A DNA stretch of 64,000 nt from Pyrenophora tritici-repentis (lineage: Eukaryota > Ascomycota > Dothideomycetes > Pleosporales > Pleosporaceae), in the NCBI RefSeq assembly GCF_003171515.1, contig NC_089395.1:1736001-1800000 (forward strand). Direction: 5' to 3'. Below are positions 1-64,000 of this stretch, piece by piece (positions within the stretch are counted from its first letter, which is position 1; the number at the start of each line of letters is the position of its first letter). Made by a program: the position numbers and the translations under genes. Under the pieces are notes generated by a model that had not been told where the DNA came from, searched no databases, and was given only the letters and a program-made list of their open reading frames with translations.

Positions 1-101
1 GTAGCTGAAGAGGCCAAATTGTCGTTGGAAGTCTGCGGAAGCGCAAAGGCCTGAACGAGTGTAAAGAGAGAAAGCAGGATTGCTACTCCTGTGAGGAGCA
101 T
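1..101 (-). CDS. Partial secreted protein, N-terminus only
   Basis: An open frame begins with ATG at 101-99 and runs off the left edge after about 33 residues. The first residues form a clear signal peptide: a short N-region, the hydrophobic stretch LLTGVAILLSLFTLVQAFA, and a likely cleavage after AFA before LPQTSND. The mature part is too short to classify. The family is unknown; a wall protein or secreted enzyme would both fit. Confidence rests only on the signal-peptide composition. Confidence 0.5.
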   Translation of the reverse strand, partial: MLLTGVAILLSLFTLVQAFALPQTSNDNLASSA

Positions 102-777
102 GATGTCGCTGGTGGCGCTATGTTGTGTTACGCGGCTGGTGCGCAGGCCAGTGCAGGTACGAATCGCGGCTTCGGTTGAGTTCCGAAGCTTGAGATGAAA
201 ATGGGTTCGAGTTGAGCGATAAGGTAGCTTGAGTCGCAAATATATGTATTCGAAGAATGACTGAAAATGGTTTAGCGTGGAAGCGACATGGACTGATCTG
301 ATTAGTGAGAGAAAGGCTTGAAACTTTAGCAAAACGTCATTCAATGTAGGGGAGATAGGGGGAGAACGGGCTAATTACTGACTGCATTAGTTAGTTAAGT
401 TAGCTTTATAGGTGTAACGTTAGTATTGCAGAGAGTCTGTGACGGTTGTAAGGAGAAGCAGATCACGTGTTGGTGGTTTAGGGCTGCTTCCTCAATTTAT
501 TGAGCACCTCTTACCTCAGCTGCATCACAGGTTCGTCATGTAATTAAATAGACCCTGCTGCTGCTGCTTCATTGAGAGCACAGCACGTACAACACAACAC
601 GATAGCAGAATACATAAGATTTTGTTCTACCGCAACAGAATCACTCAAGGAAGTAATTAGCACGGTCCTAATCGTGAACGTATCTGACTGTTTTCTAGCA
701 AATCTTGTAATCTTTTCTCCTGGACAAATTTATGGTGCCCGACAGCTTTTGTAACTTTCTAACCCTGTTCTTCTCGC
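102..777. other. Intergenic, no gene supported
   Basis: This should hold the promoter of the leftward secreted gene and the 3' side of the bZIP gene. Short frames here start with TTG or overlap the bZIP gene antisense. I see no RNA gene or repeat. Confidence 0.5.
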
Positions 778-1453
778 TTATCGCGTCTTCTGTGTTTCAA
801 ACTCTTCAAACTCCCCAAATAGGGTGTCCGCCGTGCTATTTACGTCCGGTGACAAACGTAGAGGACTGTACTCCCAACTGTTCCCTGGCTCAATCTTGCT
901 CTTATAGAGACTGCCTATATCCGGACGGCTACCTATGTTAAAGGAGTCGCGCAAAGGAGTTAAGCGTGGTAAGGAACACTCGGTCGACGAGTTATAGTCT
1001 ACCTGCAACACTGATGATGGCTGCACGGAGTTTGAAAGAAACCCCTGAGTGTGGCTTATATACTGAGGGAATGCTGAGGCATTGCCAGAAGCGGGTGGCG
1101 AACGAAAGTAGGTATCTGTTGGAGTTACTGGTACTGCCTCGTCCGGACACTGAGCTATGACATAGGTTAGGTATACGCCCTCTACTGAAGGACAGAATTC
1201 ATTGCGATGTCGCACCCTTTCTTAAAACTTCTATGGCTGTTAATGCATGTTGTAGCCGCTCCTTCAGCGACAGGTTGTCTTGCTTCAGCTCTCTGTTCTG
1301 AATCTGTTAATAGGACAGCCTATCGTTGGATAATCGATTTCGAACCTGGCATTGAAGAGTATCAATCTCATCTTTTATCTTCCGGCGCGACTTTTGCTGA
1401 CTCTCTCGGTTCCTCTTCCTTTTCTCTGCAAGTTGGGCGCTAGTGAGCGTCAT
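778..1453 (-). CDS. Small bZIP transcription factor, three exons
   Basis: Three exons join in phase: 1453-1346, 1303-1216 and 1154-778, giving 190 residues. Exon 1 carries the basic region; RNRESQQKSRR has the bZIP N-x7-R spacing. Exon 2 continues with heptad leucines (REL, NLSL, ERLQHAL, EVL), which makes a zipper directly after the basic region as the fold requires. Exon 3 is a Ser/Pro-rich tail ending in an acidic-aromatic stretch (FGEFEEFE), possibly an activation segment. Intron 1 (42 bp) ends in CAG. Intron 2 (61 bp) has a CTAAC branch site but a weak GTGCGA donor. If intron 2 is retained, the protein ends at 1199 after 70 residues and is only a zipper. It is expected to act in the nucleus as a dimeric DNA-binding regulator; the targets are unknown. 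Confidence 0.75.
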
Positions 1454-2359
1454 AATGCTTCGTAGACTTGCTTTTAATGATCTCGTCTCTCTTTTCCTTT
1501 GAAAATGCAGGAGCAGCTGAGCATATTCGAGTCGACAGGAAAGAGAGTAGAACAAGGTCGAAGTGAAGGTTTTTGAGGTTTGACAGCAAGGTGCTAACAA
1601 TTGATGGTTCAAAGACATGCATCAACAAACTGATCTCAGTAGAAAACGAAGGTGTGGGGCTGACAATATGGGTGACGCTAGGCTTGATATGCGAAGTAGC
1701 GTGACGTAAACTCTACTTACGATGTGCAACCTAATAGGATATAAATTAACGAGGCTAATCTAACAATTGCTAAAGCGCTCTTTTTGCTTAGCAAGAACAG
1801 CGTTGATACTTCGCCTCATCCTCGTGTGCACAACGAAGGCCAATGCATCATAGCTGATATAACAGGTTCACATTCTCGAGATCAAGCAAGAACTCACGAC
1901 CTTTAATTAGTCGTGAATCTGACGTCAATTCTTCAGAATGATATACGTCAATATCGACATCCAGACCCACCGCCGGAAAATACGTATCTGTGCAAACCCC
2001 AGGAAAGTACGTAAACTGTTCGTGTAATATCTAAGTGAGTGGTCTCAGAATTGGAGATCTGATATGTCTCCCAAGACCAAACAAGGCCTCCTGATATAGA
2101 TCCTTCCTCCGTTGTCATATTCAGTCGAATAGCTCCTTCATTTAGCAGAAAAAAACAGAGACATGATTGTCGCTGCACGAAAGGTTACAAGTTGGAACCT
2201 TACCTTCTTCTACTACAGTGTCACAGAAAGCGTACGCAGAATTAGAGATAATTAAAGTTGAAGTACCTCTTCGATTTTGCTGCACTCACACTCAGCTATC
2301 CTATTTCAGATCTACACGCACAGTCGGGCAATAAACCTCCGTTACAGCATTGTGACTTC
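1454..2359. other. Intergenic, no supported gene
   Basis: The region is AT-rich and about 0.9 kb long, between the bZIP start and the end of the F-box/ankyrin gene. One 76-codon minus-strand frame (1948-2178) has no recognisable domain, no convincing start context and no splice partner that I could find. Confidence 0.4.
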
Positions 2360-3169
2360 TTAAGAGAATTGAAAATGGTATAAATAGCAGCTTAACGGAC
2401 AAGGAGAGAGACGGATGAATTCATTGAGTGCATTCTGTCTTTTCTGCCACGTGGGCGACTGTGACCCAAGTCTCCTCAGTTCTTCTACAGCAAGCCGATG
2501 GTGCGATATGCTTGCTTGATCTATAGCAGTCCAACCGAAGCGGGCCTTCGAGTTGACATCGGCTCCCGCTTGAACTAGTTGCGCAAGTACGTTGTGGGAA
2601 CCGGTGACTGCCGCAAGATGCAAGGGTGTATTTCCATGATGGTCCTTCGCCATTACGTCAGCCCCGTATTTGATTAATGACTGCACCGCTTCCGTCATAT
2701 TACGGCCAGAAGCATAGTGAAGTGGAGTCAAAAGCGAGTGGTCCGGTTGGAAAGGATTAGTTCCAGCGTAATCGAGCGTGGTCACAAGAGGCTCTATATA
2801 TCGAACAAGACCTTGCGCAGCCAATCGATGGAGAAGAGTAACGCCGTAGCTGTCCACTTGTACGAGGTCGACTTGAGGTTCAAGTAGTAATCGGTGAAAT
2901 GTACTGGTGCGTCGGTGAACAATAGCCCATTCCATTACAGAGCCGTTTCCTCGTTTATCATACCAGAACGTCACGTCTTGTAGCCTATGTGTGAGAGAAT
3001 TACTCTTTGACGTGCAATGGTACCGAGAACGGCGGTAAAAACTTTTTATTAAGCGAGTATATAGTAGTTGCGATCCTCTGATAAGTGAAGACACATCGTT
3101 GAGAGAGAGATGTGCGCTAATATCTTCAAGAATTTCTATCGGTAGTAGCAATAACATCGCAGTTGACAT
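2360..3169 (-). CDS. F-box protein with ankyrin repeats
   Basis: A single exon encodes 269 residues. Residues 8-45 (LLPIEILEDISAHLSLNDVSSL and on) match an F-box, the segment that binds Skp1 in SCF ubiquitin ligases. Residues about 78-235 form ankyrin repeats with typical TPLHYAS and NTPLHLAAVTGS helices and GADV turns, likely the substrate-binding surface. The order F-box then ankyrin is common in expanded fungal families. The C-terminal 30 residues are unconserved in character. The start lies 231 bp from the divergent JmjC-SET gene, so the two may share regulatory DNA. Confidence 0.85.
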   Translation of the reverse strand: MSTAMLLLLPIEILEDISAHLSLNDVSSLIRGSQLLYTRLIKSFYRRSRYHCTSKSNSLTHRLQDVTFWYDKRGNGSVMEWAIVHRRTSTFHRLLLEPQVDLVQVDSYGVTLLHRLAAQGLVRYIEPLVTTLDYAGTNPFQPDHSLLTPLHYASGRNMTEAVQSLIKYGADVMAKDHHGNTPLHLAAVTGSHNVLAQLVQAGADVNSKARFGWTAIDQASISHHRLAVEELRRLGSQSPTWQKRQNALNEFIRLSPCPLSCYLYHFQFS

Positions 3170-3400
3170 CGTACACGATGCATTTTGTTAGATTACCAAC
3201 GATTTTAAGTCATTTCACAGTGCATTACAATTGTGATGATCGCAGACCATTTCTGAGGCATTAGTGCCGGTGGTACCTGAGCGCACGGCCCTGCTAAGGC
3301 TGATCCTGGCACAGACCACACCAGCAAGATCCGACTCTCGGATCTTCTTGGCGGAACATCTGCTTTCCTCTTTCCTCAAACTGCGACAACATTCATCACC
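3170..3400. promoter_or_regulatory. Short divergent promoter region
   Basis: These 231 bp separate the starts of the F-box/ankyrin gene (minus) and the JmjC-SET gene (plus). Any promoter elements for both must lie here or inside the genes. I see no strong TATA box. The role is inferred from the arrangement only. Confidence 0.4.
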
Positions 3401-6400
3401 ATGACCCTGGATCCAGGAACACTCGATACGCTTGTTCACGAGCTAGAAAGCTATGTAATTAAGATCAAGAGCATAAAGATGCGGGTCCAAAGCTATTCAC
3501 AACCAATGGTCTTAACTGGCCAGCAGAGCAAGAAACCACCCGACACGATCCCACCCGACACGATCCCACCCGATGTACGCTCGAAGCTCGAAAAAACAGT
3601 GCGCTCTATCATCATAGGAGCAGGAACGATCCTTGCAACCTTACAGTTGCCCCTGCGACAGACGCGTGAAAACAAGCCGGAACCGACGAGCAAAAGGAAC
3701 CTCAGATTGAACAAAGACACAGATCGAGATAAGGAGGCGCATGTTGTGCAGAAACGGGCCGTATATTTGGCCAGGAACTCGAGAGGCAAACGAAGCCGCA
3801 GATCAGGCAAGAGCAGACCGCCTGTAGTGCAGGAACCTACAAGCCAAGACGAAGAACAGCAGCCTTTACGAAGAAGTCTCCAAGATGACGCGGCGGGTGA
3901 AGGAGCTACCTCTAATAACCAAGAGGACGATAACACCGAGAGGGAAACGGATGATATTACTGAAGGAAGGTCTTCCGATGACAACAACGTGCTAAATCAC
4001 GCGACACGTCCGTCGGCACTAGAACGAGCCGGCGTTGACTCAACCCTTCCGCAATTTTCCGTCCCTACTCATCAGTGCGATTTAACAGACCTGGGATTAT
4101 ACACGGTGCCTACTTTGGAAAAATTTACCTCCTTACCCGACGTGCACAGGACCGGCATGTGCCATCTTTCTATACAGGATTTCTCCATGCAGAACCTCGA
4201 TTTCGATGCTGGTATTGTGCAAGATGCTCGTCGCACAACAACACAGCTCAAGTACAATACTGCCTGCCTGAAGCGGCCTGGTGTCATGGCAATATCTTCG
4301 AGTTACTCTGGGCGCCCGCTCACACCTTTCACCACGTTCACCGATGCACCCAGAGGACATTATTCCGATGAGCAGTTGGAGGAGATTTTCGAATCCTTCT
4401 GCAGAGACACTACATCTGGCAAGCCACAATGGTATCTGATCGGCTCAAGCAAAGAGGTGCTTGGAGAGCAATGCCGCTATTCTGACCTGCTCACGGCTGG
4501 TCCATATTTGCAGCAGGCTTTGACACAAACCATAGATGGTGTCAACACAAGCTACATTTATGCTAGCTACGCTACTGGCCGTACTGCTACCGCGATGCAT
4601 TATGAAGACTGCGCATGGTTTTCTGTCAACCTCATGCTATGTGGTGCTCCAAAAATATGGCTTAGCATCGAGCCTACGTCCAATGAGAAGTTCGAGGCCG
4701 GCCTAGGAGCTTTGTTCCCTGGACAGCTGACTACGTGTTCACAACGCATCCGTCACTTATCGGTACTCGTTGCACCGAGCGTCCTTAAAAGTCTGGGGGT
4801 GAAATACCATATCAAGGCCTGTTATCCTGGGGAGCTGATCTTCACGACCCCTGCAGCCTATCACCAGATTATCAACATGGGCGCAAACCTGGCTGAAGCT
4901 GTCAATTTCATGGACCGAAACATTTCCCCCTATCCGCAAAACTATAATTTTTGTACTAGCAAAATTTGCGGCTTCACGGATTCTCCTGGCCCACACCACT
5001 TCCGAGCCAGCAAGCGTCCTTGGCTCGGGGAACAGACTGAGACACCTCCAGGCAAGAGGCGTCGTGACGGTCCTGCTAGGCTTGAATTGGTAGAGTTGCA
5101 GCGGTATAGTCTGGGTGTTGGGGAATCACTTTTCCATAATCTTGCACGCAAAACTCCCGCTTCACTCATTGTGTCAATTCTCAGTAAGCAAACGCTGGCA
5201 CGACTCTCTCGACTAATACATGCACAGAGGACGGAGCACTACAGCGAGTTCGCATCTGCTACACCCCCCTTGGACAATCACGATCAAGACATCTTATATC
5301 ATACTGCGGCGTATCATAGTGCTGCAAAAGTGTCCTGTCAGCAAGCTGATCTCCCTCTACTGCGTGTACGCGCCAACACATTTGCCTACGTCTCCTGTCT
5401 CGAAAGCTTGAAAGGCGGAGCTGCCAAATTCTCTTCCGAGATAATAACCCGCATCCTACGTCTACAGAACACGCCAAACACGCCTGATGCACGACGGACG
5501 CTTGTCCATAACTTCTCCACTAGCAAGAAATGGCGCTCTCTTTGTGAGAGCCATGGACCTGGACTTCTTGCGCTCCTACCTCTTCAGTCTGAAGCCCCCT
5601 ATTTCCTGTGCACTAGCAGCCTATTGAAGATGAATGATGCTGACATCAAGCACTTCAATGACCTGTTAGAACAATGCATGAAAGAAGGTGAATTCAAGGA
5701 AATACTGCAAAGTCTGTGCGCCATCGCAAATGGACTCGTCAAGCGTGTGCTCTCTGACACTTCATTTCAATACGGCTTCGAGGATCCTAACAATCTGCCA
5801 GCCGACTTCGAACATCCCCACTTCGAATATCGCTCCGAGTGGTTCAACAGCACTACGCCTGTGCTTTCTGAGAACGATGATTTGGACTTGAAGAACACGC
5901 TATCGCTATTGCGCCCACAAGCGTACCTCGCTCAGAGCCAACCTGCTAGCACATTGTCTCGTAAATTGCATCGATTGAAGGCTACCGTGGACGTGACCTT
6001 GATGCCCAATGCCTCTGCATCTTGCATTGATGCTGCAGCTTCGCGACACTGTCCATGCATGCCTCCACGGCTAGGCTTCTATCGGTTATCCGCGACATCT
6101 TCGGATAAACTACCCATTGTTGAGTCTCGTGTGCCATACGGCCCGGAAGACTATATCGGCGAGCTGACTGGCCTATTACACTCTGCGGATCACAGTGATT
6201 GCAGCGGCACGTTTTGCGCGCTTTATTGGCCTACCGGTAACCAGCCAATTTGCCACCTGCATTGGGACGACCAGGGAAACTGGGTCCGCCATATCCCTCA
6301 TTCTTGCGACCCGTCTGCCAAGTTCATGCCACAGATCCTTGGTTGCAGGCTCCGAGTCATGTTACAGGCTAAAGCTTCCATCGTCAGAGGCACGGCAATC

Positions 6401-6505
6401 ACCGCCGACTGGAGTCGCTTGAGAGGATATTCAGGAGAAAAGCGGCGGCAATGCATCAGCTGCGAAGGCCCTTGCTCTTCCAGCCTGTCTGACTCGCCCC
6501 CGTAG
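3401..6505 (+). CDS. JmjC and SET domain fusion protein
   Basis: One exon encodes 1,034 residues. Residues about 385-510 form a JmjC domain closest in pattern to the KDM4 class: HYE at 400-402 and His488 (PAAYHQIIN) supply the Fe(II) triad, and Lys418 in GAPKIW matches the 2-oxoglutarate contact. Residues about 885-1030 resemble a SET domain with YIGELTG, the RHIPHSCDPSAKF block near 967, an AITADW segment and a post-SET-like CISCEGPC cluster. The usual NHSC asparagine is a proline (IPHSC) and the usual DY is DW, so methyltransferase activity is doubtful while demethylase or hydroxylase activity looks possible. The N-terminal 240 residues are basic and disordered with a duplicated DTIPP unit. 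A nuclear chromatin role is inferred. I know of no characterised protein with this exact domain order. Confidence 0.8.
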   Translation: MTLDPGTLDTLVHELESYVIKIKSIKMRVQSYSQPMVLTGQQSKKPPDTIPPDTIPPDVRSKLEKTVRSIIIGAGTILATLQLPLRQTRENKPEPTSKRNLRLNKDTDRDKEAHVVQKRAVYLARNSRGKRSRRSGKSRPPVVQEPTSQDEEQQPLRRSLQDDAAGEGATSNNQEDDNTERETDDITEGRSSDDNNVLNHATRPSALERAGVDSTLPQFSVPTHQCDLTDLGLYTVPTLEKFTSLPDVHRTGMCHLSIQDFSMQNLDFDAGIVQDARRTTTQLKYNTACLKRPGVMAISSSYSGRPLTPFTTFTDAPRGHYSDEQLEEIFESFCRDTTSGKPQWYLIGSSKEVLGEQCRYSDLLTAGPYLQQALTQTIDGVNTSYIYASYATGRTATAMHYEDCAWFSVNLMLCGAPKIWLSIEPTSNEKFEAGLGALFPGQLTTCSQRIRHLSVLVAPSVLKSLGVKYHIKACYPGELIFTTPAAYHQIINMGANLAEAVNFMDRNISPYPQNYNFCTSKICGFTDSPGPHHFRASKRPWLGEQTETPPGKRRRDGPARLELVELQRYSLGVGESLFHNLARKTPASLIVSILSKQTLARLSRLIHAQRTEHYSEFASATPPLDNHDQDILYHTAAYHSAAKVSCQQADLPLLRVRANTFAYVSCLESLKGGAAKFSSEIITRILRLQNTPNTPDARRTLVHNFSTSKKWRSLCESHGPGLLALLPLQSEAPYFLCTSSLLKMNDADIKHFNDLLEQCMKEGEFKEILQSLCAIANGLVKRVLSDTSFQYGFEDPNNLPADFEHPHFEYRSEWFNSTTPVLSENDDLDLKNTLSLLRPQAYLAQSQPASTLSRKLHRLKATVDVTLMPNASASCIDAAASRHCPCMPPRLGFYRLSATSSDKLPIVESRVPYGPEDYIGELTGLLHSADHSDCSGTFCALYWPTGNQPICHLHWDDQGNWVRHIPHSCDPSAKFMPQILGCRLRVMLQAKASIVRGTAITADWSRLRGYSGEKRRQCISCEGPCSSSLSDSPP

Positions 6506-6893
6506 CAGCAACCACCTTCAATCTGTTTGCAGCATAAGTACATCAGCTCGACAAACTTGTCAACATCCATGACATTGGGATTTTGCACGATTGGATTGTT
6601 TCATCCTTCTGGACTTTAGGTGTGACGTCAGCCAAACAGTCTGACGTTCTCGAATCAGAAAGCACAGCAACATCATAGAAGCCGGAGGTCTGGATGAGGG
6701 AGCATAGGCAGAGTCGCTGAAGATATCGCACTCATCCGCTTCATTTCGCCCAATGCATGTCCTATATCAATGGCAACCGCTGGTCGAAAAGATTTAATTA
6801 CTAATTACACTACCTCATGCAATTGAGGATATAGAGGATGTCTATGAAACCTACGGAGCATGAAAAGACATCCAAGTCAATATTGACCCATTT
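6506..6893. other. Intergenic, convergent gene ends
   Basis: About 390 bp lie between the end of the JmjC-SET gene and the end of the leftward secreted-protein gene. The frames present start with GTG and lack coding character. This should hold two 3' UTRs. Confidence 0.45.
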
Positions 6894-7457
6894 TTATACT
6901 ACAGAATGAGTCGTAGTAACATAAGCTGCGCTGATAGATGCGCTGCCGTTTGTCATAGCAGATCCGGGGCAACCTTCAATGACTTTTGTCGCTCTACACG
7001 TGTAGCTTCCCACTTGCTCCTTGAAGGCGTCTTCTACCTGCGATGTACCAGGGTACCAAGCCTGCGTTCCACCATATCCCGCGAAGGGAGTAATGCATTT
7101 GTCGTCCCTGCACGTTCGTGAGATGGTTCCAGTCGTGAAAATAGTTCGTGCTCACGTATAAAACCGGCAACACAGACCCAGATCGATCGCAATCGAAGCA
7201 ACCTTATCTAAGCGATCAGCTGGGACGCATCGACTTGAAGTGGTGATTGGCGCATAACAGTCCTGCCAATTTGTACGTGAACATAGATTAATCTAGATTG
7301 TTGTTTTAGGTAGTTGCATAGAAGAAATGATATTAGGTTACTCTACGCTAGGTGCACAACTTCCTTCAGTGCGATTGTTGTAAATTGTCAAATTCGTTGT
7401 CTGGGCGCGGGTAGTTGAAAAAATGATGCCCGCAGTAAACCAGATTGGGTATTGCAT
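6894..7457 (-). CDS. Small secreted cysteine-rich protein, three exons
   Basis: Exons 7457-7347, 7292-7156 and 7107-6894 join in phase to 153 residues. The first 18 residues (MQYPIWFTAGIIFSTTRA) are a signal peptide ending in an A-x-A-like site. The mature protein has nine cysteines, including a GLCC pair, and N-x-T sites just after cleavage. Intron 2 has a consensus GTGAGC donor and a CAG acceptor. Reading through it would meet a TGA, so splicing rather than decay explains the stop. The size, secretion and cysteine content fit an effector or antimicrobial-type apoplastic protein. I recognise no family. Confidence 0.7.
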
Positions 7458-7679
7458 GTTGACAGTAGTGAGTGTTTGATACAACGATGCTAATCTTTGA
7501 GATCTATTAGTACTCAAGCTATCTGAGTCAATTTCAGAGGAGGCTGAAACCTACACGGTGGTTGTTTTGCTGAGGACGCAGAAATCTACAAGGTGGTTGT
7601 TTTCCTGTGCCGCAGCATATTTTGCACGAGGTGCTTTTTGTACATTCCTGCGTACTATCAGCTACTTGTTAACCTATCG

Positions 7680-7687
7680 TATAAAAG
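7680..7687 (+). promoter_or_regulatory. TATA box of the F-box pseudogene
   Basis: TATAAAAG lies 29 bp before the ATG of the broken F-box gene at 7716. The position is right for a fungal TATA element with a short leader. Confidence 0.4.
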
Positions 7688-7715
7688 CAGCTGTAAGTCA
7701 TAGACAACGTCAACT

Positions 7716-8447
7716 ATGGCCCCTCGGAGGCAATCTAAGAAGCCTACTTGGCGCTATAAAAGACTTAGACAAGCAAAGCCTGAGAGCTCTTCTGCAGTAT
7801 CTAAGCCAGATAAAACACTCGTTCGCCTTCTTCCAGTTGAGCTTTGGAACAACATCACAGACTATCTATCTCCATACTATACTAGACTCTTCCAACGCGA
7901 TTTCAAAACTGGATCTGCTAAATACCGGCATCATGAAGGCTTTTAGTACGCGATTTTCAAAGACCATAATTGGCTAGATTATGTTGTTACAAAAGGCGGA
8001 CAACCTGGCCTTCTTTTCCTGAAGGATAAAAGTTCTAGGCGAAAGCAAGTTATTTTATTACTACATAAGCATCACGATATACCTTAAGATGAATTACAGA
8101 AGTGTTTCTTCAAGAGTTTACGTAACGGCGATAGACAAGAATCTGTGTTTCAGATAGACAAGATAGACTTAGACTTGACAGCTCTTTTCCGTGAGAATCT
8201 GTGGGTGGAAGGTGTTAGTCATCTTCAGATGAACCTCTTGGATATGGACAGAGATATTCTAGGCAGTTACTGTTTCTGGACAGATGGTAGGCGTAAACTA
8301 CTAAGGTTAGACAATAACCGTAAGTTCGAGACCTACCGTGGTCACATCATTGGCATTGGGCTACCTTACCAGAACGGGGATGGATCGACGGAGTTTTCGC
8401 ATTTTGTAGTACTTCCAGATAACGAAGACAAGAACATTTGGCGTTAA
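7716..8447 (+). pseudogene. F-box gene with two in-frame stops
   Basis: A single frame of 244 codons runs from ATG at 7716 to TAA at 8447 but is broken by TAG at 7944 and TAA at 8085. Residues about 42-62 (VRLLPVELWNNITDYL) are an F-box. The rest has the character of fungal F-box proteins and ends in a coherent 100-codon stretch. Both stops are one C-to-T change away from glutamine codons, the kind of damage RIP leaves. Neither stop lies in a plausible intron. The first 76 residues could still make a short F-box peptide. Confidence 0.7.
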
Positions 8448-8815
8448 GAATGAACTGTAAATTAATTGATCATAATACATGTAATCTTAGTCGCATTAGA
8501 GTTCACTAATACGTATTAGGCATTTGAGCATGACGTGGTTGTTAAATTTATTGAAATATATGAGATACTCGCAGGTTTGCAGCGCACAATTCAGTGCAAG
8601 GAAAATCTTCTCTTAACCTTCAAGCACATTTGTGGCCTTCGTTAATTAGGCTGAAGCGACTGCCAAGAAGCGACTGCGCCGTAAAGGCGCTCTCTAGTGC
8701 CAATGATGTGATTGCAATACAACGCCAATGCCGGATGTGCCGGAAGGCGGCATCTATAAGTGCAGTGGATAAGTAGCCTCATCTCTGAACGACCAGCCTA
8801 CGATCTACCAACATC
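8448..8815. other. Intergenic, nothing recognised
   Basis: A stretch of 368 bp lies between the F-box pseudogene and the next plus-strand gene. A 60-codon frame at 8594 starts with TTG or GTG-type codons and shows no domain. Confidence 0.4.
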
Positions 8816-9250
8816 ATGCCGCCCACAACTTCCGCTAAAGAACGAAAGCGTCAGCACCACCTAGATAGAAAGATAATCTGGCAGGGTCCACGCGCAGTCC
8901 GAAATACAAAGCTATTGTCTACAACGCTCGCTAAGTTGGATCCTCATCTCGAAAACGACGAAATGGAATACATCGACCGGTTCCAACGCAATTTGGAAGC
9001 TCTTATTCGAGAGGCTCGATCAATGCGATACTTTGGCACGACACAACCGTTCAAGACGACAATCGATCGAATGGGAGACTCTCTGGTTGAATTCCTTCTC
9101 TCAATAAATACGTATGGAGGCATTGATAGCCACGCCGAAATTTTCTCAATGGACAGTCTTGAAGAGAAGGAGTCACTGTCTCTAAATGTCAGAAATGAAG
9201 GTGATAACCAGAAGACAGAATCAGCAAAGCTGAAGGAGGAAGTTGCGTAA
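8816..9250 (+). CDS. Hypothetical charged protein, 144 aa
   Basis: A clean ATG frame in context ACATCATGCC encodes 144 residues. The N-terminus is basic (KERKRQHHLDRK) and could be a nuclear signal. The middle is helical and charged, and the C-terminus is acidic with Lys/Glu repeats. There is no signal peptide, membrane span or domain I can name. It sits between two repeat-damaged or expanded families, so it may be lineage-specific. Confidence 0.5.
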   Translation: MPPTTSAKERKRQHHLDRKIIWQGPRAVRNTKLLSTTLAKLDPHLENDEMEYIDRFQRNLEALIREARSMRYFGTTQPFKTTIDRMGDSLVEFLLSINTYGGIDSHAEIFSMDSLEEKESLSLNVRNEGDNQKTESAKLKEEVA

Positions 9251-9621
9251 ATTGAAGATCATTGTGGACAGTGCTGTATAAACCTTAGTTCAATGAATAT
9301 AGCACATCCTATATGAAGAAACTCGATTGATTGACGTCTGTCTGCGTCACGAACTCCTCACTGCCCCCCCCCCTTAGTTAGATGCGGATCTAACGTTCAA
9401 TCGTCCTACACCATAAATGCTGAAAATCCTAGAGTAATTCACTTAGTACTAGTTTGTATTCTGCATTGATTTTCCCGATCTCATCCTGGAGCAATATAAG
9501 ATCCTCTGACATTCACGAAATTCAACTAACTTAACCGAGTTTAGCCACGCTGTGTTAATTACCACATATAAAAGATTGATACGCAACGAAATTGCCTATT
9601 GCCTCTTACACAACAACGACA
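9251..9621. other. Intergenic with a C tract
   Basis: About 370 bp precede the BTB gene. A run of about ten C residues lies at 9364-9373. The sequence upstream of 9622 should be the BTB promoter. No gene is supported. Confidence 0.4.
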
Positions 9622-10569
9622 ATGAGCAAACGTCGAAAAACTCGCCGTAGTACCTCGGAGGCGACCACCGTCATTCTTGAGCCGGGCGAGTCGTTGCCCC
9701 CTGAAACGATCACGAAAGGCCCCAATGACTGCTCTATTCTGATCCAAGTTGCAGGAAATGTCTGCTATCGTGTTTCTAGACACGTGCTCGGAGAAGTCTC
9801 ATGGTTCAAGACTTTGTTTGCCCAGGAACAGGATCGCCCTATCTACTATCTACCGGACGATGAGCCCGGTACCATTCGCATCCTATTCATGATTTTGCAT
9901 CACCGCCCACATCTCCTACCGATATCACTCCTGGTATCCAATCTTGTTCACTTGGTTGTCGTCTGTGACAAATACGACGTCACAGATATTGTTGTGCCGC
10001 ATGTCGAAGCCAGAAGATGGATTGAAGGTCTTTGGGAGGACAATAAGCCAATTGGAAGAGACTGGATTGAATGGATTCGAATATTGCAAGGGTTCTACAG
10101 TATCGAGCAAAGGTGCCAAAAACTGTCTACTATATTGGACGTAGTAGCAGCAAATATGCACGAAATTGATGAAGGCTGGATCTTTGAGTGGGATGGACGG
10201 AAGTGCTCTGTGGAAAATATCAGCTACTCAATACCTTCAGGGGAGGGGATCATCTGTAAGTATATGTCGAATGTGAGAAACTTTAGAAGATTCTAAAACT
10301 TCGCGATAGCACATCTCGAATGCCGTCGCCAAAAACTCTGGAACGACTTCTGTAAAGCATGCTCGGAAATAGAGTACAGAAAAATACAGGGAAATGACGC
10401 AGACGAAGTTGTGGGTAGGATTGCAAAGTTTATACATCGGCTCCCAGACGACGTATGCTCTTCTTCTCCTATGTTTTCTCAACTACTTAAGTTTAAGAAA
10501 GAACAGAATATTGTTGAGCTCGATTTGCTTCTAAAGGAACGCATTAAGTATTTTAGTGCTAGCTCTTGA
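9622..10569 (+). CDS. BTB/POZ domain protein, two exons
   Basis: Exon 1 is 9622-10255 and exon 2 is 10310-10569. The 54-bp intron has a perfect GTAAGT donor and a GATAG acceptor, and the phases agree, giving 297 residues. Residues about 38-115 carry the fungal BTB pattern: DCSILIQVAG, the RVSRHVLGEVSWFKTLF helix, and an ILHHRPHLLP segment followed by CDKYDV. Fungal BTB proteins of this type often serve as Cul3 adaptors or oligomerisation modules. The unspliced reading would end 14 codons after the donor and lose the helical C-terminal 86 residues. I chose the ATG at 9622 because upstream in-frame starts are non-ATG. Confidence 0.8.
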
Positions 10570-11008
10570 GAGACTGCCTGGATGTAAAAGAGCCTATGAA
10601 AGTATAGTAAAGAGCTTATTCAGACTTCCAAGAGTTGGAGTTTGCCTTCTTTCCAGAGCGCAAAATAGCAGCTACTACCTGTTACACTAGCATCACCGGC
10701 AGCTTCTGAATGTAGTTATGCTCCATGTTGCGTAAGGACAGACAACAACGGGATAGCTCATACAGCCATTACGCTTATTGAGGAGAGGTTCCAGCCTCGT
10801 CTTAGTCAGTAAAGGAACATATACATGGAATAAACAAGTTATACAACTTTTGAACTAACTTAGTACGACGAGCATTTATATATTGCGCCTATTCGATGTC
10901 GAAACGTCTTTCTAGACCTCTGGCTATCTGCTGTATAATGTGGTGTGTGCCGCAAATAAATGCGACATATGCTAATATATAAGTCCACTGACGAAACCGC
11001 TGCTATTC
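10570..11008. other. Intergenic, AT-rich
   Basis: This 439-bp gap precedes the FHA-like gene. Several TATA-like AT stretches occur near 10970-10985. No coding or RNA feature is supported. Confidence 0.4.
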
Positions 11009-11806
11009 ATGATCAACGCTGCAATGTCTCGAAGCACCCAAATACATCATGGCAATGCCGACTTACATGAAGTAAGCAGCATGGTGTCAGAAAGTACTTC
11101 TACTTCTGAGCCTCAAACTCATGTTTCAACTTCTTTGTCTCCGAGAGATCGCAGTCTGTTCATGCTTGGTCATCTAGTACCTGTCAACCGCCCAGCTCTT
11201 TCAGCCATCTTAAAATCTCGCGAACAAGGCTCTAAGTACCACTCGGACTACATTACAGAGATCGAATACTGCGGAGATAAAACGCCTTGTTTCGAACTAG
11301 CCCTTGGAGGACTGCCAGAAGGTGTTCGTTGGCGCATTGGTCGAGGCTGCGATGGGATTGAACATGCAGGAGTAGAATTTCTACTGCGTACACATGATAG
11401 TGGCATTGCTGGGGTACATGCGAGTCTTGGCTTCTCTGCCAGAGATCCTGGTCTCTTTCTCATGGAACTTAATGATCAAAAGTTGGTTTGTACTGTCAAT
11501 GGGCGCGATTCCTGCCACGGAAACCAGATCATTCCCCTTGAGAACACAATCCTGATCGGAGATTGTGCGTTTTCGCTGCTATTCAAGCGTCGTACGCGGT
11601 TAGCAGAGAGATTCTTCCAGAGACAATTAAAGCAATACGTATCGCAATTGCTGCTAGGAGCAGTTAGGGACATAACTGAAGAGCATAGTACATTTCCACA
11701 AAGTAACAAGAAACACTTACGTAGCGTTGAAGGAACCCTAGACTATGAGAGCGGAAGTAGACCACGCAAAAGGCTAGATCTTAAAGTACAGACCGGAGGC
11801 GAATAA
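11009..11806 (+). CDS. FHA-like domain protein
   Basis: One exon encodes 265 residues. Residues about 100-195 resemble an FHA fold: RWRIGRGCDG, then a histidine-containing GIAGVHASLGF strand pair, NGRD and a C-terminal TILIGDCAFSLLFKR strand. FHA domains bind phosphothreonine in signalling proteins. The Gly-Arg and Ser/His positions are only partly conserved, so the match is tentative. The N-terminal 60 residues are Ser/Thr-rich, and a short coiled segment (LAERFFQRQLKQYVSQLL) follows the domain. It may be a stand-alone version of the N-terminal domain seen in fungal FHA kinases. Confidence 0.6.
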   Translation: MINAAMSRSTQIHHGNADLHEVSSMVSESTSTSEPQTHVSTSLSPRDRSLFMLGHLVPVNRPALSAILKSREQGSKYHSDYITEIEYCGDKTPCFELALGGLPEGVRWRIGRGCDGIEHAGVEFLLRTHDSGIAGVHASLGFSARDPGLFLMELNDQKLVCTVNGRDSCHGNQIIPLENTILIGDCAFSLLFKRRTRLAERFFQRQLKQYVSQLLLGAVRDITEEHSTFPQSNKKHLRSVEGTLDYESGSRPRKRLDLKVQTGGE

Positions 11807-12063
11807 ATTGCAGTGGATTAAGCATCGTTCAAATTCTGGGAATTAAATTTCAGCTACGATGAAGTTTCATATATTCATCATCGTTTCCACATGTAACAGA
11901 CTAAACTGCTGAAGCAAAGTACTAGCAATAAACTTTGCTAGCATCGCACTACCTATAATTGCAATATACTGTCTATCCATCCATATCAGGAATCACCCAA
12001 ACGCATTTAGTCGCCCCGAATCACGTTCAAGCAAACCAGGCGTCGTGTAATGCCAGAAGATTA

Positions 12064-13014
12064 CTAAATGTAACAAGCCGCAGGAAGACTTCGAAGAGAG
12101 CCTTCCCCTGAGAACTCAGGGACACCAGAAAGACAGGATGAAACTTCGAGGCCAAAGATTTTGAGAACCTTGAAATTCAAGCTCCAGTGCTGCATCGAAT
12201 ACAAAATTTGCTGAGCAAGACGTGAACACAGCCCTTCGAGCCTGAAGAACGAGGAATGACGAACGTGTTCTGTGTTCGGGAGTTGATCTAGGACAAGTTC
12301 CTCTACGTTGGAGAGCGAAGGTAACAATGCGCCAAAAATGTCGTGTGCGAGAATATCTTCAAGGGTATCTACAGCTTCTGTGTGCCAGTAAAGAGTGTTG
12401 GACGAGCTGAAAGATTCTTCATATAATCCTTTAGGTTGTCTGGTCGGGGCTTCTGACTTGTGTGCCCGGACAAGAAGAGATTGAGTGTCGATGATCACCT
12501 TCCGAACATACAGATGAGCATGGCAAGACACCCAAGCGAGACGCTCAAGACACCTTCTATCGAACCGAATTACCAGAGTGCGAAAGTGTCTGTTCATGAA
12601 TTCCTCGCGAAGTATTGTGTTGAGGTGTCTGTTCACAAGGCGTAGGGATGCCGCTGTCTGCCAAAGATAGAATTCGACTATGTATAAGACGAGTTCGGGG
12701 ATCAAAACCCCTAAATAGTTTTTGGGGACGATTTTGGATATGGTGAAAACCTCCCTACTATCTCTGGTAGGCTGACTGTTATGTGGAGAAAGTCGAGTTG
12801 TGTGTGCATCGTCGTTCTCTGACTCGGAAAATGCACACAATGCATTGTTTCTCCGTGTTCCTTCGGGAGTTGACCAAGGTTGAAATTTGATCTTTAACAT
12901 GCTCCTAGCGGGTTGTCCATCTGGTTGCTTCAGGACGGCAGCATTGTTAGTGGGCTTCCGAGACATGTTAAGAGTTCGTGATATACGAGGACAGTGAGAG
13001 TTAAAGTTGGACAT
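12064..13014 (-). CDS. F-box domain protein
   Basis: One exon encodes 316 residues. Residues about 100-150 (LGVLIPELVLYIVEFYLWQTAASLRLVNRHL split across an F-box and following helix) match the compact fungal F-box. The following segment (FRTLVIRFDRRCLERLAW and on) is the typical first strand-helix of the substrate region. The N-terminal 80 residues are polar. A second possible start (MSRKPTN) lies 16 codons in. It is a probable SCF adaptor with an unknown substrate. Confidence 0.75.
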   Translation of the reverse strand: MSNFNSHCPRISRTLNMSRKPTNNAAVLKQPDGQPARSMLKIKFQPWSTPEGTRRNNALCAFSESENDDAHTTRLSPHNSQPTRDSREVFTISKIVPKNYLGVLIPELVLYIVEFYLWQTAASLRLVNRHLNTILREEFMNRHFRTLVIRFDRRCLERLAWVSCHAHLYVRKVIIDTQSLLVRAHKSEAPTRQPKGLYEESFSSSNTLYWHTEAVDTLEDILAHDIFGALLPSLSNVEELVLDQLPNTEHVRHSSFFRLEGLCSRLAQQILYSMQHWSLNFKVLKIFGLEVSSCLSGVPEFSGEGSLRSLPAACYI

Positions 13015-13680
13015 TCTTTAGTGGCGAAAAGAAGACTGAACTATTCTAGTGTGCACTAAAAGATTGCTTTGATCACCGGATTAGTACAGGATGCTGCTCC
13101 GGAGCGGCACGACATGCCGCGGCAACGTCCGGGTCATCCGAAACTAAAGTGAGTCTGTAAACGACATTTCATTTCTAACGAACACGCTATCGCGGGTAAT
13201 TACGGCCCGGTCGGAATGAAGTGAACTTGGTGGAAGATCTACTAAAGTCGTTATCTGCATGCTGAACGTCTATACGATATTCATTTATTATCAGGAGGAG
13301 TGAACATTCAAAGAGACCGTGAGAACAGCGTCAATTTTGTTGGGTCGAGAGTGTGCTCAGACGCTGTCTAGACTTGCAATATTTCCTGCGCCGATGACGG
13401 ATATAGGCATAAGATGTGGCTTGATCGCGCCCACTTGTCAGCTAGGAAATGTCTGGGGCGATATGTCGCTATCGATTTGTTACCTATGCTGGTGGGCGGA
13501 GGGTGGGATGAGTGGTTGCTGCTCGCGAAATGGGGTTGCGTTGGAGGCTGAATATCGCGGAAATGCGTACAAATAGAATGGCAAAAATCACTTCCTAAAG
13601 TGTTCCTCACGAGATAGATCGTGTAAACGTGCATGAGAGATTCTGAAGATGACCTTGTTGCGCCCAGCGTGAATCCCCCT
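13015..13680. other. Intergenic, promoter of the F-box gene
   Basis: About 670 bp lie between two minus-strand genes. It should hold the F-box promoter and the RING gene 3' UTR. Frames in either strand lack start context or domains. Confidence 0.4.
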
Positions 13681-14664
13681 CTAGTTAAGAAAGACCCTTC
13701 CACTGTGCGATCGCAGCAGCTTCTGCGGCCAATAGCCCTGGTGCTCCAGTGTCGCCGATAGCATGACATCGCCATATTCATGCGGCTCTTTGCACACAGG
13801 ACACGGTATGCGGTAGGTAGCGAAATCGTCATTGTATTCAGCCTGCTGCTTGGTCTTTTGAGCCGTCCATGCTCTCATGCAAGCTCTGCAAATTGGGTGC
13901 CCTGAGCAGCTATTAGTATAAGCTCCAATCAAGTTTGAAGGAAACCCCTACCGCAAGCAATATCGACAAGATCGGAAGCGATAGTGGTGTGACAGACGCA
14001 ACAATCCAAGTTATATAATCTGTGAGCCTCTGCGGTCTCAGACGGATGATGCCGGCACACCATCTCAGGATTCTGCTTTCTCCGCTCACAACATCCACCA
14101 CACCAGGGCTGGCTAAGGTCAGTTGATCCAAGAAAACCTGTGAATGAACTTACTGCGCCGCATCCGTCCAAGATGTAAGGCGATTCTAACGCGTTGTCGA
14201 AATCAAATTTGGTAGCGCAGTTGTTACAGTGGCCAGCGGAAGTATCGATGGTCTGGTCTACAAGAACAAGCCGAAGTGCATTTAACGCTGCATTGGCCTC
14301 CTTAAGGTCCTTAATGACACGATCATACTTATTCTGCAGGTCTGATCGATCTCTGTCCTCCTTCTCTAACTGCTGCGAGACTTGGGCAAGCTCAGTCAAA
14401 ACGGCATGCACTCCCAGCGCAGATGTGCGAGGCGGCGGGGTAATCGGCTCGTGCGAATCATCGGTCTGGTGGTCACCGTCTAACCCAGGCGAGGAATCGG
14501 TTAAGTCGATGATGATTGCTGAGCGACGGCGGATCTTTCTTAAGTCGTTGGCGAGCTACTCTCTGTTAATATTGTTCTCTCATCTAGGCGAGCAAACTTA
14601 CCTCGCTGCTGTTGCGGCGCTTCGTGCTTCGCTGCGGGTTCCTTGACGACGATGATTGAGGCAT
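13681..14664 (-). CDS. RING finger protein with coiled coil, three exons
   Basis: Exons 14664-14602, 14555-13952 and 13901-13681 join in phase to 295 residues. Introns have GTAAGT and GTAGGG donors, and intron 2 has an ACTAAT branch site. Residues about 78-125 form a coiled coil. A Cys-rich stretch (CNNC, CGGCC) precedes a canonical C3HC4 RING: CCVC, then ACGHPICRACM, then IPCPVC. The splice at intron 2 creates the CGH motif exactly, which strongly supports the model. A RING with a coiled coil predicts an E3 ubiquitin ligase or SUMO-type ligase that dimerises. The substrate is unknown. Confidence 0.85.
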
Positions 14665-15249
14665 GATGCGAGGGTAAGCGAAAGAAGGGGAGCTGCAGGT
14701 ATCAGGCAGACTTGGATGTAGGTGAGAAGGACAGATGAGGTGAGAGGGGAAGTGAGAGAATATATAGGGAAGAGTAGGACGGGGGAGAGAATAGGGTGAT
14801 CGTGACGGAGGAGATAGGTAAAGGGTATACGTAAAGATTATGTCGCTCGCCGCATACCCATTCTTTGAGTTGAGCACGGGCAGAGCGAGTGACACGATAA
14901 GAGAGTGATCCTGAACATCTGCATGCACAGCTGTCGGGAGATCCCTGCGGTATTCGGCAATGCCGAATGCCAGGATAGATATGGTTTAGAAGCAGTCGTG
15001 ATGGCTGCAGGTGCCCACACTGTAAGGGGCGAGAACTACCCATGACACCGCCATAGTGTTTGCTTGCTCGACTTCTTCCACTACCGATGCTCTCCTCCTG
15101 AGCGCCGAACGACCCGCTTCTGCCTGCTCTGTCGCAGGCGTCTTGCGCTTACGACCTCGTTTTCCCTTCGTTGCGGCCTCTCATTGGCACAATACATTCA
15201 GCTTCGATAGCGTTTGGTCTCGCCCGCCGACGGGTGCCAGTGGACAGGC
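14665..15249. other. Intergenic, RING promoter
   Basis: CT-rich on the minus strand just upstream of the RING start, as is usual for fungal promoters. Frames on both strands are low-complexity by-products. No gene is supported. Confidence 0.4.
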
Positions 15250-15897
15250 TCAGTAAACCTCCGGGAAAGAATTGGCCCCAGTCGTTCTAACGCCGTGGAG
15301 TGCCCTATGTGCATTGATCAAGTTAGAGGATTGCCTATAACCGCATGTATCAGCCAAGATATGCATAAATGTAAGCACATAATCACTAACCGGAAGTCGC
15401 AATCTACTCTTCCGCAGAAGGAGTCGTTTGTACAAAGTGGTAGACTTGCCAGATTTGGACACAGTTGACACAGTCCCAGGTTCGAATTCTTGTTCGACGT
15501 CACCTGAATGCGACTTTCCATGACTGCAGTCGCTCAGTGTGATTACTTCCATAGATGAAGTAATCGAAATAGTGTTGATATACTGCTCGTTTCGGATCCA
15601 AGTAGTGAGTGCCTCGAGTTGGAAATATTCAGCTTCACGGATTAAGCTCGCATATCAAGGCAGATCAAAACCATTCGTCCGAGTCCAGAAGATAGGAGGT
15701 ACGGAGCTTCGTAAGAAGTCTAGAATATGTTCGAACAGAAGGGGACTTCGATCAACGAAAGGCATTCCGTTAGCGTAACAGGCACTGCCAGCCCACTGTT
15801 TCGAGAGCATTGCGTTTAAGAACGGTGACTGTTCGAGTGTAGACTTGAGTGTAGTGAATGAGCGGCCGCCCACGTTGATCATGAATGGTTCGGTCAT
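15250..15897 (-). pseudogene. T1-type BTB (KCTD-like) gene with in-frame TGA
   Basis: From ATG at 15897 the frame reads a T1/BTB domain: INVGGRSFTTLKSTLEQSPF, then MPFVDRSPLLFEHILDFLR, as in KCTD proteins and voltage-gated potassium channels. A TGA at 15657-15655 interrupts it after 80 residues. The same frame then continues with YASLIREAEYFQLEALTTW, exactly the expected next helix, and runs to 15250. CGA (Arg) to TGA by a C-to-T change would explain the stop. The intact form would have been about 214 residues. The truncated domain may still be made. Confidence 0.7.
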
Positions 15898-16306
15898 TAA
15901 CGTGGCTGTACTTAGAGAGAGACAGAGGATCACGGAGAAAGACTAGGAGGCAGGTCAGTTTGGGCATAAGCGCGCTTGGCTCGACTCAGCCCTAAAGAAG
16001 TAAAGCGCCATGTTGATGATAGCTAGACTATTTCAGGGCTAGCAGGACAGGTTCTGAGCCACATGCCAAGTGCTTAGGTAATATGAATCAGAGCTAGTGT
16101 ATGGCTAGAATTATTAGCTGAATCTGGGGTGGAGGGCTTGGAATACTGTTAACATGTGTCTCGCCCATTCTACCAAGACCGCGCAGGATGTGTACCTTCT
16201 GGCGCTGGCACTCTTGGGACGCCCTCGAGGCTGAAAACAGTCTGATGCTCTCCAAAGTCTACAGAACTTTAGCTACACATGTTGGCCCGCAGTCAACGAG
16301 CGGATA
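15898..16306. other. Intergenic, nothing recognised
   Basis: About 410 bp between the T1-BTB pseudogene and the patatin relic. No coherent frame or repeat was seen. Confidence 0.4.
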
Positions 16307-16795
16307 CTAACACTCTCTGCTTACAATACTGCCTGCGCACACCTGCATCTGCGTGCGCACCTCGTGTGAGCTGATATACTGCCGCGTCGCTGCCGCCATC
16401 TTCTTGACCCTCTTCGACTCTTCGAGTCTAATGTCCTCCAGTCCCCACACTAAGTTAAAGTGGTAGTGCCGCCCCATGTTGTTTAGCAGTGCCCTCTCGC
16501 GTCAGAACCTCTCTGCCATATGCTTCGTCTCCGTGGCGTTCGCCACCAGCGTCTCGCCGATGTGCAGCACGTCGTCCTTTGAACGGCTTGAGCGACGGCA
16601 CGCCCGTCCCGATCGACACCAGGCACTTGACCTGGCCCTGCAGCGGCTCAAGTTCCACACCTCGCGCACCGGATTGTTTGCGCCTGTCGCTACGTCCACG
16701 AACGCTTTGCCAAATCTGCCCACCGCGATCGGGCCGAAGAAGGAGGTTGCTGCCGACTCGTTAACGGAAGTTGCCGGTTGCCAATTAAAGTTCCT
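16307..16795 (-). pseudogene. Patatin-like phospholipase relic
   Basis: The minus strand carries the C-terminal part of a fungal patatin-like lipase in pieces: AATSFFGPIAVGRFGKAFVD and TGANNPVREVWN in one frame, then GQVKCLVSIGTGVPSLKPFK in a second, then DDVLHIGETLVANATETK back in the first, then GRHYHFNLVWGLEDIRLEE in a third, ending SREC-stop at 16307. At least three frameshifts separate them. The catalytic GxSxG segment is missing. In fungi this domain commonly sits at the N-terminus of STAND/NLR proteins or in Starship cargo, so the relic may come from such a gene. Confidence 0.75.
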
Positions 16796-16862
16796 GGAGG
16801 GGTAACAGCCTTGGCTCTGACCCCGCGCCGAAGCGTCTAACCCCACCATATGAACAAAAGAA

Positions 16863-17678
16863 ATGGCTCTACCACGGTCAGAGGCGTGCATTATAGAGGA
16901 TGGAGTATTCTTCTTGGATGATCCAGAAGTTGGAGACAGATTCCAAGAGATGAATGAGAAGCGGTTCGCGTTCAAAACAGTGGCCGGTGTCAACTTCTGT
17001 CTCGACTTCTGTCGAAGCAGGACCCTCGAGGACGATGTAAGTGAGTCACGCAGTACACAGCATATCTAATGGTCAGCAGCGTATTCGATGTATAATAGAA
17101 TCATTTTTCAAACGTTCAGGCCTAGGCCTACTGAAGCTATATGGCCCACAGCCGGATATCATCTTCACCTTCCTGAACAACCCATCCAACGAGGCGAGCG
17201 AAGAATCAAGCGAAAATACTAAGGGAAAACAAAATGTGAAGGTCCTACTCGTCCTTCTATTATCAAAGAATTCTACTGTAGAATTCTATAAGCGCTCGCA
17301 CTTGCACGTTTTACAAGCCGACATTGCTAGGATTGGGTTGTTGCAGGTAGCACCAGAGAACTTAGAAAGTGAGGAGATTGAGTCGTGTGAGGTAACAATG
17401 GAAGCCGGCGGTTTGTAAGGACACTCCTTTTGATACCGCTGTGAAGCTTCTAATGATCCTGTAGTGCAATCATTGATGGCAGACTCGCATTCCGGATAAT
17501 CAAAGGACAGGCAATCATCGTCGGATTCGGCGTCGACGAAGAGGTCAAAGAGTGGAATAAAATGCGCTTTCCAAGAGAGGTAAGCATAATAGAGAAGGTA
17601 AGGGCAATGAACAGAGAGAGGATTTTTATGAATGTTCTGTTCTCTTAGAGGAAATTGATCGCGAGCTCATTGGTCTAA
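16863..17678 (+). CDS. Hypothetical protein, four exons
   Basis: Exons 16863-17036, 17077-17414, 17465-17579 and 17649-17678 join in phase to 218 residues. Donors GTAAGT, GTAAGG and GTAAGC and branch sites (ATCTAATGG, CTTCTAATG) support introns 1-3; the last exon of nine codons is the least certain. The protein is soluble with alternating hydrophobic strands (VKVLLVLLLSK, GQAIIVGFGVDEEVKEW) and an acidic middle. I recognise no family. Exon 1 lies just beyond the patatin relic on the other strand, so the two do not share coding sequence. Confidence 0.55.
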
Positions 17679-17963
17679 TACCACTTGCAAACGGGAATCT
17701 ATCCTACGAGAGGTGCGCGTTATTGAAGTCATGAAGAGACTGTTCGCTTGCATACGGAGCCATAAGCTGAGTGTTACCCCAGTCTACGGTCTGTCCATAA
17801 AACACACCTGCTCGAGACGGCCACTGCCTACCCTCCGGAACAACACTATTGCTCTCAATAGGAATGCCAGAAATATGACCATCTGAAAAAGAGAATTGGT
17901 TGCTGTATCCATTCCACTGATGATTATCGTCACATGCGGTGGCTTTCGACTCTACTGCTCATT

Positions 17964-18782
17964 TTAGTACCATGAAACCAATTGGAGAACAATCATACCC
18001 ATTGCAACAGATCTGTGCTTCGTATTCGACTTCAAGTCAATACTTCCTATGCTAAACTGTTGCCTTTGTGGTGGTAAACCTGCAGCTTCAGCCTTACGCT
18101 TTCCGCCGCCGTTTCCGTCAATTTTATCGGATGCTTTCATCTTATTCTGACATGCATTGTCGAGCTCCAGTTTTCTGTTCTTGACTATTTCTTTCTTTCT
18201 AGTCAATGCATCGGATAGTCTCGGGTTGCCAGTTTTATTGTTGCACTTAGCAAAATGAGTCAGCCAGGTTCGAACGGTAGTGCTTGACGCTCCACATAGG
18301 AGACACTTCTCGTCGCATTCAATGTCTGCACAATACATCCTCATTAGCACAAGTACGTAATGTCTATAATCGCGAGAAAAATTTGAGCGAGTCTTACGTT
18401 CGCCAAAGTGCCGGGCAAGACTGCTGGATTTGCCGTACGTGCTCTGCTTGCAGCAGTCTGGGTGAGGACAGTCAAACATCGTTGATGCAATGCGGTCAGT
18501 GCTCCGATAGGGGCTGTCAGTAACACCAAGCTCGACCGTGCCATTATCTTCAGGGTCGCTTTCGATACCGTCATTATCGTTCACAAAAGTGGGAGTGAAT
18601 TCTGATGAGAAACGCTGGAGATTGTTCGTCAGAGGCTGCAGAACTCTAATTAAGGGCTGGATGTTGGCGACAATCATTTGTAGCGATTGTAAGGCTTGAG
18701 TAAGATCGCATAATGTTCCGGCATTGATACGTAAGCTGTTGCAACTCTGGCAGTTCAGTTGTTGATTCAAATTGTACGACAT
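17964..18782 (-). CDS. C2H2-like zinc finger protein, two exons
   Basis: Exons 18782-18398 and 18325-17964 are separated by a 72-bp intron with a GTAAGA donor, GCTAATG branch and TGCAG acceptor, giving 248 residues. Because the intron length is a multiple of three the frame also stays open unspliced, but splicing restores a tight finger pair: FDCPHPDC with SLARHFGEH, then CLLCGASSTTVRTWLTHFAKC. The rest has a CQSC motif near the N-terminus and a basic stretch (KKEIVKNRKLEL, GGGKRKAE) that may be a nuclear signal. A DNA-binding role is likely; the targets are unknown. Confidence 0.7.
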   Translation of the reverse strand: MSYNLNQQLNCQSCNSLRINAGTLCDLTQALQSLQMIVANIQPLIRVLQPLTNNLQRFSSEFTPTFVNDNDGIESDPEDNGTVELGVTDSPYRSTDRIASTMFDCPHPDCCKQSTYGKSSSLARHFGERKTRSNFSRDYRHYVLVLMRMYCADIECDEKCLLCGASSTTVRTWLTHFAKCNNKTGNPRLSDALTRKKEIVKNRKLELDNACQNKMKASDKIDGNGGGKRKAEAAGLPPQRQQFSIGSIDLKSNTKHRSVAMGMIVLQLVSWY

Positions 18783-19105
18783 TTTTGATATATATAGATG
18801 GGAAGTTGGTGGTTGGGCGGAGCGCTGGGAAATCAGGTAACAGCTGAGCCAGCTAATACCCGGTCAGCCGACTGGGCCACGTTTGATGTCTAGGAGCAAC
18901 CAAGAAACGATTAAAAAGGTCCAGTCGCCCCAGATACTTTTTTGAATCCAAGTAATCGTTTTCGCGATAATCTTCCTACGATCGTTTGGGCATTGAGTAT
19001 CAGCGCCGCTTCAACACTCCCGCCCTGCCGCCCGCGAAGTAATCTCTCATGCCTCGATGTCTTTCACAATGCTAACAAAGTCGTAGATCACCAAACGCAA
19101 TCCAT

Positions 19106-19210
19106 ATGTCGGATAAGTGTCCCATCTGCAGCGGCACTGGCAAACAAGGGGATTACGATTGCGGTGCCTGTCATGGCACGGGTGCCGACACCTCGTCCAA
19201 CTCGAAGTAG
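19106..19210 (+). CDS. 34-aa peptide with two CxxCxGxG motifs
   Basis: An ATG frame of 34 codons encodes CPICSGTGKQ and CGACHGTGAD, two CxxCxGxG zinc-binding motifs as in the DnaJ cysteine-rich region, and little else. Four cysteines could bind one zinc ion. It is far below the length of DnaJ proteins, so it is not a truncated chaperone copy with other DnaJ parts nearby. It may be a stand-alone zinc-hairpin peptide. Coding status is inferred from the motif spacing alone. Confidence 0.45.
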   Translation: MSDKCPICSGTGKQGDYDCGACHGTGADTSSNSK

Positions 19211-19663
19211 CCACAGCAGTCATACCCGCTACCAGTTTTTTCACGACTTGAAATGAGGGATGTTTGGATCTAGGTCAAAATAGGCAGAATCAATATTGCT
19301 TTTTTCTTGCTATCTTCCCCTGTCGATGACGAGGGTAAAGCGAACTCGAAGTTGCGTACGCTGCTAGGTCAGCTCTCCTCTGCGGTTTCCACTGCGGTTT
19401 CCACTGCGGTTTCAATTCGCTGGCCCGTCTTTCAAGACCCACCAATCGGCATGGCGCACTGCAATGCATTGTTATGTGTTCGTACATGCGTCAGCCCAGT
19501 AGCACAATACGGGGCAGTAGTCCTAATCTAGCGACGCCCACTAACCCACATGGAGGTGAGCAATTTTCCCGACCGAAGCACTTGCTGGCAAGGGGATCAA
19601 CTTCTTGACCGGTCTGTAGCTATCCAACTGTCCAAGCAAATCAAGCTTAAGGCTTCAACATTC

Positions 19664-19673
19664 AATATAAATA
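19664..19673 (+). promoter_or_regulatory. TATA-like element before the 59-aa gene
   Basis: AATATAAATA lies about 115 bp before the ATG at 19787, followed by a C/T-rich leader. This is a reasonable core promoter for the small Cys-rich protein. Confidence 0.35.
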
Positions 19674-19786
19674 CCCTCTACCTGCGGTGACATAAACGTG
19701 AATTATCTACACTCAGACTATTATCGCTGCCCAGTTCTCACTTCTTCCGCTACAGAACCATCATCAAATATATTTCCCTCGCCAAG

Positions 19787-19966
19787 ATGTGCACGCAATA
19801 CGTCTCGAACACTAGGTATTACGGCTGTGGCGATACGGTAATAGAAAAGGGAGCTATCTCCCCCTGCCCTGACAAGGGCAAGCCTGGTCACCAGACTTCC
19901 GAGCATTTCGCCGGTTCCGGGAGGAATGAGGGGAAATGTGGCCAACCTAACTGTCGCCAGCCCTAA
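19787..19966 (+). CDS. Small cysteine-rich protein, 59 aa
   Basis: A 59-codon ATG frame has five cysteines in MCTQYV, YYGCGD, SPCPDKG, KCGQ and NCRQ contexts, plus several histidines and glycines. There is no signal peptide, so an intracellular zinc-binding or redox protein is more likely than an effector. The N-terminal MC-x-QY / YGCGD pattern resembles short fungal orphan proteins I have seen but cannot name. The upstream TATA element and leader support expression. Confidence 0.55.
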   Translation: MCTQYVSNTRYYGCGDTVIEKGAISPCPDKGKPGHQTSEHFAGSGRNEGKCGQPNCRQP

Positions 19967-20278
19967 GTCTGTTGCCTGGAGTGCGAATAGTTAGTTGTCT
20001 TGCTAACAGCCTACAGGACTGCAAATAATTGACGTGACAAGTTGTCGCTCTCATGGCGGGTCTTGTTTATGCCTGCAACTCAAATCGCTACCAAAACGTC
20101 AGTTGTTGGGTAGTTGTTGGATATGGGGTGGTTCGCATAGTTGTACATGGGTTACACAGCCGCTACGACATGCCAAGCCGCTACGATACCGGTACCTAGG
20201 CCAACCCTTAATTGAACTATTTATTCAGCGTTCGTCTTCTGCCAGTGACTCTTGTACTCACAACTCCATTGCATCGTC

Positions 20279-21100
20279 ATGGATATAATAAGTGAGAAAG
20301 GGCGCACAGCCGTTGTCTATCGTGTGAAACAAGGCTTGATTTGCAAATCGCCACGGACCGGAGGCAGCGAAAAATTTCAGGCTGAGATCAAGAATGCTTT
20401 CGTCGTAGAAAGGCAACTTCTAGAAAGGCTAGGAGACCATCCCAGAATCGTTCAGTATGTTCCCATATCTACAAGCGTGCAAACCTAACCTTAGCTCATC
20501 AGGTACTACGGAACCCACACAGACGACGGCCTGTTACTCAGCGAGGCAGATCATGGAGACCTTCAATTGTACATCGATAGGGACAATAGCAAAATCGACA
20601 CGGACAACAGCAAAATCGACAACGCTTTGCGAAAGAAGTGGAGCCTCCAGGCCGCTGAAGCCCTCGCTCACGTCCACAAAAAAGGCATTGTCCACCGCAA
20701 TGTATGCCCTAATAACTTTCTTGTTCATGAGGGCAGCTTGCTTCTTGCCGACTTTGGGGGCTCTAGTTGCCGTGAACTAGAGTTGAACGGGCATCTGCTC
20801 CCTGATCCCCCATTTTTCGACCCACATTTGACAGACTTCAACACGCCAAAAGTCGATGTCTTCAGTCTAGGCGTCCTTCTCTACATTATCAATACTGGCC
20901 AATATCCTTTCCATCAAGGCCCAGTGCCCCAGGATATGAAGAGATTTGAATATGAGAACGATGTGGAAGTGCGGTTGCAGCAAAATGAATTTCCAAGCCT
21001 CTCAGGTGTGCAGTTCAAAGACGTTATCGCGGGATGCTGCTGTGAGCGTCGATTTGAGAGTGCAGAGGAGGTCTTTATAGCTCTTGAGGCCGAAATGTGA
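20279..21100 (+). CDS. Protein kinase-like protein with altered HRD motif
   Basis: Exons 20279-20454 and 20503-21100 join in phase (GTATGT donor, CTAACC branch, TCATCAG acceptor) to 257 residues. The kinase fold is clear: ICKSP supplies the VAIK-like lysine, an E in the next helix pairs with it, ADFGGS is the DFG motif near residue 142, and DVFSLGVLLYIINTGQYPF is the conserved F helix. The HRD motif reads HRN (residues 123-125), so the catalytic Asp is Asn. The glycine loop is minimal. This predicts a pseudokinase or a very weak kinase. A tandem DNSKID duplication lies before the C lobe. The ATG at 20279 was chosen over an upstream TTG. Confidence 0.75.
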
Positions 21101-21920
21101 CACCATACAGCTTGCAAAGCACAAATTGTAGGACTTTCTCATCGACTTCACACGAAATCAATGGTGTTTAGGAGGGAAAATGTCTTTCAAATGGATTCGC
21201 AAACTCGGGATGGAGGTTAAAACTTTACACTTCTAGAATATGTCGCAGAACAATTGTGTTGAACATTTTCTGACTTTGCGCCGAATTCCAACTGACCAAA
21301 GACGCGTGTAAGCCTGTCACTCACCACCCATCAAACCAAATCATGTCACCAACACTGTCTGCCCGCCGACCGTTCGCCATGCCAGCTCTCGCTTGCCGCC
21401 CCCCACGCCCGTTCGTATATTGCTATCCCACTTCAATCGCTCGCGAAGAAGCGGTGAGGACGATATTATTGAGAAAGACAGACGATTCCCAGTGCCAGAT
21501 ACACATATAAACCACCATGTCTATCTCCCTTCTCTCCAGGTCGAGTGCCCAAGCCCAAGTGCAGGTAATTTAACGAAGATGATTGTTTTCGTTGCATTTC
21601 CGCAACTTCGACAAGTAAGATCCAACGCGTCATTCACGGTGATACTAATTGACATCTTTGGAGAGTACTCGAACTTAAAGGGCAGCCAAGCTAAACAGTG
21701 CTGGATTCCCGAAGATATTGCTTAGTCGCGGAGAGGATTGTAGGGCGCAAGCTTACTATCCTCACGTTCCGCCATTCATGTGACTAAATAAATTAATTAG
21801 CTAATTACACGACATGATGATTAAAGTCTTCAGAAAAGGAATCAACCCAGCAACAGATGAGATTAATAAAGTGTGTGTACCCTAGCATCGTCATGTCTCG
21901 CTCACTCCAGCTAATTACTA
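21101..21920. other. Intergenic, no supported gene
   Basis: 820 bp between convergent genes. A 110-codon frame at 21393 has no ATG start and no domain. I see no repeat. Confidence 0.4.
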
Positions 21921-22547
21921 CTAGTTTTCCCAAGTTACACGTGCTCTCTTATTCCTGCATCGTGTACAGTCCACAATCTGATGTCCGTCGTCTCTCTCCT
22001 CCTTTACTCTCTTCAGAATACCCTTTTCTTGTTGACATATCTGAGTCGGGTCTTCCTTTTTGCGTGCACCGTTTGTCAAGTCATTTTCCAGCTCCTCTAG
22101 GCGTTTCATGATGTGTTCGATGCTGTCCGCCGTCACCTCCACACGTTCCTTTAGTTGAGTGACGTGCGAGTCGAGCTGAGTAACTAACAACAGCACCATC
22201 TCTATCGAAACACACTCTATTAACTAGGTTCTTAGACTTTTCATGCAGACATACCAAGCTTAGAGTGCGGGGCTGAATCTGCCGTGTGACCTGGCTGGCC
22301 TCTCTTACGCCCCTTGTCTTCTTCGTCATCTCGAGAGACCTCCTTGCATCCTAAAGGCGACTCTGAAGTACGAATAGCGGATCGAATAGAATGCGGGTTG
22401 TCCTCTATTTCAGCCACTTCAATTGAGTCATCAAATTCATTGGCAAGGAGCTAGTACGCTTAGCAACGGATCACATCAGTCTAGCATCGATACACGCACC
22501 ATGTGCTGGTATAATGTCGGATCTTCGATGGTTTCTTGAGAACTCAT
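21921..22547 (-). CDS. Coiled-coil protein, three exons
   Basis: Exons 22547-22500, 22450-22255 and 22201-21921 join in phase to 174 residues. Intron donors are GTGCGT and GTATGT and both acceptors are TAG. The middle is acidic then basic (DDEEDKGRKRGQPGHT). Exon 3 starts a leucine-rich coiled coil (VTQLDSHVTQLKERVEV, IMKRLEELENDL). The end is basic with one CTRCRNKR motif. It may be nuclear. No family is recognised; every exon starts and ends with good splice signals, which is the main support. Confidence 0.65.
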
Positions 22548-23319
22548 TTTGAGACAGCAGAGGCGTTTTCTGGGGTTTGAAAGGGAGGATGTTCTGGGAA
22601 GTGGAGGAGTGATTGATCTCGGAGACTTAAGGGAAGAGGCCCCTTTATATTCCGCTTGTTACTGCTCAGCTGATGTCTAGCATCACCTTGCATGTCCGCT
22701 CATCTGTGCGCTGTGATAGCGCACGCTACTCGTGCCTAAGTAGCATCCGCCTTCCTCTCTCCTCCTCGTGGAAAACCCCCGAACACTTCGCCAATCGGTA
22801 ATTGCTGTGTCCTTGAGTATATGAGACTGTACAGGCCTGTCTGACTTCGGGCAGTATGCCACTCAAGCGATTGGTTATATCATTTCCCTCCTGCAGCAAT
22901 CAATGGACAGCGCCAGCTAGCCACTGTTGGGCATCATCATGATGCCGCCAGCGCTCTAGTTCAGCGGCAGGGGATATGATAACATAGGTTCCAAGCTTCA
23001 TGAAAGCCTATAGGATGCGCGATCAGTACACGTAAGGTTTCATGCGGCGTTACTATGTGCTGCTTCAAATGGGAAGCTGCCCTGAGTGGTGTGGGGTCAG
23101 GCACAGTGGAGGTGAAGCACCGCAGCACATTGTACAGCCTTCTCCGTTCTTCCACTCCTGTAAACACCCATACCAGAGGGCCACGAGACATCATCCATGC
23201 CTCATGCATGCGACACGCCTGTTGGTGCCGGGGCTTGAACACTTACAGCGAACGTGCTCAACAAGTGAGGCTTATATATTCCGGAATCTAGTACAAAAGT
23301 AAGGTGTCTTCCTGCGCAG
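22548..23319. other. Intergenic between divergent genes
   Basis: About 770 bp between the starts of the coiled-coil gene (minus) and the membrane-protein gene (plus). It should hold both promoters. Frames near 23042-23302 on both strands are mutual shadows with no domain. Confidence 0.4.
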
Positions 23320-24308
23320 ATGCTGTACAGGTCCCTTCTCTTCGACATGGCTTCTCTCCTTATCGGCTTTACTATCTGCTTTTCAGTTGGACTCCTGCTG
23401 AGCGTGGTGCTCATATATCGCGATGCCCAGCCTTACAAAACGAATGGGACACACGAGAGGTTAGGGCACTCTTTCTTCTGGGAGAGAGTTCTGGCAACTT
23501 TTTTCGGCTTTTCCCACGCAGGTGTGTCCATAGCTGGTATAACTGCAATCGGATTCGCACTTGGCTCAAAAGGCGACATGTACTGGGTCGACATGGCTGT
23601 ACGATGCAACCTCCAGGTTCTCACCGGCACGAATGTAAGATGATCCAAGTAAATTCTTCAGGCACTACTAATATGTGGGACAACTAGCTCGGCCGAATCC
23701 TTCGTATTTTGATGTTTCCACCCTGGGCTATATGGTTGGCATACATGATTACTGTCCTGACGACCCCGATGATCGTATATCGTATGAGGTAGGGAACATG
23801 ACTCCAATCCTACTCTTGACTAATCCGAACAGAAGCAGCAGTGGGTACTTTGATTACGACTCGGAGCCACTTTGTCTCCTTGCAGTAGCATCAATCCTAT
23901 CCTCAGCAATTTCACGTGCACGGCAAGAAGATCGTGTCAATTCCGGATCGGGACAAGACGGATGGGGATATGAGCGATTGTTGACCGTCTTTATCATCAC
24001 CAACGCAATCGCGGGGTCATGTCAGCTGTGTGGAGCGATCGTTATCTACAGCATATTGCTTGCCGAAAGTAGGACAGACAATAGTCTTCGCCAGGGGATT
24101 TTTCTGGTATGTCCTGGTCATCTTTGTGGGGCAATCTGACTGCGGACAGGCCTGTACAGCGACACAGTTGCTGTGTCTTCCCGCTTTCTGCTTAGCTGGA
24201 ATGAAGCGCGGAATCATGGAACCTATCAAAGATCTAACGCGTAAATTACGATCAACGGATGTAGGTGAACGCAATATTGAGGGTGCAATGAGATTGGACA
24301 GCCTATAG
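23320..24308 (+). CDS. Five-span membrane protein, four exons
   Basis: Exons 23320-23634, 23688-23788, 23833-24106 and 24150-24308 join in phase to 282 residues. Four of the donors and branch sites are textbook (GTAAGA, GTAGGG, GTATGT; ACTACTAAT, TTGACTAAT). Hydrophobic spans lie at about residues 11-35, 55-80, 108-135, 175-205 and 230-247, the third being created by splicing. The loop between spans 3 and 4 is polar. No transporter signature is visible; a fungal orphan membrane family is likely. A second start, MASLLIGF at 23347, is also possible. Confidence 0.65.
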
Positions 24309-26141
24309 AACATTGCGAATTTCGCACGGAGATAAGCGCAGGAGTCTGAGAACGCCTTTGCAATCGACAAGGCCAATCGATATCAGATTATCAGCGGAGT
24401 TCAAGTCAAACATAGTATATGAGGCGCATACGCGTCCTGCGGTAAGGGGTCGATGCTTCGAGAAGTCGCATAGGCTTACAGGGTTCAAGGACGATGAGTT
24501 GGATTGCAGACGTATAGAGATGCGAGCGGGAGAGATGGAGGTAGAGATAGGCGGAGGAATTGAATGTGTCAATTAGCCATTTGGGTACGCCATGCTCAGT
24601 GCCAGCCGGATTCGTCCCGGCATATGTCTCGGTTCCAATCAACCGCCAAGCCCCCTGCGTTTGATAGAACGGTACTAACTGCTGTAGAACCTCTCATGAA
24701 GCGAACCGTCCATCACTGTCGCTTCGCTGACCGTAATAAGCCCCGCATTCACCCTTCCACGTTTTCCGTCATAAACACCCGTATGCCGGTCTTCCATCGA
24801 CCTCAGCCATCATCAAATGGTAACATGCGACGCGGCGGCACTTCCCACCCATATGGCCTCGCCTGCTAGGGTCGCAACACTTGAATTCACCGTTTCATCT
24901 CCCCACTAGCCAACCTCTCGAGCACCAGTTTCAAGAAGCCACCCCAATGTCCAACCTTCGCTTCCAGTCTCCCTTCTTCAAACCACTCTCACTAGGCATG
25001 CGAACAGCTAGTTTGTACTTGTATTCGTTGTAGTCATACCTGCTAAAGTCCTCTGTCATGTTTCATAGAGAGATCCGGTGACATTAACTACATCAAGCTG
25101 CTTTGGATGGGCTTATTGCTATCTATAAGGTCAGTCTGAAGCCTAATGATATATCCTATAACGCTTATGTGAGATTGTGTAGATCTGTCAGAAGGTGTTC
25201 GAAGCAAACGTCACCACTTGGTGGAGAGACATGTCGTTCGGCGTCTTGAAGGCAAAATTTCTCCCCTTGTTATGAGGAGGTGGTCCGACTTGCCTATTTG
25301 GAAGACTAATTCGTCGCCGAAGATGGAGCACCGTACGTACTTGTCGGTTTACCTAGCGTTCAACTGCCTAAAAGACCTTCACTTCTGAGGAATGTGTAAT
25401 GTAATCATATCTATCCTTTGGATTTACAGCTAAAGAGTGTATACTAAGCTTATATGCAGATTCTCAATAAGTACAAGGAGCGACGGGCAGTCCAGAATAC
25501 TCTGCGAAGTCTTAGGTGCATGTTTGGGAGCCTTAGATTATTGATGATGGAGAGGCAGCAGCTACAGCACCGCTCACGTTCAATCTGTCTAAGTTACTTT
25601 AATTCAGACGCCGGAGTGTATCAAGTGCTTAATTTTCTTTCGGCATCGTATCAACGAGACAAGTTGACTAATTTGGTGAACAGCGTCTATTTCACTTGCA
25701 TCACGAGTATAACTAGCAATAACAGTGAGTTCACGTTGCCGCAATCTAAGCGGGTACTTTGCTACAATGGCTATAACCTATAATCTGCGCGAAACGTGAC
25801 TAGTCACATACTGTGAGTGGTCTTGGTAGGATCTATGGACGATTGCGTTACGGACAAAAATGCTACTTCCGTTTAGATCTGTAGAAGCGCTGCGCGATTC
25901 TCAATACAACCTGAAGACTTTAAGTTTAGGCTATCTATATACGTTGCGCTGATATTAGACAATATTAAGCATCTTAGGTAGGATAACTATAATATCTCTT
26001 TCAAGAAATAAGTCGCTAGTCTCTAGATAGTTGACTATCTAATAGTTTTAGTTAAAGTTAATAATAACAATAGATGTCGGTTAACTTAGTATAGGTATCG
26101 TACGCCCGCAGGCGTACGAGCAGATTAAGCTAGCAAACAGG

Positions 26142-26249
26142 TTGTTGTGTGAAGGATAACTCATTATATGAGAGACAACAGGTGTCCTCTATATACCCGA
26201 GCAATCTGAGCAATCACGTAATCGCTTGTACGATCTATTTATTCTAACA
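26142..26249 (+). repeat. Possible degraded LTR
   Basis: A segment of about 105 bp starts TGTTGTG, ends TCTAACA and contains a TATATA element, the layout of a small LTR. It is followed by the Gag-like relic. A matching second LTR was not found, so the call is weak. Confidence 0.3.
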
Positions 26250-27714
26250 CTAAGTTAGCAACTTTTTCCTTTTTCCTTCTTCTCTGCACTCCTTAAATTC
26301 CTCCTTACAAAGCAGCAATATCCTCTAGCTTTTAACCTTGCGTACGATTTGCCTTGCCTGTAGGATAAAACCTATGCTCTGCAAAAGCGAGCAGAAGCTC
26401 TCTTCTTATCGCGCGAGGGAGGTTATTAAAGTCTTGCTCTGCCTAGCCCTTAAAGTCTTTGTTGTTGCGCAGTGTATACACTTCTTAACGTAACTTGCGC
26501 ATGTCTTAGAGGATGTATACTGCGTACGACGTTTAGTCTTATTAGGAGGGGTTCGTACGGGGATAGTCGTAGAGAAGGTCTATGTCTACTTCTATACGCA
26601 GGACTGTCTTAGAGACGTGTATAATCCTTAATAGTTTATCGTACGGGTCGTCTATTATAGAGAGAGAAAGAAGAGAGAGGGGGAGAAGAGCGCGTGAGGC
26701 TTAGCAGTTTTAGCGTACAATAGAGCGTGCAAGGCTTAGAGATTCTATCGTACGATAGAGCGCGTAGTAGAGCGCACGATAGATAGATTGTACGACAGAG
26801 TGATAAGGCGAGCTGCTTAATTAGGCCCTCCTCTATATAGCTACGCATATAGTAGAGTTCTAATCGTACGAGCGTCGTCTTCTCTGTATAGCTACGTATA
26901 CGGTAGACCTACCATACCTATTCAAGAGCCAGTGGCTGACTTCTTCAACGTTTCAAGCATGTCACAAGCCACGTGTGGCACCTCTTCTCGAAGGCTTGGC
27001 AAGTGCTAGTGGCCAATTCAAAAGAGAATAATATCGGTAGATAGTGAGCAGGGGTTTCTGGAGGAGCTGAGCACGGACGACACGCAGTCGGTTTCTACGA
27101 ATGAAGAGTGATGGATGTAGACTTCAATTGAATCGTCAGCTGTCTGTCTGAACAAGTTCCTGCTCTTCTGTTTCAGACGTGATGTGGGTAGCTTTAGAGG
27201 TACCTTGTTTCAGACTAGACAGCTCAAAAACGCAACATAATTCGCAGTGTGCTAATTATATGAACAAATAATGGGTCTTGTGCGATGCAGCGTGTACAGC
27301 AGCGCCGGCAAGCATTAAGAGATGATCACCCTAACTTCACGTCTTCCCTGGGAGTCTTAGAACAGTAGGCAACAGAGGAAGCACAGGAAGCAGACGAAGC
27401 AGACGAAGCAGAACCTGTACGGTGGTGTGCCATGTTATAGACGTGCTGCTATTGCTAGATAATCAGCTATTCATAAGGCATCGTGGGGCTCTATAGCATA
27501 AGAAACACATTGTAACTATTCCAGTACACTTGATCACAAAGGAAAATGTGTCTTGTGGGTGCATTCTAGCTTGGTTTGGGCTAGCAGATCTTGGTATGTA
27601 ACGATTGGCTGATGTAGCAAGGGGTATCCTAGGGCGATAAGGGTCTTTCACAAGAGTCGCTTGCGCAAACAGTGAGGGCGTTTTTGCAATGGGCTGTAGA
27701 CTATTGTTTCGGCG

Positions 27715-27850
27715 CATCCGGTGCTAGCTTGTGAGGTTCTCTCTACTTTATTGGCGATGAAACTTAGCATTCCGGTACATCCAGCGTTAGCTTTGACCTT
27801 CTACTTTTCTCATTGGCGTTGAAGGCTAGTATTTCGGAACATCCGGTCGG
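27715..27850. repeat. Imperfect tandem repeat of about 63 bp
   Basis: Two diverged units, 27715-27777 and 27778-27839, both open with CATCC, contain TTGGCG(A/T)TGAA near the end and close with TTCGGAA-like words. A third unit starts at 27840 (CATCCGGTCGG). It may be a relic of a larger satellite. Confidence 0.5.
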
Positions 27851-28285
27851 AAGACCGGAAACTACTTCACTCCCGTAGTCACCGTGCCTGTAGTGCTTAC
27901 TGTCGTGCTTGGTGAACCGATTTTGCGATAACGTGGGTGGCTCAACGGTTTAGCCTCACGTATGTCGTTGGCTCCTGGACTGTGTGGCGCTGTTGCTCAG
28001 TCAACCCAAGCACCCGGCGTATGGACCGATCCATCAATTCCTCAGATTGAAGGCTGGTTGGTGACCCATTTGATTCCAACCAACTCGCAGCACTTGCAAG
28101 TATCTTGGCATGCAGCAGTTTTTCAAATTGACTAACTCATAACTAAGCTCGAACTTCTAGAAGAGATGGACGTACAAATTGCCATTCTTTTTCACTATTA
28201 AGAAAGGGTTTGACTAAGAAGAATAGAGATTCTTGAAGTAGAGGTAGTGTAATTAGTTAGCTATCTTTAATTTTTACAAGCGTTG

Positions 28286-28788
28286 TCATCGTGAAGGCCT
28301 GAAGAGACTTGAAGCTGCAGTCAGCGAACTTTGTGCAGTCAACCAACTTTGCATAGTCATCCAATTCTGCACCTCCACCGGTAGAAGCCACATCTCTTGC
28401 TTTAGATTATCATCAAGCTTCTTCCTCATGCCTTCGTCAAAAGCTAAGGTGCTAGTCTGAGCTGGAGATAGTTTCGGCGGATACACTTTCAGCGGCCTAG
28501 GTTGCAAACTATGTTAAGTCAGCGATAGCTACATATGTGTAGTGCAGGCTTGTTATACAGAAGTTGTACATACCCGTATGCAAACCATCTTCTTCTCTGA
28601 CTCTTGAGATACGCATAACGATCCTGGCATGAGGAAGAGCTTCGTCCCTCTAATCTGAGACCAATTCTTCCCCATGACCACCTCTGGCTCCGCAGCTTCA
28701 TGATAATATGATCCTCTTCTGGCGTCCAGTCTGATGTTCCTCTTTTAGTATCTTGTAGAGGACGTGTGGTATGAAGCTTTGCATCCAT
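28286..28788 (-). CDS. Myb/SANT-like DNA-binding protein, two exons
   Basis: Exons 28788-28574 and 28508-28286 join in phase across a 65-bp intron (GTATGT donor, CTGACTTAAC branch region, ATAG acceptor) to 145 residues. Residues about 20-60 form one Myb repeat: WTPEEDHIIMKLRSQRWSW, GRIGLRLEGRSSSSCQDRY and a final W in RRRW supply the spaced tryptophans. The C-terminal part is low in complexity with repeated W(L/M)T-x2-S units. Single-Myb proteins of this kind are frequent in fungal repeats-rich regions. Nuclear DNA binding is likely; the role is unknown. Confidence 0.75.
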
Positions 28789-29149
28789 AGTTGGCGAGGA
28801 AATGCGGCACGAAGATGCCTCGGAGCGAGAGAGAAGAGAGGTGTGGGCAGCTAGTGAGCAAGACTGTTGGGAAAGCAATGAGCTTATAATTTATAGCTAG
28901 ATACTCACCTTCGGTGAAGACAGGGTACGATTTTTAAAACGCCGAGCCGGCTATGCCGTTACCCTGTATCAGTGGTGCCCGTGATAGTGTGCACGAGCCG
29001 ATGCTGACAGGGGTGGTGTAGTAGGCTCGAGCACGTCTTCTCTGCGGCGCAGTCACTCAGGTATACTCGAGATAAACAGCAGGGGCCATAGTAGCTGCCT
29101 GGTCGTGACGGCAGAAATATAGCAGCATCATTGGCGTTGATGCATTCTA
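28789..29149. other. Intergenic, Myb promoter
   Basis: About 360 bp between the Myb start and the 3' end of the captain relic. No coding signal was seen. Confidence 0.4.
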
Positions 29150-30122
29150 CTAGAGAGAGTTACAGGTGTAGTAATGAGACACTCCGTGGATATCAAACGC
29201 ATGCCTCTTAAAATGCATTATGTCATCTAGCATATCAGAGCAACTAGGATGGCGGCATAGAAACTCTGACTGAAGCTCAGGGAGTCGGAAATAAGTCTCT
29301 ACATGCTTCTTCAGGACATCCTTTCGTGGGATATGTCGAATCATCCGTTCGTACGAGAACTCTTCATTCCCTATGCAGATAAGGCACACCGGATAAGAGA
29401 GCACAGTTGGGTACAGCTGCCCGAAGCGTACCTCCAAGACTTCTTTAACAGGCTATAGTGCGTTAACCTCTTCTTTCACAATCTCGCAGACCTAGTTTAG
29501 TAGGCGCTTCTCAAAAGCATCGATGCACTTCTTTCGCTTATTCGAGAAAGATGAGCCATCAGCTTCATATAAGATCAGTCCCACCTTCTTTCGCTTAAAT
29601 GCCTTTAGCTGCTGATTTTCTTGTTTATAACATAATCTAGCCAAGGTTCGCACGAATCGTACCCGGGCTTTATCATCCTAAGCCGGCTTAAAGAGCATGC
29701 CTGCGATAGTGGCTCGCTCCTAAAGTTCAAACTCAACGGCTGGGAGCGTCAGAACTTCAGTTGCTGCCTTCCCACTAAGTTGCCTTGCTATCTCGATTAT
29801 ATTGATTGATTTATAGGATTTGCGGATAGCAGAATTTAATCGTTCTCTATACAATTTCTAGTTTATACTGGCGATCTTTCGCTTCGTCTCCCTGTATTTC
29901 TTGTAAATATCTGTTCCTTGTCCCTTCACGAGTGGTTAAAAGCCTTGGTCATAAAGCTGTCCTTTGTAGGTTTCTCGCTCCTTCTGAAGGACTGCAAGTG
30001 CAGAGTCGTTTCGCAATGCCTCCTGTTGTGCGTCATCTAACTCCGTGAGTGCACGTTGATCCCGTGTTAAACCTATACGTGCAACAGATTTGATAAGAAG
30101 GTCTTCTGGCGGGCTTCTAAAT
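29150..30122 (-). pseudogene. DUF3435 captain relic, 3' part, RIP-damaged
   Basis: A single minus-strand frame of about 320 codons is readable through six in-frame stops, all TAA or TAG and none TGA. It matches the C-terminal half of the intact captain next door: PPEDLLIKSVARIGLTRDQR aligns with PSDKILMKVLGSMSLTRDPL, a charged helical middle follows, and the end has the same paired zinc-binding segments (CLICIG, CRHPSC with HFKRHAFDIH). Loss of CAA/CAG codons to stops by C-to-T change explains all six, the mark of RIP. The last 95 codons remain open. The relic is cut at 30123 by the TIR element and resumes at 34901. Confidence 0.8.
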
Positions 30123-30124
30123 TA

Positions 30125-30166
30125 ACGTCACCCACTGCGAAGCGAGACACACAGGGACCCGAGACA
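30125..30166 (+). repeat. Left terminal inverted repeat
   Basis: Starts ACGTCACCCACTGCGA directly after TA. It pairs with 34857-34898 with one mismatch in the first 29 bases and again at GAGACA near the inner end. Confidence 0.8.
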
Positions 30167-30826
30167 CTTTTGCACTCAGAACTCCAAATATCGTTCTATC
30201 GCAAGAGCCTCGTCCTAACAACGTAGGAACCAGTTCTATAGCATCTTATCATTCTTATACTAGCTCGAGGGCGAGATTCTTACGACATGGTTAACGCTGT
30301 CGATCATTTTGTTGGCCCTCTTCAAACCCCGCCTTTCTTCCTACCCCTGTATCTTGGGTCCTGAGGGTACCAATCTATATTTCGGAGGACTGAAAAGAGA
30401 GTCGTGATTATAGGGATTTTACATTCTGAGCCTCGTCGCGATCGGCAGCCTTACAGCCTTATTCCGAGAGTTTCTCCGTGCCTTCAAGTTGAGGAACAGA
30501 TTAGGCGTATTTTATAATACGAATGCGTAGTTATGTAATCTTTGATGCGCCACAGACTACACCTAATTAAGGTGAGACTCTAAAAATAATTGTGGCTCTT
30601 TGTTCCCAGTGCCCATCTCCCTTGGCAACGTGTCCGAAGCCTTCTCGGCCCCGCGCCGCCTGCAGTGCAGCAGCGCTTAGATATGTCAGCCCTCTCAGCC
30701 TTACGCAGACGACGATGGATCGCAGGACTGCTCTCAGCCTGACAGCGGCCTCGCTGCTGGGCCAGCCTACAATCACGCGAACCGCGATCGATCGATTTAC
30801 CTCATCTCCGTCGCAGACCTCACATC

Positions 30827-33800
30827 ATGGACGGCCTTTCGGGCGCAGCAAGCGTCATCGCGGTAATTGACATATCCGCCAAGATCGCCTCGCTCTGCTA
30901 CCAGTACTCCGTGGCTGTCAAGGACGCGAAGGATGATATCGAGCGTGTGCGGAGAAAGGTCAGCGACATCGCCCACATCCTGGAGAAGATTAAGCAGCTT
31001 CTCAACAGCGAAGACAAGACGCGGCTCCCTACCACTCAGGGCCTGTTTAGCTCGCTCGAACAGTGCCTAGAGGAGCTAAAGAAACTAGAAGCAAAATTAG
31101 ATCCGGGAAAAACTCGCAAGACTATGAGCCGGTTCGGCTTCCGTGCGCTCAAATGGCCGTTCACGAGTAAGCAGGTGGACAAGATTGTTTTAAACTTGGA
31201 AGGATACGAGCAGACATTCAGCTTGGCATTGCAGGTCGATCAGACGTAAGCTTCTGTACCCAGATCTGTCGTGCGCAGACCAGCTTCTCACTAACTGTAC
31301 AGAGTCGTTGTGTTCAACATAGACCAGAAGCTAGACCTAGCCAGACTGCCTATCGCGATAGGCGCCTCCTTCAATTCCTACAACGAAGAGCACAACGCAC
31401 GATGCCTACCGAACACCCGCACCGAGCTGCTAGACGAGATCACAACATGGGCGAACAACAAGGATGGCAAGTCCATATTCTGGTTGAGCGGCATGGCAGG
31501 CACGGGAAAGTCTACGATTGCGCGGACAATTGCAGAGTCATTTGCCGATCACGGTCAGCTAGGAGCAAGCTTCTTCTTCAAGAGAGGTGAAGGCGAGCGT
31601 GGCAAGGCCTCACGGTTCTTTACTACCATCGCCACTGATCTAGTCGCCTGTGAGCCAGGCATGCTGCAAGGTATTAGGAAGACGCTCGACGAGGACCCGG
31701 CTATCTCAAACAAGGCTCTAAAAGACCAGTTCGAGAAGCTGATCCTGCAGCCACTTCTAGGGATAAAGCAGACTCGTCCGCGGGTCTCGGCGCGAGTTGT
31801 CGTGATCGACGCGCTAGACGAATGTGAACGCGAAGCAGATATTCGGGCGATCCTCCAGCTTCTCGCTCGGACAAAAGACCTTCGCCCAGTGCCGCTACGG
31901 ATCGTGGTCACTAGTCGACCAGAGCTCCACATCCGCCTGGGCTTTAAGGAGATGGCGAACGGCACGTACCAAGATCTAGTCCTCCACGAGGTACCAAGGA
32001 GCACGATTGAACATGACATCCGTCTTTTCCTAGAGCATGAGCTTGGTATAATACGAAAAGAGCGCATGCTAGCCTCAGACTGGCCAGCGCAACAACAGAT
32101 CCTCGCGCTGGTTGAGCTGGCTGTGCCGCTGTTCATCTACGCTGCCACCGTATGTCGGTATGTTGGCAGCAAAGGAAGCAGTCCTACGGCTTTTCTGAAC
32201 AAGGTCCTGCAGTATCAGAAGGCAACCTTTTCGCAGCTAGATCGGACGTACCTCCCTGTGCTCGATCAGCTGGTTAGTGAGCAGGAGGAAGACGAGAGGG
32301 AGACGTGGCTTCAGGCTTTCCGAGAAGTTGTCGGCAGTATTGTTGTGCTTGAAAGCCCACTCCCTGCTGTCTCGCTTGCCCGGCTGCTTCAAGTTCCACA
32401 AGAAGAGATTCAGTGTCGACTTGACTCTTTGCACTCCGTTCTTAGTGTTCCTAACAACAAGGACGCGCCTGTTCGCCTCTTGCACTTGTCCTTTCGCGAG
32501 TTCCTTGTCAACCCCCAGAAACAAGGAAAGAGCCTGTTTTGGGTGGATGAGAAAAGCACACACCAGAAGCTTGCATCTCGCTGCCTTGAGCTTATGTCTG
32601 GATCTAGCGGTCTTCGTCAGGACATGTGCGGCCTCTCAGGCCCTGGAGTGCTGAGGGACGAGATAGATGAGCAGACAGTTGCTGGCAGTCTGTCACCTGA
32701 TCTACAATATGCGTGTCGCTACTGGGTTGATCATCTCAAGCAGGGCGGGCAAGGTATGGCGGACGGAGACGCAACGCACCTCTTTCTGCAGAAGCACTTT
32801 CTCCATTGGCTTGAGGCCATGAGCCTAATAAGAGAATCGAGCAGATGCGTTGACTTGCTCAACAGCCTTCAGGCACTTGCCAGCGTAAGATCTTTGCAAG
32901 ACACCCCTATACTACCCTGCTAACGTGACACGTAGCCATCTGCAAAGCTAGTTTCAGCCTTTCTTCATGACGCCAAGCGGTCCGTGCTGCGGTTCTATTC
33001 AGTACTTACAGATGCGCCGCTGCAGCTCTATTGCTCCGCGCTAGTGTTCGCACCAGAGAGGAGCCTGATACGACAAACATTTGTAGACCAAGTGCCAGAA
33101 AAGATCAAGATGCTGTCTATGAAAGAAGCAGACTGGGACGCATGTCGCAGCACGCTGGAGGGCCATTCTGACTATGTCAGGGCGGTGGCCTTCTCGCCAG
33201 ACGGGCAGCTGGTCGCGTCGGCATCCAACGACAAGACAGTACGGCTGTGGGAGGCGGCGACAGGGACGTGTCGCAGCACGCTGGAGGGCCATTTCTCCTA
33301 TATCAGGGCGGTGGCCTTCTCGCCAGACGGGCAGCTGGTCGCGTCAGCATCCAACGACAAGACAGTACGGCTGTGGGATGCGGCGACAGGGACGTGTCGC
33401 AGCACGCTGGAGGGCCATTCTGACTATGTCACGGCGGTGGCCTTCTCGCCAGACGGGCAGCTGGTTGCGTCAGCATCCGACGACAAGACAGTACAGCTGT
33501 GGGAGGCGGCGACAGGGACGTGTCGCAGCACGCTAGAGGGCCATTCCTCCAGAGTCACGGCGGTGGCCTTCTCGCCAGACGGGCAGCTGGTCGCGTCAGC
33601 ATCCGACGACAAGACAGTACGGCTGTGGGATGCGGCGACAGGGACGTGTCGCAGCACGCTGGAGGGCCATTCTGACTATGTCACGGCGGTGGCCTTCTCG
33701 CCAGACGGGCAGCTGGTCGCGTCAGCATCCAACGACAAGACAGTACAGCTGTGGGAGGCGGCGACAGGGACGTGTCGCAGCACGCTGGAGGGCCATTCCT

Positions 33801-34327
33801 CCTATATCAGGGCGGTGGCCTTCTCGCCAGACGGGCAGCTGGTCGCGTCGGCATCCTGGGACAGCACAGTACGGCTGTGGGAGGCGGCGACAGGGACGTG
33901 TCGCAGCACGCTGGAGGGCCATTCTGACTATGTCAGGGCGGTGGCCTTCTCGCCAGACGGGCAGCTGGTCGCGTCGGCATCCGACGACAAGACAGTACGG
34001 CTGTGGGAGGCGGCGACAGGGACGTGTCGCAGCACGCTGGAAAGCCCTTCTGTTCACACCGCTTATGTCAATTTCTCGCCAGATGGCCAGGTACTTCGCA
34101 CTGACAGAGGCGATATTTCTTTGCCTCAAACTCCTGTTGTGACATCGCTCGCAAGGCCGCAGCTGCAGTCCTTCTACGTTCAAGTGCAGGATCAGTGGAT
34201 ATTTCGCAACCAGCAACGTTTTCTATGGCTTCCGCCAGAGTATCGACCAGGTTCGACCGCAGTATTCGAGGACATGGCTTGTCTAGGACTTACATCTGGT
34301 CGTGTAGTTCTGCTCAAGATTTTCTAG
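30827..34327 (+). CDS. NLR (STAND) protein: HeLo-like, NACHT, WD40 repeats
   Basis: Exons 30827-31245, 31303-32884 and 32936-34327 join in phase to 1,130 residues; donors are GTAAGC and GTAAGA and branch sites CTAAC. Residues 1-135 match the fungal STAND N-terminal domain of the HeLo-like type (start [20 protein letters not shown]). The NACHT domain has Walker [10 protein letters not shown] at 203-211 and Walker [12 protein letters not shown] near 304-314, then winged-helix and linker regions to about 735. Seven 42-residue WD40 repeats follow, with a degenerate eighth and a 100-residue tail. Such proteins act in fungal non-self recognition; the N-domain triggers cell death when the sensor binds its ligand. 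No stop or frameshift is seen, so the gene looks functional. It lies inside the TIR element. Confidence 0.92.
33143..34024 (+). repeat. WD40 minisatellite, seven 126-bp units
   Basis: Units start at 33143, 33269, 33395, 33521, 33647, 33773 and 33899; a decayed eighth begins at 34025. They differ at only a few codons: after GH (S/F, D/S, Y/R), then V/I, then R/T before AVAFSPDGQ, the N/D/W before DK or DS, R/Q before LW, and E/D after LW. Concentrated amino-acid variation in otherwise identical units is the pattern of high-internal-conservation repeats in heterokaryon-incompatibility NLRs. Confidence 0.95.
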
Positions 34328-34856
34328 CTTCGTGCATTGATAAGCCGATTTAGTACAAGCATAATATAGACGCTTACCGAATCTAGCTGATATGAAGCAC
34401 AGCCACATGTATTGACGGTGACCCACTGCCAAGAGTATTATGTCATCTTCAATACTGGCACTATGTCCGTGCGGGGTCCGATTTCTCTTGGTCGCTAAAG
34501 CTCTAGGTACTGACTAGGGTGGCGACATCGCATAATCCTGCTGTTTGCGGCAGCTACACGGGCAATAAGAGCCGCTGGACGTTATACAAGATTGAGTACG
34601 TAGTGTTGAGCAGATCCATCAGCTTAAAATCTGCGGTTAAGAACAGAGTGATGTTGTAGACTAAGGTGTTCATATAACAGCCAAATAGGATGCTCCTCTT
34701 GACGAGCCGCAAAGAACACCGCAGGACTGGTAATTTTTAAATTTGACACGCGGGGCTTATTCCTAAGAAACTCTTTGATATTATTGCTGCTAGCAAATTC
34801 AAAAAGTAGAGGTTGTTACGTTACAAATATTGTTGAAGTTCAAAGTACCTGCAGTT
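34328..34856. other. 3' region of the NLR inside the TIR element
   Basis: About 530 bp between the NLR stop and the right TIR. No transposase or second gene frame is present. Confidence 0.45.
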
Positions 34857-34898
34857 TGTCTCGCTTCGTTGTGTGTCTCGCGTCGCAGTGGGTGACGT
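34857..34898 (-). repeat. Right terminal inverted repeat
   Basis: Read on the minus strand it begins ACGTCACCCACTGCGA and is followed outside by TA at 34899. It is the partner of 30125-30166. Confidence 0.8.
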
Positions 34899-34900
34899 TA

Positions 34901-35050
34901 GATAGATTGGAAGTCGTGGACAATGTGCGTTGGCGTGTAGTACTTCTCTTATGTACTCCCAAGATGATCTATAGTCTAGTTCCGTTCTACTAGGTCTAGA
35001 GCGCCTAGTAGATTCTATAAGCTTGCGCGTCTCTTTTAGCTTACTAAGTT
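34901..35050 (-). pseudogene. DUF3435 captain relic, 5' part
   Basis: On the minus strand this piece reads GALDLVERN-stop-TIDHL, then EKYYTPTHIVHDFQSI, up to the TIR element. EKYYTP...DFQ matches the recombinase box II region of captains (the intact copy has FQFYINPNVKCDVQ at the same spacing). The stops are TAG and TAA, again fitting C-to-T loss of Gln codons. It continues at 30122 on the other side of the insertion. Upstream of about 35050 the relic fades and is not readable. Confidence 0.6.
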
Positions 35051-35232
35051 ACATGCTAAGGGCGCGTTGAAGCTATTTAGACTAGAGAATCTAGGGGATA
35101 AGAAAATTTGAAAGTCGCTACTGTCGATATGTAGGTGCGATACGGTCACTGCATCTAACTTATAACTTAACACTAGAGCTAGGTCTATCGAGACGTGCGC
35201 AGCATCTTCTTCTGCATGTAGATAAATCATTT

Positions 35233-37677
35233 CTAGAAAGATGTAACCTTCGGAAAACGAAGCGTAATCTTGTGAATTCTTAGGGCGTGCGCCTTGAAAT
35301 GCGATACACCATCTAAGACCACCTTGTTATCTCGGCATCCTGGGTGGGGGCACGGGATCCTGCTATCCGGCTCCAGGGGATAAAGATGGATCTTTTCAAT
35401 ATGATCCATCATCTTCGATGGCCGACTCCAACAGAACGTTCGCTGCGAGGCGGGAAGGCTCCTATCGCCTATGCAGAACAGACACTGGCGTCTATCACAC
35501 TCCAAAGGTGTTGGCAAGGTCACATTCTCGTCCTCGCTCGTGGTCGGAGGCAGCGCCTTAGAAGCTGTGACACGTCGCCGTGCCTCACGACGACAGCACA
35601 ACTCCTTCATGTATCTGACTAATTGTATCCGCCGATCCAGCGCATCAGGTTCATCGAGATCAACAGGTGATCTGGAGAGCAAGGCTACAACGCTAGCCCG
35701 CTCTTTCAGCGCGTAAACCATGGTAGGGTTGTTCTCATCTCCGCCGTCGAGAAGTAGGTCGTCCTCTTCCTCAAGCTCCCTTGTATCATTCTCTGCAAAG
35801 TACCGCTGTCTAATTCTCCTCATGAGGCGATCGCGCAACAGCTTCTTTTTCTGACGCAAGTCTGCCTCCGCGGCCTTTCTTCGATCGATGAGTTCAACTT
35901 TTCTCTTTGCACCATTACTAAGCTCAGGATGCTGTTGAATGTCTTTTATCTCCTTCGTTAAAGCATCTCGTCTCAAGCGTAACCTTACAACAGTAGGGTC
36001 TTGTTGAATTGAGCGGGCATCGTCTGGTTCAAGTCGGGTTGGTGCCAGCGGGTCGCGCGTTAAGGACATACTGCCGAGCACCTTCATAAGAATCTTGTCG
36101 GAGGGTTCTTCCAGGAAAGCCGCCTGAACATCACACTTGACGTTCGGGTTGATATAGAACTGGAATATTTCTGAGTAGCTGTGCCCCATCACTTGATCGC
36201 GCTCGCCCACTGTGCCCGAGCCTATAAACATGTTAGCCTCAAGCTAAGGGTGTGCAAAGAGAGGCACGGAAACACGTACTGTCAACACCATTGCCTACTC
36301 CGCGCCTGATACATGATTGCGTCACAGACTGCTCCATACCAACGTCTCGTCCCAGCCGCTTCAGATACCGGGCCGCAGTTTGCGCTCGTAAAGGTGTAGC
36401 TGGGCTTTCTGACAACGCCTGACCCCTAGCCCGAGCAGGTTCTCGAAATACAGGCGTCTGCAGCATGTCCTTCTTCCACCGAAATATTCTACAGCTTTTT
36501 CGTGCAGGGATGTGTGCGCGCAATATCGCTTCTGGGCTGCTAATAGAAGAGGCAGCGAAAGCGTTGTGATGGAGGCCAAGAGCTACCATGTGCGCAATGG
36601 GGCAAAGCAAAGGGTTCTTGTTCTGGTACATTTTGAATGTCTTTCTAGAGATGCATTAGCTCGTGAAGAAAGGACATTTAGTTTGTACGAACGGTTGCGG
36701 CTTCCTGTCCTCTCCCTTGGTATGTATAAGCGTAACCCACATGGCCAGCCTCACACGACCTTGCACTCTGACTGCCACGAGAGTTACGTGCTCGTAGAGT
36801 ATTGACTTCAGTTGCTCAGATTCGGGAACACTTTCACTAGACCCGGACTCTGTCGCGCTCGTGTCGTCTTCATCCTCTTCGCTAGAGTCATAGAAACGAA
36901 TCGCGGGGTCTCTGACCTTATCGGTGGTTCTTTCGGCCGGATCCTTCATGCTCGCATCCACGAGTGAGACAGGTCGAGCCCCTGTGTACGCGGCAAACAA
37001 GAGTAGCAGAGCTATCAGTATCCGATGTTCTTCATCCGGCAACACTGTGGTGTCGAGCACCATATTGTGATGTAGCAGCACAAGCAGGCCGTCGACGGAC
37101 AACACGGGTCTCTTTGGTGGTGATATATCAAGCTGATACTTTCTTGTAATCTTCGTGATATGCTGCCACGTATCATTAGCCGGTTGCCTGAGCTATTGGG
37201 ATATTGACCTACTTTGTTCACGTCATCTATCAGGTCTTGATGTAAACGCTTGCGTGCGTGCCGCTTGTAGAGCATCTTCGCTTGTCTCCAGTACTGATGC
37301 AGACTGGACTTCTTTTGTACGCCGGGATACTTGTCTAGTATCCAGTTGCAGAATGCTTTGTAGTCGGCTGCAGTTGCAGCCTGGATGAACTCGACTGGAT
37401 CTTGAGCATATTTATCAGGAAATCTCTCATCGCAATAGCTTTCATGAAGTTAGCCGGTGGTGTTGTCGTTGTTAAACAGGCACGGAAGGAAAAGACAGTC
37501 TTAGTCTTACAGTTGCCATCTTTTCCAAACACCACTTAAATTAACATTCGTGGTTTTTGAATAGTCTAATTCAGTAGGACCTTGCTCTGCTAGCTCGTTC
37601 GATAAGGCTCCGTAGTAGCCAGATGGACGGCTAACAGGCTTACGTCGCTTCGTACGGCTTATTGTTTGGATTGACAT
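35233..37677 (-). CDS. DUF3435 tyrosine recombinase, Starship captain type
   Basis: Exons 37677-37511, 37438-37213, 37162-36689, 36640-36280 and 36221-35233 join in phase to 738 residues, with branch sites of CTAAT/CTAAC type. Family landmarks appear in order: VWKRWQLYCDERFPDKYA, ADYKAFCNWILDKYP, the first catalytic-Arg box YTGARP near residue 194, a HTKGED segment, then ERDQVMGHSYSEIFQFY with the Arg/His/Tyr of box II near 417, 423 and 432. A long charged coiled region and a Cys/His-rich C-terminus (CLFCIG, CPHPGC with HFKAHALRIH) follow. A TAA that would break the unspliced frame at 36656 lies inside intron 3, so the gene appears intact. Captains mobilise Starship elements and are read inward from the 5' end, which predicts an element to the left. 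Confidence 0.85.
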
Positions 37678-38378
37678 CCCTAAAGGAGTATAGAGAAAAG
37701 ATGCAGCTGTTGCAGAGTTGCAAGAGAAGAGACTGAATAGGGAGATGACAGCGTTGCAGTGGAACAGAGATACAACGAGTGGGCTCAGCTTATATGTCCA
37801 CGCCTACTACTATACTAGGCACTTTGAGGCGTAAGCTTTGAACTCTTCGCAGGTACCTCTATTAAGTTAGTATAGTACAAGACAACATGGGTCCCCTGCT
37901 TTGCTCTCTAAAGCGGCGAGGTAGAGCAGGGGGGGAGCGCAAGGTGTTAGACCCTCTAAAAGCAGCGGCAAAAGCCTCCAAACTTAGACCTGTCTACACC
38001 GGAACATATATTTGTTCTAGTAATTTGCGCAAAAAAGAATTGAAGACTAAGCGAGCATAGACGCTTGGCACGGCTCGAGCATCTTCGATAGTTGCATCGC
38101 GGGCTATAAAGCACCTGCGTATGCTTCCATTAGTGATCTTTGTCTACGTCTCCAAATAACTCCAGCTGCATGCGTACTCACTCTAGAGCAGATGCTGTAA
38201 ATGTTCGGTTCTAACCAGCCATAACGGTATCTACAAAGTCAACTACGGCGTTTCTAGATGCGCCACACACAATTCTTTGCAACAGTATTATTAGTAGCGG
38301 CTTTTTCTAACATCTTCTATCTAGCCCGTGATGATGACATGGCCAGCGGCGTTCAGTGGTGCAAAAAATAGCAAAAAA
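37678..38378. other. Upstream region of the captain
   Basis: About 700 bp between the captain ATG and the 3' end of the 5S gene. If a Starship is present its 5' edge should lie here. I see GTT-rich and AGCAG-rich words but no convincing target-site or terminal repeat. No other gene is supported. Confidence 0.45.
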
Positions 38379-38496
38379 CATACAACAGCGGGGATTCGCC
38401 AGTGGTCACCCACCTGACTACTAATCCGCCGATACACTGGTTAACTAGGGCTGAGCGGACGGGAAGCCGTGTTTTCAGTGTTCTATGGTCGTATGT
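38379..38496 (-). rRNA. 5S ribosomal RNA
   Basis: The minus strand begins ACATACGACCATAG and ends CTGTTGTATGT, followed by a run of six T, the RNA polymerase III terminator. The interior has the fungal 5S words CGGCTTCCCGTCCG, GATTAGTAGT and GTGGGTGACCAC. The two ends pair to form helix I. The length of 118 nt is normal. Filamentous ascomycetes carry dispersed single 5S genes such as this. It stands about 700 bp upstream of the captain. Confidence 0.93.
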
Positions 38497-38666
38497 GTTA
38501 GTCTTTTATCTTTTTTTTCTTTTATCCTCGTCCAATAACATACTTCCAACCAGTTGGATGTGCTACATGCAGAAAACCCCCCTCAATCGAACACGTGCGC
38601 AAGAAGCATGGGTGCGAAATGGCGAAAAAACATTACTAGAATTACTTCTATCCTCATACATGAACA

Positions 38667-39572
38667 TTACCACTCCCCAGTTTCCATATACCTCTTTCCC
38701 ATTGCCAAAACCCTATCCCTATACGCAAATAGCTCATCCGCATACATATACAACACCAGCGAACTAACAACCACACCACCGGGCAACAAAATTAACATGA
38801 CAAAATACCTCACCATACCCCACCACGCAGCCTCCAACCCCGAGCGCATAGCCTTTTCTTCCTTTAGCGCCGGAAACCCTTCCTTCGGTACCTCATGGCC
38901 CAGAAACTTGCACAGCGGACCCCAACTCATGTCGTCATCAGTGTTGAGTTCCAAAAGCCGGTCTTTAGGCACCATATCACGCACGTTGTCGTAATGGCTG
39001 TTAAACGCGGTTTTTGCCGCAGACCCACCATACGCATTGTTGCTGTGAACGCGGAAGATGGAGTGGACGAGTTGGGTCAGGGGAGCTAGTTGAGTGATGT
39101 TGAAGCGTCTGCAAAAGGTAAACAGCGTCCAGGTATCCAGACACCAGATGCTTTCCCGCATGCTGGCTTCCCAGTCGTCGTAGTTGCGGGTTGTGAGGAT
39201 GACTTTGGCGTCTGGGTATGCTTGGATTAGTTGGTTAGCGAAGATGCAGCTGGGGAGGTCCATGGCTACGTCGTAGTCGGCTAGCAGTTTGTCGAATTCT
39301 GCGGTGCTGTAGGGTGCCATTTTGCGTTGGGATGAGGGCCGGTCTGCGGGTGCGAGGAGCGTGACGTTGATTGCTTCTTGCCAGAGAGATAGCTCGGAGG
39401 GTTTGGTGAGGATGTCGCGCATTTGGTGCGAGGTGTAGCCTAGTTTGCGGAGGGCTACGGCGAGGGTTGATGTTCCTGTGCGGCACATGCCGAGGACGAG
39501 AATGCGCATGGGTTTCTTCCGTGTGCGTTCCTCACGGTCGATTAGTCGTTGGGGTGCCGGAGTGAGAGACAT
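38667..39572 (-). CDS. Sulfotransferase-like P-loop protein
   Basis: One exon of 301 residues from ATG at 39572. The N-terminal strand-loop ILVLGMCRTGTSTLAVALRK is the 5'-phosphosulfate binding loop of the fungal sulfotransferase-4 type family, and AKVILTTRNYDDWEASM is the second nucleotide segment. The tail has one hydrophobic span (YFVMLILLPGGVVVSSLVLYM), suggesting membrane attachment. Family members are often annotated as NAD-dependent epimerases by mistake. The substrate is unknown. An upstream extension of the frame lacks ATG and is read as leader. Confidence 0.8.
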   Translation of the reverse strand: MSLTPAPQRLIDREERTRKKPMRILVLGMCRTGTSTLAVALRKLGYTSHQMRDILTKPSELSLWQEAINVTLLAPADRPSSQRKMAPYSTAEFDKLLADYDVAMDLPSCIFANQLIQAYPDAKVILTTRNYDDWEASMRESIWCLDTWTLFTFCRRFNITQLAPLTQLVHSIFRVHSNNAYGGSAAKTAFNSHYDNVRDMVPKDRLLELNTDDDMSWGPLCKFLGHEVPKEGFPALKEEKAMRSGLEAAWWGMVRYFVMLILLPGGVVVSSLVLYMYADELFAYRDRVLAMGKRYMETGEW

Positions 39573-39792
39573 TTTTGTTCCGATTTGATATCTTCTTACG
39601 GGGTTGAGAAAGTTTGGTGTTTTCTGGCAAAGACACGTCTGTCTTGTTGTGTGTAAAGAGGCGTGGTTACGGATTAGGCTAATTAGCGGCCTGGCGGGTG
39701 AACAGGGCCGAATGTGCGAGCCGCAGGCCTGGAACTTCACATGGCATGCAGGGATACACGAACCGACCACGGGCGTTTTTACAATGTGGAGC

Positions 39793-40830
39793 TCATGCTG
39801 AGGGCGTCACATACTTTAGCTGGCTTTGCCAATTCGAAATGTAAAGACCAGTGAGTTGTGCCATCTCGTTGGTAAGCGACGAGTCGGGATCTTCCATGTA
39901 TCGTATTTCGTACGCTTTGTTAGCCCAGGTAGCTGCTGATTGCCAGTCTTCTACTCGGCCATGGGTGATTGCAACAATGCGGTAGGCTTTGGCGTAGTAA
40001 TCCGCAAGACCCTCTTCTTGCACAAGCTGGGAGAGCTGAATGCTTACTTGGGCGTTTTTGAGTGCCTCGCGTTTGCCGGCCTTTGATTGCGGAGGTTCAA
40101 TGGTAAGGCGGTGCTCGAACCTGGCAAAAGCTCTACTGATGGTGATGCGGCGGTTATCGCTGACCGCTTTGTCTCGAGAGCAGGCGTCACATTGGCACTT
40201 GAAACCATACTTGTTGAGATGCTTCTGTCGGTCCTCTTGCGGCATGGCTAGGGAGATGTAAGATACGAAAAACTCCTCTCCAGCCTTGATTTTCCTCGTC
40301 GCGAATACCACGCGCTTGTTCAACCTCTTGCTCCAAGTATAGCCCGTGTTGGGCCGGCAAGAGTGATTAATGCGCGCAATCTTGGGAAACAAGCCGACTT
40401 TGTCGTCTGTCATGTACGCATTGGTGCGGAATATGGTGGCGAGCTTGTCCTCTTCGGTTGTGTTTGCGCCTTTGGTGTAGTAAGTCAATGAGAGTACCTC
40501 CTCTTGTTGTTGAGGCGAGAGCGCATCAAATTCGTGGTGAACAAGTCGTGATACGGCATCCATGGGATATACACCTCCTCTTGGGACTTGGGGAAACTGG
40601 ATTTTGAGAACGGGAGCTTCGCGCATGACTATGTCACCAACGTCCAGATCGTGGACAGCAAAGACGCCCAAGCCTTTGCCCTGGCTCGACTCGACTACGT
40701 AGACGCCTGGTGGTCCTGGGCAAACAGAGTACTGAAGTTGGTTCGAGGCAGGCTTGCCTGGACATGTTGAGCTATGGGCGAGAGCCGATAAGGGCACAAG
40801 AAACAAGATGGAAATAGTGTAGAAAGACAT
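39793..40830 (-). CDS. Secreted SET-domain protein
   Basis: One exon of 345 residues. The first 18 residues (MSFYTISILFLVPLSALA) are a signal peptide, so the protein should enter the secretory pathway. A SET domain of the SMYD-like split form follows: GKGLGVFAVHDLDVGDIVM, then ARINHSCRPNTGYTW with an intact NHSC motif, then AGEEFFVSYI and a post-SET CQCDAC. The C-terminal third is helical and repeat-like. Secreted SET proteins are known from fungal secretomes, but their substrates are mostly unproven. The gene is next to, and on the same strand as, the sulfotransferase gene. Confidence 0.85.
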   Translation of the reverse strand: MSFYTISILFLVPLSALAHSSTCPGKPASNQLQYSVCPGPPGVYVVESSQGKGLGVFAVHDLDVGDIVMREAPVLKIQFPQVPRGGVYPMDAVSRLVHHEFDALSPQQQEEVLSLTYYTKGANTTEEDKLATIFRTNAYMTDDKVGLFPKIARINHSCRPNTGYTWSKRLNKRVVFATRKIKAGEEFFVSYISLAMPQEDRQKHLNKYGFKCQCDACSRDKAVSDNRRITISRAFARFEHRLTIEPPQSKAGKREALKNAQVSIQLSQLVQEEGLADYYAKAYRIVAITHGRVEDWQSAATWANKAYEIRYMEDPDSSLTNEMAQLTGLYISNWQSQLKYVTPSA

Positions 40831-41536
40831 TTTGATTGAAAAGGTAGATGTGAGAATGAAGGAAATTTAGGAGGAGTGGTGTTTCTTAGATACTTTCATA
40901 GCGAGCCGGAGAGAAACCGTGAAACGCGTTTCATGCTGACGTTGGTACAGCGCCAGACTCCCGCAACAGCGAATCAAACTTTGTGGCTTGAAGCAGAGTA
41001 ACATGGTGACAGCTACGAGAAGTTTGGTTTGTCGCGTAGAAGCTGTTTGGGTTGAGTCGTGCGTTGCAGTGGAGTGACAGGGAGTTGGAGATGCTTGGCA
41101 TGCTTGTCGCGCACGGGTATACGCTCATCAGTCACGACACGCCAGACTTCATCCTCAACCACGATATGGTCCATTGTTCATCAGTAACCGTCTTTGATCA
41201 TCTTAAGATACCCGCCCAAACAAGAGGAAATGGTCGGGCGTGTCGGCCACAGCTAGGGCGTAAGGCGTGAGCAGGCCGCGAACAGCCGCACCGGGTTTCA
41301 ATGCCGGCAATTGGTACCGTCCACGGGCATCTTGTCAACCACCAACGGCATGAAAGCTTCCCCGCGGTCAGCGTCAGGGTGGGGCAACAACACATCATAT
41401 ACAGACCATTAGCACCTATCATGTGCACTATGTATGTCTCCGTTGAGGCCGCAATCGGCTTTGTCTGAATTGTGTTTAAACTCTGTCATGCGCAGTCAAT
41501 TGCAACGCTACATACCAACATCCAACGACCAACACC
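40831..41536. other. Divergent promoter region
   Basis: About 700 bp between the divergent SET gene and ThDP gene starts. Small frames here are shadows. CAACACC just before 41537 is a strong start context. Confidence 0.5.
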
Positions 41537-43461
41537 ATGGTGTAGGTATCTATCTCAAGTTGCTCGATCCATGTCTAATGCGCGTGCAGGTACACAGCAT
41601 CGTTTGCGTTTTTTGAAGCGCTATGGGAGTACGGCGTCAGCCATGTCTTTGTGAACCTCGGCTCAGATCATCCGTCCATTATCGAAGCTATTGTCAAAGG
41701 CCAGAATGAAAAGAAGGGACAGTTCCCAAAGATCATCACATGTCCCAACGAGGTAAAGCCGACGCGATGGTTAATGTGCATGATAACTGACCGCACCAGA
41801 TGGTCGCCCTCTCCATGGCGGACGGATACGCCAGACTGACGGGCAAACCTCAATGCGTCATCGTTCACGTCGACGTCGGAACTCAGGGCCTCGGAGCCGC
41901 AGTACACAATGCCTCATGTGGACGTGCGCCCGTCCTCATATTCGCCGGTCTGTCGCCTTTCACCATCGAGGGTGAAATGCGTGGTAGCAGGACGGAATAC
42001 ATTCACTGGATACAGGATGTGCCGGACCAGAAGCAGATTGTCGCCCAGTACTGCCGATACACCGGGGAGATCAAATCGGGCAAGAACGTCAAGGTGCGCT
42101 GAACGAGACTACCATACTAAAGTCAGACTGACATGTGACAGCAAATGGTCAACCGCGCCCTATCCTTTGCCATGAGCGATCCGAAAGGACCTGTCTATCT
42201 CTATGGTGCACGCGAGCCCATGGAGGAAGATCTGACACCATACAAACTGCAGATGGACTATTGGCAGCCGGTTGAGCCAGCTGCACTTCCTCCAAGTGGG
42301 GTCAAGACGATTGCTGAAGCTCTGGCGCACGCTCAAGAGCCCCTCATAGTGACGGGATACTCGGGCCGTAATCACGATGCGGTGCAAGAGCTTGTGCGTC
42401 TAGCAGACAACGTCAAAGGCATACGCGTCTTGGATACTGGAGGCAGCGATATGTGCTTCCCTGCAAATCATCCAGCATGGCTAGGGCTGCGATACGGCAA
42501 CGATCCTGCCATCAAGTCAGCTGATGTCATACTAGTCCTTGATTGCGATGTGCCGTGGGTCAATACGCAGTGCCACCCCAAGGACAGCGCAAAGATCTTC
42601 CATGTTGACGTCGACCCCCTAAAGCAGCAAATGCCCGTTTTCTACCTGAACGCGACACAACGCTATCGCGCCGATTCATATACATCACTGACCCAGCTCA
42701 ACGAGTACCTTGAGTCAGCCCTCAAGGAGAAGCTTTCAAGTCAGCTTTTCAGTCAACGGTGGACTGCGTTGCAAGATTCGTATAAGAAGAAGCTTGAAGG
42801 CATCGCGGGTGAAGCAAAAGTAGACGACAACGGTCACTTCGGCACACCATATCTCTGCTCCCAGCTAAAGAAACTTTGCCCCAACGATACCATCTGGGCT
42901 ATTGAGGCCGTCACCCAAACTGGCTTTGTTGCAGATCAAATCCAAGCTACCCTTCCCGGCTCATGGATAAATTGCGGTGGTGGAGGTCTTGGATGGTCTG
43001 GTGGTGGTGCTCTGGGTATCAAGCTCGCGACCGAGACAGAGGGCAAGAAGCAGTTTGTGTGCCAGATTGTCGGCGATGGCACCTATCTCTTCTCGGTTCC
43101 CGGGTCCGTCTACTGGATCTCTCAGCGGTACCAGATTCCCATCCTGACGATTGTACTCAACAACAAGGGCTGGAATGCACCCCGACGATCCATGCTACTC
43201 GTCCACCCCGATGGTGAGGGCTCCAAGGTCAGCAACGAGGAGCTGAACATTAGTTTTGCACCGACGCCAGACTACTCGGGTATCGCGAAGGCGGCCAGCG
43301 GTGGTGAGATTTGGGCTGCTCATGCGAGTACCGCAGAGGAACTGGGGAAGCTGCTACCAGAGGCTATTAAATCTGTACTCGAGGGAAAGTCGGCAGTGCT
43401 TGATGCGCATCTTGAGGGTCCGGAAGGCAAGTATGGAGGTGCGAAAGGTCGCCTAGGATAA
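41537..43461 (+). CDS. Thiamine diphosphate enzyme, acetolactate synthase-like
   Basis: Exons 41537-41541, 41590-41752, 41800-42093 and 42142-43461 join in phase to 593 residues. Exon 1 is only ATGGT; the donor GTAGGT and CTAAT branch site support it. The Pyr domain has the catalytic glutamate (residue 56, PNEMVALSMADGYAR). The PP domain has the ThDP/Mg motif from VGDGTYLF near 465 to VLNNKGW. The central domain binds the substrate or cofactor. This group covers acetolactate synthase, 2-hydroxyacyl-CoA lyase and benzoylformate decarboxylase-like enzymes; the sequence does not say which. It is probably a cytosolic or peroxisomal carboligase or decarboxylase. No targeting tail is obvious. Confidence 0.9.
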
Positions 43462-45119
43462 CTTGAGTGCTGTCGTGCGACGTACAGTACCTCGTAAGAC
43501 ATAGTGCAAATCCCTCTCGTTCGTCTTCTTGCTTACCGCGCACGAGAGATTGCAACTATTAGCTGACGATCGATCGAATATACCGCAACGCATACTTTCC
43601 AAGTAGTGCATACACATACCTTCTCCCTGACCCGTACTTGGCACTTGCCTTGGTCATCGCGCGCGCCAGTTTCCTTACTTTGCTGCTGACATGCACCTCT
43701 CTTTGTTGTATAACGTAACAACCACGTAATAAATTACCGGTATCTGCCCGCGATTATCCCACCGCCTACGCCGAAATAGTCATACGACTTTGGCGGCGCA
43801 TCAGGGTCGATACATAGCTGGCAAAAATAGACTCATGTATAGATCCATCCAAACCACACTGATTATTCGGCACATTGTGGGTCGTTTTGCTGATCGACTA
43901 AAGAGGCGTGGAGCTGACAGCTGCACGGCTCCAACAACAATTAGTTGCAGATGGACGATCTACATACTCACGGATAGACATTGCCGAAGAAATGCCTTTG
44001 AAAAGTATATGAAAGTTAAAGCTAGACACCTCTCCTGGAAAGAGCCTTCAATCCGTCCTCCTTGAGTTTTACTATATACATATTCACACTACTACTACCT
44101 TATCTATAACTACGTCTTCTTCCGAACAAATCGTCGAATATTAGCAAGATAAGGCTTTCCCTTCTCTGTGCGAGCCTTTTCACGGCTACTGCCTCTGCCA
44201 AACTTGGTTTTTTCATTGGGTTTGGTGGGCAGTGTTGGTATAAGGGATTTTGCGCCGATGGATCCCAAAAACGTTGTTTCGACGCATATACTTGGCCAAA
44301 ACCTGACTGCCCTGCCACTCTTGGTGGTGATCCGTTGACACATTGGTCATGCGTCGGCATGGCCGCAGGGTTGAATCGTCTGCAATGCGACAAACCGTAA
44401 GTTTTTTTTCTATTCTATTATTACTATATTTATTCTAACGGCAATATTCTAGAGAAGATGTCTGCAAATAGGGTTAAAGAAGACTTATGTCTGGAATTGA
44501 ACTCGATTGGTGTAAAAGGCGACGCGCCTGTGCCGGACGTCGACCAGGGCGGCTAGGGCGGCCTCATCCTATTACTTCATGTTGTCGCGTCCGACGGAAT
44601 ATACAGAGGTATGCAGGAAGGTTTATTACAAAACATTCGAACATTTCGCCTACAATTGGGCTACTTTGTATATATCATTCGAAAGCTCTTTGTTATCTTC
44701 AACGCGATCACTACATTTACCATTTAGGCTGAGCTCCTAGCTCTTGAGCATGCGACCAAGGAAGCAATCGTACTCAAGAGATTCTTTAAAGAACTGACTC
44801 TTGTAACATCTCGCAGAGTGACGTGTAGTAAGATGGGGGGTTTTCGGGTTATCAAGGGGGGTGTCGGATCGTGAGTATCGGTAGAGACGTCGGCTGCTTG
44901 ACACTTCGGCCCGACTTCGGCCCACCTTGCGCAGAGCTTAGGTGTACCTTCGTAGCAGCTATGTTCGTAGACAATACCAATACCAGTCACCAGAAGAACC
45001 TCGTTGTTGTTATTCACCCGTACGATCGTACAAGGCCTACCAACAATAGGATCACTAGTTTTCTGCGGCATAGAGGCATGTAGAATACAGAATATGTGGT
45101 TCCGCTGGGAACAAGCCAA
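43462..45119. other. Gene-poor region before the copia relic
   Basis: About 1.7 kb with no intact gene. Minus-strand frames at 44100-44393 and 44724-45164 lack domains, and the second starts inside the MITE. It is likely repeat-derived. Confidence 0.4.
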
Positions 45120-45345
45120 AGGGTCGTTTTCCAGGTCCAATACTGGGAGCAGAGTCCGCAACAATCAAGCGATAGGCAGATTGATTACCGGATTAGGCCT
45201 CGAAAGATCACTATCTGGTCCGTGACAGACCTAATCAGGTAATCAATCTGCCTATCGCTTGATTGTTGCGGACTCTGACTGGGAGACGAGCAGGATGACA
45301 GCTGACGGGCTCACCAAATCACTGAACCAGTAGCAATTTGAGCGT
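45120..45345 (+). pseudogene. Copia retrotransposon RNase H end, split by a MITE
   Basis: With the MITE and one target copy removed, the frame reads FQVQYWETSRMTADGLTKSL then NQ-stop-QFERFKN. DGLTKSL is the hallmark end of copia RNase H. The stop is TAG at a Gln position. The rest of the element is not recognisable upstream, so only the 3' end survives. Confidence 0.65.
45150..45277. mobile_element. hAT-type MITE, 128 bp
   Basis: Both ends are CAGAGTCCGCAACAATCAAG in inverted order, with almost 48 bases of each arm paired, leaving a short loop. It is flanked by an exact 8-bp duplication, ACTGGGAG at 45142-45149 and 45278-45285. CAG ends and 8-bp duplications are typical of hAT transposons. 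It sits inside the copia relic. Confidence 0.9.
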
Positions 45346-45390
45346 TTCAAAAACTAATATTATTCAAAGACTAATAGAACCTACATCTCT

Positions 45391-45544
45391 TGTTAGATGA
45401 AAGTGTCGAGACGCGGTGAGAGCCTTCACTAGTATTCACGGTGAATCAGGCTTCCCGTGCTCTGATTGGCCAGGCACTGATTAGTCAGCTGCTCCGTGCG
45501 CGCACCATAGATATTCTCCCTTCTCCCGTAGCTCCAATACAACA
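45391..45544 (+). repeat. Possible copia 3' LTR
   Basis: Starts TGTTAG and ends CAACA about 45 bp after the RNase H relic, the expected place for a 3' LTR. A matching 5' copy was not found in the window. Confidence 0.45.
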
Positions 45545-46431
45545 AGTTCACACACGTTTTCTCCACCTCCATCAGAAAGCGCTGACAGATGCTAGATGAG
45601 CTAGTGCGACTCGGCAGCTGTGAGAACCATGTAGATTACAGCAAGGCTTGGCACTTACTATATGAGCCTACGAACCGTAGCTAGAATATGACACAATCAA
45701 CAATGATGGTCTATTAATACCAATATATTTTCTACCATGATTCCAATATAGTGAATATCGGATAGTAAGAAAGGTTACCACCCCCAAAACTACCGCATCC
45801 AAAAGTCTTGAAATGATTACATCGATGCAGCAAATTTGCGATCGAGGAGAACCACTAGCCTGATAGTAAGAAACAGAAATAACAAAATCCCAGCTAAATA
45901 GCCCCTCCGTCTTCTCCGAACAGGCCCTTAACCACATGCTAAGGGGGGCAGTAATGGTGACAGCAGCCTGTGCATATTTTCGTAACCATATACAAGCAAG
46001 CCCAACAGGGTGCTTTGCATTCCCGTTTGAACATTAAATCTCCAGAATAGCGGTTTGCCACATCTCCTGTAGTCATGGCCTGCCCATAGGGCAGTAGATG
46101 TGCCATCGTGTTAGCGGAAGAGTGACAGCAGAGCGCGATGAACTACACTGGATTTTATGAAACTCAAAAAGAAAACGCATCACTTGTGTATTAATGTCTT
46201 TGATCCGCACTGTACACTGTCTTAGCTCGTGAGAGACATTAATAGAGAGAAGCTTGTTCAGAAGACAATGAAATCATATACTGAAACTATCTTACAGTCT
46301 CATCTCACTAACAAACTAAGCTCCCTGTCTATTACATATAAGAACTACAATAACACTCTATCGCTCTACCCAGCACTCTCCACTACACATAAAGATTTCC
46401 TAACAGTACGAATTTCGGCGGCCAAGTCAAA
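45545..46431. other. AT-rich, nothing recognised
   Basis: Nearly 0.9 kb with no supported gene. An 89-codon minus frame (45668-45937) lacks a domain. Confidence 0.4.
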
Positions 46432-46764
46432 ATGCCAAATTTCCTCTTTATAGCCGGAATTATTGTCCTTCTACGATGGCTACGACTTATAGAGCAGCCG
46501 CAATTACCAGATGTAGCTCTGTCACTCAGCGGGGGAGGGCACCCACCGCCGTCACCGCCGCCACCCCAGATGGTGTTCGACCACGCAAACGTATATGTGG
46601 GCCAGATCATTTACCAGTCAAATTTTTATGGGAGTGACGAGCGTGCTCGGTTGGAAGCGGATGCGGGGCATGGTGCAGAGAGCGGAGGCCCGCTTAGGTG
46701 GCTAGCAAGCAGATTACTTGAAGCGAAATACGCCGGCGAAGACGGGGATGCGGAGTTGGATTGA
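46432..46764 (+). CDS. Possible small membrane-anchored protein
   Basis: A 110-codon ATG frame begins with a hydrophobic anchor (MPNFLFIAGIIVLLRWLRL), then a Gly/Pro-rich hinge and a charged tail. The opposite strand carries a 92-codon frame (46714-46992) that also reads smoothly, so the true coding strand is not settled. No family is recognised. Confidence 0.3.
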   Translation: MPNFLFIAGIIVLLRWLRLIEQPQLPDVALSLSGGGHPPPSPPPPQMVFDHANVYVGQIIYQSNFYGSDERARLEADAGHGAESGGPLRWLASRLLEAKYAGEDGDAELD

Positions 46765-46992
46765 ATCGACTGGAGGAAGGGGAGAGATCGGGAGCAGAGA
46801 TGTCCGAGCGGCAGAGCTGGGATAGAGATACGGGGGAGTGGGCACTGTGGCGGAGGAACTGATACGAACTAAGACTGTCGGTACGGCATAATTAAGGAGG
46901 ATAATTTCAGGGGTTTGCATAATTAGAGATGCATCGGGTGAATCGCTGCTACCGTGACTGTCTTCATGGCTATTCTCATCAAAGTCCATCAC

Positions 46993-47613
46993 CTACCAAA
47001 CTATACCACTTCAATGACCTCCGCCACTGCACTCAGTCTCAAATACCCTCAACGAAGACATCTTATCCCTTATCCGGAATACCATGAGTAAGCACAAGCA
47101 TAAGCGCAATATTTCACGCTCAGTGCCAGGTCTGAGTCTGTTCGCAGACATGGACTTCAGCGTCCGCCGAAGCCTAAGCACCATGGGAAGCACAATATCT
47201 CACTATTACTGTTAAATTGCTGTTGAAGTTTCCCAGCATGACAAGAGGGAGAGTTCAAACAAGGCGTCACAAAGGAACCGATTGAGCTAGCCGAATACGG
47301 CATACCGCTACGCACGTGATGAACAAAGAGATCATTAGACAAAGCTAGACCAGTGCACTAGTTTAGACAGCTGTCCCGGCGTAGTCAGTGCCTTGTTCTT
47401 TGTGCTGTTTTCACAGCCCGGTCGCTTATGGGGCCTTATGAAATAACAGTCAGTTGGTCTTTCAAACTTCTATGCAGCAGAGCATCAACATACATGCCCA
47501 ACTGTCGCCGGCAGGTCATAAATCAGATTTATCTTCGTCGCCATCTTCTAATAATATTTGACAGATGGTCGGCATCGTCAACGCTACATTCAATCCCTAC
47601 GGGGTTAGCGACA
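46993..47613. other. Intergenic, unresolved small frames
   Basis: Two minus-strand frames (47157-47342 and 47011-47193) look weakly coding, but no intron joins them in phase. No gene is called. Confidence 0.35.
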
Positions 47614-48567
47614 ATGCCACTCGTTCTTTCAGACCTCCGTACGCCCGCCGATCACATAGAAGTTCCTCCAGATCTCCAACACAGTCCATATCCAGCAGAA
47701 ATATGGAGAAAGATATCTCGAGAGGCCAGGGCGCCGTCCAGGCCGCTCCATGTTCGACAATCGGGCAATCTGGACAAGAAGGAGTGCAGCTCGCTACGCG
47801 AACGCAACTCGAAAGGCGATTGGATACTCACTCGAACCACAATGCTTGTGCAGATACTTTGGCTCAAAATGATCATGTTATGCAAGTATGGTGTCGTATA
47901 CCCCGTTGTCAATCTCTGGAGCATCATAAGCGGCTACATTCCAAAGAGGGGGGAGTCTTGCACTGTGTGGCTTGCTGAGCCCAAGCCATTTCTCGCAAAC
48001 GTGTCTTGCCACTGGCTTCATGGTAGTAAGCCATGGCAATTGCTCACGAGAGCCTTTTCCAGGATCAACCCGTTATGTGACCCAATCTATCGCAAATTTC
48101 ACTGCAGTAGGTCTTGTCCACACACATATTTTATACATGTAGTAACGCCCCTCTTAGATCCTTGGTTTGCGACAAAGCAGTTTCTGGTTTGGGTCGCTGT
48201 CCTGGTACCCGCACTGCTTCTGACGACAGAATTGGTGCCGAGCGTGTACAACGGTTTTTGGTGCTTTGGCGCATGTTCTGCATCTCACCTTACTACACCT
48301 ACTGTTGGCGCTACAATAGGCCCTCTTTCTGGTTGCACTCCGTCCTGTCCACCCACTTGGCTGCATTCCACTGCAGATCTCATCCTGGGTGATTATCCGC
48401 GAATATATCCTGAACTTCGACCGCCATGGCACGAACTACACCGTGGCTGGAAACAGTTCCAGAAATGTTGGCATCCGGATCGGTCGTCTCGGCGCAAGAA
48501 TCTGAGCGACCTTTTGGTCCCTGGCGCTCCTGACCTAACAGTAAGACGGCCTAGCAGTACGTTTTAA
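47614..48567 (+). CDS. Hypothetical protein with one membrane span
   Basis: From ATG at 47614 the frame encodes 317 residues. An upstream extension exists but the sequence after MPLVLSD has more regular composition. One clear hydrophobic span (FLVWVAVLVPALLLTTELV) lies near residue 195-213. The N-terminal half is polar with SPYPAEIWRKISREA, and the C-terminal half is Pro/Cys-rich. I recognise no domain. The length of the open frame and the ATG support coding, but hidden introns in the C-terminal third are possible. Confidence 0.5.
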   Translation: MPLVLSDLRTPADHIEVPPDLQHSPYPAEIWRKISREARAPSRPLHVRQSGNLDKKECSSLRERNSKGDWILTRTTMLVQILWLKMIMLCKYGVVYPVVNLWSIISGYIPKRGESCTVWLAEPKPFLANVSCHWLHGSKPWQLLTRAFSRINPLCDPIYRKFHCSRSCPHTYFIHVVTPLLDPWFATKQFLVWVAVLVPALLLTTELVPSVYNGFWCFGACSASHLTTPTVGATIGPLSGCTPSCPPTWLHSTADLILGDYPRIYPELRPPWHELHRGWKQFQKCWHPDRSSRRKNLSDLLVPGAPDLTVRRPSSTF

Positions 48568-48974
48568 AATAGCTTCTCACTTAATATCTAGACAGAAATG
48601 TAGGGCATTGTAGAGCGATTGGATACTTCGGACCTAGCTAAATGTTATCGCATCGCGTGTCTATTTTAAACCTCTTGGCTTCAGTCGGTTAATTAGTTTG
48701 GTCTATCTTATCGCAAGCCACTGAGGGGCATGCATACAGTAGTCGCCGGAAAAGGCAAAAGAGAACTAACCCCTCACCTTCGTCTTGAAGTATAATATCT
48801 AGGCATAACCTAACGTTGGCCATGTAACCTCGTCTCAACTCGACTCTGCTACTACAACACACGTACCTTATCCTAAACAACAAATATCTTTCCTAAATTT
48901 CCTTAGCATAAAGGTTAGTATTTGTTCCTATTTGGAGTTTTAGTTCTTAGGTTTCAAGATTAGCCACTTCGTAG
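48568..48974. other. Intergenic, nothing recognised
   Basis: About 400 bp. It contains a 64-codon minus frame with no domain. No repeat or RNA was seen. Confidence 0.4.
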
Positions 48975-49166
48975 ATGGTCTCCTCTATCTCCACCGTCCC
49001 TCCTGTCAACTACTGCACCTGGAAAAATGAAACGATAGCCGAAGCGCCAATGGTTATAAAGGATACAGATTGCGGGAGCACGACATGCTCTGACAGCACT
49101 AGCTATATCACACCAGATGTACCTGGTGTTCCTGATGTTCCTCAAGATGTTGAGGAAGAAGAATAA
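48975..49166 (+). CDS. Small acidic protein, 63 aa
   Basis: An ATG frame of 63 codons has three cysteines, a repeated VPGVPDVPQDV segment and a run of glutamates at the end. There is no signal peptide. It could be a real small protein or a chance frame; upstream AT-rich sequence gives no clear promoter. Confidence 0.35.
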   Translation: MVSSISTVPPVNYCTWKNETIAEAPMVIKDTDCGSTTCSDSTSYITPDVPGVPDVPQDVEEEE

Positions 49167-49495
49167 GACAGCAGTGTTATAAAGAGTTAGTATCTCACTG
49201 GGGGTTCTGTACTGTATTTAAGCGTGGGTCGCAATGAGGACAATAAGACATTGTATGCTCCTTATGTAACCCTAATACCTCTATGGTAAACGTCTTATCA
49301 GATTACTGTGCGCTGAGAACAAACACTGTGTAAGAACCGGAAACCGATTTCGGTTAACACTATAGAACAGCGTCGATCAGGGCAGACGCGGGCGAACATG
49401 GATGCCAGCCCGTTCTGTCGATAGCGCGGCATTGTTCTTTCTGGAATGGAGTTGGGTTGGAAGGAAATTCTTTGACCCCCTTGGATTGTCTTGTA

Positions 49496-50478
49496 CTAAC
49501 ATCCGTCCATCTCACGTCCCCTTCCCCTTCCCCGTCCACTTCCACGCTCACCCCGCACAACCTCACTCTTCCCTTTCCTTCCTCCCCTCGACGGTGGACC
49601 CTTCGGCGGCGGACTTGGAAGAAAAGCAGGCATAACAGGTGTCGGTAGCACAGTCAAATAAATCGTCGCCATCTTTGAATCCATCAACGAGGTCCTCGCT
49701 GTATTCGGCGTGACTGGCTCGAAGCCCTTCCATAGCTTGGCTTGGCCATGCCGTTGCGTTGGGCGTAACGTGCGTCGGTGGTGTACGAAAAGCGCGAGAA
49801 GAATCATCAGGACGATGCCGATGATGCCGATTACAACGCCGATGCCCAGGGCAGCTGATGTGGAGATGATGTGGCCATTTTGTACATCGCGGGGACGGAG
49901 AGCAGCAGAACAAGAAGCTCCAAGAGCATTGGAGGATGGTGTTGCTGTAGCGCCGATGGCTCGTGTACCGGTTTTCAAAATCAAAGTGTCCATTATCGTC
50001 GGAATCAGGTTGGAATTCACGGGAGCAAGTGCTCAGAATCGTGTTTTATCGGGAAGCTAGCTTATCAATATAGGTTTTTGCTCGACGATTCAAATGAGCG
50101 AGTGGCGCACATGTACTCACACCTTCTTCTCGGTGCTCTACGCTGGTTGGTATGCTCCTAAGCGCCTCCCCAGGTGGACCTGGATAGACTACAGCACTCG
50201 GTGTATCGAATTTCTCCCTCCCCCCCCATCCCCATCGTGGAAAGACTGACCTACTCTTGACGCATATACCAGCCAATCCGAAAGCTGCAGGTTGCTGGCC
50301 AGGCTTGTACACTGAGAAGCACATATGTAGGCCTTTCCGTGAGATGCGCAATGTCTTCGAAAGGTGAATGGGGGGTGGGTGCTCGCAGGGGCAATGTATC
50401 GAAGGCGTCTGAATGACAACCAGATGCAGTCGTGAGACGAAGTAGAGTATGTAGAGCAGCAAGGAGTATAATACGCAT
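49496..50478 (-). CDS. Type I single-pass membrane protein, three exons
   Basis: Exons 50478-50255, 50217-50123 and 50031-49496 join in phase to 284 residues. The start MRIILLAALHTLLRLTTASG is a signal peptide. The ectodomain has two Cys before the first intron and a Ser/Thr/Ala-rich stalk. A membrane span (AALGIGVVIGIIGIVLMILLALF in pieces) is followed by HHRR and a Pro/Arg/Gly-rich cytosolic tail. Splice donors are GTAGGT and GTGTGA; intron 1 is only 37 bp with a G-rich acceptor side and is the weakest point. The layout resembles fungal wall-stress or mid2-like sensors, but no WSC domain is visible. Confidence 0.55.
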
Positions 50479-50811
50479 ATATTAAGTCCCAATCAGAACG
50501 ATACTTGGAGCGCTGAATGGTCAGCGACGAAGCTTATTCGATGATGTTTCAAACACTTTCTGTGTGTGAACAGCCTCAGCGGCTATGCAGCCGCCACTTG
50601 GGCTTGGCACTCGATAGCCTTTTTTGGTATGAAGACGGATTTTCCCGCAGCAGGGTACTTTGAACGATAAATCTTGCGATAGTAATTAAAATAGAAGATA
50701 GCAGCCTCTATATATGTAAGACGAAGTTTTGAACACCTCTGTTACGTGTTCTCTCTATTCTAGACAGCATTTTCCCTACAAACATAGTCTATTAGAGAAA
50801 AAAACTTGGGA

Positions 50812-51175
50812 TTAGATGCATTTACAATTACTTACTTGGACGTTGAAATACCTGGCTTCACCAACACCATAGGGTACACATTGTTTGCGAGGATGCTCAA
50901 TTTGGGCGTTTTCCATATCGAAATGTGATGCGCGCAAAATACCTTGACAATTGTAGTCCAACGTGATGGAGAGGACAGAAGTTTTCCAGGGGTTAGGAAC
51001 CTGATACTGTCCCTATGTAATCTTTAGTACTTGATTCAAACTTACAGGGGGAAAGTCTGCAAATGCAACTCACTGGTGCGGTACGTATGCATGCACCCCC
51101 TTGATAGGTGTGTGGTACGCATTGGATTGCGCCTACAATTCCAACAAGTGGTACGAGGAAATAAGTGTAATGCAT
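50812..51175 (-). CDS. Small secreted protein, six cysteines
   Basis: Exons 51175-51074 and 51012-50812 join in phase (GTGAGT donor, ACATAG acceptor) to 100 residues. The first 18 residues (MHYTYFLVPLVGIVGAIQ) form a signal peptide. The mature protein has six cysteines, the last pair as NCKCI at the very end, a layout common in disulfide-bonded apoplastic proteins. A GTAAGT lies at the codon before this end; if used as a donor the tail would change and lose two cysteines. Its start overlaps the 3' end of the next gene by 43 bp. Family unknown. Confidence 0.65.
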
Positions 51176-51633
51176 CGTGTCGATAGCCGAATTTTTGGAT
51201 GTAGAAAGAGGTATTGGCTGATATTAAAGGATGTAGTAAACTGTGGGGAACCAGATTGGTTCAAGTACTCGAATCGTGAGTCCCGTTTGACGGCTGGACG
51301 TCGGTAGTTTTTCGTGTCTGAGAAGATGATTTCGCCTATTCCGGAGTGCATCACGAGGTTGCGAAAGGTATTGGGCGGAGGGCGGATGCCAACACGAACA
51401 CGGCGGTACTCCGTGGGCGATCCAACACCGATCAGGTATGTACGTCCAATTTCACGGGGGCGGGGGGTAGGGAGCCCCACGTCAGACTTCAAGATATACG
51501 AATTTGTGGTGGGCAGTTGCAATCCCTCGGTTTTGATACGTGTGTCCAACACGCAGAAGTCCAGTTCGTGGCCTCCTGCCCATGACACACGGGCTGAAAG
51601 CGCCACAAGGCAGAATATTGAGGAGGAATTCAT
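51133..51633 (-). CDS. Secreted protein, 166 aa
   Basis: One exon with a signal peptide (MNSSSIFCLVALSARVSWA) and a mature part of about 147 residues rich in strands and basic patches, with N-x-S/T sites. Only three cysteines remain after cleavage. No domain is recognised. It overlaps the start of the six-cysteine gene downstream by 43 bp on the same strand. An alternative end before the overlap by splicing was not found. Confidence 0.5.
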   Translation of the reverse strand: MNSSSIFCLVALSARVSWAGGHELDFCVLDTRIKTEGLQLPTTNSYILKSDVGLPTPRPREIGRTYLIGVGSPTEYRRVRVGIRPPPNTFRNLVMHSGIGEIIFSDTKNYRRPAVKRDSRFEYLNQSGSPQFTTSFNISQYLFLHPKIRLSTRCITLISSYHLLEL

Positions 51634-51849
51634 AGCAAGCCTCGATTGTTTCCAAGTAAAGGGGAGGAGGACACGTACTTGTCATCATGTCGTGTAGGAA
51701 AGATGGTTAGGGCCCTTGGGCATACGTTCTCTGATTGTCTCTTCTTGGACGGCAATTCAAGAGCGTACAACGCAAGCAGCTATTATAATCCACATTCCTC
51801 ATCGCTCACCGTTTATCGCGCACCGCGCGCCAGGCTTGCCACCATGGCA

Positions 51850-52219
51850 AAACTCGTCGTACGCACCCGATATCCATACTTTGGCAAGATTACTGCAAGC
51901 CGTCTCACTCATCCTCAGCGTACGCCAGTCCAGTCGCTCCAATATATCGTTTAAAAGCGTCTTCGCCAAGTTGGACCTCCAGTGCTTCGAACACCTTAAA
52001 GCAGCCCACATGCTCTCTGTATGCCGAACCAGCAAGCGATACAACAAGATTGCCCTCGGGCTGCTATATACGGACATGTGCATCACGTTCTAGCAAAAAT
52101 CTCGGGCATACACGTTGCTCCGAGACACCAACATGGTCATGGACATACTATCTCACCTAGCCAGTAGCGAAATTCTGGGCCGAATTACGAAGAAATGCAC
52201 GCGATTGCTTGCCACATAG
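51850..52219 (+). pseudogene. F-box protein relic
   Basis: The plus strand reads FAKLDLQCFEHLKAAHMLSV and SKRYNKIALGLLYTDMCITF, the usual F-box-to-first-strand transition, then a TAG at 52091, and continues in the same frame with QKSRAYTLLRDTNMVMD to a final TAG at 52217. The N-terminal start of the F-box is not found. The internal stop fits a C-to-T change. Confidence 0.5.
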
Positions 52220-52741
52220 CTAACACGCCGAGGCCAAGTCCGCCAGCGGCGGTCACACAGAAGATGAACACCAGCTTAGCGTATGGATAGCAGCTAGTTT
52301 GCGAAAGAAGATTCGGCTCGAATGGCGCGTAGGACAGGTAGATAAGAGCAGCTTGTTGGGACCCTGCTTTGCCACGTTTACTTCGCATGCATAGCGTTGG
52401 AACAGAGGAATAGACCCTACCATGCTGTAATAAGATGGATAGGTAGGTCTTTCAGTCCTAGTATAACTGAGTCCTGAAAATGGCAGACGAAGAATAGACC
52501 TTACCTTTGAAGACAGCAGATGTGTTAATATCTTTATAATGCGTCGTCAGAACCTTTCCAGCCGATGGCGTTGGCAGTAAAGAGTACAGTAGACTGGTGT
52601 ATGTACTGCGTATTTCAAACCTCTAGATCACCTAACTTGTCTATCCTGCGATTAATAACTTGCGCCGTGATTAGAACTAGCGGCTAAGAAGTGACGAAAG
52701 GCGATCGCAAGGCTTACATCAGCACGTGACTGCGTATGCAA

Positions 52742-53230
52742 CTACACGTTTCCCTGTATCGAGCTTGAAACGAAAAGCACCTCGTCTGATACCGTCACTG
52801 TACAAGCTCGAAGCGGTCCTCCACAGCGGAAGCCAAAAGAACACATGCCAACGCCAATTGAGCGGATACAGCGGATACATGTCCGTCGGCAGTGCCAGGA
52901 AACGTGGCAGACAAGCTCGTCAAGAACCGGAGCTATAACAATGGTGCAGCCATGTCCCGGCAGCTGTAGTGTCTTCTCCACATGTTCATCAAACATGTTC
53001 TCAGCGGGCGCTTCGTGACATAGTGCCACATGCGGATGCTTGACCAAAGAATCCGCCTTGTAGCATCGTCGTACAAATACCCGTTGGTCAGACGTGCGTG
53101 AGCTGCCCAGATGCCAGATAGGATAACTCGGATGCGCGACACACTGCCATGATATCAACAAGAAAATTTCCGCGGCAAAAACAAGTGACATGAAAATACG
53201 CGTCATAGAACAGCAGGTAAAAGCAGACAT
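52742..53230 (-). CDS. Cysteine-rich putative secreted protein
   Basis: From the ATG at 53230 the frame encodes 162 residues with about 16 cysteines. A hydrophobic stretch (IFMSLVFAAEIFLLISW) near residues 12-28 could be a signal peptide or anchor, preceded by a short polar N-region with two extra Cys. The cysteines cluster in the C-terminal half (CHVSWHCRRTCIRCIRS). The longer frame to 53380 starts with GTG and was not used. The family is unknown; an effector-like role is possible. Confidence 0.45.
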   Translation of the reverse strand: MSAFTCCSMTRIFMSLVFAAEIFLLISWQCVAHPSYPIWHLGSSRTSDQRVFVRRCYKADSLVKHPHVALCHEAPAENMFDEHVEKTLQLPGHGCTIVIAPVLDELVCHVSWHCRRTCIRCIRSIGVGMCSFGFRCGGPLRACTVTVSDEVLFVSSSIQGNV

Positions 53231-54369
53231 GTTGATCGAGTTGTGATGTCGGAAGCCAGCAAACCAGGCACGATCGGCGGCTAGCCCAAGTAGAACCGGA
53301 AAAAACGGGCTTGGCGATGCGAGAACCCGTCCAAGTGGCAGTGCAAGCCAGGCACGCCAACTTTTCTCGCAATCCTTCACGCCACATGCGTCTGGGGAAG
53401 AGTCAGTTCATTCATCCAAGATTGCGCTTTCGTCATTGTTTCAGCTTCCTCAGCCGTCGCTACGGTTTGCGGCCCTGGAGCGTAATGCGTCTCAGGAATC
53501 GGTGAATAAACGAGCCCATGACGACATGGCTTTGTCATGTAATTGCAATGCACAACATGCTGCCCGGGCCCCCTCTCAATTTGACGTGCCGGTGGCTCGG
53601 ATGGTTGTCCTAGCAGCAGGATTGCTCTGTTTGGTGGTACCGGTGTGGGCAACGGTAGTTGGCAAACAAGGCCTGCGTCTCAGGAACGGGCTTTTGACTT
53701 TGACTGCCAGCTCACGTTGCATAGCGTTGGGGGCTGGTAGTAAGATGGCTTTGCCCTGCCCGGTCGACAAGCGGTGATTGTTTCAGAGTGAATCGATGGC
53801 CGCCGCACCCGGAAATAGTAGCATTTTGGGGCGCGGCATCAACAACAGCCACGACAGACGCATGGCTTGTTGTCGGATGGGGGCTTTTGCAGGTCTCGGA
53901 TGCAACCTTGGAATGTGTCTTGGCCGTATAATCGTCGTCGACGGTGGACAGGCCGGCCACTGTATCCCTGCGTTATACGTCATGGGCTAGAACTTGAAGG
54001 GCAACTGGGACCCACCAGAGCTTCTGGAAAAAGAAACGACTGGTAAAGGCTGGCACTAGATTGGACCAGGTGGGAGGTGGCCCCCGGGGAGCAAGTAGCA
54101 GCAACATGTGGCGTCACTCACCAGTCATGGGCGTTTGCATTACTTGAGAAAGTGGACGAGGCGGTGCGCAAGCACAGCAAGCAAGGGCGCGGGTGCCTGT
54201 TGCTGGGGCTATGGCAAGCATTCGCCTGCCCTTTGGTATAAGAGCTCACCTCGCCTTGCCCTCTGCTTCGTTTTCACATTCCACATTTCACTCTCTCACT
54301 CTCCCTCTCCACATCAAACTCAAACAAACTACTTGTCTTCCCACACAAACAACTCCACCAAACATCAAA
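53231..54369. other. Intergenic, promoter of the wall-protein gene
   Basis: About 1.1 kb of higher GC. Overlapping frames on both strands are shadows of each other. The last 130 bp, with a TATA element and a CT/CA-rich leader, is the promoter of the strongly biased gene at 54370. Confidence 0.5.
54237..54242 (+). promoter_or_regulatory. TATA element of the GPI wall-protein gene
   Basis: TATAAG lies 128 bp before the ATG, followed by a long C/T and A/C-rich leader (CTCTCACTCTCCC and CAAACAAACTAC words), typical of strongly expressed fungal genes. Confidence 0.5.
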
Positions 54370-54798
54370 ATGCGTTTCTCCACCATTGCCACCGCTGTCT
54401 TCGCCGCTGGCGTTGCCAACGCCCAGGTCGACTCAGTCCTCTCCCAGATCACCTCGGCCGTCGGCGGTGCCCCATCCAACGCTGCCTCAGCCATCTCCTC
54501 GATCGGCTCTGCCGTCAACTCCAACGGTGCCTCCATCACCAGCCGTGTCGGATCCGAGGTCAACTCTGCCGTCTCCACTGCCGAAGCCGCCGCCAGCTCT
54601 GCCCTCAGCAGCATCTCCAGCGAGGCGGCTTCCAAGGCCAGCTCAGCCCGCTCCGCCCTCGAGTCCAAGACCGGCTCGCTTGCCAGCAGCGCCGCCTCTG
54701 CCACCTCATCTCCCTCCGACGGTGCTGCCGACTCTGCTGCCATCCCCGCTCTCGGTGCCGTCGGTGCTGGTCTCTTCGCCCTCGCCGGCCTTTTGTAA
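54370..54798 (+). CDS. GPI-anchored Ala/Ser-rich wall protein
   Basis: One exon of 142 residues. A signal peptide (MRFSTIATAVFAAGVANA) is followed by a mature chain made mostly of Ala, Ser, Val and Ile without cysteine, and a C-terminal GPI signal: small residues, then the hydrophobic end IPALGAVGAGLFALAGLL. Codons are strongly biased to C in third positions (GCC, ATC, GTC), unlike the neighbours, suggesting high expression. It should be attached to the plasma membrane or cell wall. The start context is ATCAAAATGC. Confidence 0.85.
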   Translation: MRFSTIATAVFAAGVANAQVDSVLSQITSAVGGAPSNAASAISSIGSAVNSNGASITSRVGSEVNSAVSTAEAAASSALSSISSEAASKASSARSALESKTGSLASSAASATSSPSDGAADSAAIPALGAVGAGLFALAGLL

Positions 54799-55830
54799 GC
54801 GGCTCGGCCCTTTCAGCAACAAACAAGCTTCTTTCAGTCATCTGCATCAGCACTTCTTTCGACGGCTTTCCCGCTCGATCTGCGTTGCTTGGCCCTGAGC
54901 TGAGCGCGCGCGCGCGATCCTTGTCTTCTCTCGTAAGACACATGGATGGGATGGGAATGGTTCACACAGGCGATTATGGCGTCTAGCCCAGAGGCCTATA
55001 ACATTGTAATAAGTCATATCAAATCAAAACATACCCAAATACCCCCCCAAAAAACACCTCTTGTGCACTTTTGCTGTTCATCTCCATTGACATTGACGAC
55101 TCCCAATTTCACCCTGTCCATCAGGAGGTGTCGTGACCGCCATTGACTACTCGCAATCTCACGACTCATTCATTTCACCAACACATTCCCCATGACTCGC
55201 GCTTTTCCGGTCAATAAAACCCATTTATTGTTTGCATGTGTGTTGTCAAGCCAGAAAAAAGTCTCCTCTCCCTCAGCTGTGGCTGTCGTTTGGTTGCCAT
55301 GATGCGACGTTTGACCAAAGATGACGTAGCACCGCGCGTTCAACTCCTTGCCAGCGCCGCGCCAATAGACACGCTAGGACTAGCGCTTGCGCCTCGACCC
55401 ATGCACTCCGCACCGCACGCATTGCATCCAGGCCTGGTATGTAGAGGAGATATTTATCCGTTGCGTTTACCGCTGCTGCTGCGAGTAGGTGAAGCGAATC
55501 AGGCCACCCATCTGCACCACACCAGCCTCGACTGTGCATACATGTGCATGCATGCATGTGCAGCAGAAGTCATGTGTTGTTTGTTTTTTGCGGGGAGGGC
55601 GTGGCTGAAGATCGGAGATCGGACACATGGATGGTGGACTCGGAACCGGAAACGGAACGGGGGGATCTACAGAGCCGTCTTACCACGCTTTTTTCTCCTA
55701 TCTTTTGTCCCACGTGCTGGGTGGGATAAGGAAAGGAAAACAAATCTAGAGGAGGAGAAGAAGACCGAGCTGGTAGGCGTGGGGCACGACGATGATTTTT
55801 TTTCCGTGGGGGGTTTTTTTCTTTGCGCTG

Positions 55831-55860
55831 GTGATGTGATGTGATGTGATGTGATGTGAT
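55831..55860 (+). repeat. (GTGAT)6 microsatellite
   Basis: Six perfect copies of GTGAT, a length-variable locus by nature. Confidence 0.95.
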
Positions 55861-55972
55861 GTAGTGGTGGCTTGATGTTTTCGGGCTGTTTTAGAGTGTG
55901 TTGCGGGCGGGCTACGACTGTTGTTATTGTTTTTGCTGTTCTCACTAACTATCTGACTTGTATATACCGCAC

Positions 55973-56010
55973 TTCTTCCTTCTTATTGGTGTTCTTCCTT
56001 CTTATTGGTG
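55973..56010 (+). repeat. Perfect 19-bp tandem duplication
   Basis: TTCTTCCTTCTTATTGGTG occurs twice head to tail. It looks like a recent slippage or repair product. Confidence 0.9.
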
Positions 56011-56906
56011 CATGCTTACCAGTTTGTAGTCGCGATATAGATGAACTCGGTCTGGTTAGGTGTTTGTAGGCTTTTGATTGCACTTTTTTCTTCCCTGAAG
56101 TCTTGGAATAACTACCGCTATTGTATACTTGTTTTTATTGTACGAAGAGAAGCTAAGCAGGGAACTCTAAAATTATCACCCTATCAGAGATGATATGTTG
56201 TAGCATTCATATGTGCGTGAAGGTATGCAATAGAGAGGAAGATAGACAAAAAGGTACAAGTCTCTAGTTAGCAGCGCAGCATGTCAAACGATTTCGTTCA
56301 AGAGAGATGTAGTATAGAACATGCTCATCGGCTAGCGTTTAGATAGACAGCCGAATCTACACGCTTCTATCCGGAGCAGAGTTGCGAGGAAACTATATCT
56401 AATAGTATCGTGTTAGATTAATATAGTAAGATACAGATGGATATTACAGTCTACCTAACAAACACGGTTGCACTATTAAAAAATACGCCTCCTCCCCTTC
56501 TCCCCGCCTTCCACACGCCTGCCCTTTTTCCGGTGACTTGATATGGGTGCGATAATTCCGGCTGCGTTCTGATAGGTTGGACTTGCTCGAAGAGGTACAA
56601 GACTGAACAGGCGTATACTACGAGGATTAAAGCTAAGAATTATTCTGGTTAGAGCACTTGGAAGCTATGATGGCTGTTATATTCTTGTCTATAGTGTCTT
56701 TGATTCAGTTTATGATAGTCTAGTATCTGTGTTCAGCTTAAGAGGAGGAGTTATCATATCAACGATTGCCTTGGAGTCGCATGTGTAGGCTGGCGATGCA
56801 GTAAACTATTAAAACATAGCCTTTAGAATAGTCGATACCTCTACTTAGCTGGGAGTAGTATTGTAGACAGCATACAAATAAGTTGAAGATAAGAAGTAAG
56901 TAGAAT

Positions 56907-57034
56907 CAGACTCCGCAACAATCAATCGGATCGGCATGATTGATTCCTATCTAGGTTAAAGGCTGCCTAATGAAGTAATTCTTTAACCTATATAGGAATC
57001 AATCATGTCAATCGATTGATTGTTGCGGAGTCTG
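56907..57034. mobile_element. hAT-type MITE, 128 bp, second copy
   Basis: The ends are inverted copies starting CAGACTCCGCAACAATCAAT. Arms of about 54 bases pair, with several mismatches. An exact 8-bp duplication, AGTAGAAT, lies at 56899-56906 and 57035-57042. It shares ends and length with the copy at 45150 but differs in the inner arm, so the two are family members rather than recent duplicates. Confidence 0.9.
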
Positions 57035-57965
57035 AGTAGAATGATATAAGATATGTCGAAGTAAGTTTGGGATAGATAGTATAGGTGCGTAATTACCTAG
57101 ACTACTCCTGATTGCAAAGTACACTAGACGCGTTCCTATAATTACTAGACCTTATCTTCCCCGACTCACCCCTACCCTAAGGCCCTATCACAACCCCCAT
57201 CCATTGTACCTAATTCACACTCTGATATATCCACAAACATCAGCCCAACACCACACAATCAAAGACAGCAAAGTCTAACACACTATACCGCACCACCTCC
57301 TCCACTCAGTCCTATAGTGGCAGTCAACCCAACACCAAACATCTCCACTTAACATACACACACACACTTCGATACCTCCTCATTCAAGCTTATCTCGTCA
57401 TGCGCTTGAGTACCGCGTCGATTTACACGGTGGAAATAATACTACTACACAGTATTAAACAAAAAGTAGCGGCTTTGGTTTTTTTAAGATAGAATGTATG
57501 TGTTTTGGATTGGGGTTTAGTCGGTGCTATGAAGGGTTTTATAGGGGAAGAGCGGTGGCTGGTGTGTGGTATGTGTGTTTGATTGAGATGGGTGATAAAC
57601 TCTGATAGGGACAGGGGTAGAGGCAGCGGATATCAAGGTTTTGTGCATTAAGCGTATCAGTTCCATGAATGTTCGCAAGGTTAGTTACTGTGACCGTGTC
57701 AGGCATATCGGCTGCATGGGTATTGCTAGCATCTTAGGTACAACAGTACTGGTAGCTAGGAGATCTTGGTCGCGGACATCGATGAAGGGGCGGATTAGGG
57801 ATTGTATAGTGATGATAATTCAGAGTTGGTTGCGGAATAGTAAGACTGTTGATGATAGATATACCTAGGTATCTGAACTCTAGTAATTATGTACAGGACT
57901 TCTATGAATGTCACTCTAGCATATCCCTATCAATCCAACCCCACCAAGTAGCGAAACACATACTA

Positions 57966-60900
57966 CTACCACACCTTATCCCCACTCACCAGCATCACCT
58001 CCCCACCCCTCTCAAATAAGCCCCCCCAATCCGTCCCCGTCCCCGCACTCATCTCTCCCCCACCCACACCAAAAACACTCACCCCCTCCCTCCACCCTTC
58101 CCACCCCTCCAGCCCAAACAGATGCCTCATAGTAGGTCTCCCATGCGGACAAGACCACGGCTTATCCATACTCCCCATATGTCGCACAATCTCGCGCATG
58201 CGCTTCGTCGGCAGTGTCTTACCAATCATAACGCTACTCCTACACGCGCGACTAGCCAGCAACTTCCTCACCTTGGTGGGCCGCGGGATATACGGTGATG
58301 TAGAGGTAGATGACGAGGGCGGGTTATCTAGGATGAGGGCGAGGAGTTCTTCGAGGTCGGTGGGGGAGAAGGTGATTTCTTTGGACATGGGGAGGGAGGT
58401 TAGGTGTGCTGTGGTGGTGGTGTTGTTGGGGTTGGGGGTTTCTTCGTCGGCGTCGGTTGTTTCGATGACGAATCCGTTTGCGAGGAGGGCGTGTTCGTTT
58501 GCGAGGATTATCTCTTTTTCTACAGCGCTGAGTTCGAGGGGGGTGGGGGTGCACGAGGCGTTGAGATACGAGGACTGTGGTTGCGGCGAGGCGCTCAAAG
58601 TTGTATTTTTCGTCGCTGGCGTGTTGGTCGATGATGAAGAGGTCGGATGTGGGTGCTGTGGAGGTGGGTGGTCGGACGGCGATGATGAAGCCTTGGTTGA
58701 ATTGGCCGACTATTCGCATGTCGTGGAAGTCGGATTTTGTTACGGTGAGGCTGAGGCGTTCTTCTGGGTCGGCGTCGTGTAGCTGGGCGCTGGAAGGTAG
58801 CATGGATTTGTCTGTAGTGTTTGCCGGAGATGTGTCGATGGCTTTTTGGAGTTCGTGGATATCGCGTGAGATTGACTCGGCGTCTGTCTCGATGACGCGC
58901 TCGAGATTGATGGTCCAGTACTTCTTCTGCATAATCTTGAACATGTTCTTCATGCGTTTGACGTTCATCTCAGTAGGCTGAGCTGCCGCCTCCTCGGCTT
59001 CAGTAATGAGCTGCACAATTTTTGCTTCCTCTCTTGCTTTCTTCTCCGTATCGTCCATGTACTCATCGTCTGAGCTTTCCGGGTCTGCTTGTAATTCTTC
59101 TTCAGCATCAGAGATGGATTTTGTATCCAGTTCCTGTTCTGAGACAGTTGTCGAGCGTAGCCGTGAAGCACTCTTTGAGATGGTGAGGTTGTCATCCTGT
59201 AGCTCATCGAATGCTCGAGATGGTAGGCGTTTATGCGGAGAAGGAGAGCGTGTGGGCACATCAGACACGTCAACGTCCTGTATACCCTCGTCTTCTTCTT
59301 CGTCTCCCTCATCATCATCGTCACTACTTTCGAGTTGGGTACCTGGAGCCGAAAACCCACTTATGCCTTGTTTGAACAGACTCTTCTTCGGTGTCTGGTC
59401 CAGTGGCTTCCCAGATAACGAGAACTTGGGTATATGTATTCTAGATCGTCTCGAGGCTGCGGACTGGCTTCCGGTGCCAATTGTTGAGACAGTCGTCGTA
59501 TTACCTACCGTTATCGTGGCTTGTTGAACTGCGGTTCGCATTGGACGCATGCGGTCAAACGCGTTCTGAATCGTACTTTGCGACAGCGACTTTTGCGGTG
59601 TTTGTGAGATGGCTGGAATCGGTTGTTCTTCACTCTCTACATCCGCAGTATCTTGCGGAGATGCGGGCAATCGCACCGGCTGGAGCTGATGAGAGTTTTG
59701 GGAGGCTATGCGGGCGTTGAAGTCTTGGACGATTCTCGGAGGTTGCGGCAGCCTAACGGGAACATTCTTGATTTCTTCCGGCTCAAACAATGGTGACTGT
59801 GGCCTTGGGAGTGGCGATTCTGTTGTGTCACTTTCTTCGAATGAAGCACTACGCTGAAGTCCTTTTGGATGGCACATGCGTTCTTCCGTCGTCTGATCGT
59901 TCTCGCGGTTGCTTTCAACTTTACTTCTGGGCAGTGGGCGGACCACTCGTTCTTCAGAGTCCCTACGCTGCATGGTTGGTGGTTTGAAGGCAGAGGTAGG
60001 AGTCTTCTTTCCCAAAAGTTGCGATTGAGGCATACTCTGGTCTTGACCCTCAAAGAGCTCTATCAGTGAGTTTTTGAGGTTTTCAAGTAGCGCGGTCTGG
60101 TCGTGGAGCATGATGGTCCGTTTGTCTGGGCTAACATTAACATCGTAGGCATTTGTGTCAAGCTGTATATCTGCGAATATAAAAGGCGATTGTGTGACGT
60201 TGTAAGACTTGTAAACCTCGTTGAACGCCTTCGCAACTTGAGGAAGGGTGCAAGGCCGCGAGTTTACGAAGAACATTTGTCTGTCAGGCGTCTGCCGACC
60301 TTCGCCAACAACAGGACGGGAGATGTGGCCCACTATCTTGACAGTTCGCGATCCCGGGTCCTCTTGTGTGCTCCAGTTTCTTGCCGTCTGTGTAGCGCCC
60401 GGACGGTTTGATGGGTCCATGGCGAACTCGAGGGCGAGGGGAACTAGGGCGGCAATGGTCTTTGCACCGTACACGTTGGAGATGTTGTCTCGCGTACTTG
60501 TGTTGGCATTGGTGGAGAAAGCTATAGTCTTCTTTCTTGGCTAAGTTAGCACAGCTCGGGAGTACATACACACTCACGCTCACCCTTTTGGTATTTGATT
60601 GCTCACTGAGAACTTGACGCCCACACTGATGCATGCGTATGCATTTAGTAGCTGTAGCACCTTGTTGTACTCTCTCTTGATGTTCTTCTCGAGCTCCTTG
60701 CGCCTTACGGGAAGATTATGGAACAGTGTCTCTACCACCACTGTCGTACCCTGCTTAGCTGCCACGACCGAAGTCGCCTTCAGCTTTCCTGACTGCTCAA
60801 AATCTAGCCTGGTACCTTTGGATCCATCCGAGGCTCGGGCAGTGACAATGTGGAAGTTGGAAAGGGCACATAGCGACGACAATGCCTCGCCGCGGAAGCC

Positions 60901-61245
60901 AAACGTCTGTAGTAAGGCGAGGTCGTCGTATGTGGCAAGCTTGGAAGTATAGTGCTTCAAGGCGATGGTTTCGTAGTCGTCAGGGGCAATCCCAGAACCG
61001 TTATCTTGCACTTCTATGGCGTCGAGGCCATAATTCTTAAAGCGGACCTCTGTAGTGGGTGTCAATCATGGCACATGGGTATGCAGTGTGCGGGGCGAAG
61101 ACGTACCAACAGAGGTGGCGCCTGCATCGATGCTGTTCTCGACCAGTTCTTTGCAGACAGACTGCAGGTCGACAATGACCTGGCCCGACTGTATCTGGTG
61201 CACCGAACGGCCCTCGATGGCTTTGATGGTAGCCATGTTCGACAT
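57966..61245 (-). CDS. PMS1: PMS1 mismatch repair MutL homolog, frameshifted
   Basis: Exons 61245-61107, 61049-60584 and 60535-57966 make a MutL protein of 1,057 residues once one base is removed. The ATPase domain is clear: [32 protein letters not shown]. The C-terminal endonuclease part has [12 protein letters not shown], then ACRSSVMIG and [10 protein letters not shown]. Between [20 protein letters not shown] and [11 protein letters not shown] the frame changes at two G runs (58538-58543 and 58545-58549 on the plus strand): one extra base. As read, the protein diverges there and ends at 58324, losing the last metal-binding motifs. This is either a real inactivating insertion or a homopolymer sequencing error. 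MutL-alpha nicks DNA during mismatch repair in the nucleus. Confidence 0.93.
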
Positions 61246-61432
61246 GTGAAGGCAAAGAGGCGTGACTACGCGACTGTCAGACGCGTTCCATGCCAGCCAA
61301 TGGGCGCACTGCGCTAAGTAACTTGGTGCGCGGCCCCGCAGTCAAGGTTACGCGCCCTCTTATCATGTATCCCATCCCATCGCTCCTTCCCTTTGTCCTC
61401 TTCATTCCCTTCCTTGCCTCTTGTCGTGCAAA
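61246..61432. promoter_or_regulatory. Divergent promoter of PMS1 and the 2EXR-like gene
   Basis: Only 187 bp separate the two start codons. CT-rich sequence lies just before 61433. Shared control is inferred from the spacing. Confidence 0.5.
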
Positions 61433-63049
61433 ATGGAAGACTTGCAACAGGTCGAAAAGCTGGAGTCACATCTGCATAGACTGGTGGACAAGACGCGGAA
61501 GAAGCGTGACAGGTGAGTTTTCTCAGTGCCGGCAGATCTGAGCGCATGTGATACTGCCTCTTCCATGAGACATCACAGTCACGTCGGCAGCTGACATGAC
61601 GGCAGTGTCGATGAATTGAGGCACCAACTTAGGCGAGCCACCAATGAAGCGATGCAATACCAGAGGGAATGCAGCAAACATGCCATATACTACTCTAGGA
61701 GCCAATGCTTGCACTTGGCCAACTTGATGCAGCAGAAACTTCCCGCGGAGCTACGCGATATGATATACGAATTTCTGGTTGTGGAAGACCGTCCTATCTA
61801 TGTTGGGCCATATTATCATCTACGTACCTACCATGGACATAATCTTAATCCACCTCCGCCAGACGAGTTGTCGCCTGAGGAGGAATTGATCGTGAGAGAA
61901 TTGGTAAGAAATGCACCTCCAATAAGGTGGGAATCGACGCGAACGTACCAGCGTCTTAAAAACACAGAAGCTTTGGATGTCGACAGTGACGGCGTAAGCC
62001 CAGAACTCACCGAACGCATCCGGAAGCTAGATCTCACCTATTCCAACGAGTGCACCAACCAGAATGGCGGCCAAACCACCCTTCCAGATGGACGTGTAAA
62101 ACAAGTACACACCTACCATCCACCTGAGGACATGGTGCTTCCCAGCAGTTACTTGCTGAACCCCAGATACTTTGGGCCTGCGATGTCAGCTGAGATACAG
62201 AAGGTGTATTACACGCAAAACACGTTTTCCATATGCAGCATTGAACAAGCGATACGCAACTTTGGAACTCTCCACTCGGGCTATTACATGCAGACGTGGG
62301 AGAAAGACGGCAGGCCACGAGAGGTACCAGACGACTTAAAGCTGCAGCCGCTATTTTACCCTGTAAATCACGTCCGCGACCTCCAAATCCGCGTCAAGTG
62401 TGAGCAATACCAGCCGAACGTCTATGACCCGTGTGCATACGAAAACCTGCAGCTTTTTCTGCGCCAAATCTGGTCGAACATATCGAAACTCGATCTGTTC
62501 GTGGGACGTGGCTTGCCATTTGGAACGAGGATTGAGATCGTTCTCATGACCCAGTTCGGAGATCTTGGGGATGACGACAACCGTATGTACGCTGAATGCG
62601 CATATGTCAACTTCCTGCAATGCATTAGGAACATGGTCTACAAGTTGATGTATGACCATGACGACGTCTGTGTCACGGTCACGCATCATGATGAACACAA
62701 CCTCCCACTGCAACTAGCGCCGGATATCACGGGGGTGTTTGCACTGACCAAAGAGCGATGGGAATATGTAAGTACCGTATTACCACCGTCTCTGTCGCAT
62801 GAGCTAAATATGATTTAGGAAAAGTCTTTCCGCAGGGGACTAGGAGACGATGTCGACAAGTTCTATGTAGTGCCCGCTTGGCGGGACCAAGAGCGGGAAG
62901 AGTTTGTTCATGGGTACGATTTTGATGAGATTGGGCAGTATATTCGGGAGCGTTGGGGTCTGGAAGATGCATTCGATAGAGCGACTACGCACGAAATTAG
63001 AGAAGGGAGGTATTGGCCCAGACCCGTTCAAGCTGACAGAGGGGCTTAG
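61433..63049 (+). CDS. 2EXR-like protein with N-terminal coiled coil, three exons
   Basis: Exons 61433-61512, 61606-62767 and 62819-63049 join in phase to 490 residues; donors are GTGAGT and GTAAGT. The N-terminus is a coiled coil created by splicing exon 1 to 2 (VEKLESHLHRLVDKTRKK, then VDELRHQLRRATNEA). Residues about 70-95 (LPAELRDMIYEFLVVEDRPI) carry the LPxELRxxIY signature of fungal F-box-like/2EXR proteins. The rest is a mixed fold with a conserved-looking tail in exon 3 (FYVVPAWRDQEREEF). The function is unknown. It is divergent from PMS1. Confidence 0.8.
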
Positions 63050-63770
63050 TGAAAATGGCTCAGCGCGGAAGGTCCATACGAGGGGAGGATGATGACGTAG
63101 TGGATGTTAGTAGAAGGGGATTTTATTCAGTCTTCATAAGGGATTATGATGTGTATGCTCTTTGCAGCATGGTGAAGACTTTGCGCTCTGTTCCGAGTTG
63201 GGAGAAGCGACGGAAGGGTGAGCAATTAGTAAGCAACGTAGTAAGGCGGTCGTTCCTTGGTTCTGGACGGAGTTTCGCATGCATGTGCCGATTGGCTGTG
63301 TGCCTGAAGCACCACAGGAACGGGGCGTAGGCATCTGCTGGATGGGAAAAGTATACATGTCGATGGCTTCAGGCCATCACGACACGGACGACTTGGGATT
63401 AGACTCCGCATACGCGACTTGTCACGGCCAAGATGCGGGCTCGTATAGGTGCATTTGTCCGGGCGCGATATCACAGCATCAGCCACGGGAGCCACTCAAG
63501 GCGCGTTCGGATGCGCTAAATCCGGGTGCCGTGCGGACTCTAGTGCGCGATAGGCATAGAGAGGCTCCTTTCAGTGTCTGCAGTGACCAACCCTCTCGCC
63601 AAGGCTTGCAATTAAACTGGCAGAGACCCTCTTTTTGGTGTTGTCCTTTGGCGGAATATAATACGGCGTGGTATACTCTCCTGGGCCCTTTTGCGACCTT
63701 CCCCCCGCGACTTTCGCGCACACCCTCGTAAAAGCTTCACGCGCGGCGCGATTCGGAAAAAAGTTGAATA
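63050..63770. other. Intergenic, promoter of ERG5
   Basis: About 720 bp. A TATA-like AATATAATA lies near 63655, a little over 100 bp before the ERG5 ATG. A 150-codon frame at 63279 has no domain and sits in the promoter, so I do not call it. Confidence 0.5.
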
Positions 63771-64000
63771 ATGGCGGTCAACGCGAGTTTCGTATCGCCC
63801 ACGGCTGATGCAAAAGTCGCTCAGGTGCTCGCACAGTTCGATAGCAATGGCCTGTTATCGACCGTCTTCACCGGCTTCACCGTCTGGAAGCTGGTCTTGA
63901 CTCTTGTCGTAACGGCTATCGCATACGACCAATGTGCGCAAAAAATCCTCCCGACGATGCGCCCGCCACTGCTAACACTCGCGCAGTCAAATACATCTGG
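63771..64000 (+). CDS. ERG5: C-22 sterol desaturase (CYP61), N-terminus, cut by the window
   Basis: Exon 1 (63771-63933) encodes 54 residues; a 53-bp intron (GTGCGC donor, GCTAACAC branch, GCGCAG acceptor) joins in phase to exon 2 at 63987, which runs off the edge. The N-terminus has the membrane anchor VWKLVLTLVVTAIAYDQ followed by FKYIW, and the lead ADAKVAQVLAQFDSNGL, which I recognise from ascomycete Erg5. The enzyme is an ER cytochrome P450 that adds the C-22 double bond in ergosterol synthesis. The haem-binding region is outside the window, so the call rests on the first 59 residues. Confidence 0.65.
   Translation, partial: MAVNASFVSPTADAKVAQVLAQFDSNGLLSTVFTGFTVWKLVLTLVVTAIAYDQCAQKILPTMRPPLLTLAQSNTS

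Follow-up and report, generated by a model that had tools for sequence, protein, structure and literature searches.

A complete predicted NLR gene inside a 4.8-kb TIR/TA element of Pyrenophora tritici-repentis

Structure of the element

The window (the 64-kb stretch of DNA that was analysed) contains a TIR element of 4774 bp at positions 30125..34898 on the + strand, delimited by inverted ends, a TA target duplication and paralogous empty sites, and placed in subfamily A. The left terminal inverted repeat occupies 30125..30166 (+) and the right one 34857..34898 (-), each matching the other in inverted orientation. TA is present on both sides, at 30123..30124 and 34899..34900, in place of the single TA of two empty sites (L043 and L044, see below). 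The inverted arms 30123-30166 and 34857-34900 are identical at 39 of 44 bases and are the sole inverted pair in the window at a spacing of 4-6 kb and a threshold of at least 34/44, so a chance inverted repeat was ruled out. The original prediction had described near-identical ends with TA on either side; the TA is there in the sequence, and 28 of 29 bases match over the stretch that it had considered. Within the right repeat, a motif of about a dozen bases can be read twice, 17 bp apart. The two ends have transposon-specific terminal regions, 30125..30633 (+, about 510 bp) on the left and 34395..34898 (+, about 504 bp) on the right, which are unlike each other and recur in sister elements with orientation kept. 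The left region is 73-75% identical to the left ends of two sister elements carrying an antiporter and a HET gene, and the right region is 72-74% identical to their right ends; the profile of the right region also matches TIR-B ends weakly. The left region was not found at the NLR copies C1, C2, C3 and C5. The TIR type of the window element occurs at four further places in the genome (C5, C6:1661786, C7 and C8).

The NLR gene

The interior of the element holds one recognised gene, a predicted NLR of 1130 aa with three exons, GT-AG introns and no internal stop in the gene model. Exon 1 (30827..31245, +) encodes a HeLo-like N-terminal domain (PigL_N/SesA, with a weak match to MLKL_N), exon 2 (31303..32884, +) a NACHT-type NTPase (NPHP3_N, residues 184-345), and exon 3 (32936..34327, +) the WD40 repeats, seen in Pfam matches and in the repeat listing, and the stop codon. 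Seven near-identical WD40 repeats at 126-bp spacing, the putative sensor, span 33140..34021 (+) and are followed by an eighth, degenerate unit. The model thus bears out the predicted complete HeLo-like/NACHT/WD40 gene between TIRs and its standing as the only gene recognised there. No transposase or recombinase frame was recognised among the frames of at least 80 aa in the element, read by eye, as had been expected for the transposase.

Target gene and empty sites

The element interrupts a degraded DUF3435-type gene. One part of this gene lies at 29127..30124 (-) and is 79% and 76% identical to two uninterrupted paralogs in the same genome, L043 and L044; it continues on the other side of the element at 34899..35029 (-), with 84-86% identity to the same paralogs. 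In both paralogs the flank up to 30124 is joined to the flank from 34899 at one shared TA, which makes the coordinates 30125-34898 exact. Because the two sites lack the element and retain a single TA, the 4774-bp element entered the DUF3435-type gene as a single unit and has moved in the past. Empty TA sites, suggested as a check in the original prediction, are thereby at hand in two paralogous examples.

Sister copies and TIR subfamilies

Six close copies of the NLR were found, including the window copy: four lie between paired TIRs, one has one TIR and one has no detected TIR. Among the five other than the window copy, three are enclosed by paired TIR-B ends with TA at both tips, and one (C8) has a single TIR-A end. 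The remaining copy (C2) is 84-85% identical over two segments, and around it neither the TIR-A nor the TIR-B end profile finds a match at E 0.1. All four two-ended NLR elements have TA at both tips. Subfamilies A and B are related: profile comparison shows their ends to be homologous, with best E values of 5e-7 and 2e-4. These further copies between related TIRs support the proposed route by which NLRs could multiply. In the C3 copy (TIR-B), a HET domain takes the place of the HeLo-like domain, giving the order HET-NACHT-WD40. When the sequences on either side of the C5 TIR-B element are closed up at a single TA, they align over the junction with two transposase-gene relatives, at C1:8559496-8559609 (75%) and at C1:3522859-3522942 (77%), by alignment rather than letter-by-letter reading. 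Flank searches for empty sites of the C1, C3 and HET elements returned only the elements themselves.

No internal stop is present in four of the six NLR copies in the frames examined. Ka/Ks is 0.10-0.20 in 15 of 15 pairs among the six copies (exon 2; C8 over part of it), and 0.12-0.20 between exon 2 of the window NLR and its five paralogs. Ks ranges from 0.31 to 1.41, which gives no sign of a recent burst of identical NLR copies. RIP indices of the elements are mixed, with TpA/ApT of 0.90-1.13 vs 0.85 for the window and (CpA+TpG)/(ApC+GpT) of 1.08-1.20.

Other cargo of the TIR lineage

At other loci the cargo of subfamily A comprises a HET gene, an NYN-LOTUS gene and an antiporter gene, the last next to a pogo/Fot1-type transposase that is broken. 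The antiporter element interrupts an 8-bp tandem array, which stays in phase when the element and one TA are omitted. The Pack-type feature of a host-type gene between TIRs takes the form of an intact NLR in the window, and the terminal regions are common to elements with other genes. HET and/or NACHT domains lie inside 7 of the 11 TIR pairs longer than 1 kb (0.21 expected at random) and inside three of the seven pairs found independently of the NLR (0.14 expected), under a null that places intervals uniformly and of which shared TE-rich regions form no part. Two TIR pairs with HET domains (C1:1733039 and C6:1870574) are known from their positions alone, and the HET match at C6:1870574 is partial (profile 1-87, E 1e-7). 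As regards an original copy outside the elements, the candidates scored yielded no paralog at the DNA level, either for the HET cargo (all four candidates) or for the antiporter gene (40 of 435 candidates).

Of 69 listed TIR-type ends, 35 are unpaired within 12 kb under the mismatch limit applied, and for the TIR-B end at C2:147287 (L059) no partner was seen in the 6.2 kb read. A relaxed TIR search gave 17 matches, eight of which were not taken as TIR-A ends (one was paired later), and its reversed-pattern control gave six. TIR pairs known from their ends are also present at C3:503566-508014 and C9:82042-85895, and locus L050 has TIR-like matches with three mismatches.

Transposase of the family

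The original prediction called for a related element with the same TIR and a DDE transposase; the antiporter element is such a sister, but its transposase is broken by several stops. The pieces match HTH_Tnp_Tc5 at 20.1 bits (cut-off 22.2) and DDE_1 at 19.6 bits (cut-off 22), below the curated cut-offs. A transposase relative at C3:1073352 (L060), 77% identical over 97 aa, passes DDE_1 at 47.6 bits; no family TIR was found in the 6 kb read there. An intact transposase with TIR-A or TIR-B was absent from the loci read, a set to which the transposase loci C1:8559395, C1:3522758, C2:870365 and C2:874517 do not belong. The intact-looking transposase in the HET element was rejected as the family's own, since it is part of a Fot1-like element that is nested there and bounded by separate 30-bp TIRs. 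The predicted label 'pogo/Tc1-like' accordingly stands on the TA target and on the broken HTH_Tnp_Tc5/DDE_1 transposase of the sister, but has no protein basis in the window element. The TA duplication, present also at the tips of sister elements, and the terminal inverted repeats are features of pogo/Fot1-type transposons (Tc1/mariner superfamily).

Origin of the locus

The window element is interpreted, with a probability of about 90%, as a non-autonomous pogo/Fot1-type DNA transposon that carries a complete NLR and was moved in by a trans-acting transposase. The vehicle would comprise the TA target, TIRs of about 44 bp and terminal regions of about 500 bp, and the interior the NLR gene with roughly 160-195 bp 5' of the ATG and 25-80 bp 3' of the stop. 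A transposase of the kind seen in the sister element would have acted on the TIRs and moved the element into a TA of the DUF3435-type gene. Counting against this reading are the absence of an intact family transposase from the loci read, the divergence of the NLR copies, the cassette-vehicle conflict of C8 described below, the C2 copy, the C1, C3 and HET elements whose flanks gave no empty site, the unpaired TIR-type ends, and the uniform null of the enrichment test.

In an unlikely alternative, ordinary duplication and ectopic recombination account for most of the spread of the NLR family, and recombination swapped in the TIR ends as passive passengers. The histories of cassette and vehicle are indeed in conflict, since the C8 copy has a TIR-A end and yet, in its NACHT-side part, matches the TIR-B copy on C3 better (90.5%) than it does the window copy (85.2%); no ends were detected for the C2 copy, and the cassette boundaries nearly coincide between different vehicles. 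However, TA at both tips of every two-ended NLR element and the paralogous empty sites for two of them (window and C5) show unit insertion, and in a comparison of 12 loci the flanks of the window element match the two empty sites alone, and no flanks of other NLR copies. Transport of the unit inside a Starship, with the adjoining DUF3435 gene as captain, is quite improbable. DUF3435-type frames do lie on both sides, and heterokaryon-incompatibility and NACHT genes are among the Starship cargo of this species according to the part of the source consulted (PMC9594970), but the 4.8-kb element has TIRs and a TA duplication, holds no recognised recombinase frame and interrupts the DUF3435-type gene from within, and a surrounding Starship would account for the element's ride, not for the TIR element. 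As a Starship itself the element was rejected: the DUF3435-type gene is outside it and broken by it. Least probable are two separate short TIR elements (MITEs) flanking a resident NLR by chance, the case named in advance as fatal to the original prediction: although MITE-like pairs with related TIRs occur in the genome (five measuring 146 bp and one about 240 bp), the two empty sites, which lack the entire 4774 bp with the NLR and would have to be later precise deletions, and the end-specific regions of about 500 bp recurring in the same orientation in sisters exclude it, and a scan of the window found no second TIR beside either end.

The NLR cassette of the window element is also present in three elements of the TIR-B type and in a TIR-A element that is eroded, and further host-type genes, several of them HET, are carried by this TIR lineage. 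Such elements probably acquired NLR and HET genes, moved them as units and passed them from one vehicle to another, with the proteins kept functional by selection. The simple cut-and-paste route proposed for NLRs is supported as an interpretation by one TIR/TA element with an NLR and its unit insertion. A broader proposal is tentative and rather less likely to hold than to fail: that the pogo/Fot1-like TIR lineage is a standing vehicle of recognition genes, with NLR and HET genes in low-copy elements, death domains and vehicles exchanged, and elements retained by balancing selection on the cargo rather than by copy number.

Significance and relation to known systems

How fungal allorecognition genes of the NLR and HET type reach new genome places is an open question. 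A recognition gene in a small transposon, with sister copies and with other recognition genes in related transposons, suggests a simple route to new places, and a cut-and-paste unit of 4.8 kb that holds a single intact NLR and has HET-carrying sisters makes that route testable: for each such locus an exact empty TA is expected in other isolates, and presence or absence would become scorable from long-read population genomes. The origin of new incompatibility loci would thereby be tied to ordinary transposon biology, with no giant Starships involved. If the vehicle reading is true, such elements would give rise to new incompatibility loci that are unlinked and polymorphic for presence or absence.

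For P. tritici-repentis, DNA transposons that have captured genes are already in the literature. In the parts of that report consulted (PMC3538342), transduplicating transposons include a hAT with a histone H3-like gene and a Tc1/Mariner element with an ORF; as in the window, a non-transposon gene lies between TIRs and was multiplied with the element. Those transposons are larger, with other cargo and largely near-identical copy sets, whereas the present family is a low-copy, diverged set with full-length NLR/HET-type genes, NLR Ka/Ks well below 1 and two TIR subfamilies. Host-gene capture by a fungal DNA transposon is likewise described, in the passages seen, for the hAT-borne histone H3 of Pseudocercospora and relatives, where every captured copy except the original was inactivated by RIP (PMC6710886), in contrast to the four NLR copies here without an internal stop. 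In the literature searched, at the level of abstracts and passages and with most subscription papers and all bioRxiv preprints outside its scope, nothing was recognised as a report of small TIR transposons that enclose NLR or HET genes. Starships of the same species, from what was consulted of PMC9594970, are also mobile elements with heterokaryon-incompatibility and NACHT genes, but they are very large and use a tyrosine recombinase of the DUF3435 type, unlike a 4.8-kb TIR/TA element with one recognised gene.

By analogy, the NLR most likely works like the HNWD proteins of Podospora anserina. Its WD40 repeats would sense a partner, the NACHT domain would then oligomerise, and the HeLo-like domain (HET in the C3 copy) would trigger cell death, as the domains suggest. 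The excerpts consulted of the Podospora reports (PMC1805685, PMC12222747) describe one pseudogene preceded by a transposon relic and no HNWD/NWD gene between transposon TIRs, which sets the window element apart. The window NLR shares the HNWD-like hallmark of a NACHT-type NTPase plus near-identical WD40 repeats variable at corresponding residues, and the C3 copy shares the HNWD domain order. Podospora repeats are classified at WD40 positions 10, 11, 12, 14, 30, 32 and 39, as given in the portion seen of PMC12222747. Over 49 FSPDG-anchored units, last degenerate units included, the positions of highest entropy are 12, 30, 11, 14 and 32, variability here meaning entropy only, with no per-site dN/dS. 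The register with Podospora was set by conserved flanking residues, positions 12/14 and 30/32 flanking conserved positions in the repeats.

Structure of the element and its gene

The inverted arms of the element (30125-34898, 4774 bp) lie at 30123-30166 and 34857-34900 and are identical at 39 of 44 bases; no second inverted pair of at least 34/44 at 4-6 kb spacing was found in the 64-kb window. Three exons, separated by GT-AG introns, make up the NLR gene model, which encodes 1130 amino acids without internal stops. The original prediction that inverted ends bracket a complete NLR gene is thereby borne out. In Pfam the N-terminus matched PigL_N/SesA and, weakly, MLKL_N, which we read as a putative HeLo-like domain; the remaining domains are an NPHP3_N NTPase and WD40 repeats. 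No transposase was recognised among frames of at least 80 amino acids inside the element, in agreement with the predicted absence of such a frame.

Insertion site

When window positions 30000-35000 were searched against the genome (40.9 Mb, 41 contigs), the flank ending at 30124 and the flank starting at 34899 proved to adjoin, with two bases in common, at two places: C6:1977688-1977911 and C7:15630-15854. Read letter by letter, these bases are TA at both places. The element inserted as a single unit, and the paralogous empty sites show that it went in at TA; they leave the insertion undated. Both sites fall within open frames of DUF3435-like genes, and the matching gene in the window is degraded and split by the element. 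By its likeness to a Pfam-named neighbour frame and a reading of the frames, the interrupted gene is probably of DUF3435 type. A distinct DUF3435-domain frame (PF11917, E 1e-27) lies directly right of the element at 35233-36231 (-).

Elements with the same ends (TIR-A)

At up to three mismatches the end type of the window element, TIR-A, occurs six times in the genome (reversed-pattern control: 0). When less exact ends were also admitted, the set comprised, besides the window element and its NLR, a 5.9-kb element at C5:3114738-3120670 (Na+/H+ exchanger-type gene with a broken HTH_Tnp_Tc5/DDE_1 transposase alongside), an 8.2-kb element at C6:1661786-1670007 (HET-domain gene and a nested Fot1-like element), a right half at C8:1397912 holding the C8 NLR copy, and a 10.3-kb element, more diverged than the others, at C7:2488479-2498812 (NYN+OST-HTH gene and a nested retroelement, labelled Ty3/gypsy on visual inspection of its frames). 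Over ~475-548 bp at the left and ~511-514 bp at the right, the window, C5 and C6 elements align at 72-75%, and their interiors are unlike each other. Like ends around different interiors mark the terminal regions as the transposon and the NLR as its cargo. Around the C5 element lies a tandem array of 8-bp units that stays in phase once the element and one TA are removed. Inside the C6 HET element, a 68-bp unit is repeated in tandem about 21 times upstream of the HET gene (read stretch L040:5120-6000, continuing into L041; C6:1665120-1666563). The TIR elements at C6:1661786 (HET), C6:1766123 (NLR) and C6:1870574 (HET) stand at almost the same distance from one another (104.3 and 104.5 kb), probably by chance.

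Other NLR copies and a second end type (TIR-B)

Five near NLR copies were found besides that of the window (C1, C2, C3, C5 and half a copy on C8); C7:123758 and C9:289564 hold weak fragments. Homology to the window element starts at element base 509-542 in C1, C2 and C5 and stops at base 4227-4283 in C1, C2, C3 and C5; these limits approximately coincide with the inner borders of the transposon terminal regions. In C3 it starts only at base 1223, because the N-terminal part differs. The C1, C3 and C5 copies lie in elements with TIR-B ends and TA at both tips: 4869 bp with inverted repeats of 233 bp (78%) and 209 bp (60%) in C1, 6237 bp with 459 bp (69%) in C3, and 5749 bp with 528 bp (68%) in C5. 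Paired TIRs thus enclose four of the six near copies; C8 has a single TIR-A end, and no TIR was detected at C2.

TIR-B occurs at 21 places with up to three mismatches (control: 0). Both end types begin TAACGTC and contain two copies, 17 bp apart, of a motif of about a dozen bases. A TIR-B profile matched the right end of the HET element (E 5e-7) and the TIR-A right-end profile matched a TIR-B end (E 2e-4); remaining cross-matches were weaker, and the TIR-A left-end profile detected no TIR-B end. TIR-B is a second TIR type, related to TIR-A. At C2:173238, C2:646509, C7:110313, C7:1557899 and C9:85221 stand 146-bp MITE-like pairs whose ends resemble TIR-B; these five are short relatives of this lineage.

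Joined at one TA, the flanks of the C5 NLR element align across the junction at C1:8559496-8559609 (75%) and C1:3522859-3522942 (77%). Both places lie inside relatives of the family transposase, which suggests that this element resides in a transposase gene.

Mere self-copying by one element fits poorly with the histories of cassette and vehicle. Within element bases 1910-2860 the C8 copy, which has a TIR-A end, shares 90.5% identity with the TIR-B copy C3 against 85.2% with the TIR-A copy of the window; 20 two-state sites likewise unite C8 with C3. In the 3' end region (3920-4258), identity to the window copy is 88% for C8 and 82% for C3. Since C8 is nearer to C3 than to the window copy over the former stretch, the two histories differ.

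Transposase

A same-TIR element with a DDE transposase was sought and found in part: the C5 sister has one, but it is broken. The six closest transposase matches share 64-100% of amino acids, the C5 sister's own among them, and no intact transposase with TIR-A or TIR-B ends was present in the loci read, which include two of these six. Two of the six lie within 3 kb of an NLR or HET match: C1:8559395 has C1:8562508 nearby, and C1:3522758 is flanked by C1:3520645 and C1:3525014. Relatives of 500-550 amino acids occur in other data sets, as matches in tables without DNA context. In read stretch L060:1758-4831 (C3:1073358-1076431) a transposase relative, 77% identical to the C5 sister's over 97 amino acids, is followed by a 417-aa protein-kinase-domain frame, with no family TIR in the 6 kb read.

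Cargo of the TIR pairs

From 69 TIR-type ends, convergent pairs 1-12 kb apart were kept; 35 ends were partnerless, and the pair C9:82042-85370 was excluded because it terminates in a nested MITE. HET and/or NPHP3_N matches are enclosed in 7 of 11 pairs, the others being the antiporter element (C5), the NYN element (C7), C3:503566 and C9:82042. Against 126 loci built from 106 HET and 43 NPHP3_N matches, random placement gave 0.21 expected (0/40000 trials reached 7; maximum 4). Four pairs were originally found via the NLR itself; among the other seven, three have such a match against 0.14 expected (P about 2e-4, an approximate sum). Placement was uniform, with approximate C4 and C10 lengths, small contigs excluded and shared TE-rich regions ignored, so the HET/NACHT excess is a lead, short of proof.

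For P. tritici-repentis, both hAT and Tc1/Mariner elements have been described as capturing genes (PMC3538342), and Starships of this species bear heterokaryon-incompatibility and NACHT genes (PMC9594970). Also described are a RIP-inactivated, hAT-borne histone H3 in Pseudocercospora (PMC6710886) and, in one Podospora strain, a transposon cluster in place of the het-v region (PMC9262711), a replacement, unlike the carriage of cargo here. The terms 'TIR', 'inverted repeat' and 'Starship' are absent from the main text of a Sordariales NLR survey (PMC12258605), and our literature search found no published NLR or HET genes inside small TIR elements. The phenomenon may therefore be classed as transduplication by pogo/Fot1-type elements, here of allorecognition-type genes.

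State of the NLR genes

Across all 15 pairings of the six copies (C8 partial), exon 2 gave Ka/Ks values of 0.10-0.20 and Ks values of 0.31-1.41. Internal stops are absent from the examined frames of the window, C2, C3 and C5 copies, presumed introns aside; a single stop interrupts the WD40 region of C1, and the C8 copy is truncated. Ka/Ks and the open frames point to working genes. TpA/ApT was 0.90-1.13 in the elements against 0.85 in the window, and (CpA+TpG)/(ApC+GpT) was 1.08-1.20. RIP is indicated by a first index above 0.89 and a second below 1.03; the picture is mixed, the first hinting at some RIP and the second not. In the C3 copy a HET domain (PF06985) replaces the HeLo-like domain. 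The five most variable WD40 residues (49 units from six copies, one stop-bearing unit excluded and the last degenerate units included) were 12, 30, 11, 14 and 32, all among the positions in use for Podospora HNWD repeats (10, 11, 12, 14, 30, 32 and 39; PMC12222747). Conserved residues lie between 12 and 14 and between 30 and 32, as they do in the selected Podospora pairs (PMC1805685). Among the matches listed are relatives of the NLR from Ophiobolus, Alternaria, Bipolaris and Exserohilum that share 85-87% identity across residues 1-720 and are thus nearer to it than the C1 copy of the same genome (80%); this might reflect horizontal spread together with the element.
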